From assembly GCF_002796605.1 (NCBI RefSeq), contig NZ_CP024923.1, positions 1,426,001 through 1,490,000 on the forward strand: DNA of 64,000 nt, read 5' to 3'. The notes beneath the pieces are model-generated. The model had not been told where the DNA came from. It ran no database searches and was given only the letters and a program-made list of their open reading frames with translations. The DNA comes from Sphingomonas psychrotolerans (GTDB taxonomy: Bacteria > Pseudomonadota > Alphaproteobacteria > Sphingomonadales > Sphingomonadaceae). A program made the position numbers and the translations under genes. This document shows positions 1 through 64,000 of this stretch, one piece after another (position 1 is the stretch's first letter; every line of letters starts with the position of its first letter).

Positions 1-272
1 CATGCTGTGCGGCTCCGCGCCGGCGCGAACGATCCGCCAAAGGCGAGCATTGCGAGCGCACCGACACCGTTGATCGGCAGCGCTACGATCGTCCCAATCA
101 CCATGGCAGGCAAGCACAGCCCGACCAGCAGCAGCACCGATTGCGGCTCGATGACAATCGGCGCCGGCAGTTTCAGATAGAGATCGGCAAGCGCTGCCGT
201 CAGCACAAACACCGGTCCGGCAGCGACCGAGGCCAGGCCGATCCCCGACCAATGATTTCCAGCTCTCGGCAT
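1..272 (-). CDS. Membrane protein, partial (3-prime end outside window)
   Basis: The reading frame is open from an ATG at 272 to the window edge, about 90 codons. A Shine-Dalgarno-like GGGAGGA lies just upstream of the ATG. The visible part has two hydrophobic stretches (roughly residues 10-30 and 47-72), so it is probably an integral membrane protein. It follows the small membrane gene ending at 329 by 56 bases on the same strand and may share its transcript. I do not recognise the family, and the C-terminus is not in the window. Confidence 0.55.
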   Translation of the reverse strand, partial: MPRAGNHWSGIGLASVAAGPVFVLTAALADLYLKLPAPIVIEPQSVLLLVGLCLPAMVIGTIVALPINGVGALAMLAFGGSFAPARSRTA

Positions 273-328
273 TCTTCAGTCCTCCCGGTTGGAGGGGCGC
301 GGCCACCTGCATGACCGCGCACCATTCG

Positions 329-706
329 TCATGCGCGCGCCGTCCGCTCGTGCTGGTCGCCCAGCCAGCCGTTCACCTTGCGGCCGAAATGCGCGATCGC
401 GCCCATGTTGAAGAAGTGCATCGCGCCCAGCACGACCACCGCCAGTCCGACCTTGCCGCTCAGGAAGCGGATCGCATCGGGGATGGTGTGCGGCTCGGCA
501 CCGAGGCTCAGCGTTAGCGTGATGAAACCGATATTGATGAGGTAGAAGCCGACCACGAGCAGATGGTTGGTCGATTTGGCAAGCCGCTCGTCATGGCTGA
601 AGCATTCGATCAGGAACACCTCGCCATTCTTCGACAGCGTGCGTGCGACCCAGATGGTGACCGCCAGCGTGATCACGAGATAGAGCGCATAGGAAATCTC
701 GATCAT
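329..706 (-). CDS. Small integral membrane protein under GbsR-type control
   Basis: This encodes about 125 residues with three or four hydrophobic segments (about 5-25, 45-68 and 80-105) and no recognised catalytic motif, so it is a conserved-looking inner membrane protein of unknown function. I chose the ATG at 706 over the ATG at 721 because AAAGGA sits six to seven bases before it. The upstream region (721-752) carries sequences resembling the palindrome in front of the neighbouring GbsR/MarR-type regulator. This suggests that the regulator controls this gene and the membrane gene after it. Confidence 0.7.
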   Translation of the reverse strand: MIEISYALYLVITLAVTIWVARTLSKNGEVFLIECFSHDERLAKSTNHLLVVGFYLINIGFITLTLSLGAEPHTIPDAIRFLSGKVGLAVVVLGAMHFFNMGAIAHFGRKVNGWLGDQHERTARA

Positions 707-731
707 GATGCATCCTTTCATTCTGTAATTT

Positions 732-752
732 CTGTACTTTCAGAAATAAATG
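732..752. promoter_or_regulatory. Probable operator of the GbsR-type regulator (imperfect copy)
   Basis: The 21 bases match the perfect palindrome at 1353-1373 at 17 positions, including the whole core TTTCAGAAATAA. A further partial copy (CTGTAATTTCTG) lies immediately beside it at 723-734. It sits 26 bases upstream of the small membrane protein start. Repression or activation by the adjacent regulator is inferred. Confidence 0.5.
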
Positions 753-789
753 TGCGTGCGGGAACGGCTACGGCATCGCTGGCCCCCCA

Positions 790-1341
790 TTATTCGCTGC
801 TGCGTTTCTTGCCCGGCGTGACGAAGCGGGCGACCTTGCCCCCCAGCTTCATCAGCGTGACGAGGGTTGGCTTGGGAAGCCCGCGGACCTGGTCGTACCA
901 GCTGCTCAAGGTCGAGATGAATTCGTGCATCCGCGTTATCCGCTCGCGCACATGCGCCGGCGCACTGGTATCGCTCGCCAGTTGCCCGGCAAGCTCGGCG
1001 AGCAATGCGACGGTGGGATCGATTTCGCGCCGCTTGCGCTCCGCCGAGATGCGTATCAGCATCTCCCACAGGTCCGTCTCGGCGACGAAATGGTCGCGCC
1101 GGTCGCCCTCGACATGCACCCGCCGGACGATGCCATAGCCATGCAATTCCTTGAGCGCGGTCGATACGTTGGATCGTGCAAGCACGAGCTGGTCGACAAT
1201 GTCGTCGGCCGGCACCGGGTGATCGCTCAGGTACAGCAAGGCATGGACCTGTGCGACCGAGCGGTTCACGCCCCAATGCGTTCCCATTTCCCCCCAGTGA
1301 AGGATGAAGGCCCTGGCGGCGGGAAGATCGGTCAGTGGCAT
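790..1341 (-). CDS. GbsR/MarR-type transcriptional regulator
   Basis: This is a winged-helix regulator of about 183 residues in the GbsR branch of the MarR superfamily. The N-terminus contains the typical W-x-E-x-G-x-x-x-G pattern (WGEMGTHWG), then a helix-turn-helix over about residues 35-90 with a basic wing (VEGDRRDHF). The C-terminal half is helical and probably serves dimerisation. I chose the ATG at 1341 because the conserved family start MPLTDLPAARAF begins there; an upstream GTG/ATG at 1398 would place the operator inside the gene. GbsR-type proteins often control osmoprotectant or membrane genes, but no ligand can be inferred. A perfect palindrome just upstream suggests autoregulation. 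Confidence 0.82.
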   Translation of the reverse strand: MPLTDLPAARAFILHWGEMGTHWGVNRSVAQVHALLYLSDHPVPADDIVDQLVLARSNVSTALKELHGYGIVRRVHVEGDRRDHFVAETDLWEMLIRISAERKRREIDPTVALLAELAGQLASDTSAPAHVRERITRMHEFISTLSSWYDQVRGLPKPTLVTLMKLGGKVARFVTPGKKRSSE

Positions 1342-1352
1342 ATCGTTTCTTT

Positions 1353-1373
1353 CTGTTATTTCAGAAATAACAG
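1353..1373. promoter_or_regulatory. Perfect palindromic operator, predicted autoregulation site
   Basis: The arms CTGTTATTTC and GAAATAACAG are exact inverse complements separated by a single A. The site lies 12 bases upstream of the regulator start, in the divergent spacer shared with the racemase gene. A related site lies at 732-752. Its binding by the adjacent GbsR-type protein is inferred from position and palindromy. Confidence 0.65.
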
Positions 1374-1502
1374 GATCAACCGTCAGGCGCAAGTGCATAC
1401 CTTCTGTTGCAGAGAGTTGGCGCGATTGCGCCCCTCCGCTAGGCCGCAGCGTTCTGTGCGGCCTTCATCAGGGTCCGCCGATCCCGCTCCGGAGCACACG
1501 CA

Positions 1503-2198
1503 ATGCGAATGATAGGCCTGATCGGCGGGATGAGCTGGGAAAGCTCCGCCGAATATTATCGCATCTTGAACCAAGGGGTCCGGGACCGCCTCGGCCCGAC
1601 GGCGTCGGCGCGTTGCCTGCTCTGGTCGTTCGACTTCTCCGAGATCGAGGCGCTCCAGCACCAGGGCGATTGGCAGGGGCTGATCGCGCGCATGGTCGAT
1701 GCCGCCCGCCGCCTCGAAGCCGTCGGCGCGGAGATGCTGCTGATCTGCACCAACACCATGCATCGCATGGCGCCCGAGGTTCAGGCAGCCGTGCGCATTC
1801 CCTTGCTCCACATCGCCGATCCCACCGCAGAGCGGATCAAGGCCGAAGGCTTCGGCAAGGTCGGGCTGCTCGGCACCGCCTTCACGATGGAGCACGACTT
1901 CTACAAGGGCCGGCTTTCCGAACGACACGGCCTCGAGGTGATCGTCCCCCGCGATGCGGACCGCATTACCGTCCACCGGATCATCTATGAGGAACTGGTC
2001 GCGGGAAAGGTCATCGCCTCGTCGCGCGACGCCTATCGCGCCGTCATTGCCCGGCTGGTCGAGGACGGGGCCGAGGCGATCATCCTCGGCTGCACCGAGA
2101 TCATGCTGCTCGTCCGTCCGGAGGACAGCCCGGTGCCGCTCTTCGATACGACCCGGATCCATGCGGAGGCAGCGATCAGCGCAGCACTGAATAGCTGA
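1503..2198 (+). CDS. Aspartate/glutamate racemase family protein
   Basis: The 231-residue protein has the two-cysteine architecture of cofactor-independent Asp/Glu racemases. Cys82 lies in LLICTNTMH and Cys197 in ILGCTEI, about 115 residues apart as expected for the catalytic acid/base pair. The N-terminus IGLIGGMSWESS is the phosphate-like binding loop typical of the aspartate racemase (RacD/YgeA) subgroup. It is divergently oriented from the GbsR-type regulator, about 160 bases away. The substrate cannot be decided; members include aspartate, glutamate and broad-spectrum amino acid racemases. Confidence 0.85.
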   Translation: MRMIGLIGGMSWESSAEYYRILNQGVRDRLGPTASARCLLWSFDFSEIEALQHQGDWQGLIARMVDAARRLEAVGAEMLLICTNTMHRMAPEVQAAVRIPLLHIADPTAERIKAEGFGKVGLLGTAFTMEHDFYKGRLSERHGLEVIVPRDADRITVHRIIYEELVAGKVIASSRDAYRAVIARLVEDGAEAIILGCTEIMLLVRPEDSPVPLFDTTRIHAEAAISAALNS

Positions 2199-2315
2199 AC
2201 CAGCACGGTCAGGGTCGAAAGCAGACTCTCCCAAATCCGCTGGCACAGTCGGACTTGGGCCCGCCCCCATCAGGATTTGCTCGACTCAGCCGCCCGCCCT
2301 CGGGATAGAGGCGCG

Positions 2316-3311
2316 GTGACTGTCTCCACGCTCCTCCCCGACCCCGCTTCGCCACTCGCCCGCGAGAGCGCGGCGCAGGCCTTTGCCGACATTCTCGACG
2401 GCAGCGTGCCCGAGGAAGCGATCGAGCAGTTCCTGATCGCGCTCAGCATCCGCGGCGAGACCAGTATCGAGATCGCCGAAGCCGCGCGCGCGATGCGTGA
2501 TCGGCTGATCCCGATCACCGCGCCCCATGGGGCGATCGACGTCTGCGGCACGGGCGGCGACGGCCACCACACGCTCAACGTCTCGACCGCGGTCAGCCTC
2601 GTCGTCGCTGCCTGCGGCGTGCCCGTCGCCAAGCACGGCAATCGCGCCGCATCGTCCAAGGCCGGCGCGGCCGATACGCTCGAGGCTTTGGGCCTCGACC
2701 TCGATCGCGCCGCCGCGCGCGCCGAGGAGAGCCTGCGCGAACTCGGCATCGCCTTCCTCTTCGCCCAGCATCACCATCCCGCATTGGCGCGGATCGGCCC
2801 CTTGCGCCGCCGCATCGGCCGGCGAACGATCTTCAATTTGATGGGCCCCCTCGCCAATCCGGCGCACGTCACCCGTCAGCTGATCGGCATCGCCCGCCCC
2901 GATTACGCGCCGATCTATGCCGAAGCCTTGCTCCAGCTCGGCTCCGAAGCGGCCGCGGTCGTCTCGGGCGAGGAGAATCTCGACGAACTCTCCACCGAAG
3001 GCGCCAGCATCGTCGTCAATGTCGGCAGCGCGCGACTGCCGACGCGGATCAGCCCCGAGGACGCCGGCCTTCCCCGTCACCCGCTCGCGGCAATTCGTGG
3101 CGGCGATCCGGCCTATAACGCACTCGCGCTCCGCCGCCTGTTGCTCGGCGAGACCGGCGCCTATCGCGACGCGGTGCTGCTCAACGCCGCCGCCGCGTTG
3201 ATGGTCGCCGGCCGCGCCGACAATCTGGTCGACGGAGTCGAGGAGGCCGCAGAGGCGATCGACGGCGGGCTTGCCAACGGGCTGCTCGATTGCTGGATCG
3301 CCTTCGCATGA
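2316..3311 (+). CDS. trpD: Anthranilate phosphoribosyltransferase
   Basis: TrpD transfers the phosphoribosyl group of PRPP to anthranilate, the second step of the tryptophan branch. The glycine-rich PRPP loop GTGGDG is at about residues 78-83, followed by KHGNRAASS (about 106-114) and NLMGPLANP. About 331 residues is the normal family length. I chose the GTG at 2316, preceded by AGAGG, over an upstream TTG at 2277. The stop overlaps the trpC ATG (ATGA), so the two are translationally coupled. No trpG or leader-peptide attenuator is visible upstream. Confidence 0.93.
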
Positions 3312-4078
3312 GCACGATTCTCGACAAGATCCTCGCCACCAAGCGCAGCGAAGTCGCCGCGCGCCGTGCCGCGCCGGCCACGCACGGCGAGCCCTCGCCG
3401 CCGCGCGGCTTCAAGGCCGCGCTCGATGCCAAAGTCGCGGCGGGCGGCTATGGGCTGATCGCGGAGATCAAGAAGGCCAGCCCATCCAAAGGCCTGATCC
3501 GCTCCGATTTCGATCCCCCGGCACACGCCCGCGCCTATCAGGCGGGCGGCGCCGCCTGCCTGTCGGTGCTCACCGACCAAGAATATTTCCAGGGGCATGA
3601 AGACTATCTGATCGCGGCGCGCGCGGCATGCGAGCTGCCGGTGATCCGCAAGGATTTCATGGTCGATCCCTGGCAAGTCGAGGAATCGCGCGGGATCGGC
3701 GCCGATGCGATCCTGATCATCGTCGCCGCGCTCGACGATGGCCAGATGGCCGAGATCGAAGCGGCGGCAATCGATCGGAACATGGACGTGCTGGTCGAGG
3801 TGCACGACGCAGACGAACTCGAACGCGCGCTCCGCCTCGAGTCGCGGTTGATCGGAGTCAATAATCGCAACCTCAAGACGTTCGAAGTCGATCTTAAGAA
3901 AACTTACGAACTTGTCCGCCATGCGCCGAAGGACTGTACCTTCGTCGCCGAATCGGGGCTCACCAGCCGCGCCGATCTCGATGCGATGGCCGAGCATGAC
4001 ATCCGCTGCTTCCTGATCGGCGAGTCGCTGATGCGGCAAGCCGATGTCGAGGCGGCGACGCGGGCGTTGGTCGGATGA
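3308..4078 (+). CDS. trpC: Indole-3-glycerol phosphate synthase
   Basis: TrpC closes the indole ring from carboxyphenylamino-deoxyribulose phosphate and is a TIM-barrel enzyme. The substrate-binding lysine motif [10 protein letters not shown] lies near residues 53-62. VIRKDFM and a late AESGL loop that binds phosphate also match the family. The length of 256 residues is typical. Its ATG overlaps the trpD stop, and its own stop overlaps the moaC ATG, giving a continuous trpD-trpC-moaC transcript. Confidence 0.95.
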
Positions 4079-4542
4079 CCAACCTCACCCATCTCGATGA
4101 ATCCGGCGCCGCGCACATGGTCGACGTCGCCGGCAAGCCCGTCACCGCGCGCGAGGCTGTCGCCACCGGGCGCATCACCATGTCTCTCGAGGCCGCCGCC
4201 GCGATCCGCGCTGGCGCCGTCAAGAAAGGCGACGTCCTCGCGACCGCGCGCATCGCCGGAATCATGGCTGCAAAGAAAACCGCCGAGTTGATCCCGCTCT
4301 GCCACCCGCTGCCGCTCACCCGCGTCGCCGTCGATCTCGCCCCCGACGAGACCGGCGTTACTGTCACCGCCACTGCCGCGACCGAAGGCAAGACCGGCGT
4401 CGAGATGGAGGCACTCACTGCCGCCAGCGTCGCGCTGCTGACTCTCTACGACATGGCCAAGGCGCTCGATAAGGCCATGATAATCGGTGACATCCGCTTG
4501 CTCGCGAAGAAAGGCGGCAAGTCGGGCGACTGGACCGCCTGA
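4075..4542 (+). CDS. moaC: Cyclic pyranopterin monophosphate synthase
   Basis: MoaC acts with MoaA in the first step of molybdenum cofactor synthesis, forming cyclic pyranopterin monophosphate. The conserved [13 protein letters not shown] segment and the [12 protein letters not shown] segment are both present, with the late lysine motif KGGKSGDW. The length of 155 residues is typical. The start overlaps the trpC stop (ATGA). moaA (30254) and moeA (5698) in this window complete much of the pathway that supplies nitrate reductase. Confidence 0.95.
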
Positions 4543-4687
4543 TCCGCCGGAACGCGGGCATATTGTTGCGCTGGCGCTCGCATCGCTTTTCCCGGACCTG
4601 AATTAGGGATTCTACAACCGCGTAAATTAACCCCGCTTTCAGCCCCGCTAATCAAGGTCGCCCGACGACCGGGGTGGAAAATTGGCG

Positions 4688-5656
4688 ATGATTCAAGCAC
4701 TCAGGTCCGCAACCATTTTCTCGCTGTCGTCCGGGCCGCCGCGCGCCGTGCAGCATCAGCCCGATGCGCATGCCGCGTTCGATGCCGCCTTCCTCGTCGG
4801 CGAATCCGAGCGCTTTGCCTGTTCGCTTGGGCGGCTGTCGTCCGCGGGTGCCACGCTCCAGATCCATGCACAGCTCGCCAAAGAGGAACCGCTGCGCCTC
4901 GAAATGGCGAGCGGCCAGACCATAAAGGGCAAGATCGACTGGTGCGCGGATGGCGAGATCGGTTTTCTGTTCGACGATCCGATCGACATCATCAGCACGC
5001 TTGCGCGCACGCTGGCGAATCTGCCCGCCGAGCGCCGCTCGATGCCGCGGGTCGAGATCCACCAGCTCGTCGCGATCCGCTGCGGCAACAAGGTCGAACA
5101 CGCCCGCACGCGCAACATCTCCTATGGCGGCGTCGGCATCGACACGAAGCTCGCGCTTGCTGCCGGCGATCCGGTTCACCTGACTTTCGATGCGCTGCGC
5201 CCGCTCGACGGCGTTGTTCGCTGGGCGCGGGACGGTCATGCCGGCATCGCCTTCAACGAAGAGCTGGGCTGGCAGACGCTGATGCCGTGGCTGCGCCATG
5301 CCCAGCGCGCGCAGACCAGCGCCACCCCCGCCGCTCCGGCGCCCACGCCGCTCAACCCCGAGAGCGCAGGCATGATCCCCGACAAGCACGCGATCCGCCT
5401 CGATGCGCCGGCCAGCATCCGCGAAGGCGTGCGCTGGTGGAATGCGCGGGTCCGCGGCCTCACCGCGCATCTCGTCGAGCTGGAGACCCGCGCCATATTC
5501 GCTCCCGGCGCTCAGCTCTGGGTGTCGCTCCCCGAGATCGGCGGCGCACCGGCCAATGTGATCGAGACGGTGCACAATCGCATCCTCTGCGAGTTCCGCC
5601 TGCCGCTGCGCCCGCGCGAGTTGAGCCTCGTCTCCGCGAGCCAGACCCCGCGTTGA
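4688..5656 (+). CDS. PilZ domain-containing protein
   Basis: The protein has about 322 residues. A clear PilZ signature, the c-di-GMP-binding RxxxR followed by D/NxSxxG, is seen as RRSMPR and RNISYGGVGI around residues 115-155. The flanking stretches (about 30-100 and 235-320) look like similar beta-barrel segments without the binding motifs, so it may hold three PilZ-like folds, one competent. A TTG at 4682 is an alternative start. It lies between moaC and moeA on the same strand, separated from moaC by 145 bases. It is likely a c-di-GMP effector; the output is unknown. Confidence 0.8.
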   Translation: MIQALRSATIFSLSSGPPRAVQHQPDAHAAFDAAFLVGESERFACSLGRLSSAGATLQIHAQLAKEEPLRLEMASGQTIKGKIDWCADGEIGFLFDDPIDIISTLARTLANLPAERRSMPRVEIHQLVAIRCGNKVEHARTRNISYGGVGIDTKLALAAGDPVHLTFDALRPLDGVVRWARDGHAGIAFNEELGWQTLMPWLRHAQRAQTSATPAAPAPTPLNPESAGMIPDKHAIRLDAPASIREGVRWWNARVRGLTAHLVELETRAIFAPGAQLWVSLPEIGGAPANVIETVHNRILCEFRLPLRPRELSLVSASQTPR

Positions 5657-5697
5657 GCCCTTGCGCCGGGCGCGCTTCCCGGCACAAGGCTGACGCG

Positions 5698-6882
5698 ATG
5701 ACCACGCTCCTCCCCCTCGCCCAGGCCTGGTCGCGCCTGCGCGCGCTGACCACCCCGCTGGCGATCGAACGCGTCCCGCTCGCCTTGGCAGCCGGCCGCT
5801 GGGCAGCGGAGGACATTCACGCCCGGCGAACCCAGCCGAGCGCCGACCTCTCGGCGATGGACGGCTATGCGATTCGCTTCGCCGACCTGCCCGGCCCGTG
5901 GCGGGTAATCGGCGAGAGCGCGGCCGGGCGCGGCTTCGCGGGCGAGACGAATGCCGGCGACTCGGTCCGCATCTTCACCGGCGCCCCGCTGCCCGCGGGC
6001 ACCGACACGATATTGATTCAGGAAGAGGCGAGTCGCGAAGGCGACACTCTCCGCCTCGCTGGCGAAGGCCCGCCCAATTCAGGGCGCAACGTCCGCCGCC
6101 GCGGCCTCGACTTTTCGGAAGGCGACTTGCTCATCCGCGCGGGCGAGCGCCTCACCCCCGCCCGCCTCGCACTCGCCGGCACCGCGGGCCATGGCGAACT
6201 CGCGGTGCGCCGCAAGGTACGCGTCGCCATCGCTGCAACCGGGGACGAACTGGTCGCGCCGGGCGCGCCGGTGGGTGAAGCCCAGCTCCCCGAGACCAAC
6301 CGCTTGATGCTCGCGGCACAGCTCGCCGACCTGCCGGTCGATCTGATCGATCTCGGCATCTTGCCCGATCGCCAGGAGGCGCTGAAAGAGGCCTTCCGCG
6401 CCGTCAATGCCGATCTGCTGGTCACCAGCGGAGGTGCGTCGGTGGGGGATCACGATCTCGTCCGTCCCGCGCTCGAGGCCGCCGGCGCCAAGATCGATTT
6501 CTGGCGGATCGCGCTCCGCCCCGGCAAGCCGATGATGGCGGGCACACTCGGGGATACGATCGTGCTCGGTCTGCCCGGCAACCCGGTCTCAGCCTTCGTC
6601 ACGGCCTTGCTCTTCGTCCGCCCGCTCATCGCGCACCTCGCCGGCGCCGCCGATCCGCTGCCCCGCACGCGCACCGCGACGCTCGGGGAACCGCTCGCCG
6701 CCAATGGCGAACGCACCGATTATCTGCGCGCCGAACTCCGCGACGGTCGCGTCCTCGCCTCGACGCTTCAGGACAGCGCGATGCTCCAGGCGCTCGCCCG
6801 CGCGTCGTGCCTGATCGCCCGCGAGCCCCATGCTCCGGCCGCACAGACGGGCGAAGCGGTGGAAATCCTCGACCTGGCTTGA
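5698..6882 (+). CDS. moeA: Molybdopterin molybdotransferase
   Basis: MoeA inserts molybdate into adenylated molybdopterin to form the active cofactor. Hallmarks are SAMDGYAIRF near residue 56-65, the molybdopterin-binding VTSGGASVGDHD, the RPGKPMMAG segment and the GLPGNPVSAFV loop. The length is 394 residues. I chose the ATG at 5698 because the family N-terminus begins there; the frame is open far upstream only by chance. The stop codon overlaps the -35 element of the lexA promoter. Confidence 0.94.
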   Translation: MTTLLPLAQAWSRLRALTTPLAIERVPLALAAGRWAAEDIHARRTQPSADLSAMDGYAIRFADLPGPWRVIGESAAGRGFAGETNAGDSVRIFTGAPLPAGTDTILIQEEASREGDTLRLAGEGPPNSGRNVRRRGLDFSEGDLLIRAGERLTPARLALAGTAGHGELAVRRKVRVAIAATGDELVAPGAPVGEAQLPETNRLMLAAQLADLPVDLIDLGILPDRQEALKEAFRAVNADLLVTSGGASVGDHDLVRPALEAAGAKIDFWRIALRPGKPMMAGTLGDTIVLGLPGNPVSAFVTALLFVRPLIAHLAGAADPLPRTRTATLGEPLAANGERTDYLRAELRDGRVLASTLQDSAMLQALARASCLIAREPHAPAAQTGEAVEILDLA

Positions 6883-6907
6883 CAAGCCACCGGAACATTG
6901 CATAAAC
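6879..6907 (+). promoter_or_regulatory. lexA promoter (sigma70-like)
   Basis: TTGACA at 6879-6884 is followed after 17 bases by ATAAAC at 6902-6907. The -35 overlaps the moeA stop codon. The SOS box begins directly after the -10, so LexA would cover the transcription start. Confidence 0.6.
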
Positions 6908-6922
6908 GTTCCTTGTCTGTTC
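6908..6922. promoter_or_regulatory. LexA (SOS) box
   Basis: The sequence reads GTTC, seven bases, GTTC, which is the established alphaproteobacterial LexA operator. It lies 17 bases before the lexA start codon, immediately downstream of the predicted -10. This implies classic autorepression. Confidence 0.85.
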
Positions 6923-6939
6923 TGGACAGGAGGATCTGG

Positions 6940-7617
6940 ATGCTCACGCGCAAGCAGCACGAGCTCATCTGCTTTATTGCCGATCGGTTGGCCGAGACCG
7001 GCGTTTCACCTTCGTTCGAGGAAATGAAGGAAGCGCTCGATCTCAAGTCCAAGTCGGGCGTGCACCGGCTGATAAGCGCGCTCGAGGAACGCGAGTTCAT
7101 CCGCCGCCTGCCCAATCGCGCCCGCGCGCTCGAAGTGCTGCGCGTGCCCGAACGCGGTGGCGAGGCGAAGAAGCCCGTCGCGGCCAAAGTTGACAAATCG
7201 AGCTCGACTCCCGCAACTTTGCCCAGCCCGGCCAACGACGTGGTCGAGATCCCGCTCCATGGCCGTATCGCCGCGGGTACGCCGATAGAGGCGCTCGAAG
7301 GCTCGACCATGCTTCCCGTCCCCGCCGCCTTGCTCGGCGCGGGCGAGCATTATGCGCTCGAGGTGGCTGGAGATTCGATGGTCGAAGCGGGCATTCTCGA
7401 CGGCGACTATGCGCTGATCCGCCGCACCGAGACGGCGCGCGACGGCGAGATCATCGTCGCGCTGATCGACGATGCCGAGGCGACGCTCAAATATTTCCGC
7501 AAGGAAGGCGCGATGATCAGGCTCGATCCGGCGAATCGCGATTACAGTGCCCAGCGCTACCGCCCCGATCAGGTGCGCGTGCAGGGCAAGCTCGCGGGGC
7601 TATTGCGGCGCTATTGA
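6940..7617 (+). CDS. lexA: SOS repressor LexA
   Basis: LexA represses DNA-damage genes and cleaves itself when RecA is activated. The N-terminal winged helix is at about 1-65. The Ala112-Gly113 cleavage site lies in RIAAGTPIE, and the catalytic pair is Ser146 (AGDSMVEAG) and Lys184 (ATLKYF), with spacing matching the E. coli protein. I chose the ATG at 6940, preceded by AGGAGG with six bases spacing. A linker of about 35 residues between domains is long, as is usual in alphaproteobacteria. Its 3-prime end overlaps the convergent comEC by 18 bases. Confidence 0.96.
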
Positions 7618-9798
7618 TCGACCGGGCGCCCGTTGCGCGCTGCCGGGCGCAGTGAAGGGCGGTTGTACGGTCAATGGATCCAGCCACGGGTGCGATCCGC
7701 CGCCGCGGACGGTTCGAACCTTGGTGTCGGCGAGGGTGATTGCCACCCCGCCGGTCTTCGCCAGCGTATCGCGGTCGAGCTTCAACCATTGCGGCGAGCA
7801 GCCGGGCGGCAGGCGACGCTCGCTCACCACGACGTCGGCGGTCCGGCACGCCGCGATCATCTCACGCCACGGCACCAGATAGCCACTTCGTGTGGCGAGG
7901 ACTCGCCAGCGCCGCGCGCCTGCCGGAACTTCGACCATGCACAGATCGGGGCTGCATCGCGCGCCCGGCACCTCGGAGAGCAGGAGGAGCTGATCCTCCT
8001 CCGCGCCGCTATTCTCGCCGAGCATCGCGCGGGTATAGTCCCCCGCACGATCGCGCAGCAGCGCCATTTCGCCGTTCACCATCCGAATCGCCAGATGGCG
8101 GCCGTCGCCGGTGACAAGCAGGTCGGGCGGCGGCGTTAGCAACGCCCAGCCCAGCCCGATCGCGAACGGCAACGCGCCCGCCCAGCGGACGCGAGTGCGC
8201 CACAAGGCGATCCACAGCCCTCCCGCCACGATCAGCGCATAGGCGCCTCCCGGCATCGCCGGCAGTGCCGCCACCGCGCCCGGCGCGGACGCCGTCACGT
8301 GCGCCAGCCACAACAACAGATCGAGCGCGCGCGCCGTGAGCCACCAGACCGGCGCACCGATCCCTGCAACGTCCAGCGCCAGCGCCAGCGCCTCAAGCGG
8401 CATGATCACGAAGGTGGTCAGCGGGATCGCCACGATATTGGCGAGCGCGCCGTAGACGCCGGCTTTGTGGAAGTGGAACAGCCCGATCGGCATCAGCGCC
8501 AGCTCGACTGCCACGCCGGTGAGCAACAGCGAGCCCAGCCCGCGCAGCAATCGCCGCCCGCGCCCCTCCTCGCGCCGCTTGAACCAGCCGCGCACCCGCG
8601 GACTCTCGTGCAGCGCGACGATCGCCGTTACCGCGGCAAAGCTCAGCTGGAAGCTCGGACCGGCCAACGCCTCCGGCCAGAGCAGCAGCACGACGAACGC
8701 ACCCGCCGCCACCAGCCGCAGCGTGATCGCCTCACGCCCGAGACTGAGCGCGAGCAGAACTAGCAACGCCGCCGCGCACGAGCGGATCGTCGGCACCTCG
8801 GCGCCCGTCAGCAGCGTGTATCCCACCGCCGCCAATGCCCCCGCTCCTGCCGCCACCAGCGGCAATCGCCAGCGCAAGGCGAGTGTCTGGCTCAATGCCA
8901 GCAGCCGCAGCACCAATAGCATCGCCGCGGCAGTGACGGCGGTGACGTGCAGCCCGCTCACCGAGAGCAGATGCGCGAGGCCGGAGCGCCGCATCGCCTC
9001 CGAATCCTCCTCGGCGATCGCCCCCTGGTCGCCGGTTGCGAGCGCGCTGGCGATCCCGCCACCGCTGCCCGCGATCCGCGACTGAATATGGCTGGAAAGT
9101 CGCGTCCGCAGGTCCGCGCCAGGGATGTCCGCAGGCGCGACGATCTCGACAGGCGCGAATCCTTTCCCCGTTGCGCCCAACCGGGCGAACCACGCGACGC
9201 GCTCGAAATCATAAGCCCCGGGCACCGCCGCCGCGGGCGGGGGCATCAGCCGCGCGCGCAGCCGGATCACCGCACCGCGCGCGATTTCCGCCGCCGCATC
9301 AGCAGTAGCGAGATTGACGCGTATTCGCGGCGGAAGATCGGCATGTCCGAGCGGCGCCAGCGTCACGCGCACCATGTCGCGCGCGGGCAATTGCTCGACT
9401 CGTTCGACCCGCGCCGTGACAACGACCACTGCCGGCCGTGCGAGGACCGGCGCGGCAACCCGTTCGCTCCGCCACCAGATCAGCGCGCAGCCCGCGGCCA
9501 GCATAATCCCCGCAATCGCCACCACCCGCGGCGCCCTGCCCCCACCGGGAAGCGCTATCGCCACCAATCCCAGCGCGAGTCCGCCGAACGTGAATCCGAT
9601 CCATCGCGCCGCATCGGGCAACAGGAACCACGCTGTGATCCCCGCCCCCAGCATCACCGGGAGCCACAGCACCAACTGCTCGCGCTCGGCCTCCAGCCAA
9701 CCCTCGATGCGGGAAATGCCATGGCGAAGCGCCGCCCTCGCCCCCATTTGAAGGGCGGGCAACCCCGTGCTAGGGGCCTCGGCGGCTGAGCTGGCCAT
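7600..9798 (-). CDS. comEC: ComEC/Rec2 family DNA-uptake channel protein
   Basis: The 732-residue polytopic membrane protein has the ComEC arrangement: an N-terminal soluble domain between early membrane segments (about 45-250), a competence domain with many helices (about 250-520, including [14 protein letters not shown]), and a C-terminal extracytoplasmic domain resembling a metallo-beta-lactamase fold. Family members carry single-stranded DNA across the inner membrane. The LSVSGLH signature is clear. The canonical histidine-rich metal motif is not obvious in the C-terminal domain. It is divergent from gltX (28 bases apart). Confidence 0.88.
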
Positions 9799-9826
9799 CG
9801 ATTTTCAAGTCTGGGAGCACGCGCGG

Positions 9827-11257
9827 TTGAGCGCAACAACGGAAACCGGCGCCGGCAAGGCCGTCGTCACGCGCTTCGCGCCTTCGCCTACCGGGTACCT
9901 CCATATCGGGGGCGCGCGCACGGCGTTGTTCAACCTGCTGTTCGCCCGTCATCATGGCGGGAAGTTCCTGCTGCGCATCGAAGATACCGACCGCGCGCGC
10001 TCGACCGAGTCGGCGATCGCGGCAATTCTCGACGGGATGCGCTGGCTCGGGCTCGATTGGGACGGCGACGAGGTCTACCAATTCTCGCGCGCGGCGCGGC
10101 ATGCCGAGGTCGCCCAGGAGATGCTGGCCAATGGCCACGCCTATAAATGCTTCGCTACCGCCGAGGAGCTTGAGGCGATGCGCGCCGAACAGCGCGCCAA
10201 CAAACAGCCGTTGCGCTATGACGGTCGCTGGCGCGACCGCGACGCGAGCGAAGCCCCCGAAAGCGCCCCCTTCGTCGTTCGTCTGAAGGCGCCGCGCCAA
10301 GGCAGCGTCACGATCCAGGATCAGGTCCAGGGCGCGGTCACCGTCAACAACAGCGAGCTCGACGATATGGTCCTGCTCCGCTCGGACGGCACGCCAACCT
10401 ATATGCTCGCAGTGGTAGTCGACGATCACGACATGGGCGTCACCCATGTCATCCGCGGCGACGATCACCTCAACAACGCTTTCCGCCAGCTGCCGATCTA
10501 TCGCGCGATGGGCTGGGAAGAGCCGACCTACGCGCACATTCCGCTGATCCACGGCGCGGACGGCGCCAAGCTCTCCAAACGCCACGGTGCGTTGGGCGTC
10601 GACGCCTATCGCGACGAGCTCGGCCTGCTGCCCGAAGCGGTGTCGAACTATCTGCTTCGCCTCGGCTGGGGGCATGGCGACGACGAGATCATCAGCCGCG
10701 AGCAGGCAGTCGAATGGTTCGATCTGGCCGGCGTCGGCAAGAGCCCCTCGCGCTTCGACTTGAAGAAGCTCGAGAATCTCAACGGTCATTATATCCGCTC
10801 GACCGACGATTCGCGCCTCGCCGAACTGGTGGCCAAGCGCCTGCCCTTCCAACTTTCGGAAGCGCAATCGACGCTGCTCGAAGCGGCAATGCCCTCGCTC
10901 AAGCCACGCGCCGCAAATCTCAACGAGATAGCCGACGGTGCGATGTTCCTTTTCCGGACCCGTCCGCTCGATATGGACGAAGGCGCCAGAGCTTTGCTGG
11001 AGGGCGATGCCCTCGCGCTTCTTGCTGCGGTGCACACCGCGCTTGACGCGGCCGGAAGCTGGGATACGGAAGCGCTCGAAGCGGCGGTACGCACCGTCGC
11101 CGACGATGCGGGGGTCAAGCTCGGCGCCGTCGCGCAACCTTTGCGCGCGGCTTTGGTCGGGCGACGAACCTCTCCGGGCATCTTCGACGTTCTGGCGTTG
11201 CTGGGGCGGGAGGAGAGCTTGGCCCGTATCGCCGATCAAATGACCAAGCCCGCCTGA
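9827..11257 (+). CDS. gltX: Glutamate--tRNA ligase
   Basis: This is a class I aminoacyl-tRNA synthetase charging tRNA-Glu. The HIGH-type motif is in [15 protein letters not shown] (about residues 16-30) and the KMSKS-type motif is KLSKRHG (about 248-254). The length is 476 residues. The conserved N-terminus starts at a TTG (9827) preceded by GGGAG; the only upstream in-frame start, a GTG at 9767, would lie inside the divergent comEC. Many alphaproteobacteria carry a second GltX that also charges tRNA-Gln; which one this is cannot be told. Confidence 0.93.
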
Positions 11258-11282
11258 TCCGGGCCAGACAAGGACGACGTGT

Positions 11283-12566
11283 ATGAGCGATACCGCGAAG
11301 CTTCAGGTTCCGGGTAAGGAAGTCGAATACCCGATCCTCACGGGCAGCGTCGGCCCCGACGTCGTCGATATCCGCAAGCTCTATGCCCAGACCGGCAAAT
11401 TCACCTACGATCCCGGCTTCACCTCCACCGCGTCGTGCGAATCGGGCCTGACCTATATCGACGGCGACGAGGGCATCCTGCTCCATCGCGGCTATCCGAT
11501 CGGCCAACTCGCCGAGCAGTCCAGCTTCATGGAAGTCGCCTACCTCCTGCTGAACGGCGAGTTGCCGGGCGCGGAAGAGCTCACCAAATTCAACACCACG
11601 ATCACCCGCCACACGATGCTGCACGAGCAGCTCGCGACCTTTTATCGCGGCTTCCGTCGCGATGCGCATCCCATGGCGGTGATGTGCGGCGTCGCCGGCG
11701 CGCTCTCGGCCTTCTATCATGATTCAACCGACATTACCGATCCGAAGCAGCGCATGATCGCGTCGCACCGGCTGATCGCCAAGATGCCGACAATCGCGGC
11801 GATGGCGTACAAGTACAGCGTCGGCCAGCCGTTCCTCTATCCCGACAATCGCCTGTCCTATACCGGCAACTTCCTGCGGATGACCTTCGGCGTCCCCGCC
11901 GAGGAATATGTCGTCAACCCGGTGGTGGAAAAGGCGCTCGACCGCATCTTCATCCTCCACGCCGATCACGAGCAGAACGCCTCGACCTCGACCGTGCGCC
12001 TCGCCGGCTCGTCGGGCGCCAACCCCTTCGCATGCATCGCCGCGGGCATCGCCTGCCTCTGGGGCCCGGCGCATGGCGGCGCCAACGAAGCGGCGCTCAA
12101 CATGCTTCATGAGATCGGTCGTCCCGAGCGGATCCCGGAATTCATCGCGCGTGCCAAGGACAAGAACGATCCGTTCCGCCTCATGGGCTTCGGCCACCGC
12201 GTCTACAAGAATTACGATCCGCGCGCGACGGTGATGCAGAAGACCGTGCGCGAAGTGTTCAAGGAATTGAACGTCTCGGACCCGGTGTTCGAGGTCGCGA
12301 TTCAGCTAGAAGAAATGGCGCTCAAGGACCCGTATTTCATCGAGAAGAAGCTGTTTCCCAACGTCGATTTCTATTCGGGCGTGATCCTCTCGGCGATCGG
12401 CTTCCCGACAACGATGTTCACGGCATTGTTCGCGCTCGCCCGTACCGTCGGCTGGGTCGCACAGTGGAACGAAATGATCTCGGACCCCGAGCAGAAGATC
12501 GGTCGTCCGCGCCAGCTCTATACCGGCCCCACCCAGCGCGATTACGTTCCCGTCGACCAGCGCTGA
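11283..12566 (+). CDS. gltA: Citrate synthase (type II, hexameric)
   Basis: It condenses acetyl-CoA and oxaloacetate at the head of the TCA cycle. The 427-residue length and the N-terminal beta-rich domain fit the Gram-negative type II enzyme. Catalytic elements are visible: a histidine in [11 protein letters not shown], the [14 protein letters not shown] segment with the second histidine and an arginine, and the aspartate in NVDFYSG. It starts 25 bases after gltX on the same strand. The following 20 bases lead into a REP-like hairpin. Confidence 0.96.
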
Positions 12567-12576
12567 GGCGAACGCA

Positions 12577-12606
12577 TCCGCTCCGTCATCCCGGACCCGG
12601 GGTGAT
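12577..12606. repeat. REP-like hairpin after gltA (weak)
   Basis: CGTCATCCCGGACCCGGGGTGATGG forms an imperfect hairpin related to the CGTCATCCCGGC palindromes at 24142, 34149 and 58557. It separates gltA from the convergent DUF1801 gene and may act in transcript termination. No U-run follows. Confidence 0.35.
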
Positions 12607-12948
12607 GGAGCGAGCCTGCGCCTGTGCAATTTCCATTACCAGATCCTCGGGCAACGGTTCGGCGTAGAGAAACTGGACCGTGTCTTTTTTTGCCCGATAC
12701 CGCCCCAACCGGGCTTCGAAATCGGTGTCGCCGCGATAGACCGGATAGACGCCCAGATGCTTCTGCCAGACAGCGCAATATAGGAACGACCGGCCGCCGA
12801 GCTGGAAGGCGGGCATGTCGTATTTGATTGCCTCCTTCAGGCCGGGCGCCGCGGCGCGAACGATCGCGCGGAGTCGCTCTGCATAATCTCGGCCCGGCCC
12901 CGCCTGTGCGGCGAGATAGGCGTCCACGCTTTCGAATTGGCCCGTCAT
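12586..12948 (-). CDS. DUF1801 domain-containing protein (YdhG-like)
   Basis: The 120-residue protein matches the DUF1801/YdhG fold: an early helix with YAERLRAIVRAAAPGLKEAIKYDMPAF, then FLYCAVWQKHLGVYP and a C-terminal helix beginning PLPEDLV. Relatives include the Bacillus frataxin-like protein Fra, which binds iron, but a metal role is not shown here. It is convergent with gltA, and no operon partner is evident. Confidence 0.78.
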   Translation of the reverse strand: MTGQFESVDAYLAAQAGPGRDYAERLRAIVRAAAPGLKEAIKYDMPAFQLGGRSFLYCAVWQKHLGVYPVYRGDTDFEARLGRYRAKKDTVQFLYAEPLPEDLVMEIAQAQARSITPGPG

Positions 12949-12988
12949 GGCCTAAATATGCCGAGGCCGTCCCGACGGCGCAATCGGC

Positions 12989-13858
12989 TCAGTGCCCCGC
13001 CTCCGCGGCGACCCACGTCTGAAACGCCATCATTGCCGGGCTCGGTACGCGCGACTTGAGCCAGGTCAGCCAATAGCGCCCGGTCGCCACTTCCACCGCG
13101 AACGGCCGCACCAGCGATCCGTCATCAATCGCCCGGCCCAGCATCGACGCGGGCGCAAGCGCCACGCCGGCGCCCTGCATCGCCGCCTCTGCCATCGCCA
13201 GCGACGAATCGAATACCGGCCCCTTCAGCGTCGGTGCCACGACGCCCGCCGCCTCGAACCAGCGCTGCCACTCGTCGGCGCGGTAGGAACGCAACAGCGG
13301 CTCGGCGAGCAGATCGCACGGATTTGCAAGTCTCCGCGCCAGCGCCGGGGTGCAGAGCGGGGTCAGCGGCGCCTCCATTAGCGCTACCGTCTCGGTCGCG
13401 TGCCACGCGCCGTCGCCGAAGCGGATCGCAAGATCGAGCCCCTCGCCCGCCAGATCGACTCGATTATTGTTGGTGAACAGCCGCAAATCGACTCGAGGAT
13501 GCGCCGCACGAAATGCCGGCAGCCGCGGCAGCAGCCAGCCGGTAGCGAAGGTCCCCACCGCCGCCACCGAGAGCAATTGCGTCGCCTCGCCGCTGGCGAT
13601 CCCTTCGACCAGTTCGGCGATGCGATCAAAGCTCTCCGCCAGCGCCGGCTGGAGCGCCAGCCCCTCGTCGGTCAAGGCCAGGCCCCGTGGCAACCGGCGA
13701 AACAGCTGTACCCCCAGCCGTAGTTCGAGTGCCTTGACCTGATGGCTGACCGCTGCCTGCGTCACGCACAATTCGATCGCGGCGCGGGTGAAGGAAAGGT
13801 GCCGCGCCGACGCCTCGAACGCGCGTAGGGCATTGAGCGGCAAGTGCGGGCGGACCAT
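12989..13858 (-). CDS. LysR-family transcriptional regulator (GcvA/AmpR-like)
   Basis: The 289-residue protein has an N-terminal LysR helix-turn-helix (about 5-65, LSFTRAAIELCVTQAAVSHQ) and a periplasmic-binding-like effector domain (about 92-285). The start PHLPLNALRAFEASARH is characteristic of the GcvA/AmpR subgroup. LysR targets are usually divergent; here the divergent gene at 14008 encodes a small secreted Arg/Asp-rich protein 149 bases away. The effector is unknown. Confidence 0.85.
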   Translation of the reverse strand: MVRPHLPLNALRAFEASARHLSFTRAAIELCVTQAAVSHQVKALELRLGVQLFRRLPRGLALTDEGLALQPALAESFDRIAELVEGIASGEATQLLSVAAVGTFATGWLLPRLPAFRAAHPRVDLRLFTNNNRVDLAGEGLDLAIRFGDGAWHATETVALMEAPLTPLCTPALARRLANPCDLLAEPLLRSYRADEWQRWFEAAGVVAPTLKGPVFDSSLAMAEAAMQGAGVALAPASMLGRAIDDGSLVRPFAVEVATGRYWLTWLKSRVPSPAMMAFQTWVAAEAGH

Positions 13859-14007
13859 CGCAAAGCCATAAGCACTTCTAATGCCGCCGGCCAGCTTCCG
13901 CCCTGTGGGGCGTCGAATCTGTACCGGAGACTACAACTCGATTCAGCAACGGGAAGCCTCGCCCCGCTTAGTCTCTCCTCACTGCGGAACAAACCAGGAG
14001 AGCCAAG

Positions 14008-14343
14008 ATGAGGATTGCCAAGATCATCGCCGCCGCCGTGCTCGCGTTCACGGGGATAGCCGGCACCACCACTGCCGCCAGTGCGGCTCCGATTGCCGTC
14101 GTCGGTGCCAGCGCGGTCGCGCAGGACTATGGCTACGGCGATCGCAACGACCGCCGCTATCGGGAAGACCGGCGCTATCGCGGAGACCGCAATCGCTGGG
14201 ACCGCCGCGACCGCCGCGATCGCCACTGGGACCGCGGACGTGGCTACGATCGCGGGCGCTATTATCGCGGCCACCGCGCACGCCGGGTCTGCTGGAACGA
14301 ATGGCGCCGCGGCCACCGCGTGACGGTCTGCCGCCGCCGCTAG
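14008..14343 (+). CDS. Small secreted Arg/Asp/Tyr-rich protein
   Basis: The 111-residue product has a Sec signal peptide (about 1-27, ending AASAAP). A low-complexity middle (about 40-90) follows, built from Asp, Arg and Tyr in repeats such as RRYREDRRYRGDR. The C-terminus has a Cys pair (CWNEW and VTVC) that may form a disulfide. Similar small periplasmic proteins are common in sphingomonads and have no assigned function. AGGAGAG-like sequence precedes the ATG. It is divergent from the LysR regulator. Confidence 0.75.
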   Translation: MRIAKIIAAAVLAFTGIAGTTTAASAAPIAVVGASAVAQDYGYGDRNDRRYREDRRYRGDRNRWDRRDRRDRHWDRGRGYDRGRYYRGHRARRVCWNEWRRGHRVTVCRRR

Positions 14344-14389
14344 GAAGACCGGGCGCCTGCCGAATGGTGGGCGCCCAATCCCTTTTACG

Positions 14390-15787
14390 TCACTCCCGCC
14401 AGGGCAGCGAGAACAGGAACCGCGCGCCCATGCCCGGCGCGCTGTCGACAGTCAGGTCGCCGCCCATCGCTCGCGCCAGCCGCCGTGCGATGTAGAGCCC
14501 GAGGCCAGACCCGCCCGGCTCGCTGTCGTCGACCCGGCCGAACTTTTCGAAAATCCGTTCCTGGTCCTCGGGCGCGATGCCCTTGCCCTGATCGGCGACG
14601 ATAACGCAGCCTTTGTCGCCGTCGCGCTCGAGTCGGATCCAGACCATGGCGCCGGGGGGGGAATAGCGCACGGCGTTGCCGATCAGGTTGACCAGCACCT
14701 GCAGCGCGCGGCGGAATTCGCCGGTTACGGGCAAGTGTTCGTCCATCGGTGGCTTGTCGATCCGCACTTCGGATTGCGCCGCGCGCACCCCGAGTAGCCC
14801 CGACGCCCGCCGCGCCACGTCGGCGAGGTCGATCGGCTCGAGCCCGATCGCGAAATCGTCGCGCTCGATCGCCTGCAGGTCGACGAGATCCTCGACCAGC
14901 CCGAGCAGGTGCCGCCCGGCATTGGCGATGTCGCTGGCATATTCGGCATAATCGGCCTTGAGCGGCCCATCCAGCTGCGCACTGATGCTGTCGGCATTGG
15001 CGATGATCTTGCCCAGCGGACCGCGCAGCGCGCGATCCAGCCGCTGACTGAACGAATCGGGAAAGCCGCCAAACGCCGCCGCGGGCGCCGGCAGCGGTGC
15101 GTCGGGGCCGGGTTCGCCCGGCAGTGGCGCCTCGAGCATGTGCGTCGCGCCGACGAAGCCGGCAAAGCGCCCGCCGGGATCGCTGCGTGGCGTCGCAGCC
15201 AGCCGCGCCATCCGCCCCGTGCCGCGGATCTCGGCCTTCTGGCCATCGAACTGCGCCTGCGCCGCCACCGCGTCGAGAATCGGCAGATTGCCGCTCTCGT
15301 CCTGCTCGAGCCGGAACAGCCGGGTCAGCGGCTGGCCGAGCATCGCGCTCGAATCGAAACCATAGCGATCGCCCGCCTCGATCGAGAGGAAGGTGATGCG
15401 CAGCGACGCGTCGGTCTCCCACAGCCAGTCGGCCGCCGAACGGAAGAAGTCGCCCTCGCGCTCGAACTCGCTCGCGGTCGCACGCCACGCCGGACGTTGG
15501 CGCCAGCCGCTCACTTCGAGCCGCACCCCGCCGTCCTCTGGCTCGGCGCGCACCCAAAGATCGAGATCGTCCTCACCGTCCGCCGCAACGACGTTACGCG
15601 AGATCGCGATGCCGAGCCGCTGGGCGAGCCGCGCCAGCGTGGCGATCTGCGGCACCGCCAGCGGCGCGCCGGGCTCCCCGCCGGCCCGCTGGTTGAGTTC
15701 GGACAGCCGCGGCTCGGCGTCGATCAGACGCCCCTCGCGATCGAGTCGCCCGCAAGCGACGGGAAGTGCGCGATCGAGTGCGTTCAT
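14390..15787 (-). CDS. PAS/HATPase sensor kinase-like protein lacking the H-box histidine
   Basis: About 465 residues: a poorly conserved N-terminus, a PAS-like region (about 105-215), a dimerisation region (about 243-305) and a complete ATPase domain (about 350-465) with NLIGNAVRYSP, DQGKGIAPE and GSGLGLYIARRLARAMGG. Aligning the dimerisation helix with FxxxxSHELRTPL gives FSQRLDRALRGPL, so Arg252 stands where the phosphoacceptor His should be, and the next Glu is Ala. It therefore probably cannot autophosphorylate in the normal way. Its start overlaps the stop of the DUF2336 gene (ATGA), a strong sign of joint function. Confidence 0.85.
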   Translation of the reverse strand: MNALDRALPVACGRLDREGRLIDAEPRLSELNQRAGGEPGAPLAVPQIATLARLAQRLGIAISRNVVAADGEDDLDLWVRAEPEDGGVRLEVSGWRQRPAWRATASEFEREGDFFRSAADWLWETDASLRITFLSIEAGDRYGFDSSAMLGQPLTRLFRLEQDESGNLPILDAVAAQAQFDGQKAEIRGTGRMARLAATPRSDPGGRFAGFVGATHMLEAPLPGEPGPDAPLPAPAAAFGGFPDSFSQRLDRALRGPLGKIIANADSISAQLDGPLKADYAEYASDIANAGRHLLGLVEDLVDLQAIERDDFAIGLEPIDLADVARRASGLLGVRAAQSEVRIDKPPMDEHLPVTGEFRRALQVLVNLIGNAVRYSPPGAMVWIRLERDGDKGCVIVADQGKGIAPEDQERIFEKFGRVDDSEPGGSGLGLYIARRLARAMGGDLTVDSAPGMGARFLFSLPWRE

Positions 15788-16902
15788 GCCGCGGCCCTCG
15801 TGACGGCCAGCGCCAGCATCGCTGCGCGATAATCGGGATCGAGCCGCAGCGGCGCGATCGCCGCACGCGCATCGTCGACGGGGATGGCGAGGATCGCATC
15901 GAGCCGGTCGGCAAAACGCTCGACATCGCGGCGCGGATCGGCCTCGCACAGTGCGAACCCAATCTGGGCGACCGTCTCACGGTCGAGATCGAGCGCGCGG
16001 AGCGCCAGCCACAGCCGGTCGGTGGTGGAATCGAGCACGATCTCGCGCGCGAGCGGATAGCCGACGCCCAATCCGTGCGCGAACAGCGCGATGAACAACA
16101 CCATGCGCCGGTCACCCAGCGCCTCGACGAGCAGCTGCGGCAATTCGCCGGCGGGGGCGTCGATCGCCGCGGCGAAGCGCATCGCGGCCGCTTCGAGCCG
16201 GCCGCCCTCGTCATAGGAAGCGAGGCTGCGCTGGGCCGCATCCGAAAGCGCGCGGTCGAGCAGCGGCAGCGCGCCATCGGCGACCTCGCCGATGCGTTCG
16301 CGCAGCGCCGCTGCGACCCACCAGACCAGTCGGTGGTGCAGCTCGGCGGGCAGATCGGTGTAGGTGAGCTGTGCCACATCGGGACCGCCACGCCGCCGAC
16401 TTTCGGCGACCAGCACCGCCATCGCGCCGCTGGCGAGCGCGCGATCGGGATCCTGGACGAATCGGTTGACGAGGCTCGGTCGCCGCGGATCGTCCGGAGC
16501 ATTCATCGGCAGCGCTGCCGCGATCGCGTCCTGCCGCACCCGCGCCATCAATTCGGCCATCAGCGCAGAGTCGCGCAGCAGCCCCGAAAGGAACAATCGC
16601 TCGAACACCCCCGCCTCGGTCCGCAACACCGATGCAGCCAGGCGGCTTTCGCCGCGCGAACTCAGCAATTGCGCGCCATGTTCGCGGATATCGGCCTCTA
16701 TCGTATCGATCAGCGCGCGCAGCAGCAGCGCCAGCGCAACGCGCGTCCGCTCATCGAGTCGTGCCTCGTCGGGAAGGAAGAAATCCTCGATCGCCACTGC
16801 CAGTCCGTGCGGGACGCGCGCCTCCACAGCCGTCGCGGAGGCGAGCAGCGGGGTGGCGCCGCCATTGGCGCCGGGGTTTGTGTCGACGGGGTTATCCGAC
16901 AT
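15784..16902 (-). CDS. DUF2336 domain-containing protein
   Basis: The 372-residue protein is helical, without signal peptide or membrane segments, and resembles alphaproteobacterial DUF2336 proteins. Recurrent helical motifs such as DRALASGAMAVLVAES and LLDRALSDAAQRSLA suggest HEAT-like repeats. Function is unknown. It is translationally coupled to the downstream degenerate histidine kinase, which points to a shared signalling role. The family call is from remembered sequence patterns. Confidence 0.7.
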   Translation of the reverse strand: MSDNPVDTNPGANGGATPLLASATAVEARVPHGLAVAIEDFFLPDEARLDERTRVALALLLRALIDTIEADIREHGAQLLSSRGESRLAASVLRTEAGVFERLFLSGLLRDSALMAELMARVRQDAIAAALPMNAPDDPRRPSLVNRFVQDPDRALASGAMAVLVAESRRRGGPDVAQLTYTDLPAELHHRLVWWVAAALRERIGEVADGALPLLDRALSDAAQRSLASYDEGGRLEAAAMRFAAAIDAPAGELPQLLVEALGDRRMVLFIALFAHGLGVGYPLAREIVLDSTTDRLWLALRALDLDRETVAQIGFALCEADPRRDVERFADRLDAILAIPVDDARAAIAPLRLDPDYRAAMLALAVTRAAA

Positions 16903-16937
16903 CGGCCCCTGATAAGCGGAATGTGATTAAAGCGAAG

Positions 16938-18113
16938 CTAAGCTTTTTCGCGGGTGCCCTCAACCGCGGCGGCAAGCGTCAGGAACGCATAGAGCGCGAC
17001 GGCGGCCAGCCCGAACTGAACGAGCCCGGCCAGCGCGAAGGGCGTCAGCAACAGCAAATGCGCCGAGGGGCTCGCCCACCAGCGCCGGTGGCGCGAGGGC
17101 GCGCGCTCGATCAGCAATTGCGCCGCGAACGCCACCAGAGCGAGCACCAGCGGCGTCGTGGTGTCGAGCCGCACGCGTTCCATCCAGCCGCAACCAAGCG
17201 CAACCCCGCCGAACAGCACCAGCAGTGCCCATTCGACGCCGCGCGCCCGCTTTTCCTCACCGCGCAGCGCCGCCATCGCTCCGCCGGTCGCCAGTGCGGC
17301 GGCGGAAAGCAGCGAGGCGATCAGCCCGGTGCCTTCCCAATTATAGCCGATCGCGGCGAACGAAAGCAGCGCAAGCAGACCGCCGACCGCCAGCAATCCC
17401 CATGCGGGGAAATTGCGCGATACCAGCTCGGGCAGCGCCATCCGCGCGATTCGCGTGAACACCCAGCGATCCGCCCAGTCGATGCGGCGCTCGGTCAGCG
17501 CGGCAAGCACCCCGGTGTTGCGCGCGGCGAGGCCCTCGGCGCTATGTTCGACGGCATGGCCGCTGCGCAGCCAGCTGGCGGTTAGTGGAATATGTTCGGC
17601 GCCCGATTGCGCCGCGACCCGGAGCAGCGCCGACTGGAAATCATAATCCTCGGGCATCTGCGCGATCTGGCCGAGCTGGCCTACCGAGATGCGAGCCACG
17701 CCGGCCCAGCAGTCGCGCATGTCGAGCCGCTCGATCGCAGCGGGCGAACCGGCATCATCGGTGACCAGCAAAGCCTCGGGGCCTTCATGCCCCATCCGGT
17801 CCATCACCGGATCGGTGGTGACCAGCCCGTCGGCCATCACCAGCACGCGCGCGCCTTCGTCAATCTTTTCGGCGGCTTCCTCGGCCGATCGCACGATCTC
17901 GACGCCGACTTCGCCCCGCCCGGCGCGGCCGACCGCAGCGAGAAGCGCCGGAGTCATCCGTCCCACCGCGACCAGCACCTGTTCGGCACCGGCGCCGACG
18001 AGCAGCCGCACCTGATATTCGAGCAAGGTCATTCCGCCGAACGGCAGCGTCGCGACGAGCGTCCCGGGACGGTCGTTCGCCTCCTCGATCGCAAAAATAA
18101 GCCCCGCCAGCAT
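16938..18113 (-). CDS. Nucleotidyltransferase-like domain fused to a membrane domain
   Basis: The N-terminal half (about 1-200) resembles a sugar-nucleotide or CTP transferase fold: LPFGGMTLLEYQVRLLVGAGAEQVLVAVG mirrors the P-x-x-G-x-x-L-L-E opening of these enzymes, and VLVMADGLVTTD could be the metal-binding loop. The C-terminal half (about 230-391) has around five hydrophobic segments. Bifunctional cytidylyltransferase/CDP-alcohol transferases have this layout, but the DGxxAR CDP-alcohol motif is absent. It lies 132 bases downstream of the NamZ-like gene. Function is not assigned. Confidence 0.6.
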   Translation of the reverse strand: MLAGLIFAIEEANDRPGTLVATLPFGGMTLLEYQVRLLVGAGAEQVLVAVGRMTPALLAAVGRAGRGEVGVEIVRSAEEAAEKIDEGARVLVMADGLVTTDPVMDRMGHEGPEALLVTDDAGSPAAIERLDMRDCWAGVARISVGQLGQIAQMPEDYDFQSALLRVAAQSGAEHIPLTASWLRSGHAVEHSAEGLAARNTGVLAALTERRIDWADRWVFTRIARMALPELVSRNFPAWGLLAVGGLLALLSFAAIGYNWEGTGLIASLLSAAALATGGAMAALRGEEKRARGVEWALLVLFGGVALGCGWMERVRLDTTTPLVLALVAFAAQLLIERAPSRHRRWWASPSAHLLLLTPFALAGLVQFGLAAVALYAFLTLAAAVEGTREKA

Positions 18114-18150
18114 GATCTTGTGGTTAGCGGCTGCCGCGCATCCTGCAAGT

Positions 18151-18241
18151 CCCCCTTCCGCTTGCAGGGGTTAGGGGAGGGGAAATCGAGGACGTCGGTT
18201 GCGGATGGCCCCTCCCCCGACCCCTCCCGCAAGCGGAAGGG
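18151..18241. repeat. Large inverted repeat flanking a short spacer (REP-like)
   Basis: The left arm (18151-18182, CCCCCTTCCGCTTGC onward) and right arm (about 18209-18241, ending GCAAGCGGAAGGGC) are imperfect inverse complements of about 32 bases. About 26 bases separate them. It starts right after the stop of the NamZ-like gene, in the spacer before the nucleotidyltransferase-like gene, so it may stabilise or terminate the transcript. Its sequence differs from the CGTCATCCCGGC family elsewhere in the window. Confidence 0.6.
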
Positions 18242-18245
18242 CAGA

Positions 18246-19442
18246 TCAGTATAGCAGGAAAGGCCGCCGCGCCTCGGCCCACGCCGCCTCGTCGGGCAGG
18301 GTCAGCGCGTCGAGATCGCCTGCCAGAGCGTCCGCACCGTCGACCCATTCGCGCAGGCCCGGACCGCCATTGATCACGTCGATCGCCAGCTTGTCGAAGA
18401 CATATTCGTAGGGGAAATCGCGCCACAGGTCGTAGTCGGGGTAGAGCGCGCGGATCGCCTTGAACCCCAAAGCCTGCAGCCGCCACGGCTTGAACGCTTC
18501 GTGGTCATAAGCCGGCCCCTCGGCGTGGAGGAATATTCCCGAGCAGAGCTGCCCGACATGCTTGTGGAAGGTCGGCTGGAACCAGAAGTCGCGCAGCGTA
18601 CAGCCTGTCAGCCAATCGGGAGCGAAGCGGCGCATCTCGGCAATCACGGCTTTTGCGTCGACGTCCGGCGCCCCGAACAGCTCGAGCGGCCGTGTCGTCC
18701 CCCGCCCCTCGGACAAATTGGTACCCTCGAGCATTACTGTGCCCGCATAGGCCCGCGCCATGTTGACGTTGGCGGCATTGGGGCTTGGATTGATCCATGG
18801 CCGCTCGGCAGGCCAACCGAACCCGGGCGCCGCCTCGGGCGCCCAGCCCTCCATCTCGATCACCCGATATCCAACGTCGAGCTTGAAGTGATCGATGAAC
18901 CACGCGCCCATCTCGCCCAGCGTCATCCCGTGCCGCATCGGCATCGGCCCCGCGCCGACGAAGCTCTCCCAGCCGGGGAGCAAGGTCAGTCCCTCGATCG
19001 GCCGCCCCGCCGGGTTGGGCCGATCGAGCACCCATACTTCCTTGCCGTGCGCCGCTGCGGCTTCGAGCAGGTAGAGCAAGGTGGTCACGAAGGTGTAGAT
19101 TCGGCAGCCGACGTCCTGCAGGTCGATCAGGATGACGTCGAACGTCCCCATCGACTGCCCGGTCGGCCGGCGCACCTCGCCGTACAGGCTGAACACCGGC
19201 ATGCCATAGGTCGGATCGGTGAAGTCGGGTGACTCCATCATATTGTCCTGCAGGTCGCCGCGCACGCCGTGCTGCGGCCCGAACACCGCGGAGACGTTGA
19301 GCCCGCTTGCCACCAGCGCGTCGAGCGAATGGGTGAGGTCTGCCGTCACCGAGGCGGGATGCGCGAGCAACGCGACGCGCTTGCCCTCCAGAGGCTTCCG
19401 CAGCTCAGGCTCGGCGAGCAGCCGATCGATACCGAATTTCAT
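18246..19442 (-). CDS. DUF1343 protein, NamZ-like exo-N-acetylmuramidase family
   Basis: The 398-residue protein matches the DUF1343 family, whose characterised member is Bacillus NamZ, an exo-beta-N-acetylmuramidase in peptidoglycan recycling. Typical segments are LLAHPASVT, FGPQHGVRGDLQDNM, VILIDLQDVGCRIYT, VLDRPNPAGR and the late EGTNLSEGRGTTRPLELFGAP. I chose the ATG at 19442, where the family N-terminus starts. No signal peptide is seen at this start, so a cytoplasmic recycling role is plausible. The activity itself is inferred from the family. Confidence 0.83.
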   Translation of the reverse strand: MKFGIDRLLAEPELRKPLEGKRVALLAHPASVTADLTHSLDALVASGLNVSAVFGPQHGVRGDLQDNMMESPDFTDPTYGMPVFSLYGEVRRPTGQSMGTFDVILIDLQDVGCRIYTFVTTLLYLLEAAAAHGKEVWVLDRPNPAGRPIEGLTLLPGWESFVGAGPMPMRHGMTLGEMGAWFIDHFKLDVGYRVIEMEGWAPEAAPGFGWPAERPWINPSPNAANVNMARAYAGTVMLEGTNLSEGRGTTRPLELFGAPDVDAKAVIAEMRRFAPDWLTGCTLRDFWFQPTFHKHVGQLCSGIFLHAEGPAYDHEAFKPWRLQALGFKAIRALYPDYDLWRDFPYEYVFDKLAIDVINGGPGLREWVDGADALAGDLDALTLPDEAAWAEARRPFLLY

Positions 19443-19517
19443 GGAAAGCGAGGTGCCGGGAGTCGCGGCACGACGCAAGCCGGATCATCGCACTTTACCG
19501 GCCGGGTTACGATGGCC

Positions 19518-20054
19518 TCACCGCGCCGCCGCGGGAAGCTCCCATGCGAAATTGGCCTCATGGTGGAAGTCGGGCTTCCCCCCCGGATGCGCGAGCGACC
19601 AGAAAGAGCGTTTACCGCCGGCCTCCTCGATCACCGCAGTGACGCCGATGCACCAGTCGCCATCGGGCAATGCGGACAGGTCGACCGCCGCACGCATCTC
19701 GCCGCCCCACCATTCGATCGCCGGCACGCCCAGCGGCAGATCGATCATCCCCGCGCGATAGCCGGTGAAGCGATAGGCTGCCCATTCACCCGAAGGCGAG
19801 AAGTTGAACTCGTAATAGCCTTCGCCGTCGTCCGGCCTGACGAACAGCTCGAAGCAGGTGTGCTTCCATAATTCGTTCGCGCGCCGCGGCGGCCCGGCCT
19901 CGGGAGTCACCAGGCCATCCGCCCCGTGCACCCGAAATTCGATCAGCCAGCGCCCGTCGCCACCGCATGCCAGCATCACGTCGATGCCGCGCACCGCGAC
20001 CGGCGCGAAATCGGGATGCGGCACCAGCGTCCCATTGCCCAATCCTCTCCCCAA
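19518..20054 (-). CDS. DOMON-like domain-containing protein
   Basis: The 178-residue protein resembles the DOMON-like/carbohydrate-binding-fold proteins of sphingomonads: a beta-sandwich with [31 protein letters not shown] and a closing [10 protein letters not shown] plus FWSLAHP. No signal peptide is evident. Its first codons overlap upstream sequence of the divergent tyrS; the spacer is 32 bases. The ligand is unknown. Confidence 0.75.
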
Positions 20055-20086
20055 TTCACTTCCTCCATGCTAGGCGGCGCGGCATC

Positions 20087-21313
20087 ATGACCGAATATAA
20101 GTCCGAACTGCTCCGCCTGCTCTCTTCGCGCGGCTATATCCACCAGGTCACCGACCCTCAGGGGCTGGATGCCCTCGCCGCGCGCCAGGTCGTTCCCGGC
20201 TATATCGGCTTCGATCCGACGGCGCCGTCGCTCCACGTCGGCAGCCTCGTCCAGATCATGCTGCTCCGCCGGCTCCAGCAAGCGGGCCACAAGCCCATCG
20301 TGCTGATGGGCGGCGGCACCGGCAAGGTCGGCGATCCCAGCTTCAAGGACGAAGCCCGCAAGCTGCTGACCGAAGAGACAATTGCCAGCAACATAGCCTC
20401 TATCAAGACGGTGTTCGAGAACTTCCTGACCTTTGGCGACGGCCCCGCCGACGCCGTGATGCTCGACAATGCCGAATGGCTCGACGCACTCGAATATCTG
20501 CCTTTCCTGCGCGATTACGGCCAGCATTTCTCGGTCAACCGGATGCTGAGCTTCGATTCGGTCAAGCTGCGGCTCGATCGCGAGCAGTCGCTGTCCTTCC
20601 TCGAATTCAACTACATGATCCTCCAGGCGTACGACTTCCTCGAGCTGTCGCGCCGCCAGGCCTGCCGCCTGCAGATGGGCGGCTCGGATCAATGGGGGAA
20701 TATCGTCAACGGCATCGAGCTGTCGCGCCGTGTTGACGGCACCGAGGTCTACGGCGTCACCACGCCGCTGATCACCACCGCGGACGGCGGCAAGATGGGC
20801 AAGACCATGTCGGGTGCGGTCTGGCTCAACCCCGAACAGCTCTCGCATTATGATTATTGGCAGTTCTGGCGGAACACCGATGATCGCGACGTCGGCCGTT
20901 TCCTTCGGCTGTTCACCGATCTCCCGCTCGACGAGATCGCCCGGCTGGAGGCGCTCGAAGGTGCCGAGATCAACGAGGCCAAGAAGATCCTCGCCAACGA
21001 AGCGACTGCGATGTGCCGCGGATCCGCCGCTGCGCAGGAAGCCGCCGAGACCGCGCGCCGGACCTTCGAGGAAGGCGCCGCCGGCGAGGCGCTGCCGAGC
21101 TTCGCGGTGCCCGGGGGCAGCATCCTTATCGTCGATGCGCTGGTCGGCCTTGGCCTGTGTGCGTCCAAGGGCGAGGCGCGACGCAAGATCGCCGAGGGAG
21201 CGATCAAGGTCGCCGACCAGCCGGTGAGCGATCCGATGGCGAACGTGGCGGTCACGGGCCAGGTCAAGATCAGCTTCGGCAAGAAGAAGCACGGCCTGCT
21301 CGTCTCTGCCTGA
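20087..21313 (+). CDS. tyrS: Tyrosine--tRNA ligase
   Basis: A class I aminoacyl-tRNA synthetase of 408 residues. The [14 protein letters not shown] segment carries the HIGH-type motif (HVGS), KMGKTMSG is the KMSKS-type loop, and the C-terminus has an S4 RNA-binding domain (about 345-405, [16 protein letters not shown]). I chose the ATG at 20087 at the family N-terminus. It lies opposite the DOMON-like gene with a 32-base spacer. Confidence 0.95.
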
Positions 21314-21414
21314 CAGACGCACGATAAGTCCCTGTTAAGCAGCTTCGTTTGAAGCGAATTCACACGCGCCCGATATCACGGCAACCCTACCCTCCAGGGT
21401 TGAGCGAGGCGCGT

Positions 21415-21738
21415 ATGAGTTTCAGCATCGGCAATCTGGCCATCGCCGACGACCGGCAGGAGATGCGCGATGACGTGCATTATCGTGCGCGCGCTTATGG
21501 CCCCGATGCCCGCCAGCTCACCTTCCTGATCGTCAACATCTCGCCGCACGGCCTGATGGCGCGCTGCGACACGCCGTTCGAGACCGGCGATCGCCTGCGC
21601 ATCGTGCTACCGGTGGCGGGACCGGTGAGCGGCGAGATACGCTGGTCGCTGGGCGGCCGCCTCGGCTGCCAGTTCGACCCGGCGATCGATCTCGCCACTT
21701 ATTACGAACTCATCGCGGTGCTGGTGAAGGGGAAATAG
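21415..21738 (+). CDS. Single-domain PilZ protein
   Basis: The 107-residue protein is a lone PilZ domain. The N/DxSxxG motif is IVNISPHGLMARC near residues 40-50, followed by a beta-barrel with GEIRWSLGGRLGCQF. The N-terminal arginine motif is only loosely kept (EMRDDVHYRARAY), so c-di-GMP binding is uncertain. The ATG at 21415 follows a GAGG-type ribosome site. It sits convergent with recG, with two bases between stop codons. Confidence 0.75.
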   Translation: MSFSIGNLAIADDRQEMRDDVHYRARAYGPDARQLTFLIVNISPHGLMARCDTPFETGDRLRIVLPVAGPVSGEIRWSLGGRLGCQFDPAIDLATYYELIAVLVKGK

Positions 21739-21740
21739 CC

Positions 21741-23801
21741 TCAACCCGCCCGCAGCAGCGCCACCGCCGCATCCCGCTCGAACAAATATAGCGCCGTCCG
21801 CGCCGCTTCGCCCCGTGGGGTCTTAAGGCTGCGATCCTGGTCCACCAGCAATCGCGCATCGGCATTGGCCGCAACGATCAGCGCCTGCATCATCTCGGGC
21901 GTCGCCAGCCGGAACGTCTGTTCGCCCGATTGCCGCGTGCCGAGCAGTTCGCCGCCGCCGCGCAATTCGAGGTCGCGCTCGGCGATCAGGAAACCGTCAT
22001 TGGTGTCGCGCATCAGCGCGAGTCTGGCCCGGGACGTCTCGCTGAGGCCATTCCCGCGCAGCAGCACGCAATGCGACTTGCCCCCGCCCCGCCCGACCCG
22101 GCCGCGCAACTGGTGGAGCTGGGCCAGCCCGAAACGGTCGGCATGCTCGATCACGATCAAGGTCGCATTGGGCACGTCGACTCCGACCTCGATCACCGTG
22201 GTCGCCACGAGCACGCCGATATGGCCGCCAGCGAAGCGCGCCATCACCGCATCCTTTTCGGGTCCCTTCATCCGCCCGTGCACCAGCCCGACCTTGTCGC
22301 CGTATCGCATCTGGAGCTCCGCCGCGCGCTGTTCGGCGGCGGCGAGGTCGACCTTTTCGCTCTCTTCGACCAGCGGGCACACCCAATAGGCCTGCTTGCC
22401 CGAGTCGAGATGCCGTCCGAGCGCTGCGACGATCTCACCCAGCCGGTCCTCCGATATAACGCTGGTATCGATCGGCTCGCGCCCCGGCGGCATCTCGTCG
22501 AGTCGGCTGACGTCCATCTCGCCATGCGTCGCGAGCTGAAGGGTGCGCGGGATCGGCGTCGCGGTCATCACCAGCAGATGCGGCGGCACTTGCGCCTTGG
22601 ACTGGAGCATCAGACGTTCGGCCACCCCGAAGCGATGCTGTTCGTCGACCACCACGAGACCGAGATCCTTGTAGCGCACGCCTTCCTGGAAGATCGCGTG
22701 CGTCCCCACCAGGATATCGATCGAACCGTCGGCGAGCCCCATCAAGGTCGCCTCGCGAACCTTGCCCTTGTCGCGCCCGGTCAGGATCGCCACGCTTACA
22801 TCCAGCCCGGAGAGCATACGCGTAAGTGTCTCGAAATGCTGCCGGGCGAGGATCTCGGTCGGGGCCAACATCGCCCCTTGCGCACCCGCCTCGGCGGCGA
22901 TCAGCAGCGCCATCGTCGCGACCAGAGTCTTGCCCGATCCGACATCGCCCTGGAGCAGCCGCAACATCGGCTGGGCCTGCGCCATGTCGCCTTCGATCTC
23001 GCGGATCGTCCGCGCCTGCGCGCCCGTCGGGGTATAAGGCAGCTTCAGTCCGTCCCGCAGCCGGCCGTCGCCGGCAAGCGGCCGCCCGCGCTTCGACCGC
23101 GCCTCGCCGCGCACCAGCAGCAGCGCGAGCTGGTTGGCGAAGATCTCGTCATAAGCGAGTCGCTCGCGCGCCCTGGCATCGGCAGGATCGGCGTGAATCG
23201 CCGCCAGTGCCTCGCGCCATCCGGGCCAACCCTTTTGCCCCTTCAGGCTCGGCTCGATCCATTCGGGCAGTTCCGGCGCCCGTTCCAGCGCCTGCCCTGC
23301 CAGCGTGCCGATCCGCTTCGACGTGATCCCTTCGGAGCACGGATACACCGCCTCGCGCCCGACCGATTGCGCCTCTTCGAGCGGCAGCACGAGATCGGGA
23401 TGGACGATCTGCAGCTCCTGCCCATAGGTCTCGAGCTTGCCCGAGACGAAGCGCGGCTCGTTGAGCGGCAGTAGCTTCTTCGCCCAGCCCGAATTGCCGC
23501 CGAAGAACACCAGGCTGACAAAATTGCCCTTGGCGTCGACCGCCTGCACCCGCGCCGGCGCCCGCGCGCTGCCGCCGAAGCGATAATTCACAGCAGTCAG
23601 CGTGATCGCGATGATGCGCCCGGCATCCGCAGCGTCGAGCTCTTCGCGCGGCACCCGATCGATGAACCCGGTGGGCAGGTGGAACGCGACATCCACTGCT
23701 CGCGCCAGCCCCAGCCGCTCGAGCGGCTTGGCGAGCCCAGGGCCAATGCCCTTCAGCGCGGTCACCTCCGCGAACAGTGGATTGAGAATGTCCGGCCGCA
23801 T
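21741..23801 (-). CDS. recG: ATP-dependent DNA helicase RecG
   Basis: RecG reverses stalled forks and branch-migrates Holliday junctions. The 686-residue protein has the N-terminal OB-fold wedge domain (about 1-200), then superfamily 2 motor domains: LQGDVGSGKTLVAT (Walker A, about 283-292), VVDEQHRFGV (motif II), TATPIPRTL (motif III), and a late QLHQLRGRVGRGG (motif VI). The C-terminal FRLATPEMM segment fits. It is divergent from sdhE, which starts 72 bases away. Confidence 0.96.
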   Translation of the reverse strand: MRPDILNPLFAEVTALKGIGPGLAKPLERLGLARAVDVAFHLPTGFIDRVPREELDAADAGRIIAITLTAVNYRFGGSARAPARVQAVDAKGNFVSLVFFGGNSGWAKKLLPLNEPRFVSGKLETYGQELQIVHPDLVLPLEEAQSVGREAVYPCSEGITSKRIGTLAGQALERAPELPEWIEPSLKGQKGWPGWREALAAIHADPADARARERLAYDEIFANQLALLLVRGEARSKRGRPLAGDGRLRDGLKLPYTPTGAQARTIREIEGDMAQAQPMLRLLQGDVGSGKTLVATMALLIAAEAGAQGAMLAPTEILARQHFETLTRMLSGLDVSVAILTGRDKGKVREATLMGLADGSIDILVGTHAIFQEGVRYKDLGLVVVDEQHRFGVAERLMLQSKAQVPPHLLVMTATPIPRTLQLATHGEMDVSRLDEMPPGREPIDTSVISEDRLGEIVAALGRHLDSGKQAYWVCPLVEESEKVDLAAAEQRAAELQMRYGDKVGLVHGRMKGPEKDAVMARFAGGHIGVLVATTVIEVGVDVPNATLIVIEHADRFGLAQLHQLRGRVGRGGGKSHCVLLRGNGLSETSRARLALMRDTNDGFLIAERDLELRGGGELLGTRQSGEQTFRLATPEMMQALIVAANADARLLVDQDRSLKTPRGEAARTALYLFERDAAVALLRAG

Positions 23802-23873
23802 GTCTATCTCCGCCCCTACACCGAAGCCGACGGTCGCTCAAAGCGCCGCCGGCCGATTTGCGTTGGAGTTTCT

Positions 23874-24140
23874 GTGGACCGCGAACACCGCCTCAAGCGT
23901 CTGCGCTTCCGCGCCTGGCATCGCGGCGTCAAGGAAGCCGATTTACTCATCGGCGGCTTCTTCGACGCGCATTCCGAGGGGTGGGACGACGCCGAGATCG
24001 AATTGTTCGAGGCTTTGCTCGAAGAGCAGGACGTCGACATCATGGCTTGGGCGATGGGAACCGCTGACGTGCCCCAACACTATGACGGCACAATAATGCG
24101 CGCGCTCAAGACTTTGAATTACGTACCGATTTCTAATTAG
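23874..24140 (+). CDS. sdhE: FAD assembly factor SdhE
   Basis: An 88-residue protein that promotes covalent FAD attachment to succinate dehydrogenase. The conserved RGxxE motif is RGVKEAD at about residues 17-23, followed by the acidic helix and the DIMAWAMG segment. The start is a GTG at 23874 preceded by TTGGAG with five bases spacing, the only start fitting the family N-terminus. It lies between divergent recG and co-directional mfd, an arrangement I recall from alphaproteobacteria. Confidence 0.88.
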   Translation: MDREHRLKRLRFRAWHRGVKEADLLIGGFFDAHSEGWDDAEIELFEALLEEQDVDIMAWAMGTADVPQHYDGTIMRALKTLNYVPISN

Positions 24141-24141
24141 C

Positions 24142-24221
24142 CGTCACCCGGCGGAAGCCCGGGTTTCGGGTCTTGCGCAATACGCCCTCGGCCTGAGGTC
24201 CCGGCTTTCGCCGGGATGACG
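24142..24221. repeat. Paired REP-like palindromes between sdhE and mfd
   Basis: Two hairpin units in opposite orientation: the left CGTCACCCGGCGGAAG unit and the right unit CCCGGCTTTCGCCGGGATGACG. About 20 bases separate them. The same head-to-head pair recurs at 34149-34227 and 58557-58632, so it is a dispersed family resembling REP/BIME elements. Confidence 0.7.
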
Positions 24222-24234
24222 AGAAGAGACGAGA

Positions 24235-27200
24235 ATGCCCGACCTCAACAAGATCCTCACCGCCACCCGGCCCCTCACCCTTTCGGGCACCCCGACCGGC
24301 TTCCTTCCCTGGATGTTGGCCGACCTCGCCCGTGCCGGGAACATGGCGGTGTTCGTCGCCTCGGACGAAGCGGCGATGCGCACGATCGCCTCGACCGCGC
24401 ATTATTTCGCCCCCGAGCTCGACATCCTCAGCTATCCGGCGTGGGATTGCCTGCCTTATGACCGCGCCAGCCCGACGCTGCGCGTCATGTCCGAACGGCT
24501 CGCCACGCTCCACGCGCTTCAGATCAAGTCCGAGAAGCCCCGCCTGCTCGTCACCACCGTCAACGCCGCGAGCCAGCGCACCCTCACGCCCTTCCGCATC
24601 CGCCAGCTCGTCGCCCGCCTTGCTCCCGGCGAGCGCATCGGCCTCGACAAGCTCGCGACGCTGCTTCAGGCGAACGGCTATGTCCGCGTCGACACGGTGC
24701 ACGACGCCGGCGAATTCGCCGTTCGGGGCGGTCTGGTCGACCTCTTCCCCAGCGGCGCCGAACAGGCCCTGCGTCTCGATTTCTTCGGCGACGAGATCGA
24801 GAGCCTGCGCACCTTCTCGCCCGAGGATCAGCGCACTACCGGTCGCGTCGACGGCTTCGTCCTGCTGCCCGCCTCCGAAGCCTTGCTCGACGAGGAGTCG
24901 ATCAAGCGTTTCCGCGGCCGCTATCGCGAGAAGTTCGGCGCCAACGCCACCGGTGATCCGCTCTATCAGGCGATCAGCGACGGCCGCCGCCTCGCCGGCA
25001 TGGAGCATTGGCTCCCGATGTTCGAGGAGCGCCTCGACACCTTGTTCGCGCATCTGCCCGACGACGCAGTGATCGTCCGCGACTCGGCCACCGCCGGTGC
25101 CGCCGAACAACGCTTCGAAGCGATCGCCGACTATCAGCAGAACCGCGTCCGCGCCGAGTCGACCGCCCCCGGCAGCTATCGCCCGCTCGCCGCCGACACG
25201 CTCTATCTGTCTGCCGACGAGTGGGCCAAGGCGCTTGACCATGGGCCGGTGCATATCGCCACGCCCTTCCATGAGCCTGAAAGCGCCACCGTCCTCGACT
25301 TCGAGGTCGATGGTCCGCGCGATTTCGCCCCCGAGCGCGCCGCCGGCACCAATGTCTACGAAGCTGTCGTAGCTCACCTCGCCAAAGTACGGAGAGACGG
25401 GAAGAAACCGATCCTCGCCAGCTATTCGGTCGGCGCCCGCGAGCGCCTCTCTGGCCTGCTCGCGGACCACGGCCTCAAGGGTGCCCGCAACGCCGATGGC
25501 TGGCAGGAAGCGCTCGGCACCGCGGACAAGGGCATCGCCCTCATTGTTCTGCCGCTCGATCATGGCTTCACTGCACCAAACGTCGCGGTGCTCACCGAGC
25601 AGGACATGCTCGGCGACCGTCTCGTCCGCCGCAGCAAGCGGCGAAAAAATACCGATGCCTTCCTTCAGGAGCTCGCCACGCTCTCGCCGGGCGACCTCGT
25701 CGTCCATATCGAGCATGGCATCGGCCGCTACGAGGGCCTCACCCAGATCCCGGTGCAAAAGGCGCCGCACGATTGCGTCGCGCTCTCCTATGCCGGCGGC
25801 GACAAGCTCTACGTTCCGGTCGAAAATCTCGAAGTGCTGAGCCGCTACGGCTCGGGCGAGGAAGGCGCGACGCTCGATCGGCTCGGCGGCGAGGCATGGC
25901 AGCGCCGCAAGTCGAAGATGAAGGAGCGAATCCGCGAGATTGCGGGCGACCTCATCGCCACTGCCGCCAAGCGCGCCACCCGCCCCGCCGAAATCGCCGA
26001 GCCCGATCATGGCGGCTACGCCGCATTCGTCGATCGCTTCCCTTACGAGGAGACCGACGACCAGGACCGCGCGATCAACGACGTGCTCGGGGATCTTGCC
26101 GCGGGCCGGCCGATGGACCGCCTCATCGTCGGCGATGTCGGCTTCGGCAAGACCGAGGTCGCGCTTCGCGCCGCCTTCGTCGCCGCGATGGCGGGGATGC
26201 AGGTCGCCGTGGTCTGCCCGACCACTTTGCTCGCCCGCCAGCACCATCGCAATTTCGTCGAGCGCTTCCAGGGCTTCCCGATCGAGATCGGCCGCCTGTC
26301 GCGCCTGGTGCCCGCCGCCGAGGCCAAGGCAGTCAAGGAAGGCCTGACCGAGGGCAAGATCGACATCGTCATCGGCACCCACGCGATCCTGTCCAAGTCG
26401 ATCGACATCAAGCGCCTCGGCCTCGTCATCGTCGACGAGGAGCAGCGCTTCGGCGTGACCCACAAGGAGCGCCTGAAGGCGATGAAGGCGGACGTCCACG
26501 TCCTCACCCTCACCGCCACCCCGATCCCGCGCACGCTGCAGATGGCGATGTCGGGCCTGCGCGAGCTTTCGGTGATCCAGACCCCACCGGTCGATCGCCT
26601 CGCAGTGCGCACCTATGTCATTCCTTGGGATCCGGTCGTGCTGCGCGAGGCATTGCTGCGCGAGCATTATCGCGGCGGCCAGGCCTATTTCGTCACGCCG
26701 CGCATCTCGGACCTCCCCGATATCGAGGCGTTCCTGCGCAACGACGTCCCCGAGATCAGCTATGTCGTCGCGCACGGCCAGATGGCCCCGACCGAAGTCG
26801 AGGAGCGCATGTCGGCCTTTTACGATCGCCGCTACGATTTGCTCATCTCGACCACGATCATCGAATCCGGCCTCGACATCCCGTCGGCGAACACGCTGAT
26901 CGTCAACCGCGCCGACAAGTTCGGGCTCGCGCAGCTCTACCAGATCCGCGGTCGCGTCGGACGCGCCAAGACACGCGCTTATGCCTATCTGACGACTCCG
27001 CCCGAGCGCCAAATGACCGAGGCGGCCGACAAGCGCCTCAAGGTGCTGTCCGATCTCGAATCGCTCGGCGCCGGTTTCCAGCTCGCGGCCCACGATCTCG
27101 ACATCCGCGGTGCCGGCAATCTGCTCGGCGACGAGCAATCGGGCCACATCAAGGAAGTCGGCTACGAACTCTACCAGTCAATGCTCGAAGAGGCGATCAT

Positions 27201-27693
27201 GGACGCCAAGGCCGGCGGGCTGCGCGACGACATCCGCCCCAAGGACCTGTCGCCGTCGATCACCGTCGACGCGCCGATCATGATCCCCGAGGACTATGTC
27301 CCCGATCTCGATCTGCGCATGGGGCTCTATCGCCGCCTCAACGATGTCGAGGACACCCGCGGGATCGAGGAGTTCGCCGCCGAGTTGATCGATCGCTTCG
27401 GCAAATTGCCCGAGCCGACCGAGAATTTGCTCCGGCTGATCGAGGCCAAGCTCAACGCCAAGACGGCGTGCATCGCCAAGATCGACGTCGGCCCCAAGGG
27501 CGCGCTCGTCACCTTCTACGACGACAAATTCCCCAATGTCCCCGGGCTGCTCGCTTATGTCGACAAGCTGGGCGGCACCGCCAGGCTGCGCCCCGACATG
27601 AAGCTGGTCATCAACCGCGCCTGGGCTGACCCCAAGGCCCGGCTCCACGGCGCGCTGCAGCTTTCGCGCGGGCTCGCCAAGGCGGCGGGATAA
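24235..27693 (+). CDS. mfd: Transcription-repair coupling factor
   Basis: Mfd removes RNA polymerase stalled at DNA lesions and recruits UvrA. The 1152-residue protein has the UvrB-like N-terminal region (about 1-340), the RNA-polymerase interaction domain (about 465-545, with DLVVHIEHGIGRYEG), the translocase with Walker A GDVGFGKTEVALRA (about 634-647) and VDEEQRFGV, motif VI QLYQIRGRVGRA, and a C-terminal TRCF domain (about 1000-1110). The spacer to sdhE is filled by the REP-like pair. A 13-bp perfect hairpin follows the gene. Confidence 0.97.
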   Translation: MPDLNKILTATRPLTLSGTPTGFLPWMLADLARAGNMAVFVASDEAAMRTIASTAHYFAPELDILSYPAWDCLPYDRASPTLRVMSERLATLHALQIKSEKPRLLVTTVNAASQRTLTPFRIRQLVARLAPGERIGLDKLATLLQANGYVRVDTVHDAGEFAVRGGLVDLFPSGAEQALRLDFFGDEIESLRTFSPEDQRTTGRVDGFVLLPASEALLDEESIKRFRGRYREKFGANATGDPLYQAISDGRRLAGMEHWLPMFEERLDTLFAHLPDDAVIVRDSATAGAAEQRFEAIADYQQNRVRAESTAPGSYRPLAADTLYLSADEWAKALDHGPVHIATPFHEPESATVLDFEVDGPRDFAPERAAGTNVYEAVVAHLAKVRRDGKKPILASYSVGARERLSGLLADHGLKGARNADGWQEALGTADKGIALIVLPLDHGFTAPNVAVLTEQDMLGDRLVRRSKRRKNTDAFLQELATLSPGDLVVHIEHGIGRYEGLTQIPVQKAPHDCVALSYAGGDKLYVPVENLEVLSRYGSGEEGATLDRLGGEAWQRRKSKMKERIREIAGDLIATAAKRATRPAEIAEPDHGGYAAFVDRFPYEETDDQDRAINDVLGDLAAGRPMDRLIVGDVGFGKTEVALRAAFVAAMAGMQVAVVCPTTLLARQHHRNFVERFQGFPIEIGRLSRLVPAAEAKAVKEGLTEGKIDIVIGTHAILSKSIDIKRLGLVIVDEEQRFGVTHKERLKAMKADVHVLTLTATPIPRTLQMAMSGLRELSVIQTPPVDRLAVRTYVIPWDPVVLREALLREHYRGGQAYFVTPRISDLPDIEAFLRNDVPEISYVVAHGQMAPTEVEERMSAFYDRRYDLLISTTIIESGLDIPSANTLIVNRADKFGLAQLYQIRGRVGRAKTRAYAYLTTPPERQMTEAADKRLKVLSDLESLGAGFQLAAHDLDIRGAGNLLGDEQSGHIKEVGYELYQSMLEEAIMDAKAGGLRDDIRPKDLSPSITVDAPIMIPEDYVPDLDLRMGLYRRLNDVEDTRGIEEFAAELIDRFGKLPEPTENLLRLIEAKLNAKTACIAKIDVGPKGALVTFYDDKFPNVPGLLAYVDKLGGTARLRPDMKLVINRAWADPKARLHGALQLSRGLAKAAG

Positions 27694-27718
27694 AGCAGCC
27701 GCAGCACCGTAACTCCCA

Positions 27719-27750
27719 CCGTCACCCTGGCACTTCAGCCAGGGTGACGG
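27719..27750. terminator. Perfect 13-bp hairpin after mfd
   Basis: The arms CCGTCACCCTGGC and GCCAGGGTGACGG are exact inverse complements around a six-base loop. It lies between the mfd stop and the convergent gene ending at 27772, so it can serve both strands. There is no U-run, so whether it terminates intrinsically is uncertain; it is also distantly similar to the REP-like units. Confidence 0.5.
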
Positions 27751-27771
27751 TAATGATGCCGGGCTCGCTCC

Positions 27772-28194
27772 CTACTTCAGTGGGCCAAGCTTGCCCAGTT
27801 CTCCACTTATGGAGAGCAACTCTTCTTCTTCCTCTTCCAGCGCCTCGGCGTCGAACTTCTCGCGGGTCATGTCGAACGCGCCGGTCAGTCCCTCGACGAT
27901 CCAGCTGCCCATCACGAGCGTCCCGTCGGCATCGACCGCGCCCGAATAGCGTACCGCGTGGGTCCAGCCGCCGCTGCCGTCATATTGTTTGGTGAAGCGC
28001 AAGCTGGCGCCATCGCGCTGGCCGGTGACGGTCGCTCGCCGGATCGCTCCGCTTGCGTCGTCCGGCTCGGTGATCGTGCCGGTCACTGCACCCGAGATTT
28101 CCTCCAGCAGCGCGATGAAACCATTATCCTCATGGCCGGCATAGGCCGCGTAATGACCATACCAGACGCCGCTCACATCCTGTGGGTCGGTCAT
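27772..28194 (-). CDS. Conserved hypothetical protein coupled to the EAL gene
   Basis: The 140-residue soluble protein starts MTDPQDVSGVWYGHYAAY and reads as a small beta-barrel (GTITEPDDASGAIRRATVTG, FTKQYDGSGGWTHAVRYSG). It ends in an acidic tail rich in Glu. I do not recognise a named family. Its ATG overlaps the stop of the GGDEF/EAL gene (ATGA), so the pair is translationally coupled and may act together. Confidence 0.7.
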   Translation of the reverse strand: MTDPQDVSGVWYGHYAAYAGHEDNGFIALLEEISGAVTGTITEPDDASGAIRRATVTGQRDGASLRFTKQYDGSGGWTHAVRYSGAVDADGTLVMGSWIVEGLTGAFDMTREKFDAEALEEEEEELLSISGELGKLGPLK

Positions 28195-30173
28195 CCCTGC
28201 ACCAGATTGGCGAGTGCCGGCACGTCGAGCGGCTCGGCGCAGAGATAGCCCTGGAAATACTGACACCCTTCCTTGGCAAGCAAGTCGAGCTGCGCGTCGG
28301 TCTCCACGCCCTCGGCGACGACCGCCAGCCCCAGCGAGCGTGCCATGTCGATCACGCCGCGCACCACCACGCGATCGCGGTGCGCGCCGGTGATGTCGTG
28401 GCTCAGCCGCTTGTCGATCTTGAGATAGTCGAGCGGCAGCGCCTTCAGATAAGCGAGGCTCGAATAGCCGGTGCCGAAATCGTCGATCGCCACCCGACAG
28501 CCCGCCGCGCGCAGCTGCGAGAGCAATCGCGCCGCCTCGGTCAGATCGGCCATGATCCCGCTCTCGGTGATCTCCACCGTCAGACGCGACCGGGGGAAGC
28601 CGCTCGCATCGACTCGCCCCAGCAGGCTGTCGGCAAAGCCCGCGCGGGCGACGTCGCTCGCAGTCACGTTGATCGACAGCCGCAGCCGCCCGAGCTTCGA
28701 CGGCCATTGCGCCGCCCCGGTGAGCGCGCGCCGCTGGACGTGATCGCTGAGCTGGGCCTCGAGCCCGGCGCGCTGCGCGGCGAGGAACAAGGTCTCGGCG
28801 CCGATCTCGCCCAGCTGCGGATGCTGCCAGCGCGCCAGCGCCTCGACTCCGACGATCTGTCCCGAAGCGATCGCCACCTGCGGCTGGAAGCGCACGCCGA
28901 TCTCGCTGCGCTCGAGCGCGCGGTGCAGATCGTTGGCGAGCTCCTCCATCGGCGGGGCGTTGGGCTCGACAGGCACAGCGTCGCCGAGCAAGGCCTCGCT
29001 CGCGCGCCGCAACAGGCTCGCCGCCGTATCGCCGGCCATGCTCGCCGCGCTCGCCATCTTCGCGCCGAGATGCGCGATCTCGCCTCCCGCGACGAACGGC
29101 CGGCTGATCGCCTCCTCGAGCCGCGCCTCGGCATCGGCGAGCTGCGCGGCGTTCGCACCTGGGCTGGCGACGAGGAACTCCGAGCCGCCGATCCGCGCAA
29201 CGATCGCCTCGCGGCCCAGCATTTCGCGCGCCACTTCGGCCGCGCGTCGTGAGACCCCGCGCAGCAGCACGTCGCCGGCCGCGCGGCCATAAGCGGTGTT
29301 CACCGTTTCGAATCGGCTCAACCCGATCAGAATCGCGCCGATCGACTGTCCTTCGGCAAGCTGGCGGTCGATCCAGCGGCGCGCGCTGGTCGCATCGCGC
29401 GCGCCGGTCAATGCATCGCGCACCGCCACGCTGGCATCGGGCGCCACCCCGAGCGCCTCGACAAGCGCGTGCAGCGACCCGCTTTGCGAATCATATTGGA
29501 GGTGCTGCACGACCCGGCCCACCCCTGCCAGATCGTGCGCGAACGCAGTCGAGCCATGATCGGGGCCAAGCCGGCGCAGCGCGCTCCTGACCAGATGGCG
29601 ATCCTCGGGATCGAGTCGCCGCATCACCGAGAGCAGCCCCGGCGCCTCGCTAAGCCCAAGCAGATTGGCGAGCCCGGGGGTGATCTGGAGCGAGCGCATC
29701 TCCGGATCGAATCGCCAGCCGAGCGGCTCCGGCGCGCCGCTGCTCTGCCCCCGCGACCCCGCCAGCCGCTCGACGTGGCGGTGCGCGAAGCGAATCGCGT
29801 GCGCCATCGCAGCCGACGACATCGGGCTGCCGAGAAAGTGCGTCGCTCCGGCGTCGTAGAAGTGCCGCATGTGCACGGTGTCGCTCTGGGAGACTAGGAT
29901 CAAGATCGCCCCGCCATGCGCCTCGACCGCCCTGCTCAACGCCTTGGTCGCGTCGAGCCCTTCGCTCATCGCCCCACGCGCGTCGATCACCGCGACGCTG
30001 GCGCCGCTGGCGAGAAACCGCTGTTCGAGACCATCGGGGCGCCGCGCCGCGACCACTCGCCAGCCGCCGCCGGCTGCCGCCGCAGCCACTTCATCCCGCT
30101 GGCGGAAGGACAGCACGAACACCGGAATATCGGTTGCGGCGGTGGCGTCGGCGATCGTGAAATTGTCATCCAT
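28191..30173 (-). CDS. GGDEF/EAL protein, predicted c-di-GMP phosphodiesterase
   Basis: About 660 residues. The N-terminus (about 10-140) resembles a receiver fold (VAVIDARG, then ILILVSQSD and GATHFLGSP). A PAS-like linker precedes a GGDEF domain whose signature is GGSEF (about 329-333) rather than GGDEF, so cyclase activity is unlikely. The EAL domain is intact: EALARW (about 444), SINVTASD, EITESG, IDDFGTGYSSLAYLK, KIDKRL and VAEGVET, the residues needed for metal binding and hydrolysis. I chose the ATG at 30173 (MDDNFTIAD). It is divergent from moaA. Confidence 0.88.
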   Translation of the reverse strand: MDDNFTIADATAATDIPVFVLSFRQRDEVAAAAAGGGWRVVAARRPDGLEQRFLASGASVAVIDARGAMSEGLDATKALSRAVEAHGGAILILVSQSDTVHMRHFYDAGATHFLGSPMSSAAMAHAIRFAHRHVERLAGSRGQSSGAPEPLGWRFDPEMRSLQITPGLANLLGLSEAPGLLSVMRRLDPEDRHLVRSALRRLGPDHGSTAFAHDLAGVGRVVQHLQYDSQSGSLHALVEALGVAPDASVAVRDALTGARDATSARRWIDRQLAEGQSIGAILIGLSRFETVNTAYGRAAGDVLLRGVSRRAAEVAREMLGREAIVARIGGSEFLVASPGANAAQLADAEARLEEAISRPFVAGGEIAHLGAKMASAASMAGDTAASLLRRASEALLGDAVPVEPNAPPMEELANDLHRALERSEIGVRFQPQVAIASGQIVGVEALARWQHPQLGEIGAETLFLAAQRAGLEAQLSDHVQRRALTGAAQWPSKLGRLRLSINVTASDVARAGFADSLLGRVDASGFPRSRLTVEITESGIMADLTEAARLLSQLRAAGCRVAIDDFGTGYSSLAYLKALPLDYLKIDKRLSHDITGAHRDRVVVRGVIDMARSLGLAVVAEGVETDAQLDLLAKEGCQYFQGYLCAEPLDVPALANLVQG

Positions 30174-30253
30174 TGCCCCCTCGATAGCCGGAAGCGTCGC
30201 GCGCCGCCATCCGAAGGGTTGTTTGGCCGCGCACAAGGCCTTACCGCCGTAAC

Positions 30254-31267
30254 ATGGCCAGCGTCCCCGTCCTGAGCGCCGACAAACTGGTGGACCGCCA
30301 CGGCCGCGCGATCACGTATTTGCGCATTTCGGTCACTGATCGCTGCGATCTGCGCTGTCGCTATTGCATGGCCGAGCAGATGACCTTCCTGCCGCGGGCG
30401 GAATTGCTCAGTCTCGAAGAGATCGCGCTGATCGCCGAGCGCTTCGTCGCGCGCGGGGTTCGGAAAATCCGCCTCACCGGGGGCGAACCGCTGGTCCGCC
30501 GCGACATGATCGATCTCGCGTGGCGGCTCGGCCGGCAGATCGGCGCCGGGCTGGACGAACTGACCCTCACCACCAACGCCACCCGACTCGCCACGCATGC
30601 CGAAGCGCTGTTCGCCGCCGGCATGCGCCGGATCAACGTCAGCCTCGACAGCCGCGACCCCGCTCTCTTCCGCCACATCACCCGCCACGGCGACGTGACC
30701 AAGGTGCTGGAAGGGATTGCCGCCGCCAAGGCCGCGGGCCTCAGGATCAAGATCAACATGGTCGCGCTCAAAGGCCTCAACGAACACGAGGTCGGCCCGA
30801 TGCTCGCCTGGGCCGGCGAAGAGGGGCACGATCTGACGCTGATCGAGACGATGCCGCTCGGCCAGATCGACGAGGACCGCGCCGATCGCTTCCTGCCGCT
30901 GCCGCGCGTGCTCGCCGATCTGCGCGACCGGTTCGAGCTCGTCGCCGACGACCATAGCAGCGGTGGTCCCGCCCGCTATTGGCGACTGGCCGGCACCAGT
31001 ACGCGGCTCGGTCTGATCTCGCCGCTCACTGGCAATTTCTGCGCAACCTGCAACCGTGTCCGCCTCTCGACCGACGGCAAGCTCCACATGTGCCTCGGCC
31101 ACGAGGATTCGGTCGATCTGCGCGAAGCAATCCGCACCGGCGGGCTCGCCGAGGTCGACACCCGGATCAGCCACGCGCTCGACCTCAAGCCCGCCGCGCA
31201 CGATTTCCGCATCGCGCCGGGCGCAGCGCCCGCGGTCGCCCGTCACATGAGCGTCACCGGCGGATGA
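30254..31267 (+). CDS. moaA: GTP 3',8-cyclase
   Basis: MoaA is the radical SAM enzyme that starts molybdenum cofactor synthesis from GTP, working with MoaC. The N-terminal cluster motif is CDLRCRYC (Cys31, 35, 38). The C-terminal second [4Fe-4S] site is FCATCNRVRLS plus a later Cys in HMCLG. The 337-residue length fits; the usual C-terminal Gly-Gly tail is approximated by TGG at the end. The nadK start overlaps its stop (ATGA). Confidence 0.95.
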   Translation: MASVPVLSADKLVDRHGRAITYLRISVTDRCDLRCRYCMAEQMTFLPRAELLSLEEIALIAERFVARGVRKIRLTGGEPLVRRDMIDLAWRLGRQIGAGLDELTLTTNATRLATHAEALFAAGMRRINVSLDSRDPALFRHITRHGDVTKVLEGIAAAKAAGLRIKINMVALKGLNEHEVGPMLAWAGEEGHDLTLIETMPLGQIDEDRADRFLPLPRVLADLRDRFELVADDHSSGGPARYWRLAGTSTRLGLISPLTGNFCATCNRVRLSTDGKLHMCLGHEDSVDLREAIRTGGLAEVDTRISHALDLKPAAHDFRIAPGAAPAVARHMSVTGG

Positions 31268-32031
31268 CCCTTCGCGCGCTCGTCGCCTCGCCGACACCGC
31301 CTGCGCAGGCCGCTGTCGAGGAGCTGCGCAGCGCCTATGACTGGGTGCCGCTCGAGGAAGCCGAGGAGGTTGTCGCACTGGGCGGCGACGGCTTCATGCT
31401 CCAGACGCTCCATGCGATGCTCGAGCGCCGCCGCATCCTCCCCGTGTTCGGGATGAACCTCGGCACGATCGGCTTCCTGATGAACGACTGGCGGCTCGAG
31501 CGCCTCGATGAACGCCTCACGCGCGCCAAGCCCTTCAGAGTCTCTCCCCTGAGCATGACCGCAGTGACGATCAGCGGCGAGCAATGCGTGCTTCCGGCGA
31601 TCAACGAAGTCTCGTTGCTGCGCGAAACCCGCCAGACCGCCAAGCTCGAAGTCACCATCAACGACCGGGTCGTGCTCGAGGAGCTGGTCGCCGACGGCAT
31701 GCTGGTCGCCACGCCCGCCGGCTCGACTGCGTACAACCTCTCGGCCAACGGTCCGATTCTGCCGCTCGGCTCGGCGCTGCTCGCGCTCACCCCGATCAGC
31801 CCGTTCCGCCCCCGGCGCTGGCGCGGCGCGATCCTCCCCGAAAAGACCCGCATCGGCATTCGCGTCCTCGAAGCCGACAAGCGCCCGGTCAGCGCCGTCG
31901 CCGATCAGCGCGAAATCCGCGAAGTATCGCACGTCCAGATCGAGATCGACCATATGCGTGACCTCACCTTGCTGTTCGATCCGGAGCACGCTCTGGACGA
32001 CCGCATAACGATGGAACAATTCATCGCTTGA
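31264..32031 (+). CDS. nadK: NAD kinase
   Basis: NadK phosphorylates NAD to NADP. The short 255-residue alphaproteobacterial form is seen, with the catalytic VALGGDGFML (GGDG) and NLGTIGFLMN segments. INEVSLLR and the TPAGSTAYNLSANGPI signature also match. The ATG at 31264 overlaps the moaA stop, indicating co-transcription. No functional link between the two is obvious. Confidence 0.94.
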   Translation: MTLRALVASPTPPAQAAVEELRSAYDWVPLEEAEEVVALGGDGFMLQTLHAMLERRRILPVFGMNLGTIGFLMNDWRLERLDERLTRAKPFRVSPLSMTAVTISGEQCVLPAINEVSLLRETRQTAKLEVTINDRVVLEELVADGMLVATPAGSTAYNLSANGPILPLGSALLALTPISPFRPRRWRGAILPEKTRIGIRVLEADKRPVSAVADQREIREVSHVQIEIDHMRDLTLLFDPEHALDDRITMEQFIA

Positions 32032-32063
32032 GCCCGTCGCGTCAAAAGACGCGCAAACCGCTA

Positions 32064-32093
32064 TTGCCATGTCCGAAAACCCGCTGCTATAGG
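32064..32093 (+). promoter_or_regulatory. Predicted tRNA-Asn promoter
   Basis: TTGCCA at 32064-32069 and TATAGG at 32088-32093 are spaced by 18 bases, about 40 bases before the tRNA. The GC-rich run CGCGCC after the -10 resembles the discriminator of stable-RNA promoters. Confidence 0.5.
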
Positions 32094-32133
32094 CGCGCCT
32101 CCGCAGCGGCACTGGTCGCTCAGAAGACGGTTT

Positions 32134-32208
32134 TCCCCGGTAGCTCAGCGGTAGAGCGTTCGACTGTTAATCGAATGGTCGCCTGTTCGAATCAGGCCCG
32201 GGGAGCCA
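32134..32208 (+). tRNA. tRNA-Asn (GTT)
   Basis: A complete cloverleaf is visible: acceptor TCCCCGG pairing with CCGGGGA, a D-arm AGCTCAGCGGTAGAGC, an anticodon stem TTCGA/TCGAA with loop CTGTTAA (anticodon GTT at 32166-32168), and a T-arm GCCTG/CAGGC around TTCGAAT. The CCA end (32206-32208) is encoded. The degraded island starts immediately after it, suggesting that its 3-prime end served as an integration site. Confidence 0.97.
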
Positions 32209-32305
32209 TCTTTTCCGCAGGAAACCTAGGGTTTTCGGCATCGCGTCGCCTCCTGCGCGGCTTGCGTTATGACAGGCGTTATGACATTCGCCGTCTGTTC
32301 CATAA

Positions 32306-32791
32306 ATCATTTTCGGCCTCCCCTGCGATGATCGCAGCGACGTGCTGACGCCGTGTGATGGCGATTCGGCGGCCTTTTCGTTCAGTGATTTGGCGGCGTG
32401 CACGCTTGGTGCAAACAAACTGACCATCTGCAATTCGCGGGTTAACGCGACGTTCTACTCGAACTTCATCAAGGGCGGTTCGATTGAGCTTCAGAAGACT
32501 GGTCAATCCAGCTCACCGCTAAAGGGCGTCCTGTCCAGCGTCCAGACTTGGCCGGCCACCACGATCGCGGCAGGCGCGAACGACTACCTGTCCCTCACCT
32601 CGACAGGCATGAACGACAGCGCCGTGCTCAGCGCGATGCTGGTGACGTTAAACGCCGCCCTCGTTGGTCTGCGCTGGGAAGTCGTGCCGGTCAATTCGGA
32701 CTCGGCACACCTCTACGCGTTTAATACCACCGGCTCATCGATCAACATCCCGAACGGCACGCAGGTTCGGGTCGTTTCCTTGCAGTTCTGA
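32306..32791 (+). pseudogene. Fragment resembling a phage tail/surface-protein C-terminal domain
   Basis: The frame is open from 32306 to the stop at 32789-32791, with a GTG at 32342 as the first usable start and no convincing ribosome site. The product is Thr/Ser/Asn-rich, unlike neighbouring proteins. Its end (TIAAGANDYLSLTSTGMND, then YAFNTTGSSINIPNGTQVRV) resembles the beta-sandwich tail found at the C-terminus of phage tail fibre or pectate-lyase-like proteins. I read it as the 3-prime remnant of a larger gene. It overlaps the convergent methyltransferase gene by 79 bases. Family assignment is tentative. Confidence 0.4.
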
Positions 32792-33513
32792 TGCACCCGC
32801 AGCAGAAACCCCCTGTGCCGCACCCGGCTTGCCCCGAGGGATATCTGATCGGCGGGGCATTCCCACTGCATGACGATCTCACCTAGCTCCGCCAGCGCGT
32901 TCATAAGCTTGCGCTCGCCGGGGAGCAGTGCGGGGTACGAACCCTGCCCCTTCACCACCTGAACGGTCGCAATATCCTCCGCGGCAACGGGCAGGCGATT
33001 GAGCACGACGTAATCTGCGTGCGCGGCGAAATCCCGAAGTACTGCATATGGGTCGGGGAGGTACTGAAGCGTCCCGCTGATCAGGGCGATGTCGAAGTGC
33101 CCCTGAGGCCGCTCGGTCGCGAAGTGGAGAACAGGTGCGCTCGTCCGGGCAGCAGCAACTTGTGCCGGCGTCTCGACTACGGTCCAGTCCCAGTCGGTTT
33201 GGGGAAAGAGCCGCGCCATGCTGTAGTAATGGCCGCCGAGACTGCCGCCGAGATCCACAACGCGCAAGTTGGCGCGGGCGGCGACGATCGGCGCGAAGGC
33301 GGCGACCAGCTGCAGCGTGCGGGCCTCGGTAATCGGACCCTGAAGGGCGGGAAGCTCTCCGCGCTGCAACGACAGGGGGTTCTCGTATCCGAGGCTGTGC
33401 GCGCGGGCTTGAGCGAAGCTTGCATAGCGACCCCTGTATCGTACCGATCCGCCAATCCCGGCCAGCATCTCCACCAGCCTAGGCGGTATCCATGCCCGGA
33501 GGCGGCTAGTCAT
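32713..33513 (-). CDS. SAM-dependent methyltransferase, TIGR04325-like
   Basis: About 266 residues from the ATG at 33513 (a GTG at 33522 is an alternative). A Rossmann-type SAM motif is seen in LRVVDLGGSLGGHYYSMARL, with a later IALISGTLQYLPDP and ADYVVLNRLPV. The opening YRGRYASFAQARAHSLGYENP resembles TIGR04325 methyltransferases, often found in surface-glycan loci. The last 25 or so residues after RHRGFLLRVHQN overlap the opposite-strand phage-like fragment and look like read-through past an original end. A short membrane-peptide frame lies just upstream. The acceptor is unknown. Confidence 0.65.
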   Translation of the reverse strand: MTSRLRAWIPPRLVEMLAGIGGSVRYRGRYASFAQARAHSLGYENPLSLQRGELPALQGPITEARTLQLVAAFAPIVAARANLRVVDLGGSLGGHYYSMARLFPQTDWDWTVVETPAQVAAARTSAPVLHFATERPQGHFDIALISGTLQYLPDPYAVLRDFAAHADYVVLNRLPVAAEDIATVQVVKGQGSYPALLPGERKLMNALAELGEIVMQWECPADQISLGASRVRHRGFLLRVHQNCKETTRTCVPFGMLIDEPVVLNA

Positions 33514-33525
33514 CTTGGTCACGGC

Positions 33526-33618
33526 CTACATTCCGTGATTTTCGATGTACCAGACAATGAAGCCGCAAAACACGGCCACAATCAATACAAGGCCTACCTG
33601 GTGTCTAGGCTTAATCAT
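33526..33618 (-). CDS. Possible 30-residue single-span membrane peptide
   Basis: A short frame starting ATG at 33618 encodes a charged head (MIKPRHQ) followed by one strongly hydrophobic helix (VGLVLIVAVFCGFIVWYI). It ends four bases before the upstream GTG of the methyltransferase gene, on the same strand. The coupling and clean helix favour a real peptide, but the ribosome site is weak. Confidence 0.35.
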   Translation of the reverse strand: MIKPRHQVGLVLIVAVFCGFIVWYIENHGM

Positions 33619-33699
33619 TCTCGCATCATCATTATTTTCTTCGCCCTCGTCAACTAAAAGGATACGACGATGGCCGATCAACGCAGGCTTGTTCCGTGA

Positions 33700-33970
33700 T
33701 GGACAAGCCCAGCGCCGAGAATCTGAAGCGCACGATCGACGCCGTCCGCAAGGACGTCGGGTTAGAGATCGCCTGATCATCGTCGACACCGTGTCGCGCG
33801 CGATACCCGATCAGGACGAAAACTAGCAGGATACCATGTCATTGCTCGTCGACAGCATGGCGGATCTTCATAATTACACCGACGGTGCTGCGATCGACAT
33901 CCACCACTCAGGCAAAGACAAAGAGAACGGTATGCGCGGCAGCACCGTCCTTCTGGGCGGCCGCCCATGA
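33700..33970 (+). pseudogene. Degraded RepA-like (AAA, DnaB-type) replicative helicase fragment
   Basis: Two frames together spell the middle of a phage/plasmid RepA-like helicase. The first, from 33700, reads AENLKRTIDAVRKDVGLEIA and then shifts by one base near 33772. The second reads LIIVDTVSRAIPDQDEN (a Walker B strand), hits an in-frame TAG at 33824, and continues AAIDIHHSGKDKENGMRGST. That IHHSGKD...RGS segment is the signature of these helicases. It has a frameshift, an internal stop and both ends missing, so it is a non-functional remnant. It runs directly into the yjbQ stub. Confidence 0.7.
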
Positions 33971-34148
33971 CGACGAGGGTCCGGACGACATGCCTGCGCA
34001 TCTCCGCGCCACACTCACCGGCATCCAGCTTTCGATACCGTTGATCGCCGGCAGTCTCGCGCTCGGCACCTGGCAGGGTATCTATCTGTTCGAACACCGC
34101 CGCCGACCGCACCGCCGCCAGATCGCCTTGCACCTAATCGGCACCTAG
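33966..34148 (+). pseudogene. yjbQ: 3-prime stub of yjbQ (UPF0047, ThiN-like)
   Basis: From 33966 the frame reads HDDEGPDDMPAHLRATLTG and ALGTWQGIYLFEH, the unmistakable last ~60 residues of the YjbQ/UPF0047 family, which is about 140 residues long. The first ~80 residues, including the N-terminal strand region, are absent. In their place is the broken helicase remnant, whose frame ends at 33970. The gene was cut by insertion of the island or by a later deletion. A REP-like pair follows the stop. Confidence 0.78.
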
Positions 34149-34227
34149 CCGTCATCCCGGCGAAAGCCGGGATCTCAGGCGATGGCGGTCAGGCTGCACG
34201 AGATCCCGGCCTTTGCCGGGATGACGG
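34149..34227. repeat. Paired REP-like palindromes after the yjbQ stub
   Basis: Left unit CGTCATCCCGGCGAAAGCCG and right unit CCCGGCCTTTGCCGGGATGACG are opposed hairpins about 20-25 bases apart. This copy is the closest to a consensus of the three pairs in the window. It lies between the yjbQ stub and the convergent KTSC gene. Confidence 0.75.
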
Positions 34228-34228
34228 T

Positions 34229-34459
34229 TCAGGGTGCCGCCCGCCTCCGATGCTCGGTGAAAGCAAAATGATCGCGGATATGCCGGTTGAAATAGCTGCC
34301 CTTCGAGAAGGCCTCGCGCATCGCCTGCGCCACCGCGGGCGGCACCTCGTGATAGCTGTACATGCGCCCGCTGACGAAGACGATGTCGAGCCGCTGCCCG
34401 GCCTCGTCATAGTCCCAGCGACGGATCACGCTCGAAGGCATGAATCGATAACGCGCCAC
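34229..34459 (-). CDS. KTSC domain-containing protein
   Basis: A 76-residue protein of the KTSC family, usually a stand-alone domain. Conserved segments are SSVIRRWDYDEAGQRLDIVF, YSYHEVPPAVAQAM and AFSKGSYFNRHIRDHF. A GTG at 34459 preceded by GGGAG is preferred; an ATG at 34441 would also begin at the conserved core. It is divergent from the adenine deaminase gene. The biochemical role of the family is unknown. Confidence 0.8.
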   Translation of the reverse strand: MARYRFMPSSVIRRWDYDEAGQRLDIVFVSGRMYSYHEVPPAVAQAMREAFSKGSYFNRHIRDHFAFTEHRRRAAP

Positions 34460-34512
34460 GCCGCCGCGTGCTCCCGCTTGCGCCTCTCCCCCGCCCCTGC
34501 GATGCTCGCCCG

Positions 34513-35526
34513 ATGAGCGACGACGCCTTCATCACCGGCCTGCCCAAGGCCGAGCTGCATCTTCATATCGAAGGCAGCCTCGAGCCCGAGCAGATGTTCG
34601 CCTTCGCGCAGCGCAACGGCGTGACGATCCCCTACGCCTCGGTCGAAGAAGTCCGCGCGGCTTATGATTTCTCGAACCTGCAGGACTTCCTCGACATCTA
34701 TTATGCCGGCGCCGACGTGCTGCGTACCGAGGAGGATTTCCGCGATCTTGCGCTCGCTTATTTCGATCGCGCCGCTGCCGACGGCGTCGTCCATGCCGAG
34801 ATCTTCTTCGACCCCCAGACGCACACCCATCGCCGCGTGCCCTTCGGAGTCGTCGCCAACGGTCTCCTTGCCGGCATGGCCGAAGCCGAGGCAAAGCACG
34901 GCCTCACCTCGAAGCTGATCCTCTGCTTCCTGCGCCACCTCGATGAGGAGGATGCTTTCAAGACCCTCAGCCAGGCCCAGCCATGGATCGACCGGATCGC
35001 GGCAGTCGGGCTCGATTCCTCGGAAGTCGGCCATCCGCCCGCCAAGTTCGAGCGCGTCTTTGCCGCAGCCGCAGCCATGGGGCTCAAGCGAGTCGCGCAT
35101 GCCGGCGAAGAGGGGCCGCCCGAATATGTCTACGAGGCACTCGATCTGCTTCATGTCGACCGGCTCGATCACGGCAATCGCAGCCTCGAGGATCCGGCTT
35201 TGGTCACGCGCCTCGCGCGTTCGGGGATGACGCTCACCGTCTGCCCGCTGTCGAACGTCAAATTGTGCAACGTCGCCTCGATCGACGTGCACCCGATCGA
35301 CCGGATGCTGCGTCTCGGGCTGCGCGTCACCGTCAATTCGGACGATCCGGCCTATTTCGGCGGCTATGTCGGCGAGAATTACCGCGCCATCGCGCGCGGC
35401 CGGGCGCTCGACCGCGACGATCTGGTCACCCTCGCCCGCAACAGCTTCCTCGGCTCTTTCCTGCCCGACGAGGCCGTCGCGACGCACCTCGCCCGGCTCG
35501 ATGCGTATGTGGAGGCGCATGCGTGA
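34513..35526 (+). CDS. Adenosine/adenine deaminase family protein (probably adenine deaminase)
   Basis: The 337-residue TIM-barrel amidohydrolase has all metal and catalytic elements: LHLHIEGSLEPE (about 15-26), HAGEEGPPEYV (about 196-206), DHGNRSLED, VCPLSNVKL and NSDDPAYFGGY. The HAGEEGPPEY variant is the form I associate with adenine deaminases rather than adenosine deaminases. The overlapping downstream phosphoribosyltransferase supports a base-salvage role, turning adenine into hypoxanthine and then IMP. Substrate choice remains an inference. Confidence 0.87.
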   Translation: MSDDAFITGLPKAELHLHIEGSLEPEQMFAFAQRNGVTIPYASVEEVRAAYDFSNLQDFLDIYYAGADVLRTEEDFRDLALAYFDRAAADGVVHAEIFFDPQTHTHRRVPFGVVANGLLAGMAEAEAKHGLTSKLILCFLRHLDEEDAFKTLSQAQPWIDRIAAVGLDSSEVGHPPAKFERVFAAAAAMGLKRVAHAGEEGPPEYVYEALDLLHVDRLDHGNRSLEDPALVTRLARSGMTLTVCPLSNVKLCNVASIDVHPIDRMLRLGLRVTVNSDDPAYFGGYVGENYRAIARGRALDRDDLVTLARNSFLGSFLPDEAVATHLARLDAYVEAHA

Positions 35527-36044
35527 GCGGCATCGTCTTCACGCCCTATCTGCACGAGGAAATGGTCGCCGGCATCCACGTCCTTGCCGCCGCGATGGAA
35601 GACGAGGGCTGGCGCCCTGCCTTGCTGGTCGGCGTCGGCCGCGGCGGGCTCGCGCCGGGGGTCTATCTGTCGCACCGGATGAACCTGCCGCTGGTCTCGA
35701 TCGATCATTCGACCCGGATCGCGCCATTCGGTGCCGAACTGATCGCCGTCCTCGCCGAGCGGACTCGTGCGGGCGAGCAATTGCTGTTCGTCGAGGACAT
35801 CAACGACAGCGGCCGCACGATCGGCGAGATCCGCGCCGCGCTTGCGGCCCAGGGCGCGATCGATGCGAATATCCGCTTCGCCGTGCTGATCGACAACCGG
35901 CTCTCGGCGCAGCGCGTCGAATATCGCGCGCGCACGATCGATCGCAGCCTCGACAAGGACTGGTTCGTCTTTCCATGGGAGGCGATGGCGCCGCTTGAAA
36001 AACTCGCCGAGGAAGCGATGGAAGTGCCGGAGCGAATCGCCTGA
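35523..36044 (+). CDS. Purine-type phosphoribosyltransferase
   Basis: The 173-residue protein carries the PRPP-binding signature in LLFVEDINDSGRTIGE, preceded by a VGVGRGGLAPGVYLSHRM loop (about 36-53) typical of hypoxanthine/xanthine-guanine enzymes. It begins with a GTG overlapping the deaminase stop (GTGA), so the two are translationally coupled. The likely product is a purine mononucleotide made from the base released next door. A GC-rich hairpin follows about 50 bases after the stop. Confidence 0.83.
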   Translation: MSGIVFTPYLHEEMVAGIHVLAAAMEDEGWRPALLVGVGRGGLAPGVYLSHRMNLPLVSIDHSTRIAPFGAELIAVLAERTRAGEQLLFVEDINDSGRTIGEIRAALAAQGAIDANIRFAVLIDNRLSAQRVEYRARTIDRSLDKDWFVFPWEAMAPLEKLAEEAMEVPERIA

Positions 36045-36093
36045 CGCGTTCAGCCTCCGTCAATCGCCGCGAGCGCACCATTCACCGCATCTT

Positions 36094-36123
36094 CGCGCGG
36101 GAGCCTTTCCCCTCCCGTGCGCG
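36094..36123. terminator. GC-rich hairpin after the phosphoribosyltransferase gene
   Basis: CGCGCGGGAG pairs with CTCCCGTGCGCG around a short loop, with one bulge. It lies between the salvage operon and the lipoprotein gene. There is no U-run, so termination strength is uncertain. Confidence 0.4.
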
Positions 36124-36174
36124 TTCGACTGACGATCGGCATCCCCGCCCCTCGCCATAACTACCGGAGGAACC

Positions 36175-36780
36175 ATGCTAAAAAGCATAACCAGGCGACC
36201 GCGCATCATAGCGTTGGCCGCAGCCCTGGCGGGCAGCGCCGCACTTGCGGGCTGCATGACCGCGACCCCCTATCAGCCCGCGACGGCTTCATCGCGCTCG
36301 GGCTATACGGACGAGCAGATCGAGGGCAATCGCTTCCGCGTCAGCTTCTCGGGCAACAGCCTCACTGCGCGCGAGACGGTGGAGCGCTACCTGCTGTATC
36401 GCGCGGCTGAACTGACCGTTCAGCGCGGCTTCGACCATTTCGTCCTCGTCACTCGCGACACCGAGACCCGCACCGATACCTATCGCACGCCGGGCGCCTT
36501 TGGCGGCGGTTTCTATGGCGGCGGTCCGTGGGGCTATTGGAGCCCGTCGTGGCGCTTTTATCGCGGCCCGCGCTGGGGCTGGCGCAGCTACGATCCGTTC
36601 TGGGACGACCCTTTCTGGAGCTCGCGCGACTGGGATTATCGCACCGTCCGCCAATATGAGGCGATGGCCGAGATCGTCACCGGCCGCGGCCCGAAGCCGG
36701 GCGACAACCTGCGCGCCTTCGACGCCCGCGAAGTGCTCGACCGTCTCGGGCCGTCGATCAAGATGCCCGAATCGCGCTGA
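36175..36780 (+). CDS. CC0125/CC1285 family lipoprotein
   Basis: A 201-residue envelope protein with a lipoprotein signal: a basic N-terminus, a hydrophobic core and lipobox LAGC with Cys27. The segment GYTDEQIEGNRFRVSFSGNS with RETVERYLLYRAAELT is characteristic of this alphaproteobacterial family. A Gly/Trp/Tyr-rich middle (about 100-150) follows. Function is unknown. It ends 47 bases before the convergent secA, separated by a bidirectional terminator. Confidence 0.85.
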   Translation: MLKSITRRPRIIALAAALAGSAALAGCMTATPYQPATASSRSGYTDEQIEGNRFRVSFSGNSLTARETVERYLLYRAAELTVQRGFDHFVLVTRDTETRTDTYRTPGAFGGGFYGGGPWGYWSPSWRFYRGPRWGWRSYDPFWDDPFWSSRDWDYRTVRQYEAMAEIVTGRGPKPGDNLRAFDAREVLDRLGPSIKMPESR

Positions 36781-36784
36781 TTTC

Positions 36785-36821
36785 AAAAATCCTCCCTCGC
36801 TTCGGCGGGGGAGGATTTTTT
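36785..36821. terminator. Bidirectional intrinsic terminator between lipoprotein gene and secA
   Basis: AAAAATCCTCCC and GGGGGAGGATTTTTT form a GC-rich stem flanked by A and T runs on both strands. It lies in the short spacer between the convergent stops at 36780 and 36827, so it can end both transcripts. Confidence 0.9.
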
Positions 36822-36826
36822 GTGCC

Positions 36827-39571
<2,745 letters not shown>

Positions 39572-39683
39572 CGTGAATTCCTGTCGTATTGATGGTGATC
39601 GGGCGGGCGCAGCCGGTTTTCCGGGCGCCCGCGTCATGCGAAAACGAAAAAAGGGCGGCCGCCTCAGCGCGCCGCACACAGCC

Positions 39684-39974
39684 TCACTCGAGCCGACGCT
39701 CGAAGGGCAGATAGGTTGCGCGAAGCGGTGTGCTTTCGCTCTGCGGCCACGCGCCATCCCGCGCCTCGATGCGCCGGGGCACCGAAACCGCGGGGATCGT
39801 CCGCTGCGAGCGGCTCACCGCCGCCTCTGCCGTCTGCGCCGCCTGGACCAATGCCACGCCCTGCACCTGACGCACCACGCGATCGCCCGAACCGTTGCCG
39901 GTCAGGCTCGCGAGCAGCGCAGTGAGGAGAAGCAGCAGGTTCAATTCGGCTCTCTCGGCAAGAGGCAGCGACAT
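39684..39974 (-). CDS. Small protein upstream of secA with an N-terminal hydrophobic segment
   Basis: The 96-residue product has one hydrophobic stretch near the start ([16 protein letters not shown], about 11-26), which could be a signal anchor or signal peptide. A soluble tail ending YLPFERRLE follows. It is followed 112 bases later by secA on the same strand. That spacer contains AGGCGGCCGCCCTTTTTT, a possible weak terminator. The position recalls secretion-monitor genes such as secM, but no known arrest motif is seen. I do not recognise the family. Confidence 0.6.
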
Positions 39975-40135
39975 AGTGTGCCGGGTGCCATTCGTCTAAT
40001 CAAAATGCTCCGCGGGTCCGAGGGCCGCGCTGCGGCGGTTTCCACCGCGCCGTGGACTCGTTCGGTTGACTGATTGACTCGATCGCGCATTTTCGAGCGG
40101 AAGCGGCGGGTTTGCGCCTGGTTTGGGTCGGCGAA

Positions 40136-40302
40136 GCGACAGTCACGCGCCAAAGACGCCCCATGCACGCGACAGGCGCGCCACACACCGGAGCGACATG
40201 CACGCGACACCTTCGCGACACCCACGCTGCCGGATCGCGCCGATCACGCGCCCGCCTGGCGACACACGCGCCACGCCTGCGCGACATCCGCGCAACACCG
40301 CG
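40136..40302. repeat. Degenerate 11-bp tandem repeat array (about 15 units)
   Basis: From 40136 the sequence falls into consecutive 11-base units with consensus GCGACANNCAC, for example GCGACAGTCAC, GCGACATGCAC, GCGACACCTTC and GCGACACCCAC. GCGACA starts at 40136, 40169, 40193, 40204, 40215, 40259 and 40281, and all steps are multiples of 11 except one two-base insertion. Intervening units keep the phase with substitutions (GCGCCAAAGAC, GCCACGCCTGC). Because 11 is not a multiple of three, it is unlikely to be coding; 11 bp places every unit on the same face of the helix. The rest of the 39975-40396 spacer shows nothing I can assign. Confidence 0.8.
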
Positions 40303-40396
40303 TAATGAAAGAAGATTCTGCCGCTCGTCCATGGAGAAACGAAAGCAGATCAAATCCTACATTGCCAGTCTTTCAGGTATCGAAGCCAGTCGCTGA

Positions 40397-41233
40397 TTAT
40401 CGCAGCTTCGCATCATTTCCGTCGAAATCAGCTGCGTCCGGTGCAAGGGCTTCGAACTGCACCGCGATCCGGCCGCTACGCAGCGCTTCGGAGGCGTCCT
40501 TGCTCTCCGAATAGGGGTCGAAGATCATCCGACAAGGGTTATCGAGCTGATCACCTTGGATGCTCTCCACGCATTGCTGCGCTCTGCCGTCCAAGCTTAT
40601 CACGAAACGCATGTCCGTCCGCGCGTATTTTGCTTCCGGCATGGTCGGCAATGCCGGAGACTTCCCGTCAAACTGGCCCGCCCCTCGCAACCGCACCTTG
40701 TATCGCCCGCGCGCGTCCGCCTTTCCGGCACGAAGCTGGCCGGGTGTCATCGCGAAGGCGTATTTGCAGAATTGCGCGACCGCCAGCTGGTTTCCTTCGC
40801 CAGAACTCCGGCACGACAGCAACGCGCCTTCTGAACTATAGACCGCCTGTGCAGTAGCTGCCCAATTCGTCGGCTCACGGACCGGCACCTTCGGTAGAGC
40901 CCAGGTGAATTGCGTTTCGAAGGTCGCCGGGATCGGAGCGCCATCGGCATTCGTCGCCGGCTTGAAGCGCGCATTTTTACGCATCAGATCACACGTCGCC
41001 TTGTCCAGCACGTCGAAGCCGGTCGAAAGCACTATCTCGCAATCAGAGACACAACCTCTCGCATCGACTTCGAGGCGAAAACGTGCTGCGCCTTGCAGGC
41101 CAAGCGCTTCTGCTTTTCGAGGGTAGTCGTTATCGGTCACCCAAGGCCGATTGCCGCGGGGTTGGCAAAGTCCGGTCGAATTTGCGGGAAGCTGCATAAC
41201 GGCTGCGGCCACCCATATCGTCGCCAAAATCAT
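40397..41233 (-). CDS. Secreted protein with TonB C-terminal domain
   Basis: The 278-residue protein has a short hydrophobic N-terminus (ILATIWVAAAVMQLP, a probable signal peptide). A TonB C-terminal-type domain follows (about 30-110): YPRKAEALGLQGAARFRLEVDARGCVSDCEIVLSTGFDVLD. Four cysteines in the domain and more in the C-terminal half may form disulfides. The second half (about 120-278) is not recognised. No proline-rich linker is present, so it is not a normal energy-transducing TonB. It is divergent from argJ. Confidence 0.75.
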   Translation of the reverse strand: MILATIWVAAAVMQLPANSTGLCQPRGNRPWVTDNDYPRKAEALGLQGAARFRLEVDARGCVSDCEIVLSTGFDVLDKATCDLMRKNARFKPATNADGAPIPATFETQFTWALPKVPVREPTNWAATAQAVYSSEGALLSCRSSGEGNQLAVAQFCKYAFAMTPGQLRAGKADARGRYKVRLRGAGQFDGKSPALPTMPEAKYARTDMRFVISLDGRAQQCVESIQGDQLDNPCRMIFDPYSESKDASEALRSGRIAVQFEALAPDAADFDGNDAKLR

Positions 41234-41287
41234 TGATCTTTCCCCCCCTTTGCCCGAAGCAGCCGCACCCTATCAGCAGGCTGTTTC

Positions 41288-42514
41288 ATGTCCACCGAAC
41301 GCTCTCCGCTCGCACTCCGCTTCCCCGATCTGCCGGCCATTCCCGGCGTCACGCCGCGCGTCGCCCGGGCACGCTACAAGAATTGGGACCGCTGCGACCT
41401 GACCTTCGTCGCGCTGGACGAGAGCACCAGCGTCGCCGGGGTGCTGACCAACAGCAAATGCCCCTCGCCCGAAGTCGAATGGTGCCGCAAGGCGCTGGTA
41501 CTCGGACGCGCCCGTGCGCTGGTGGTCAATGCCGGCAATTCGAACGCCTTCACCGGCAATCGCGGCCGCGCCGCGGTCGAGGCGATCGCCGCGCGTGCCG
41601 CCGCGCATCTCGGCTGCGAGCCTTCCGACGTGTTCGTGGCCTCGACCGGAGTGATCGGCGTGCCCTTGCCGATCGACAAGGCCGAAGCCGGGCTCGATGC
41701 CGCCTTCACTGCCGCGCCTGCTAGCTGGGAAGGCGCCGCCGCGACGATCATGACCACCGACACCTTCGCCAAGGCGGCGGTGACCAGCGCAGTGGTCGAC
41801 GGCCGGACGGTCAATCTCGTCGGGATCATCAAGGGCTCGGGGATGATCGCGCCCGACATGGCGACGATGCTCGGCTTCGTCTTCACCGACGCCGCGGTCG
41901 CGCCCGAATTCCTGCAGGCGGCGCTGAACGATGCCAATCGCAAGAGCTTCTCCTGCATCACCGTCGACGGCGACACCTCGACCAGCGACACGATCCTAGC
42001 CTTCGCCACTGGCAAGGCGGGCAATGCCCCGCTCGAGAGTGACGACGACGCGGGTGCCGATGCCTTCCGCGCCGCGCTCGCCGATCTCTGCCACCAGCTC
42101 GCCTTGCTCGTCGTGCGCGACGGCGAAGGCGCGCAGAAATTGATCGAAATCACCGTCGAAGGCGCCGAGAGCGACCGCAGCGCGCACCGCATCGCGATGT
42201 CGATCGCCAATTCGCCGCTGGTGAAGACCGCGATCGCCGGCGAGGACGCCAATTGGGGCCGGATCGTCATGGCGGTCGGCAAGGCCGGCGAGCCCGCCGA
42301 GCGCGACAAGCTCGCGATCCGCTTCGGCACCACCCAGGTGGCGCAAAGCGGTCTCGCCGTCGAAGGCTATGACGAAGCGCCCGTCGCCGCGCACCTCAAA
42401 GGACGCGAGATCGAGATCGGCGTCGATCTCGGCCTCGGCGACGGCCGCGCCACGGTGTGGACCTGCGATCTCACCCACGGCTATATCTCGATCAACGCCG
42501 ATTACCGGAGCTGA
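41288..42514 (+). CDS. argJ: Bifunctional glutamate N-acetyltransferase/amino-acid acetyltransferase
   Basis: ArgJ transfers acetyl from N-acetylornithine to glutamate in the arginine cycle, and the bifunctional form also uses acetyl-CoA. The 408-residue precursor self-cleaves before a threonine; here the site is APDMATMLGF with Thr193. GSGMIAPDMATML, TVDGDTSTSDT and the final HGYISINADYRS match the family. It is divergent from the TonB-domain gene by 54 bases. Confidence 0.95.
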   Translation: MSTERSPLALRFPDLPAIPGVTPRVARARYKNWDRCDLTFVALDESTSVAGVLTNSKCPSPEVEWCRKALVLGRARALVVNAGNSNAFTGNRGRAAVEAIAARAAAHLGCEPSDVFVASTGVIGVPLPIDKAEAGLDAAFTAAPASWEGAAATIMTTDTFAKAAVTSAVVDGRTVNLVGIIKGSGMIAPDMATMLGFVFTDAAVAPEFLQAALNDANRKSFSCITVDGDTSTSDTILAFATGKAGNAPLESDDDAGADAFRAALADLCHQLALLVVRDGEGAQKLIEITVEGAESDRSAHRIAMSIANSPLVKTAIAGEDANWGRIVMAVGKAGEPAERDKLAIRFGTTQVAQSGLAVEGYDEAPVAAHLKGREIEIGVDLGLGDGRATVWTCDLTHGYISINADYRS

Positions 42515-42989
42515 GCGATGGAAGGCGGCTGCCTGTGCGCGCGCCGGGCACACGGGGACTATCGCAGGACTGCCCCTCCCCTCCTTTTGCGCGCAACGGG
42601 AAGCGGCGGCAGGAGGAGCTTGTGCGGCGGTCATGCGTTGAGGCGCGAACACCGAGGAATTTCCCGTCGAAACACGACTTCTGATCGCCTATGGGCTCAT
42701 GGCATTGCTCGCGCTCGCGGCATTGGCCGTAGTCCTCTACCTCCGCCACAACAGCTGGCAGAACCGGAATGCGAGAAACGCCAGGCGTGACCGTACGCGT
42801 CGGAAAGCCGATCTGCCGAAATAACAGGAAGAGCTGCCGCGCACTTCGAACCGCTGTCGCAGTACCGCCTGGAACAAGGCGCAGCTCGGCAGCGCCGGCC
42901 CGCCGGAGATCCCATATTTGACTCCAATTCCGCCTGCCCAAGCGCCGCTGCTCCGTGCCGGGCCACACTGACGCGGTAGTTGCAGCCGC
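42515..42989. other. Gene-poor spacer between argJ and cobA
   Basis: Nearly 475 bases without a convincing gene. Eight bases after argJ, an ATG frame (42523) begins MEGGCLC, the usual opening of GFA-family proteins, but loses similarity at once, so it may be a remnant. Further on, an ATG at 42699 opens a 41-codon frame ending at 42824 with one hydrophobic helix (MALLALAALAVVLYL) and a basic tail. It has no clear ribosome site and I do not call it. Nothing else is recognised. Confidence 0.4.
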
Positions 42990-43769
42990 TCAGCGCTCCG
43001 CTTTCGCCACTGTCCGCGTCACGATCGCACTCTCTTCCTGCCGCACTGCCTCGCCGACGAGGATCAGCGTCGGCTTTCCTTCGGTCACTGCCTGCACCGC
43101 GAGCGGCAGCAGATCGAGCCGGGTGCGCAGGCAGCGCTCGCTCGCCAGACTGACGTCGCAGGCGATCAGCACCGGGGTCTTCGGGTCGAGCCCGTGCGCA
43201 ATCAGATTGCGGCTGATGTCCGCGGCGGCCGATCGCCCCATATAGAAAGCAGTGGTGCAGCCGGGATCGGCGAGCTGTGCCCAATCGAGCTCGAGCGGCT
43301 CGCCGGCGCGGGCGTGGGCCGTGACGAACTGCACCCGCCGCGCGAGCCCGCGAAGCGAAAGCGAGATGCCCGCGGAGGCAGCCGCGGCGCTCGCTGCAGT
43401 GACGCCCGGACATATCCGCGCGCGCACGCCGATTTCGGCCAGCGCCGCCACTTCCTCCATCGAGCGCCCGAACATCGCTGGATCGCCGCCCTTGAGGCGC
43501 ACCACACGCTCGCCCGCCAGCGCCGCCTCGACGAGCAACGCGTTGATCGAACCCTGATCCTTCGAATGCCGGCCCGAGCGTTTGCCCACCGGCACCTTGC
43601 GCACATGCGCGGGGATCAGCGCGAGCACGCCCTCGCCCACCAATGCGTCATAGAACACCACGCTCGCGGCGTGCAGCAGCCGCTCGGCCTTGCGAGTCAA
43701 CAGATCGGGATCGCCGGGGCCCGCGCCGACCAGCCACACTTCGCCGAGACCGATGAGATCATCCTGCAT
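42990..43769 (-). CDS. cobA: Uroporphyrinogen-III C-methyltransferase
   Basis: This enzyme methylates uroporphyrinogen III twice to precorrin-2, the route to the siroheme needed by nitrite reductase. The 259-residue protein has VWLVGAGPGDPDLLTRKA (about 11-28), VVRLKGGDPAMFGR, the PGVTAASAAAA loop and TAFYMGRS. The gene starts inside the 3-prime end of nasA (11-base overlap), so it is the last gene of the nirB-nirD-nasA-cobA operon. No CysG dehydrogenase/chelatase domain is fused. Confidence 0.95.
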   Translation of the reverse strand: MQDDLIGLGEVWLVGAGPGDPDLLTRKAERLLHAASVVFYDALVGEGVLALIPAHVRKVPVGKRSGRHSKDQGSINALLVEAALAGERVVRLKGGDPAMFGRSMEEVAALAEIGVRARICPGVTAASAAAASAGISLSLRGLARRVQFVTAHARAGEPLELDWAQLADPGCTTAFYMGRSAAADISRNLIAHGLDPKTPVLIACDVSLASERCLRTRLDLLPLAVQAVTEGKPTLILVGEAVRQEESAIVTRTVAKAER

Positions 43770-46371
43770 GGGCCGTGCTCCTGTTCTGCTCTATCAGCCG
43801 GCGGATAGCCGGGCGGCACGAGCCGCAATTGGTTCCCGCCGAAAGCGCCGCGCCCACGGCTTCGACGCTGGTCAGCTGTTGCGACGCCACCGCCTGGACG
43901 ATCGTCTTCAGCCCGACGTCGAAACACAGGCAGACGATCGGTCCGCGATCCTCACGCGCCCCGGGCGGTGCTCCCGCCAGCACGGCCGGCCCCGCGGCGG
44001 CCCCGATCTGCGCGATCAGCCAATCGCGCGATGGGAGCAGCCCTTCGCGGGTGACGAACAAGGCAGCCGCGAGCTTGCCATCCTTCAAGATCGCGAGACG
44101 CCGCGATCCGCGTGCGCGGTCCAGCGCTTCGATGCGCTCGCCCTTGGGAAGCAATGCATCGAGCTGTGCGGGATCGCCGTCGCCGGCAAGTTCGTAGAGC
44201 ACGCCACCCGCCACGCGCACCCGCGTCGCCCACAGGCAATCGGGCTGCTTCACTTCGCTCGCGGCGAGAAGGAAGCCGCGCCATTCCACCGCTACCGGTG
44301 CGATCGCGGCTGGAGTCGATTTGAAGCCCGGCTGGCCCGAATGCGGATCGACCAGCGGCCGCGGCAGCAATCCGGTGCGCCCGCCCGTCGATTGCTGATC
44401 GGTCCAGTGGATCGGCACGAACAGCTCGCCGCGGCGCTGGCCGGTGCTCAAGATGACGCGAAACACGCTCTCGCCCTGCGGCGTCGACACGCGCGCGAGG
44501 CTACGGTCGGTGAGACCGAGCTCCGCCGCATCCCCCGGATGCACCTCGACCATGGGCTCGTCGCGATGCCGCGCCAATTTAGGGCTCAGCCCGGTGCGCG
44601 TCATCGTGTGCCAGTGATCGCGATACCGCCCGGTATTCAGCGTCATCGGCCATTTGGGCAGCGGATCCTGCAGCGCGATCTGCTGAACCGCCACCAGCCG
44701 CGCCTTGCCGTCCGCGGTCGGGAAGCGGCCCTCGGCGAACGCATCGCCGCCCCACCGAAAAGGTTCAATGTTTTCATATGCTTCGTTGCCTATAACGACC
44801 TGCTCCCGCAGATCGAACAGCCGCGCCCCATGGTTCTGATAGGCCGAAAGCCGCGCATGCTCGCGAAAGATCTCGGCCGGCCGGTCATAGGGAAATGCCG
44901 TCCGCCAGCCCATTTTCTGGGCGACCTTCGTCACGATCCACCAATCCGGCTTCGCCTCGCCCGGCAAATCGAGCACCGCGCGCTGGCGGCTGATCCGCCG
45001 CTCCGAATTGGTGACCGTGCCATCCTTCTCGCCCCATGCCGCCGCCGGCAGCCGGACATGCGCGAACTTGCTCGTATCGGTCTCGGCGATCACGTCCGAG
45101 ACGACGACGAACGGGCACACCGCCAGCGCCTCGCGCACCCGGCCTGCATCGGGCATCGACACCGCAGGGTTGGTCGCCATCACCCACAACGCCTTGATCC
45201 GCCCCTCGCCCACTGCGCGGAACAGGTCGACTGCCTTGAGGCCGGGCTTGGCGGCCATCGTGGGCGCCGCCCAGAAGCGCCCGACCCGCGCGACATCGTC
45301 CGCCGCGAAACCCATATGCGCAGCCAGCGTCGAGGCGAGCCCGCCGACCTCGCGTCCGCCCATCGCATTGGGCTGGCCGGTGATCGAGAAGGGCGCCGCG
45401 CCCGGCTTGCCGATCCGGCCGGTGGCGAGGTGCACGTTGATGATCGCGTTGACCTGATCGGTGCCGCGCAGCGACTGGTTCACGCCCTGGCTGAACATCG
45501 TGACGGTGCGCGGGTTTGCGGCAAACAATTCGAAGAAGCGCCTGAGGTCGGCGGGCGGCAGATCACACGCCTTCGCCACCGACCACAGGTCGCTCCCCTC
45601 TCCGACCTTGTCCCAGAAGTCATCCGGTACGCTGACGCTGCGGGACAGGTAGGTCTCGTCGATCAGTCCATTGGTCCGGCAATGCGCCAGCAGGCCGTTC
45701 ATCAGCGCGACGTCGCTGCCCGGCTTGATCGCCAGATGCAGATCGGCCTCGTCGGCAGTCTCGGTGCGCCGCGGATCGATCACTACCAGCTTCGCACCGG
45801 CGTCGCAGCGCGCGCGGATCCGCTGATAGACCACCGGATGGCACCACGCGGTGTTCGACCCGACCAGCACGATCAGGTCGGCGGCGTCGAGATCGTCGTA
45901 GCTCGCGGGAACCACGTCTTCGCCGAACGCGCGCATATGCCCGGCGACGGCGCTCGACATGCACAGCCGCGAATTGGTGTCGATGTTCGCCGAGCCGATG
46001 AACCCCTTCATCAGCTTGTTGGCGACGTAATAATCCTCGGTGAGCAATTGGCCCGAGACGTAGAAAGCGACGCTGTCCGGCCCATGCTCGGCGATCGTCT
46101 GGCGGAAACGCTTCGCCACCAGATCGAGCGCCTTGTCCCAGCTCGCCTGGCGCTTGCCGATCATCGGGTGGAGCAGCCGCCCCTCGAGCCCGACGGTCTC
46201 GCCGAGATGCGTGCCCTTCGAGCAGAGCCGGCCGTGATTGGCGGGATGCTGCGCGTCTCCCTTGATCTCGACCGCCCGTTCGCCGGTACGCGTCGCGACT
46301 ATGCCGCAGCCCACGCCGCAATAGGCGCAGGTGGTTCGCACCTGTTCGCCGATCGGGAAGGGCTGCGGCAC
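43759..46371 (-). CDS. nasA: Assimilatory nitrate reductase catalytic subunit
   Basis: The 870-residue molybdoenzyme reduces nitrate to nitrite in the cytoplasm. The N-terminal [4Fe-4S] site is Cys15, Cys18, Cys22 and Cys50 (CAYCGVGCG and GRLC). The bis-MGD domains follow, with SSAVAGHMRAFG, VGSNTAWCHPV, a dinucleotide-binding C-terminal domain, and RYRDHWHTMTRTG. The tail (about 790-870) is a BFD-like [2Fe-2S] domain with CLCFDVG and GTNCGSC, which probably takes electrons from a flavoprotein or ferredoxin. It follows nirD by 10 bases. Confidence 0.95.
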   Translation of the reverse strand: MPQPFPIGEQVRTTCAYCGVGCGIVATRTGERAVEIKGDAQHPANHGRLCSKGTHLGETVGLEGRLLHPMIGKRQASWDKALDLVAKRFRQTIAEHGPDSVAFYVSGQLLTEDYYVANKLMKGFIGSANIDTNSRLCMSSAVAGHMRAFGEDVVPASYDDLDAADLIVLVGSNTAWCHPVVYQRIRARCDAGAKLVVIDPRRTETADEADLHLAIKPGSDVALMNGLLAHCRTNGLIDETYLSRSVSVPDDFWDKVGEGSDLWSVAKACDLPPADLRRFFELFAANPRTVTMFSQGVNQSLRGTDQVNAIINVHLATGRIGKPGAAPFSITGQPNAMGGREVGGLASTLAAHMGFAADDVARVGRFWAAPTMAAKPGLKAVDLFRAVGEGRIKALWVMATNPAVSMPDAGRVREALAVCPFVVVSDVIAETDTSKFAHVRLPAAAWGEKDGTVTNSERRISRQRAVLDLPGEAKPDWWIVTKVAQKMGWRTAFPYDRPAEIFREHARLSAYQNHGARLFDLREQVVIGNEAYENIEPFRWGGDAFAEGRFPTADGKARLVAVQQIALQDPLPKWPMTLNTGRYRDHWHTMTRTGLSPKLARHRDEPMVEVHPGDAAELGLTDRSLARVSTPQGESVFRVILSTGQRRGELFVPIHWTDQQSTGGRTGLLPRPLVDPHSGQPGFKSTPAAIAPVAVEWRGFLLAASEVKQPDCLWATRVRVAGGVLYELAGDGDPAQLDALLPKGERIEALDRARGSRRLAILKDGKLAAALFVTREGLLPSRDWLIAQIGAAAGPAVLAGAPPGAREDRGPIVCLCFDVGLKTIVQAVASQQLTSVEAVGAALSAGTNCGSCRPAIRRLIEQNRSTAHAG

Positions 46372-46381
46372 CGGGGGGACC

Positions 46382-46729
46382 TCAGGCAGCGAGGCTGGCG
46401 AGCGCTTCGCGGCGCCCGATCAGGATGCGGCCGCCGTCTACCTTGACCGGGATGACCGGGGTACAGCCGCGGTCCTCGCCCAGCACTTCGCCGGTGATCA
46501 GCGAGATCCGCCAATTGTGCAGCGGGCAAGTCACGCTGGTGCCGTGGATAATGCCCTGGCTCAGCGGGCCGTGCTTGTGCGGGCATTTGTTGACCAGCGC
46601 ATAGACATTGCCGTTGGCGGTGCGGAAGATCGCGATCTCGTCGCCGCCGCGGACCGGCAAGGTGCGCGCACCCATCGCGGGAAGCTGGTCGACCGGGCCG
46701 ACGTCGAGCCAGTCTGCGGTCATGGTCAT
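46382..46729 (-). CDS. nirD: Nitrite reductase small subunit (Rieske type)
   Basis: The 115-residue protein is the NirD partner of NirB, with a Rieske [2Fe-2S] motif: Cys49-Pro-His51 (CPHKHGPLSQG) and Cys68-Pro-Leu-His71 (CPLHNWR). Its ATG overlaps the nirB stop (ATGA), so translation is coupled to the C-terminal portion of nirB. With NirB it reduces nitrite to ammonium using NAD(P)H. Confidence 0.93.
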   Translation of the reverse strand: MTMTADWLDVGPVDQLPAMGARTLPVRGGDEIAIFRTANGNVYALVNKCPHKHGPLSQGIIHGTSVTCPLHNWRISLITGEVLGEDRGCTPVIPVKVDGGRILIGRREALASLAA

Positions 46730-49241
46730 GAATCTGCTCCCAGGATGGCGAATGGCCGGATTTCGGCGAGATGCTTGTGCAGATGCGAATCGGCGCCCGC
46801 GGCGCGTTCGGCCCAAGGGTCGTCCTGGCTGAAGGTCTGCGAGTGGAGAAAGCGCGCGGCGAGCGCGTCGCGGTTCCCGGAATCGTCGACGATGCGCGCC
46901 TTGACGTATTCGACCCCGACGCGCTCGATCCACGGCGCGGTCCGCTCGAGGTAGCGGGCCTCCTCGCGGTAGAGCTGGATGAAGGCCGCGCAATAATGCA
47001 GCGCCTCTTCCTCGGTGGCGACCTTGCATAGGAAATCGGTGGCGCGGACCTTGATCCCGCCATTGCCGCCGACGCTGAGCTCGTAGCCCGAATCGACGCA
47101 GACCACGCCGAAGTCCTTGATCGTCGCCTCGGCGCAATTGCGCGGACATCCGGATACCGCGATCTTGAATTTATGGGGCATCCAGCTGCCCCACGTCATC
47201 CGCTCGGTCTTGACCCCGAGCCCGGTCGAATCCTGCGTGCCGAAGCGGCACCATTCGGAGCCGACGCAGGTCTTCACCGTGCGTAGCGACTTGCCATAGG
47301 CATGGCCCGAGACCATCCCCGCGGCATTGAGATCGGCCCAGACCGCGGGCAGATCCTCTTTCTTGATCCCGAAGATGTCGAGCCGCTGGCCGCCGGTCAC
47401 CTTGACCATCGGCGCATCGTATTTCTCGACCACGTCGGCGATCGCGCGCAGCTCCCTGGGGCTGGTGATCCCGCCCCACATCCGCGGGACCACCGAATAG
47501 GTGCCGTCCTTCTGGATGTTGGCGTGCATGCGCTCGTTGACGAAGCGGCTCTGCTCGTCGTCCTTATATTCGCCCGGCAGCGCGCACAGCAGATAGTAAT
47601 TGAGCGCGGGGCGGCAGCTCGAGCACCCGTCGGGGGTCGACCAATGCAGCTTCTGCATCACTTCGGGGATCGAGCGCATGTCCTGTGCGACGATTTCGCG
47701 GCGAACATCGTCATGGCCGAAGCTGGTGCATTTGCACATCGTCTTCGGCCCGGCCTCGACGGCGTCGCCGAGCGTCAGCGCAAGGAGGTTCTCGACCAGC
47801 CCGGTGCACGACCCACAGCTCGCCGAGGCCTTGCAGCCGGCGCGCACTGCGTCGAGGCTGCATGCGCCCTTTTCGATGCAGGCGACCACCTGCCCCTTGG
47901 AAACGCCGTTGCAGCCGCAGATCTCGGCATCGTCCGAGAGCGCCGCAACGGCCGCCTTAGGGTCCGCCTGCCCCCTCCGGAGGCGAAGGCTTGGCCGAAG
48001 ATCAGTACGTCTCTGAGTTGGGACACGTCCTCCTGCTTCTTGAGCAAGTCGAAATACCAGCTTCCGTCGCCGGTATCGCCGTAGAGCACCGCGCCCACGA
48101 TGCGGTCGTCCTTGACCACGACGCGCTTGTAGACCCCGCGCGATGCATCGCGCAGCACGATGTCCTCGGCGCCGTCGCCGCCCGAGAAGTCGCCCGCCGA
48201 GAAGACGTCGATCCCCGAGACCTTGAGCTTGGTCGACGTGACCGAGCCCTTATAGCCGCTATGCTTTTCGACCAGCCCGTCGGCGAGCGCGCGGCACATC
48301 TCCCAGAGCGGCGCGACCAAGCCATAGACCTGCCCGGCATGCTCGACGCATTCGCCGACCGCGAGGACATTAATGTCGCTGGTCACCATGTGATCGTCGA
48401 CCTGGATGCCGCGGCCGACCGCGAGGCCGGCTTCGCGCGCGAGTGCGGTGCTCGGACGGATGCCGACCGCCATCACCACGAGGCTGGCGGGGATCACCCG
48501 GCCGTCCTTGAGCTTGACTCCCTCGACCGCGTCGGTGCCGAGGATCTCGGCAGTGTCGGCGCCGGTGAGGATCGTCTGCCCGCGCGCCTCGAGCGCGGAC
48601 TTGAGCAGCCACCCCGCCGCCTCGTCGAGCTGGCGCTCCATCAAGGTCGGCATCAGATGGAGCACGGTGACCTTCATCCCGCGCAGCGTCAGCCCGTGCG
48701 CCGCTTCGAGCCCGAGCAGCCCGCCGCCGATCACCACTGCGTCGCCGCCCCTGTCCGCCGCGACGAGCATCGCGTCGACATCGCTCATGTCGCGGAAGCT
48801 GATCACTCCGGGCAGGTCCTTGCCGGGCACCGGGATGATGAACGGGTCGGAGCCCGTCGCGATCAGAAGCTTGTCGTAACCGAGCGTGCGACCGCCGCGC
48901 GACGTGACGGTCCGCGCCTCGCGATCGATCGCCACCACCGGGTCGCTCGAAATCAACTCGATGCCATTGTCGCGATACCAGTCGAGCCCGTTGATCACGA
49001 TCTCGTCGAAGGTCTTCTCGCCGGCGAGCACCGGCGAGAGCATGATCCGGTTATAGTTCACGTGCGGCTCGGCACCGAAGATCGTCACGCGGTAGCGCCC
49101 GGAATCGCGCGCCAGCAATTCCTCGACCGCGCGGCAACCTGCCATGCCGTTGCCGACCACCACCAGATGCTCGCGGCGCGCAGGCACCTCGGGTGCCCCC
49201 TCCGCCGTTTCGCCGGTCCAGCCTTCGCCAATCAGCTCCAT
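46726..49241 (-). pseudogene. nirB: Nitrite reductase large subunit, split by a one-base frameshift
   Basis: Two frames together make one NirB of about 838 residues. The N-terminal part (start ATG 49241) has FAD and NAD domains (VVVGNGMAGCRAVEELLARD, VVIGGGLLGLEAA) and is in frame to DVLIFGQAFASGG. The C-terminal part resumes with ADPKAAVAALSDDAEICGCNGVSKG, the BFD-like cysteines and siroheme/4Fe-4S cysteines (CVGSEWCRFG, SGCPRNCAEA). The break is at a run of five G (plus-strand C5 at 47971-47975); a sixth G would restore GGGQADPK and the full frame. It is either a mutation, a homopolymer base-call error or, less likely, slippage. It is first in the nirB-nirD-nasA-cobA operon. Confidence 0.88.
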
Positions 49242-49251
49242 GCCCAAGCTC

Positions 49252-49314
49252 CAAAACGCAAAAAGGCCGCCATGCAGGCCGTCGGAGAGTTCCGACGCCT
49301 GCATGGCGGCCTTG
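49252..49314 (-). terminator. Leader terminator in front of nirB
   Basis: On the minus strand a 16-bp perfect stem (AAGGCCGCCATGCAGG with its complement), extended by an inner 7-bp stem, is followed by TTTTTGCGTTTTG. It ends about 10 bases before the nirB ATG. An intrinsic terminator placed between promoter and first gene implies control by antitermination. The nasT-encoded ANTAR protein is the obvious candidate. Confidence 0.85.
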
Positions 49315-49358
49315 CCATTCACCCTGACCGGCGGTGTGCCGATCGATGCATCACCGGT

Positions 49359-49372
49359 TCCCGACCCTGGGA
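49359..49372 (-). promoter_or_regulatory. ANTAR-target-like hexaloop hairpin in the nirB leader
   Basis: On the minus strand TCCC AGGGTC GGGA forms a four-pair stem with a six-base loop having A at position 1 and G at position 4, the pattern reported for ANTAR RNA targets. It lies upstream of the leader terminator. The narK leader has a near-identical hairpin (52097-52112). Confidence 0.55.
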
Positions 49373-49467
49373 GCAGTGACTATGTCTCGTTCGAGCGTCC
49401 TTGCCCGATCAAGCGCATGATGCTGATTCCCGCACCGCGTATCAAGTGCGAATTTTGCATTGCAGCA

Positions 49468-50667
49468 TTAAAGCGCCCAGTCGAGCTGCAGCCACAGCCT
49501 TCGCGTGTCGGTGGCGAACAGGTCCGCATGGTAATCGGCGTAGCGCACCGAGAGCGTCGTCTTGCCCAATTTGCCGCTGGCGAGCAGATTGAGCTCGTCG
49601 CCATAATGGCGGACCAGCCGGTCGCTCTCGAAGCGGTGATACGCCGCCTGCAGTGTCACGCCCTTGAACGGTCCTGCCGCCTTCCAGCCATAGCCGAGGC
49701 TGCCATAGAGATCGCGCACCCCGTCCGGCGGCGTGGTCAGCAACTTGTCGGCCCAGCCCTGGAATTTGAAGTTGGTGCCTAGCGGAAACTGGAACGACGT
49801 CAGCGCCACACCCTCGTCCGCGCCCAGAACCTCGTAACCCGCGCCGAGCTTGAAGCCTGATACCTCGAGCCCGGCATCGAGCAGGTAATAGTCCGCGCGA
49901 TAATCGTTCGGATTGCGTCCATATTCCGACTGGGTCGCGTAGCTTGCCTGGTATGACAGCTTCGCCACCGCCGACAGCTTCTGCACACCCGCCAGCCGCA
50001 CCCCATAGCTTTGGCTCGACAGCCGATAGCCCTGCACCGCCGCTTCGTCCTGATCGATCAGATAGGCGAAGCCGGTGAGCGTCCCGACCGGCGTCGCATA
50101 AGACAAGTTGGCGAAGATATTGTCGCCGCGGATCGCCGGCTGTCGCGCGCCAGTGCCTTCGACACCCCAGATCGTCCGGACGCTCCAGGCATAGCTGACA
50201 TCGGCCTTGAGCCCCTTGATCGGCGTGAGTTCGACTCGCACCGCGTCGAAGGTCTGGGCATTCTGGCGGAAGGGCCCGTTTCCGACGAAACGTTCGTCCT
50301 CCAGCGCGATCCGCTGCCGCCCGGCCGTGGCCGCGAAGGCTTTGGTCTTGTACTGGAGTTGCGCCCGATAGAGCGCGACATTCTCCGGATCCGCGACCAG
50401 CGGCCGCGTCGCGGATCCGTGGAGCCCGTCATAAAAGTCGTCGACCACCGCCATCGTGCCCTGGGCCTCGACCAGAGCGGTCCATGGCCCGGTCGAGGCT
50501 TGCACCCCGGCGCGCACGCGCAATGTCAGCGCCTCGGCGTCTTCGGCGAACCCGTCCTGCTCGACATGCTCGTAGCGCGCACGCGCCTCGACGAGCGGCT
50601 TGATGTCCTGGGCGCAAGCCGGCGCCGCGGCGGCCAATGCGGCGCCCGCCAACAACATCGATCTCAT
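49468..50667 (-). CDS. Alginate-export-type outer membrane porin in the nitrate cluster
   Basis: The 399-residue protein has a signal peptide (MRSMLLAGAALAAAAPACA) and alternating amphipathic strands of a beta-barrel, with aromatic girdles and a C-terminal strand LWLQLDWAL. It resembles the alginate_exp family porins. It follows the narK-like gene by 50 bases on the same strand, so it probably helps nitrate or other anions cross the outer membrane. The ATG at 50667 is preceded by a G-rich ribosome site. Confidence 0.82.
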   Translation of the reverse strand: MRSMLLAGAALAAAAPACAQDIKPLVEARARYEHVEQDGFAEDAEALTLRVRAGVQASTGPWTALVEAQGTMAVVDDFYDGLHGSATRPLVADPENVALYRAQLQYKTKAFAATAGRQRIALEDERFVGNGPFRQNAQTFDAVRVELTPIKGLKADVSYAWSVRTIWGVEGTGARQPAIRGDNIFANLSYATPVGTLTGFAYLIDQDEAAVQGYRLSSQSYGVRLAGVQKLSAVAKLSYQASYATQSEYGRNPNDYRADYYLLDAGLEVSGFKLGAGYEVLGADEGVALTSFQFPLGTNFKFQGWADKLLTTPPDGVRDLYGSLGYGWKAAGPFKGVTLQAAYHRFESDRLVRHYGDELNLLASGKLGKTTLSVRYADYHADLFATDTRRLWLQLDWAL

Positions 50668-50717
50668 CTCGATCCCCCTCTGCGGGACGGAGGCGCGGAG
50701 CCCCCGTCCCGTGCCGT

Positions 50718-51992
50718 TCAGATACGCGCGCCGCTGGTCCAGGTCGAGCGCCAGCGCGCCTTGACCAGCATCAGCCCGGCCAGTGCGATCAGCGCCAGCC
50801 CCGCGAAGATCAGGAACCCCGCCGAGAAGCTCCCGGTCAGCTGCTTGGCGAAACCCAGCGACGAGGCGAGGTAGAAGCCGCCGATCCCGCCGGCCATGCC
50901 GACCAGCCCGGTCATCACCCCGATCTCGGCCTGAAAACGCTGCGGCACCAGCTGGAACACCGATCCGTTGCCGGTGCCGAGCGCGAGCATCGCGAGGACG
51001 AACAGCGCCAGCGCGCTCGCCACGCTCTGTGCCATGCTCACCCCGGCCAGCGCCAGCGCCGCGACGACGAACACCGCCGACAGCGCCTTGACCCCGCCAA
51101 TGCGGTCGGCCAGCGCGCCGCCCAGCGGCCGTATCAGCGATCCGGCGAACACGCAGGCGGCGGTGCAATAACCCGCGGTGATCGTGCTCAGCCCGAACCG
51201 GTCGGTGAAGTAGATCGGCAGCGACGCCGCCAGCCCGACGAACCCACCGAAAGTGACTGCGTAGAAGGCCATCAGCCACCACGCATCGGGCAGCTTGAGC
51301 GGCTGGAAATAGGCCGTCAGCTTCTTGGGCGCGGGCGCATTGGGCGCGTCCTTGGCCATCAGCATATAGGCGACGAAGACGAGCGTCAGCGGGATGCAGG
51401 CGAGCCCGAGCACCGAATTCCACCCGAAGAGCTTGGCGAGCGTCGGCGCGAACAAGGCGGCGAGCACGGTGCCCGAATTGCCCATGCCGGCGAGCCCCAT
51501 CGCCTTGCCCTGATGCTCGGGCGGATACCAGCGGCTGGCCAGCGGCAATGCGATCGCGAAGCTCGCCCCGGCAAAGCCGAGGATCACGCCCAGCGCCAGC
51601 GTGCCCGCGAAGCTGTTCACTCCCATCACCCAGGCAATGAACAGCCCGACGATCACGATGACCTGGCTGATCGCCCCCGCGCGCTTGGGTCCGATCCGGT
51701 CGACCAGCAGCCCGTTGACGACGCGCAGCAATGCGCCCGCCAGGGTTGGCGTCGCCACCATCAATCCCTTTTGCGCCGCGGTCAGCTGCAGTGCCTTGGC
51801 GATGTCCGGCGCCAGCGGCCCCAGCAGCACCCAGACCATGAAGGCCAGATCGAAATAGAGAAACGCCGCGATCAATGTCGGCGTATGTCCCGACTGCCAG
51901 AAGCTCGATTTGGCCCGCGCCGGGACCGGATCAACATCCGCCCCGCCGCCCGCATAATCGAAGCCTTCGCGCATCAGTTCTGCAATCTTCAT
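50718..51992 (-). CDS. NarK/NasA-type MFS nitrate/nitrite transporter
   Basis: The 424-residue protein has about 12 membrane segments and the nitrate-porter signatures of the NNP family: GFAGASFAIALPLASRWYPP with the following HQGKAMGLAGMGNSG, and later GLVGMAGGIGGF. The conserved start FDLAFMVWVLLGPLAPDI is present. I chose the ATG at 51992 (MKIAELMREGF). A leader with hairpin and terminator lies between it and nasS, and the porin gene follows. It likely imports nitrate for NasA. Confidence 0.92.
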   Translation of the reverse strand: MKIAELMREGFDYAGGGADVDPVPARAKSSFWQSGHTPTLIAAFLYFDLAFMVWVLLGPLAPDIAKALQLTAAQKGLMVATPTLAGALLRVVNGLLVDRIGPKRAGAISQVIVIVGLFIAWVMGVNSFAGTLALGVILGFAGASFAIALPLASRWYPPEHQGKAMGLAGMGNSGTVLAALFAPTLAKLFGWNSVLGLACIPLTLVFVAYMLMAKDAPNAPAPKKLTAYFQPLKLPDAWWLMAFYAVTFGGFVGLAASLPIYFTDRFGLSTITAGYCTAACVFAGSLIRPLGGALADRIGGVKALSAVFVVAALALAGVSMAQSVASALALFVLAMLALGTGNGSVFQLVPQRFQAEIGVMTGLVGMAGGIGGFYLASSLGFAKQLTGSFSAGFLIFAGLALIALAGLMLVKARWRSTWTSGARI

Positions 51993-52023
51993 CGCCCGAA
52001 CTCCCCGGTGCCTTGCAGGCACG

Positions 52024-52075
52024 AAAAAAGCCGCCTCCGGCCTCGTGCACATGGCACCGACCGGACAGCGGCTTT
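52024..52075 (-). terminator. Leader terminator in front of the nitrate transporter gene
   Basis: On the minus strand AAAGCCGC pairs with GCGGCTTT and an inner CCGG with CCGG, followed by TTTTTTCG. It ends about 32 bases before the transporter ATG. Together with the upstream hexaloop hairpin it forms an attenuation leader like the one at nirB. Confidence 0.8.
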
Positions 52076-52096
52076 GCTGATGTTGTGAGAAGCGCC

Positions 52097-52112
52097 GTCC
52101 CCGCGCTGGGAC
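52097..52112 (-). promoter_or_regulatory. ANTAR-target-like hexaloop hairpin in the transporter leader
   Basis: On the minus strand GTCCC AGCGCG GGGAC forms a perfect five-pair stem with a hexaloop bearing A1 and G4. It lies just upstream of the leader terminator. The stem and loop frame (CCC-AGNGNN-GGG) matches the nirB leader hairpin at 49359-49372. Confidence 0.6.
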
Positions 52113-52199
52113 AGCCCTTCATGGACGCGCTACATCGCGCGTTGCTTCATAGCTTCATCAACCAGAAACATTTCGCAAGTGCAAAAAACTTATCCGTGA

Positions 52200-53405
52200 T
52201 TACCGCGCAAGTGCAGCAAGGTATCCCTGCAGATCGTCGGGATCGAAAACGGCGCCGTCGAAGAAGCGATCGGGACCCAAGGTCAGCGCCCCCTGATGCG
52301 CTCCCACCGCCAGCGGCGCGGCGAGCGCCCCCTCCAGTTTCATGCTCGCCCCTGGCATCGGCAGCCCCGCTCCGCCCAGCGCGCGGCGATAGATATCGGG
52401 CCGGAACACGTCCGCGGCCTGGCGCTCGGTCGCCGGATCGGCCTTGACCATCCCCCAACGCACCAATTGCGAATAGATCCACAGCGCCTGGCTGCGCCAC
52501 GGGAAGCCTGCAGCCTCGCGGTGGAACAACAGGAAATCGGGAATATCGACCGGCGCGTCGCCGCGGCGCAGCATGAGCTTGCCGCGCAGCGCCGCCATGA
52601 TCCATTCGGCAGGCTGGCCGACATGCTCCGGCCGTTCGAGCAATATCGCAAGCTCCTCGCGATTGGCCGGATCGTCGCACCACGCCGCCGCCTGCGACAC
52701 CGCGACCAGCAACCGGTCGACCGTCTCGGCGTTGGCCTCCATCCAGTCGGTGCGCATCGCCAGCACCTTCTCGACGCCGCGCCGCCAGATGTCGACGCCG
52801 GCCGCGACGATCTCGCCTAGCCCTTCTGCCACTGCGGCGGTGTTCCACGGTTCGCCTGCGATGAACCCGTCAATCTCGCCCAACCGCAGCGCCTCGCCCA
52901 TGAACGAAGGCGGCAGCACGCGCAGATTGACGTCACGATCGGGATCGACTCCGGCAAAACCGAGCCAGTAACGCAGCATCAGCGCGTGGCTGGAGAAGCG
53001 ATGGACCACGCCGATCACCGGCTTGCGCCGGTACAGCCCGATCGCATTGGCGAAATCATGCGCGACGGCTTCGGGATCGTGCACCCTTTTGGCAGGATCG
53101 GGATCTAGCGCCTCCGCGAACGCGTTCGCCATCACCAGCGCATTGCCGTTGACGTTGAGTTTGAACGGCGCCGAGATCGCCGCGGGATGCTGGCTGAGCC
53201 CGAGATTGACGGCAATCGCCAGCGGCGCGAGCATGTGCGCCGCCTGCACCTGGCCATAAACCAGCCGATCGCGCAGCGTCGCCCATGAGGTAGTGCGCAC
53301 GAGGCTGAGGTCGATCCCCTGCGCCTCGGCAAAGCCCTTGGCCCGCGCGACGACCAGGGGTGCGCTGTCGGTCAGCGGCAGGAAGGCAATCGATAGCGGA
53401 GTCAT
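52200..53405 (-). CDS. nasS: Nitrate sensor NasS (CmpA/NrtA-like)
   Basis: The 401-residue protein is a nitrate-binding domain of the CmpA/NrtA type without a secretion signal, as in cytoplasmic NasS. Segments include LPLTDSAPLVVARAKGF, APFKLNVNGNALVMAN and FIAGEPWNTAAV. In the established Paracoccus/Azotobacter system, NasS holds NasT inactive until nitrate or nitrite binds. Its ATG overlaps the nasT stop (TAATG). The transporter leader follows directly downstream. Confidence 0.92.
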   Translation of the reverse strand: MTPLSIAFLPLTDSAPLVVARAKGFAEAQGIDLSLVRTTSWATLRDRLVYGQVQAAHMLAPLAIAVNLGLSQHPAAISAPFKLNVNGNALVMANAFAEALDPDPAKRVHDPEAVAHDFANAIGLYRRKPVIGVVHRFSSHALMLRYWLGFAGVDPDRDVNLRVLPPSFMGEALRLGEIDGFIAGEPWNTAAVAEGLGEIVAAGVDIWRRGVEKVLAMRTDWMEANAETVDRLLVAVSQAAAWCDDPANREELAILLERPEHVGQPAEWIMAALRGKLMLRRGDAPVDIPDFLLFHREAAGFPWRSQALWIYSQLVRWGMVKADPATERQAADVFRPDIYRRALGGAGLPMPGASMKLEGALAAPLAVGAHQGALTLGPDRFFDGAVFDPDDLQGYLAALAR

Positions 53406-53983
53406 TACAGCCCCCCCAACAGGCTATGGGCGGTGATCAGCGCGTCGGCGACATCGGCGATGCGCTTGCTCTGGCTCATCGCAGTCGAGCGCAGCAGCGT
53501 GTACGCCTCGGGCTCGGACAGTCCGCGCGTCTGCATCAATATCGCCTTGGCGCGATCAATCACCTTGCGATCGGCGAGCGCGGTGCGCGCCTCGTCGAGC
53601 TCGGTCTGCATCCGGGCGAAGGCATTGAAGCGGCGGATCGCAAGATCGAGGATCGGCTTGACCCGGTCCTTGCGCAGCCCGTCGACGACATAGGCAGATA
53701 CGCCAGCGTCGATCGCCGCGCCGATCATCGCGTCGTCGGACTGGTCGACGAACATCGCGATCGGCCGGGCCAGCGCGCGGCTGACCGCGAGCATCTCCTC
53801 CAGCGTATCGCGGCTGGGGCTGCCGAGGTCCATCAGCACCACGTCGGGCGCCATCCGCTCGATCTTGGCGACGAACGCGCCTTGCGGCGGCACGACGTGA
53901 ATGTCGTCATAGCCCGCGTCCCGCAGCCCCTCTTCGAGCACGGTCGCGCGCAAGCCGCTGTCGTCGACGATCACGATCCGCAA
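53405..53983 (-). CDS. nasT: Nitrate-responsive antiterminator NasT (receiver-ANTAR)
   Basis: The 192-residue protein has a receiver-like domain (RIVIVDDSG, DVVLMDLG) and a C-terminal ANTAR RNA-binding domain (about 135-190, with RKVIDRAKAILMQTRGLSE and AYTLLRSTAM). I prefer the TTG at 53983, preceded by GGAGGA, because the family starts with the RIVIVDD strand; an ATG at 54040 is also possible. It is predicted to bind the leader hairpins of the transporter and nirB units and prevent termination. It is coupled to nasS. Confidence 0.92.
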   Translation of the reverse strand: MRIVIVDDSGLRATVLEEGLRDAGYDDIHVVPPQGAFVAKIERMAPDVVLMDLGSPSRDTLEEMLAVSRALARPIAMFVDQSDDAMIGAAIDAGVSAYVVDGLRKDRVKPILDLAIRRFNAFARMQTELDEARTALADRKVIDRAKAILMQTRGLSEPEAYTLLRSTAMSQSKRIADVADALITAHSLLGGL

Positions 53984-54036
53984 GGACGCACTTCCTCCAG
54001 GAGTCGCGGCCTGATGCAGGCCCGCGCCGTCACCGG

Positions 54037-55710
54037 TCAATCATCGATCGACCGCTTGTAGGTCTCGGGCAACAGGAACAGTCCCAGCACCAGGGTCACC
54101 ACCGCGGCGATCACTGGATACCAGAGCCCGTAATAGATGTCCCCGGTCGCCGCGACCATTGCGAACGCCGTCGCCGGCAGGAACCCGCCGAACCAGCCAT
54201 TGCCGATATGATAAGGCAGCGACATCGACGTGTAGCGGATGCGGCTCGGGAACAATTCGACCAGCATCGCCGCGATCGGCCCGTAGACCATCGTCACCAG
54301 CAGCACGAGCAGCGTCAGCACCAGCACCACCACCGGCTTGTTGATCCGCGCCGGATCGGCCTTGGCCGGATAGCCCGCCTCGGTCAGCGCGGCCTTCGCC
54401 GAGTCCTGGAAATCGGCGATGCCGATCGTCGCCACCGCGCCTTCGGTCAGCACTTCCTTGCGCGGATCATAAGCGGGGATCTGCCGTGCGCCGATCTGGA
54501 TCATGGCAGTCGTACCCGCCGGCGCCTCGACGTTGCGATAGCCGATGCCCTGCTTGGCGAGAAACGTCTTGGCGATGTCGCAACTGGAGCCGTCGAACTT
54601 GTTCTTGCCGATCGGATCGAACTGGAACGAACATTCGGCCGGATCGGCGGTCACCGTCACCGGCGCGCTGCGCTGTGCGTGCGCCAGCGCCGGGTTCGCG
54701 GCCTCGGTCAGCAGCCCGAACAGCGGGAAATAGCTCGCCGCCGCGATCGCACAGCCGGAGAGGATGATCGGCTTGCGGCCGATCCGGTCGCTCAGCCAGC
54801 CGAAAAACACGAAGAAAGGCGTGCCGATCGCCAGCGCGATCGCAATCAGGATGTTGGTCGTCCAGCCATCGACCTTGAGAGTCTTTTCGAGGAAGAACAA
54901 AGCGTAGAATTGCCCGGTATACCAGACCACCGCCTGCCCCACGACGGCGCCGAACAACGCGATCAGCACCAGCCGCAAATTGCCCCAGCGCCCGAACGCC
55001 TCGGTCAACGGCGCCTTGGAAGTGGTGCCCTCGTCCTTCATCTTCTGGAACACCGGGCTCTCGTTGAGCTGGAGCCGGATCCACATCGATACCCCGAGCA
55101 GCACGATCGAGATCAGGAACGGGATCCGCCAGCCCCAGGCGGCGAATGCTTCTTCGCCCAGCAGAGTGCGCGAGACGATCACCACCAGCAAAGCCGCGAA
55201 CAATCCCAGGGTCGCCGTGGTCTGGATCCAGCTCGTATAGAGCCCCCGCTTGTGGTTGGGGGCATGCTCGGCGACGTAGGTCGCTGCGCCGCCATATTCG
55301 CCGCCGAGCGCCAGCCCCTGCGCCAATCGGAGCACGACAAGGATCACCGGCGCGGCGACGCCGATCGTCTCGTAGCTCGGCAGCAGCCCGACCGTGAAGG
55401 TCGAAAGGCCCATGATCGCCATGGTCACGAGGAAGGTGTTCTTGCGCCCGACAAGGTCGCCGATCCGGCCGAACACCAGCGCCCCGAACGGCCGTACCGC
55501 GAAGCCGGCCGCGAAGGCGGCGAGCGCGAAGATGAACCCGGTCGTCTCGTTGACGCCCGAGAAGAATTTGGCCGAAATGATCGTCGCGAGCAGCCCGTAG
55601 AGGTAGAAATCATACCATTCGAAGACCGTGCCGAGCGAGGAGGCGGCGATCACCAGTTTCTCGTTCTGCGTCGCCTTGTGATGGTCGGGCTGCCCCGCTG
55701 CTTCGGCCAT
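54037..55710 (-). CDS. MHS-family MFS transporter with a large soluble insert
   Basis: The 557-residue protein has the metabolite:proton symporter signatures: SLGTVFEWYDFYLYG at the start, RPFGALVFGRIGDLVGRK between helices 2 and 3, and RLAQGLALGGEYGG. Between later helices (about 370-470) lies a non-membrane insert with two cysteines (AECSFQF, SSCDIAKTFL), which probably faces the periplasm. The ATG at 55710 is preceded by GAGGGGAG. Substrates in the family are organic acids or osmolytes; this one is unknown. It lies upstream of nasT but is not obviously a nitrate gene. Confidence 0.88.
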   Translation of the reverse strand: MAEAAGQPDHHKATQNEKLVIAASSLGTVFEWYDFYLYGLLATIISAKFFSGVNETTGFIFALAAFAAGFAVRPFGALVFGRIGDLVGRKNTFLVTMAIMGLSTFTVGLLPSYETIGVAAPVILVVLRLAQGLALGGEYGGAATYVAEHAPNHKRGLYTSWIQTTATLGLFAALLVVIVSRTLLGEEAFAAWGWRIPFLISIVLLGVSMWIRLQLNESPVFQKMKDEGTTSKAPLTEAFGRWGNLRLVLIALFGAVVGQAVVWYTGQFYALFFLEKTLKVDGWTTNILIAIALAIGTPFFVFFGWLSDRIGRKPIILSGCAIAAASYFPLFGLLTEAANPALAHAQRSAPVTVTADPAECSFQFDPIGKNKFDGSSCDIAKTFLAKQGIGYRNVEAPAGTTAMIQIGARQIPAYDPRKEVLTEGAVATIGIADFQDSAKAALTEAGYPAKADPARINKPVVVLVLTLLVLLVTMVYGPIAAMLVELFPSRIRYTSMSLPYHIGNGWFGGFLPATAFAMVAATGDIYYGLWYPVIAAVVTLVLGLFLLPETYKRSIDD

Positions 55711-55812
55711 GAATCGCTCCCCTCTTGTTATTCGGCACCCAAACCACATGCGGGCGCGGCTGCAAACCCCCTTGCGCTTCACAGCGGCGGCGCATCGGAC
55801 TAAGCAGCGGCC

Positions 55813-56079
55813 ATGATCGACCGCTTCTTCCTTTCTCACCCGCGCAGCGTCGGCGAGAGCTATGCCGCGCACGCCCGCACTGCCGCGCGCTTCGGCTTCA
55901 CCATGATCGTCGGGGGGGCCGCCTGTCTCGTCCACGCGCTGCTGCCGAACCTGTTCGCCCGCACCGCGAGCGACACGGTCAAGAAGCTCTACGGCCAGAT
56001 GAAGGCGCGCCAGCCGGCCTTCTCGCAGGAGCGCCCGGCGTTCCAGCAGCCCGAGTGGCAGATCGAATACGAAATCTAG
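55813..56079 (+). CDS. DUF6356 family protein
   Basis: The 88-residue protein, MIDRFFLSHPRSVGESYAAH onward, has one membrane segment (about 28-46, FTMIVGGAACLVHALLP) and a soluble C-terminus. This small family is typical of sphingomonads and has no known function. It is followed four bases later by the FAD-binding protein gene, so the two are probably one transcript. Confidence 0.78.
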   Translation: MIDRFFLSHPRSVGESYAAHARTAARFGFTMIVGGAACLVHALLPNLFARTASDTVKKLYGQMKARQPAFSQERPAFQQPEWQIEYEI

Positions 56080-56083
56080 CCGC

Positions 56084-57430
56084 GTGATCGAGCACGTCGC
56101 CATCATCGGCGCGGGGTTTTCGGGCACGCTGCAGGCGATCAACCTGCTCCGCCACGAAGGTCCGCGCGCCACGCTGATCGAGCGCGCGCCGGTGGCGGGC
56201 ACCGGCCTTGCCTATGGTGCCGCGCATCCGAGCCATGTGCTCAACGTCCGCGCCGGCAATATGAGCGCCTTTCCGGACGACCCCATGCACTTCGTCCGGT
56301 GGCTGGAGGCGCGCGGCGTGCAAAACGCACCTGCCGGGTTCATCCCGCGCACAATCTATGGCGAATATCTGCGCGAACTGCTCGAGGCGGCGCTGCGCGA
56401 CCCGAGCGGGCGCCTCACGCTCCTCCGCGACGAGGTTCAGGACGTCGAGCTGAACCATGGCGTCAGGGTCCACCTCCACGCCGGCACGCTCGAAGCAGAC
56501 GCCGCAGTGCTCGCGGTCGGCAATCTGCCGCCGCACGATCCGCCCGGGCTCGATCCGGAGATTCTCTCGGCGCGTCGATACAAGGGCGATCCGTGGGATG
56601 CTTCGGTGCCCGAGGATCTGGCGGCGCAAGACACGGTGCTGGTCATCGGCACCGGCCTGACGATGGTTGACGTCGTCCTTCTGCTCGACGCGCGCGGCTT
56701 TCGTGGCAAGATCGTCGCGCTCTCCCGCCGCGGGCTGCTCCCGCGCCCGCACGGACCCGGCGTCGAGGGGCAGAAGATCGACGAGCGCCCTGCCACCATC
56801 GCCTCGGGCCTCCTTCAGTCGGTCCGCAGCCGTAGCGAGGGGATCGGCTGGCGCAACGCTGTCGACGAACTGCGTCCCTTCACCCAGGCGATGTGGGGCA
56901 ATGCCAGCGACGCCGAGCGCGGGCGCTTCCTGCGCCATCTTCGCCCGTGGTGGGACGTCCACCGCCACCGCCTCGCGCCCGAGGTATACGCCCGGTTGAT
57001 GGCGGTGATCGGGCGCGGGCAGCTCGAAGTAATCGCCGGCAAGACTCTCGGCTTCGACGAGCGCGCCGACGGTATCCATGTCGAATTCCGCCGCCGCGGC
57101 GCAGGCGCTGTCGAGACGCTGGTCGCCCAGCGGATCGTCAATTGCACCGGTCCGCTCGGCGACCTCGCCCGCACGCAGGAGCCTTTGCTCCAGAGGCTCG
57201 CCGCGCGCGGACTGATCCGCCCCGACGCCGCGCATCTGGGCATCGATGTCGACAATCAGGGCCAGACGATCAATGCCGATGGCCGGCCCAACCCCGATCT
57301 CTACGCGCTGGGACCGATGACTCGCGGCGCCTTTTGGGAGATCGTCGCGGTGCCCGACATCCGCACCCAGACGTGGAACGTCGCCCGCCGCCTGTCGAAC
57401 GCGCATTGGGTCGGCGGCGAAGGGCTGTAG
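56084..57430 (+). CDS. FAD/NAD(P)-binding protein (COG4529-like)
   Basis: The 448-residue protein opens with a dinucleotide fold VAIIGAGFSGTLQAINLL and a second nucleotide site in VLVIGTGLTMVDVVLLLDARG (about 190-210). GLAYGAAHPSHVLNVRAGNM matches the FAD-NAD(P)-binding family of COG4529. The start is a GTG at 56084. Relatives include flavin monooxygenase-like and hydroxyacylglutathione-type proteins with unclear substrates. It sits directly after the DUF6356 gene. Confidence 0.82.
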   Translation: MIEHVAIIGAGFSGTLQAINLLRHEGPRATLIERAPVAGTGLAYGAAHPSHVLNVRAGNMSAFPDDPMHFVRWLEARGVQNAPAGFIPRTIYGEYLRELLEAALRDPSGRLTLLRDEVQDVELNHGVRVHLHAGTLEADAAVLAVGNLPPHDPPGLDPEILSARRYKGDPWDASVPEDLAAQDTVLVIGTGLTMVDVVLLLDARGFRGKIVALSRRGLLPRPHGPGVEGQKIDERPATIASGLLQSVRSRSEGIGWRNAVDELRPFTQAMWGNASDAERGRFLRHLRPWWDVHRHRLAPEVYARLMAVIGRGQLEVIAGKTLGFDERADGIHVEFRRRGAGAVETLVAQRIVNCTGPLGDLARTQEPLLQRLAARGLIRPDAAHLGIDVDNQGQTINADGRPNPDLYALGPMTRGAFWEIVAVPDIRTQTWNVARRLSNAHWVGGEGL

Positions 57431-57475
57431 CCCGGGTGAGGCAAAGCGGAGCCCAACACACCCCGCCCGAGATTG

Positions 57476-57489
57476 GTATCAATTGACAC
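57476..57489. promoter_or_regulatory. Palindrome overlapping the hppD promoter
   Basis: GTATCAATTGACAC is a near-perfect 14-bp palindrome with mismatches only at the third position from each end. It overlaps the predicted -35 box. It is a candidate repressor site for tyrosine-catabolism control (for example IclR- or Lrp-type); no regulator gene is adjacent. Confidence 0.45.
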
Positions 57490-57511
57490 TATATGGCCGC
57501 AGGCGTATCTG
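57483..57511 (+). promoter_or_regulatory. hppD promoter, predicted near-leaderless transcript
   Basis: TTGACA at 57483-57488 is spaced 17 bases from TATCTG at 57506-57511. The start codon at 57518 is only seven bases beyond the -10, so transcription would begin at or next to the ATG, and no Shine-Dalgarno site is visible. Confidence 0.5.
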
Positions 57512-57517
57512 CGCTCC

Positions 57518-58555
57518 ATGACCGATCCTGCAAATCCGCTTGGCCTCAACGGCTTCGAGTTCGTCGAATTCACTTCGCCCGATCCGCTGGCGATGGCGCG
57601 CCAGTTCGAGCAGCTCGGCTTCGTGCCGACCCACCGGCACCTCACCAAGAACATCACGCGCTACAAGCAGGGCCGCATCAACCTGATGCTCAACCGCGAC
57701 GCCGATGGCCGCGTCGCGCAGTTCCGCAACGAGCATGGCGCCTCGGCCAGCGCGATGGCGTTTCGCGTCGCCGATCCGGCCAAGGCGATGGAATGGGCGC
57801 TCGCCCACGGCGCCCAGCCTACCGACGAGGACGACACCGTCATCACCGGCATCGGCGGCTCGTATCTCTATTTCATTCAGGACGGCATCGATCTTTACGC
57901 CGACTGGGCCGAGATCCCCGGTTGGCAGCAGGCCGAGGCCGAGAACAATGTCGGACTCGATCTGCTCGATCATCTCACCCACAATGTGCGCCGCGGCCAG
58001 ATGCGGGTGTGGTCGGAATTCTACAAGACGCTGTTCGGCTTCGAGGAGCAGAAATATTTCGACATCAAGGGCCAGGCGACCGGGCTGTTCAGCCAGGCGA
58101 TGATCGCGCCCGACAAGGCGATCCGCATCCCCTTGAACGAGAGCCAGGACGACAAGAGCCAGATCGAGGAGTTCATCCGCGAATATCATGGCGAAGGCAT
58201 CCAGCACCTCGCACTGACCACGCCCGACATCTTCGACACCGTCGAGCGTCTGCGCGCCCGCGGCGTCCGGCTGCAGGACACGATCGAGACCTATTACGAG
58301 CTTGTCGACAAACGCGTCCCCGGCCACGGCGAGGATCTCGAGCGCCTTCGCAAGAACCGCATCCTGATCGACGGCAATGTCGGCGAGGAAGGCCTGCTGC
58401 TCCAGATCTTCACCGAGAACATGTTCGGCCCGATTTTCTTCGAGATCATCCAGCGCAAGGGCAATGAAGGCTTCGGCAACGGCAATTTCCAGGCGCTGTT
58501 CGAGAGCATCGAGCTCGACCAGATCCGCCGCGGCGTGATCAAGGTCGACGCCTGA
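57518..58555 (+). CDS. hppD: 4-hydroxyphenylpyruvate dioxygenase
   Basis: HppD converts 4-hydroxyphenylpyruvate to homogentisate in tyrosine breakdown. The 345-residue two-barrel protein has the iron ligands His152 (LDHLTHNV), His230 (GIQHLAL) and Glu309 (FFEIIQRKG). I chose the ATG at 57518; a TTG- or GTG-initiated extension would include the promoter. hmgA, the next pathway enzyme, follows after a REP-like pair. Confidence 0.96.
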   Translation: MTDPANPLGLNGFEFVEFTSPDPLAMARQFEQLGFVPTHRHLTKNITRYKQGRINLMLNRDADGRVAQFRNEHGASASAMAFRVADPAKAMEWALAHGAQPTDEDDTVITGIGGSYLYFIQDGIDLYADWAEIPGWQQAEAENNVGLDLLDHLTHNVRRGQMRVWSEFYKTLFGFEEQKYFDIKGQATGLFSQAMIAPDKAIRIPLNESQDDKSQIEEFIREYHGEGIQHLALTTPDIFDTVERLRARGVRLQDTIETYYELVDKRVPGHGEDLERLRKNRILIDGNVGEEGLLLQIFTENMFGPIFFEIIQRKGNEGFGNGNFQALFESIELDQIRRGVIKVDA

Positions 58556-58556
58556 C

Positions 58557-58632
58557 CATCACCCCGGCAAACGCGGGGTCTCGTGCGGCAGGAATGGCCT
58601 CCTGAGATCCCGGCTTTCGCCGGGATGACCGA
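58557..58632. repeat. Paired REP-like palindromes between hppD and hmgA
   Basis: A left unit (CATCACCCCGGCAAACGCGG, more diverged) and a right unit CCCGGCTTTCGCCGGGATGACC face each other. This is the third copy of the same pair in the window. Sitting inside a pathway operon, it could modulate mRNA stability between the two genes. Confidence 0.7.
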
Positions 58633-58665
58633 CGGAGACAGGACAGCCAAATCCGAGGACCCAGA

Positions 58666-59943
58666 ATGACCGACTATTTCCCCGGCTTCGGCAACCATGT
58701 CTCGACCGAGGCCGTTCCCGGCGCCCTCCCCGTCGGCCGCAACAGCCCTCAGCGGCCCGCTTTCGGGCTCTATGCCGAGCAACTCTCAGGCACCGCGTTC
58801 ACCGCACCGCGGCACGAGAATCGCCGCTCGTGGCTCTATCGGTTGCGCCCATCTGCCGAGCACCCACCCTACACGGCCTACGAGGGCGCGAAGAACTTCG
58901 CCCTTGGCAGGGCACACGGCCCACTCGCCCCCAACCGGCTACGCTGGGATCCGATCCCCGCCCCGATCGAACCCACCGATCTGATCGACGGCATGATCAC
59001 CATGCTCGCCAACCGCGATCCCGCCGATCTCGAGGGCGTCGCGGTGCACCTCTATGCCGCCAACAAGGACATGGGCGCGCGGGCCTTCGTCGACGCCGAC
59101 GGCGAGCTGCTGTTCATCCCGCAGGCGGGCCGGCTCCAGCTGCTCACCGAACTCGGCCGGATCGATATCGCGCCCGGCCAGATCGCGCTCATACCCCGAG
59201 GCGTGAAGTTCCGTGCGCTGCTCCCCGATGGCGAGGCGCACGGTTACGTCGCCGAGAATCACGGCGCGCTGTTCCGGCTGCCCGACCTGGGACCGATCGG
59301 CGCCAACGGGCTGGCCAATCCGCGCGATTTCGAAACCCCCGCCGCGTGGTTCGAGGATCGCGACGAACCGTTCGAGATTGTGCAAAAGTCGTTGGGAAGT
59401 CTGTGGACAACTACGCTCGACCATAGCCCGCTCGACGTGGTGGCGTGGCACGGCAATTTCGCGCCGTGGCGCTACGATCTGGCGCGGTTCAACACGATCA
59501 ACACGGTGAGCTTCGACCATCCCGATCCGTCGATTTTCACCGTGCTCACCTCGCCCAGCGACGTGCCCGGCCGCGCCAATGCGGATTTCGTGATCTTCCC
59601 GCCGCGCTGGATGGTCGCGGAAGACAGCTTCCGCCCGCCCTGGTTCCACCGCAACGTGATGAGCGAAGCGATGGGGCTGATCCACGGCGCCTATGACGCG
59701 AAAGCGGAAGGCTTCGCGCCCGGCGGTCTCTCGCTGCATAATCTGATGTCGGGCCACGGGCCGGATGTCGCCAGCTGGGAGGGCGCGAGCAACGCCGATT
59801 TAAAGCCGCACAAGATCGAAGGCACGATGGCGTTCATGATCGAGACCTGCTGGCCGTATCGACCGACGGCGTTCGCGCTGGAGCGCGCCCAGCCGGACTA
59901 CGACGCCGCGTGGCAGGGCTTCCCCAAGGCGAAACTGCCTTGA
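58666..59943 (+). CDS. hmgA: Homogentisate 1,2-dioxygenase
   Basis: HmgA opens the homogentisate ring to maleylacetoacetate. The 425-residue protein has [19 protein letters not shown] at the start and the iron site in [14 protein letters not shown] (His and Glu) plus the histidines of [11 protein letters not shown]. The length is normal. The following isomerase and fumarylacetoacetase genes are not in this window; a Rieske protein and isovaleryl-CoA dehydrogenase come next instead. Confidence 0.96.
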
Positions 59944-59970
59944 CCCTCTCGGGCACGGGGAGGAACTGAC

Positions 59971-60324
59971 CTGGAACGTCTCACCAAGACTCCCCCCAAC
60001 GTCACTCTCGGCCCGCTCGACATCGTCGTCGACGGCCGCGCCCGCGGGTTTGTGCTCGAGATGCGCGCCGGACGCTTCCATGGCTTCGTCGTGCGTCGCG
60101 GCGAGCAGGTCCATGGCTATGTCGACCGCTGCCCGCATATGGGGCTGCCGCTCGCGCGCGATCTCGACGAATATGTCACGCCGAACGGCGATTTGCTGAT
60201 GTGCTCGTGGCACGGCGCGATGTTCCGCATCGAAGACGGCTTCTGCGTGGGCGGCCCTTGCAGCGGCGCGCGGCTCCAGCTCTGGCCAGTGGCAGTGAGG
60301 GACAGAATGATCGTCACCGCCTGA
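59971..60324 (+). CDS. Rieske [2Fe-2S] protein, start codon uncertain
   Basis: A small Rieske protein with ligands in DRCPHMGLPLA and LLMCSWHGAMF. Homology-like sequence (GPLDIVVDGRARGFVLEMRAG) extends upstream of the only ordinary starts, a GTG at 60052 and an ATG at 60061. The frame is open back to the hmgA stop with no ATG, GTG or TTG, but a CTG at 59971 follows AGGA by six bases. I annotate the CTG as the likely start (117 residues); a start at 60052 would give 90 residues. It may pass electrons to an unlinked oxygenase. Confidence 0.65.
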   Translation: MERLTKTPPNVTLGPLDIVVDGRARGFVLEMRAGRFHGFVVRRGEQVHGYVDRCPHMGLPLARDLDEYVTPNGDLLMCSWHGAMFRIEDGFCVGGPCSGARLQLWPVAVRDRMIVTA

Positions 60325-60405
60325 CCGCTTGCGAACGGCTGCGAGATCGGCGAAAAGCGACGCAAATAGGACAGCATTGCTGACACGTTCTCAAGGAGAG
60401 GCAAT

Positions 60406-61557
60406 ATGGAACCCACGCTCGATTTCGGTCTCGGCGAGACCGCCGACATGATCCGCGAGACCACGCAGCGCTTCGCCACCGACAAGATCGCGCCGCTGGC
60501 GGCGAAGATCGACGCCGAGGACTGGTTCCCGCGCGAGCTGTGGCCGGCAATGGGCGAGCTGGGCCTCCACGGGATCACCGTCGAGGAGGAATATGGCGGG
60601 CTGGGGCTCGGCTATCTCGAGCATGTCGTCGCCTGCGAGGAAATCTCGCGGGCCTCCGCCTCGATCGGGCTCAGCTACGGCGCGCATTCGAACCTGTGCG
60701 TCAACCAGATCGGCCGCTGGGCGAGCCCTGAGCAAAAGGCCAAATACCTTCCAAGGCTGATCTCCGGCGAGCATATCGGCAGCCTGGCCATGTCCGAAGC
60801 CGGCGCCGGATCGGACGTCGTCTCGATGAAGCTGCGCGCCGAGAAGACCACCGATGGCTATGTCCTCAACGGCACCAAATTCTGGATCACCAACGCGGCT
60901 TATGCCGACACGCTCGTCGTCTATGCCAAGACCGGCGAAGGTTCGCGCGGGATCACCACCTTCCTGATCGAGAAGGGCATGCCCGGCTTCTCGATCGGCC
61001 AGAAGATCGACAAGATGGGGATGCGCGGCTCGCCCACTGCCGAACTCGTGTTCAACGACTGCGAGGTCTCCGACGCGCAAGTGATGGGCCCGCTCAATGG
61101 CGGCGTCGGCGTGCTGATGTCGGGGCTCGATTACGAGCGCACCGTGCTCGCGGGGATCCAGCTCGGGATCATGCAGGCATGCCTCGACGTCGTGTTGCCC
61201 TATCTTCGCGAGCGCAAGCAGTTCGGCCAGCCGATCGGGCACTTCCAGCTGATGCAGGCCAAGGTGGCGGACATGTACGTCGCGCTCAATTCGGCGCGGG
61301 CCTATGTCTACACGGTGGCGAAGAATTGCGACGCCGGCCGCACCACCCGGTTCGATGCCGCGGGTGCGATCCTGCTCGCGTCCGAGAACGCCGTTAAGGT
61401 GTCGCTCGAGGCGATCCAGGCGCTGGGCGGCGCGGGCTATACCAAGGATTGGCCGGTCGAGCGCTTCGCCCGCGACGCCAAATTGCTCGATATCGGCGCG
61501 GGGACCAACGAGATCCGGCGGATGCTGATCGGCCGCGAGTTGATCGGCGCCGCGTGA
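60406..61557 (+). CDS. Isovaleryl-CoA dehydrogenase
   Basis: An acyl-CoA dehydrogenase of 383 residues, most like the isovaleryl-CoA enzyme of leucine catabolism. [33 protein letters not shown] (FAD-binding) and [11 protein letters not shown] are typical. The catalytic glutamate is in the position of the isovaleryl subgroup, Glu244 in [15 protein letters not shown] precedes the ATG. No carboxylase genes of the leucine pathway follow here; a small membrane gene overlaps the stop instead. The name liuA/ivd is used in relatives. Confidence 0.9.
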
Positions 61558-61922
61558 AGCTATTGCGCATCCTCTCCGTCCTCGCCGCGCTGCTGGTGAT
61601 GACAGGCGAAGGCTATCGCTCCTGGGGCGCGGGCCGCCCGGCGGTATTCTGGATGGACGACATGCTCGCGGGTACGATGATGATCGCCGCTGCCTTTCTC
61701 GTCGGCCGCCCGACCTTCGCCACGCACAGCTTTTTCTCCGCGGCGTGGGGCGTGGCGGTCGGGATGCTGTATGGCAGTTTCTTCGGCAAACTCTACGACC
61801 CCGCGAGCGCCAACCCCGGCAACTTCTCGATCGGCGTACTGACCTGGTTGCTCGGGCTCGCCTTCATCCTGTCGATCGCAGGGCTGATCGCCAGCATTCT
61901 GCTCCCCAATCCGCGGCGCTGA
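61554..61922 (+). CDS. Small integral membrane protein coupled to the dehydrogenase gene
   Basis: The 122-residue protein has about four hydrophobic segments (about 3-18, 36-52, 60-78 and 93-115). It starts with a GTG overlapping the isovaleryl-CoA dehydrogenase stop (GTGA), so it is translationally coupled. No family is recognised. I have seen such small membrane genes beside leucine-catabolism genes in sphingomonads, but the role is unknown. Confidence 0.72.
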
Positions 61923-61949
61923 GCTCCCGCTCCCTTTAGGAGAGGGACT

Positions 61950-63125
61950 TTATCGAAACAGCTTCAGATCGATCGCTTCGCCCATCAGGGTCTCGCCGCG
62001 TCCATCCGGATGCAGATTGTCGCCGCCCTGCAGCTTCGCCGCCAGCCGTTTCGGATTGGCGGGATCGGCGACCACTTTCTCCATGTCGATCACGGCATCG
62101 AACATCCTCGAGGCGCGGATCCACTGGTTCACCCGCACCCGCATCGCCTCGCCCGCGGGCGTCTGATACATCGCGCCCTCATAGGGCAGGATCGTCATCG
62201 CATAGACCTTGATCCCGCGCTCGTGCGCCCGCAACGCGAGCTGCTTATACCCCGAAATGAGCTGGTCGCCGGTGATCGTCGGGCGCACCGTGCCATTCAC
62301 TTCGCGCCCCGAATTGCCGATATCGTTGATCCCTTCCAGCAGCACGACATGACTGACGCCCGGCACCGCGAGTACGTCGCGGTCGAAGCGTGCCAGCGCG
62401 CTCGGGCCAGTGCCGTGCGCGAGGATGCGATTGCCCGAGATCGCCTGCGTCACCACCACATGCGGCTTTCCCGCCGCCGCCAGCCGCCGCGCGAGGACGT
62501 CGCCCCAGCGGCAGCGCGGCATCGCATCGTTGGCGCAACCGACATTGTCGGTGATCGAATCACCGAACGCGACGATCACCGGGCGCGGCTTCTCGCTCAG
62601 CACGTCGAGCCCGGCGATCAGCGGGCGCAGCCGCCACTTTTCCGCCGGCACGAAATCCTCGGCGGTATGATCGCCGGGCGCGGAGATCAAAGTCTGCTGC
62701 CCGACTACGTCATGGACCGTGTTGGGCTGGACGGCCTCGGGAAAGAACAGCGACACCTCGACCAGGTCGAACGCCTTGACCGGCAGCGCCACCGGATCGC
62801 TGACCAAAGGCGCACCCTCGGGGACGCGCACCGAGGCTTGTCCCCCAAAAGTCACCCGTACCGCCTTGCCGCCGGGGAGCCGCACGGTCGCGGCGCCGAT
62901 CGTCAGCGCCGACCCGTAGTCATTGGCGAGCCGCAGCCGGAGTTGCCCCCCGCCCGCTCCGACCCGCACCGCCGAGCGGATCGTGACATTGCCGAGCGTC
63001 TTCACCTGATCGGCGGGCGCCTGCCACATGCTAGCGGTCCAGGCGCGGGTCCAGCGGTCGCCCGCCGGCGCGGCCGCTACCAGCAACAGCGCAGCCGTCG
63101 CCGCGACGAACTTGATCCCCCGCAT
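61950..63125 (-). CDS. Secreted SGNH/GDSL hydrolase
   Basis: The 391-residue protein has a signal peptide (about 1-22, FVAATAALLLVAAAPAG). A beta-rich N-terminal domain (about 30-175) precedes an SGNH esterase domain with IVAFGDSITDNVG (nucleophile Ser), a Gly in ISGNRIL, Asn in LLEGINDIGNSG and the Asp-x-x-His of GGDNLHPDG. It is periplasmic or secreted and probably deacylates a carbohydrate ester; the substrate is unknown. It lies 12 bases downstream of the M13 peptidase gene on the same strand. Confidence 0.9.
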   Translation of the reverse strand: MRGIKFVAATAALLLVAAAPAGDRWTRAWTASMWQAPADQVKTLGNVTIRSAVRVGAGGGQLRLRLANDYGSALTIGAATVRLPGGKAVRVTFGGQASVRVPEGAPLVSDPVALPVKAFDLVEVSLFFPEAVQPNTVHDVVGQQTLISAPGDHTAEDFVPAEKWRLRPLIAGLDVLSEKPRPVIVAFGDSITDNVGCANDAMPRCRWGDVLARRLAAAGKPHVVVTQAISGNRILAHGTGPSALARFDRDVLAVPGVSHVVLLEGINDIGNSGREVNGTVRPTITGDQLISGYKQLALRAHERGIKVYAMTILPYEGAMYQTPAGEAMRVRVNQWIRASRMFDAVIDMEKVVADPANPKRLAAKLQGGDNLHPDGRGETLMGEAIDLKLFR

Positions 63126-63137
63126 CGCCGCCTCTCC

Positions 63138-64000
63138 TTACCAGACCTTCACGCGCTGCTCGGGCGTCAGGAACAATTTCTGCCCCGCCGCCACGCCGAA
63201 CGCCGGATACCAGGCATCGAGATTGCGCACCGTCTGGGCACGCCAGCGGGCCGGCGCATGGGCATCGGTGGCGATCCGCGCGCGCAGCGCCTGTTCGCGC
63301 GATTTATCGCGCCACGCCTGGGCATAAGCGAGGAAGAAGCGCTGATCGCCGGTCAGCCCGCCGATCACCGGCGGCTCCTTGCCGCCCAGCGAAGCACGAT
63401 AGGCCTCGTACGCCGCGGTGAGCCCGGCGACGTCGGCGATGTTCTCGCTGAGCGTCTGCTGGCCCTTGAGGTGCAGCCCCGGCAGCGCTTCATAAGCGTC
63501 ATATTGTGCCGCCAGCGCCTTGCCGCTCGCCTTGAAGCGCGCGAGATCGGCGGGAGTCCACCAGTTGCGCAGCCGCCCGCTCGCGTCGAAGTTCGCGCCG
63601 AGATCGTCGAAGCTGTGGCTGATCTCGTGCCCGATCACCGCGCCGATCGCCCCGTAATTGGCCGCAGCATCGGCGCCCGGATCGTAGAACGGCACCTGCA
63701 GGATCGCGGCGGGGAAATTGAGCGCGTTTTGCAGCGGCAGATTGACTGCGTTGACGGTCTGCGGAGTCATCCACCATTCGCCGCGATCCACCGGCTTGCC
63801 GAGCTTGGCGAGCTGGTGGCGATATTCGGCGAGCTGCGCGCGGCGCAGATTGCCGACCGGATCATCGGCCTTCACTTCTAGCCCGGCGTAACTGCGCCAG
63901 GTCTCCGGATAACCGATTCCGACCTGCATCCCGGCGATCTTCTTGCGCGCTTCGGCCTTGGTCGGCTCGGCCATCCATGGCAGCGCCGCGACGCGCTTGT
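63138..64000 (-). CDS. M13 family metallopeptidase, partial (5-prime end outside window)
   Basis: The C-terminal ~287 residues of a neprilysin-like zinc peptidase are visible. The zinc motif HEISH lies in GAVIGHEISHSFDD, and the third ligand Glu is in ENIADVAGL. NAVNLPLQNALNFPAAILQ and the terminal VRNLDAWYPAFGV segment are typical. The frame is open to the window edge, so the signal sequence and first half are missing. It likely acts in the periplasm on peptides and probably shares a transcript with the SGNH hydrolase gene. Confidence 0.92.
   Translation of the reverse strand, partial: KRVAALPWMAEPTKAEARKKIAGMQVGIGYPETWRSYAGLEVKADDPVGNLRRAQLAEYRHQLAKLGKPVDRGEWWMTPQTVNAVNLPLQNALNFPAAILQVPFYDPGADAAANYGAIGAVIGHEISHSFDDLGANFDASGRLRNWWTPADLARFKASGKALAAQYDAYEALPGLHLKGQQTLSENIADVAGLTAAYEAYRASLGGKEPPVIGGLTGDQRFFLAYAQAWRDKSREQALRARIATDAHAPARWRAQTVRNLDAWYPAFGVAAGQKLFLTPEQRVKVW

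Follow-up and report, generated by a model that had tools for sequence, protein, structure and literature searches.

A helically phased 11-bp repeat array beside secA in Sphingomonas psychrotolerans and its candidate helix-turn-helix partner

A gap between genes next to secA, in the 64,000-nucleotide stretch of the Sphingomonas psychrotolerans genome analysed here (the window), contains short cores repeated at a period of 11 bp. The locus raises the questions of whether this phasing exceeds chance and of what might read it. The array occupies 40136..40302 of the plus strand, with matching units traceable back to 40103. A recount of the seven exact GCGACA cores (40136, 40169, 40193, 40204, 40215, 40259 and 40281) returned the spacings of 33, 24, 11, 11, 44 and 22 given in an earlier note on this DNA. 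The identity at lags of 11, 22 and 33 over 40136-40302 is 0.536, versus a mean of 0.323 (sd 0.023) and a maximum of 0.423 in 2000 dinucleotide-preserving shuffles of the same stretch; a chance origin of the phasing was thus rejected. When periods 8 to 15 were compared, 11 alone stood out, the next value being 0.352 at 13. The array is also the top lag-11/22/33 signal of the whole window (0.545 at the best frame, ~10 SD above the mean), and the second-best place reaches 0.366. A unit model, whose training arrays included this one, scored it 102.8 versus at most 23.3 in 500 shuffles. Orthologous arrays in two relatives (G523 and G519) complete the basis for the assignment. The consensus of 436 units from 37 arrays (the near-duplicate L111 was dropped from the set) is GCG(A/c/g)C(A/g)NNN(A/G)C. 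The NNCAC tail of the unit proposed earlier is thus general only in part.

The gap is flanked by a TonB_C-domain ORF (40397-41233, minus strand) and by a small ORF (39684-39974, minus strand) plus secA, also on the minus strand. Its earlier placement between secA and argJ was correct in that the array is intergenic, but argJ is not the direct neighbour, since it starts at 41288, beyond the far side of the TonB_C-domain ORF. A coding repeat was rejected: the coding score chose no ORF through the array, and 11 bp keeps no frame. A search for plasmid relatives of 39900-40450 returned none.

The array recurs in other sphingomonad genomes and at many loci besides secA. The pattern searched was GCGACA three times at 11-bp spacing with up to 2 mismatches; it has 18 matches in the S. 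psychrotolerans genome and 0 in the backward control. Seven other loci of this genome hold arrays of 10 to 16 units (L096-L101 and L406), and weaker arrays occur too (L407). In a family sample of 298 genomes, more than 4 matches were found only in this genome and in G245. Among 295 genomes of the genus, 25 (this one included) have at least 8 matches, with up to 129 in G319, and the distribution over the genus is patchy.

Comparison of the copies places the array at the core of a short dispersed element. The element has recognisable ends and here extends over about 40050-40368. The left end (40050..40101, plus strand, left limit approximate) consists of the short direct repeats GGTTGACT (40064-40071) and GATTGACT (40072-40079) followed by a GC-TTTT-GC stretch. 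This arrangement recurs in other copies of the same genome and in those of relatives, and homology to the element-less relative G436 stops at about 40056. The right end (40339..40368, minus strand; AAGCAGATCAAATCCTACATTGCCAG on the plus strand) was assigned from a sharp conservation edge across 162 copies, from exact copies and from the end of homology to G523 and G519. Exact AAATCCTACATT, the right end, occurs 36 times in this genome (control 0) and at least once in 96 of the 295 genomes. The fuller right end is present in at least 120 stretches, and the 80 listed are mostly from Sphingomonas with a few from Sphingobium, Sphingorhabdus and relatives. Placed in one orientation, the copies have in common the left direct repeats, the GC-TTTT-GC stretch, the array and the right end AAGCAGNCGAAATCCTACATTGCAAG; the left repeats and the right end vary in several other species. 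Many right-end copies of this genome are short and have no array. Both kinds have spread, because near-identical pairs of each occupy different loci, L278/L291 of this genome (97% identical, no array) and L110/L111 of G245 (98% identical, array present).

Several features of mobile DNA were looked for. Terminal inverted repeats, as in MITEs, were suspected in L205 and dropped, the inverted right-end motif that served as the test being found at the left of just 3 of 147 fragments. A Y1 transposase (PF01797) was rejected as the mover, given the lack of a match in the S. psychrotolerans genome; two of eight genomes searched have one. No empty site sufficiently close to reveal a target-site duplication was found. 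In several pairs of orthologous copies the alignment breaks off at the right end, and a recombination hotspot there was considered. It was dropped, as the right-hand genes match where homology resumes; the break reflects either divergence between the genes or additional DNA in one of the two copies. Some copies have peculiarities of their own. Compared with a relative, L208 and L176 have additional DNA immediately next to the right end (about 2 kb and 1.3 kb), and L205 (Sphingomonas sp. Root241) has two right ends in one orientation, 217 bp apart. The array-less copies L264, L277, L284 and L290 of the S. psychrotolerans genome hold CCAACC..GGTTGG-type palindromes and inverted TTGACTC/GAGTCAA motifs.

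In relatives, some copies follow the order right end - HTH-A - array, where HTH-A is a tiny helix-turn-helix (HTH) gene of about 90-115 aa first met in copies of G245, G319, G300 and G359. A search of the 295 genomes with the G359 protein yielded a separate group of 30 genomes, in which the weakest match listed has 86 bits; the next group starts from 60.7. The array begins 1-38 bp after the HTH-A stop codon, on the same side, in all 30, with scores of 33-113 versus 7-14 for the upstream stretch and up to 29 for the opposite strand. In two other genera the same holds at 5/5 loci (1-52 bp after the stop, scores 28-61, shuffle maxima up to 13), one of whose HTH-A genes has an in-frame TGA. By comparison, at the 52 paralogue loci measured (29 from the own clade, including one gene that was counted twice, and 23 from other genera; one further locus was too short) no array reaches four units. 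Two of them contain 3 units, with scores of 19.7 and 21.0, above their own shuffles. HTH-A is present in 21 of the 25 genomes with at least 8 array matches versus 9 of the 270 others (p=2e-21, relatedness uncorrected).

The right end of the gene-bearing copies is the region before HTH-A and perhaps serves as its promoter. The HTH-A start codon lies 37 bp from the right end in 14/14 gene-bearing copies examined; of the remaining members of the 30, 15 have no right end by the pattern used and one weak match was left out. The window copy retains an ATG at 40330..40332 (minus strand) where HTH-A begins in gene-bearing copies, and the reading frame here runs on into the array. Since this ATG is 36 bp from the right end, near the 37 bp of gene-bearing copies, the window copy likely once carried HTH-A and lost it, keeping the start codon. 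An ATG at 36-38 bp was found in 8 of 23 gene-less loci scanned, the window copy included, and most of those without it are of a class in which the right end is followed by a hairpin.

Four array genomes have no HTH-A, namely G324, G493, G523 and the S. psychrotolerans genome itself (G000); a search for the gene in the last two found it in neither, though their arrays are kept. This genome has eight weaker members of the HTH family (best 61.5 bits), one directly beside a right end (L405) and two more by coordinates; no array follows any of those measured. Judged by coordinates, the right end at 1035946 adjoins a tandem pair of family members (G000:C1:1035281-1035875). The HTH-A protein is a predicted HTH with a long fourth helix. 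Foldseek gave no significant fold match, the PDB sequence and NCBIfam searches gave no usable one, and no initiator family is among the matches listed.

Orthologous loci allow unit positions to be compared. At secA, G523 (88% identity) and G519 (82%) retain the element with its array, and G436 (91%) and G415 (90%) lack the element. Over 14 aligned units, the S. psychrotolerans array and that of G523 differ 0, 0, 3, 4, 0, 2, 4, 3, 6, 4 and 3 times at phases 1 to 11. Phases 1, 2 and 5, picked after the counts were known, differ in 0/42 places and the others in 29/112 (p=4e-5), one S. psychrotolerans unit being joined over an insertion; with phases 1, 2, 3 and 5 the figures are 3/56 and 26/98 (p=0.001). 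Core phases thus undergo fewer changes in these sequences. Across the 37 arrays and 436 units, neighbouring spacers agree at 1.429 of 4 positions versus 1.425 ± 0.040 in shuffled order, and 5/399 neighbouring units are identical, so there is no sign that the units were recently duplicated in tandem. Because the unit-picking model favours the core, the figures for the core are inflated, a bias that does not reach the spacer comparison. The arrays of L101 in this genome and L409 in G415, both behind one and the same methyltransferase gene, are in register over 11 units with a spacer identity of 0.78. An element also lies upstream of uvrB in S. psychrotolerans, G339, G358, G415 and G378 (L098, L344, L330, L408 and L136). 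An array was scored in the first four, the left repeats vary between species and, of four pairs compared, only S. psychrotolerans and G339 have spacers above the 95% level of 590 unrelated pairs.

The best explanation, which we regard as somewhat probable, is that an HTH protein binds one array unit per DNA turn, in an element made up of a core array, ends and an optional HTH-A gene. HTH-A or a family member would occupy one unit per helical turn, and several protomers would be aligned along a single face of the DNA or would wrap it, an arrangement proposed for small terminases. The gene-less copies would be scattered candidate binding sites, mainly between convergent genes, as REP sequences are to the RAYT gene. 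This reading is suggested by the phasing beyond shuffles, by spacers without neighbour likeness, by the unchanged phases 1, 2 and 5, by the arrays directly behind HTH-A and not behind its paralogues, by the co-occurrence over genomes, by the constant 37-bp distance, by the predicted HTH with its long fourth helix and by the spacing of about one DNA turn between the HTHs of small-terminase rings (PMC4737164). Against binding by HTH-A itself stand the four genomes that keep arrays without it and the 9 HTH-A genomes with fewer than 8 array matches. The same applies to unit position 4, where A has a frequency of 0.42 in S. psychrotolerans and 0.16 in G415 versus 0.53-0.87 in five HTH-A genomes, to the Foldseek result and to a terminase likeness that is weak and common to array-less paralogues. 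The iteron-like, protein-binding array suggested at the outset therefore remains the best reading, separated from the role for secA or argJ proposed with it.

REP/REPIN sequences with their RAYT gene are the closest parallel in layout. According to an excerpt of PMC3116915, that gene occurs in low copy number next to a repeat, and the repeat is also scattered over the chromosome at many intergenic sites without the gene. The present element likewise has many gene-less intergenic copies beside few gene-bearing ones, but it differs in its 11-bp phased array, in the small HTH protein linked to it and in the lack of a Y1 transposase in the S. psychrotolerans genome; it thus resembles a system of gene and dispersed sites without a known transposase. 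Topic and string searches of the literature found no paper on this element, which is not proof of absence. In about thirty genomes, helically phased arrays are here linked to a single family of small HTH genes, and a candidate binding partner is therefore testable at once. The arrays, with their varied spacers, also form a natural set for measuring once-per-turn DNA reading by HTH proteins.

Use of the phased arrays as architectural or topological sites between convergent genes, by a host nucleoid protein or gyrase and with HTH-A as a mere passenger, is unlikely, though the placement of the copies favours it. BIMEs are a known precedent for such use. Among 121 right-end copies placed, 118 have both flanks, of which 72 are convergent, 32 tandem and 14 divergent, with genes called by a simple coding score rather than a gene finder; background gaps of 100-1500 bp at the same named loci are convergent in 22/237 (p=1e-24). 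The core phases kept in a clade without HTH-A also favour such a site. However, the placement count takes in all right-end copies, many of them array-less, the adjacency of arrays is specific to HTH-A and not shared by its paralogues, and the distribution over the genus is patchy.

An old minisatellite inside a mobile element, its units derived from tandem duplication and functionless, is improbable. Orthologous arrays do differ in unit number, and identical units make up some of the arrays in viral contigs, but neighbouring units are no more alike than in shuffled order and the changes avoid phases 1, 2 and 5. BrickBuilt, a MITE of Porphyromonas gingivalis, is similar in being intergenic with a leader, a tandem array and a tail, and different in its 23-nt repeats, as given in an excerpt of PMC4596501. 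The element described here has spacers without a signal of tandem duplication, and an HTH gene in some copies. BOX elements have a modular A-Bn-C build, and we know of no 11-bp phasing or linked HTH gene in them. Like the present element they are dispersed small interspersed repeats, and the pneumococcal BOX is parasitic in the judgement of its authors (excerpt of PMC3049150).

Packaging or replication signals of a phage or phage satellite, in which the arrays are pac- or ori-like or act as decoys and HTH-A is the matching specificity factor, form a doubtful account. In its favour, the HTH-A family (53/53 members) has matches to a terminase-small-subunit PHROG, all at E 0.01 or better and the best at 2.3e-9, although paralogues match too. 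Excerpts of PMC4737164 describe small-terminase rings with HTHs about one DNA turn apart and DNA binding that is weak and largely sequence-independent. HTH-A has a weak sequence likeness to these proteins, along with its predicted HTH plus fourth helix. Small terminases are encoded in phage genomes, but the array element is chromosomal, its right end was not found in viral contigs, and these contain a single, weak HTH-A relative (47% identity). No phage genes were seen among the neighbours inspected, in an unsystematic look.

The same core and period do occur in phages. Three cores plus GCG at 11 bp were found in 65 viral contigs, versus 11 for a scrambled core, 28 for period 10 and 88 for the codon-compatible period 12. 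In 21 of the 65, no ORF running through the array reaches 100 aa. The other contigs represent 29 distinct ORFs, 20 of which encode proteins for replication initiation, helicase loading or the primosome (E 1e-9 or better). Initiators are also present among the control ORFs (7 scrambled and 20 of period 10), the commonest family accounting for 5/27, the union being uncounted. Phages thus have iteron-like arrays with a GCGACA core, though not exclusively at a period of 11 bp, as period-10 arrays occur in them as well. In the viral contigs L480-L544, 11-bp phased GCGACA arrays lie inside DnaD-like, O-like and primosomal initiator genes, with varied spacers in several. These phage iterons share cores, period and varied spacers with the chromosomal arrays; the examples inspected have 4-8 units within the initiator gene, whereas the chromosomal arrays are longer, intergenic and behind another protein family. 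Phased direct repeats, as in replication iterons, are present, and the linked gene is HTH-A, without an initiator family listed for it. The shared core and period raise the question of whether chromosomal elements and phages share or contest a binding mode. A more speculative proposal, to which we give little credence, is that the elements are minimal phage parasites or decoys, with the array as packaging or replication signal and, in some copies, a terminase-like HTH gene of their own; less than 1 kilobase would then carry both a site and its specificity factor.

A role at the RNA level, for instance as a terminator or Rho site of the genes on either side, is very unlikely. The units are C-rich and placed near gene ends, and the period described for Rho sites is near theirs. 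The orientation to tandem genes is however mixed (13 and 19), which speaks for DNA rather than RNA, and Rfam gave no match at E 1 in window 39600-40800. Across eight further loci Rfam gave three matches, all in L111; one is a tRNA and the other two fall short of the gathering score. An S4-Bacteroidia match (E 0.099), which is one of these two and lies on the left end of the L111 element, was taken as chance.

A regulatory site for secA or its neighbours only, the flanking-gene role put forward earlier, is hardly credible: the array does lie upstream of the small ORF and secA, but the same module is found at many other loci, and G436 and G415, whose DNA here is no less similar than that of G523, do not have it at this place. 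Between secA and argJ, the gene at 40397-41233 of the window varies among relatives that are ~80-91% identical in secA; the S. psychrotolerans copy has a TonB_C domain.
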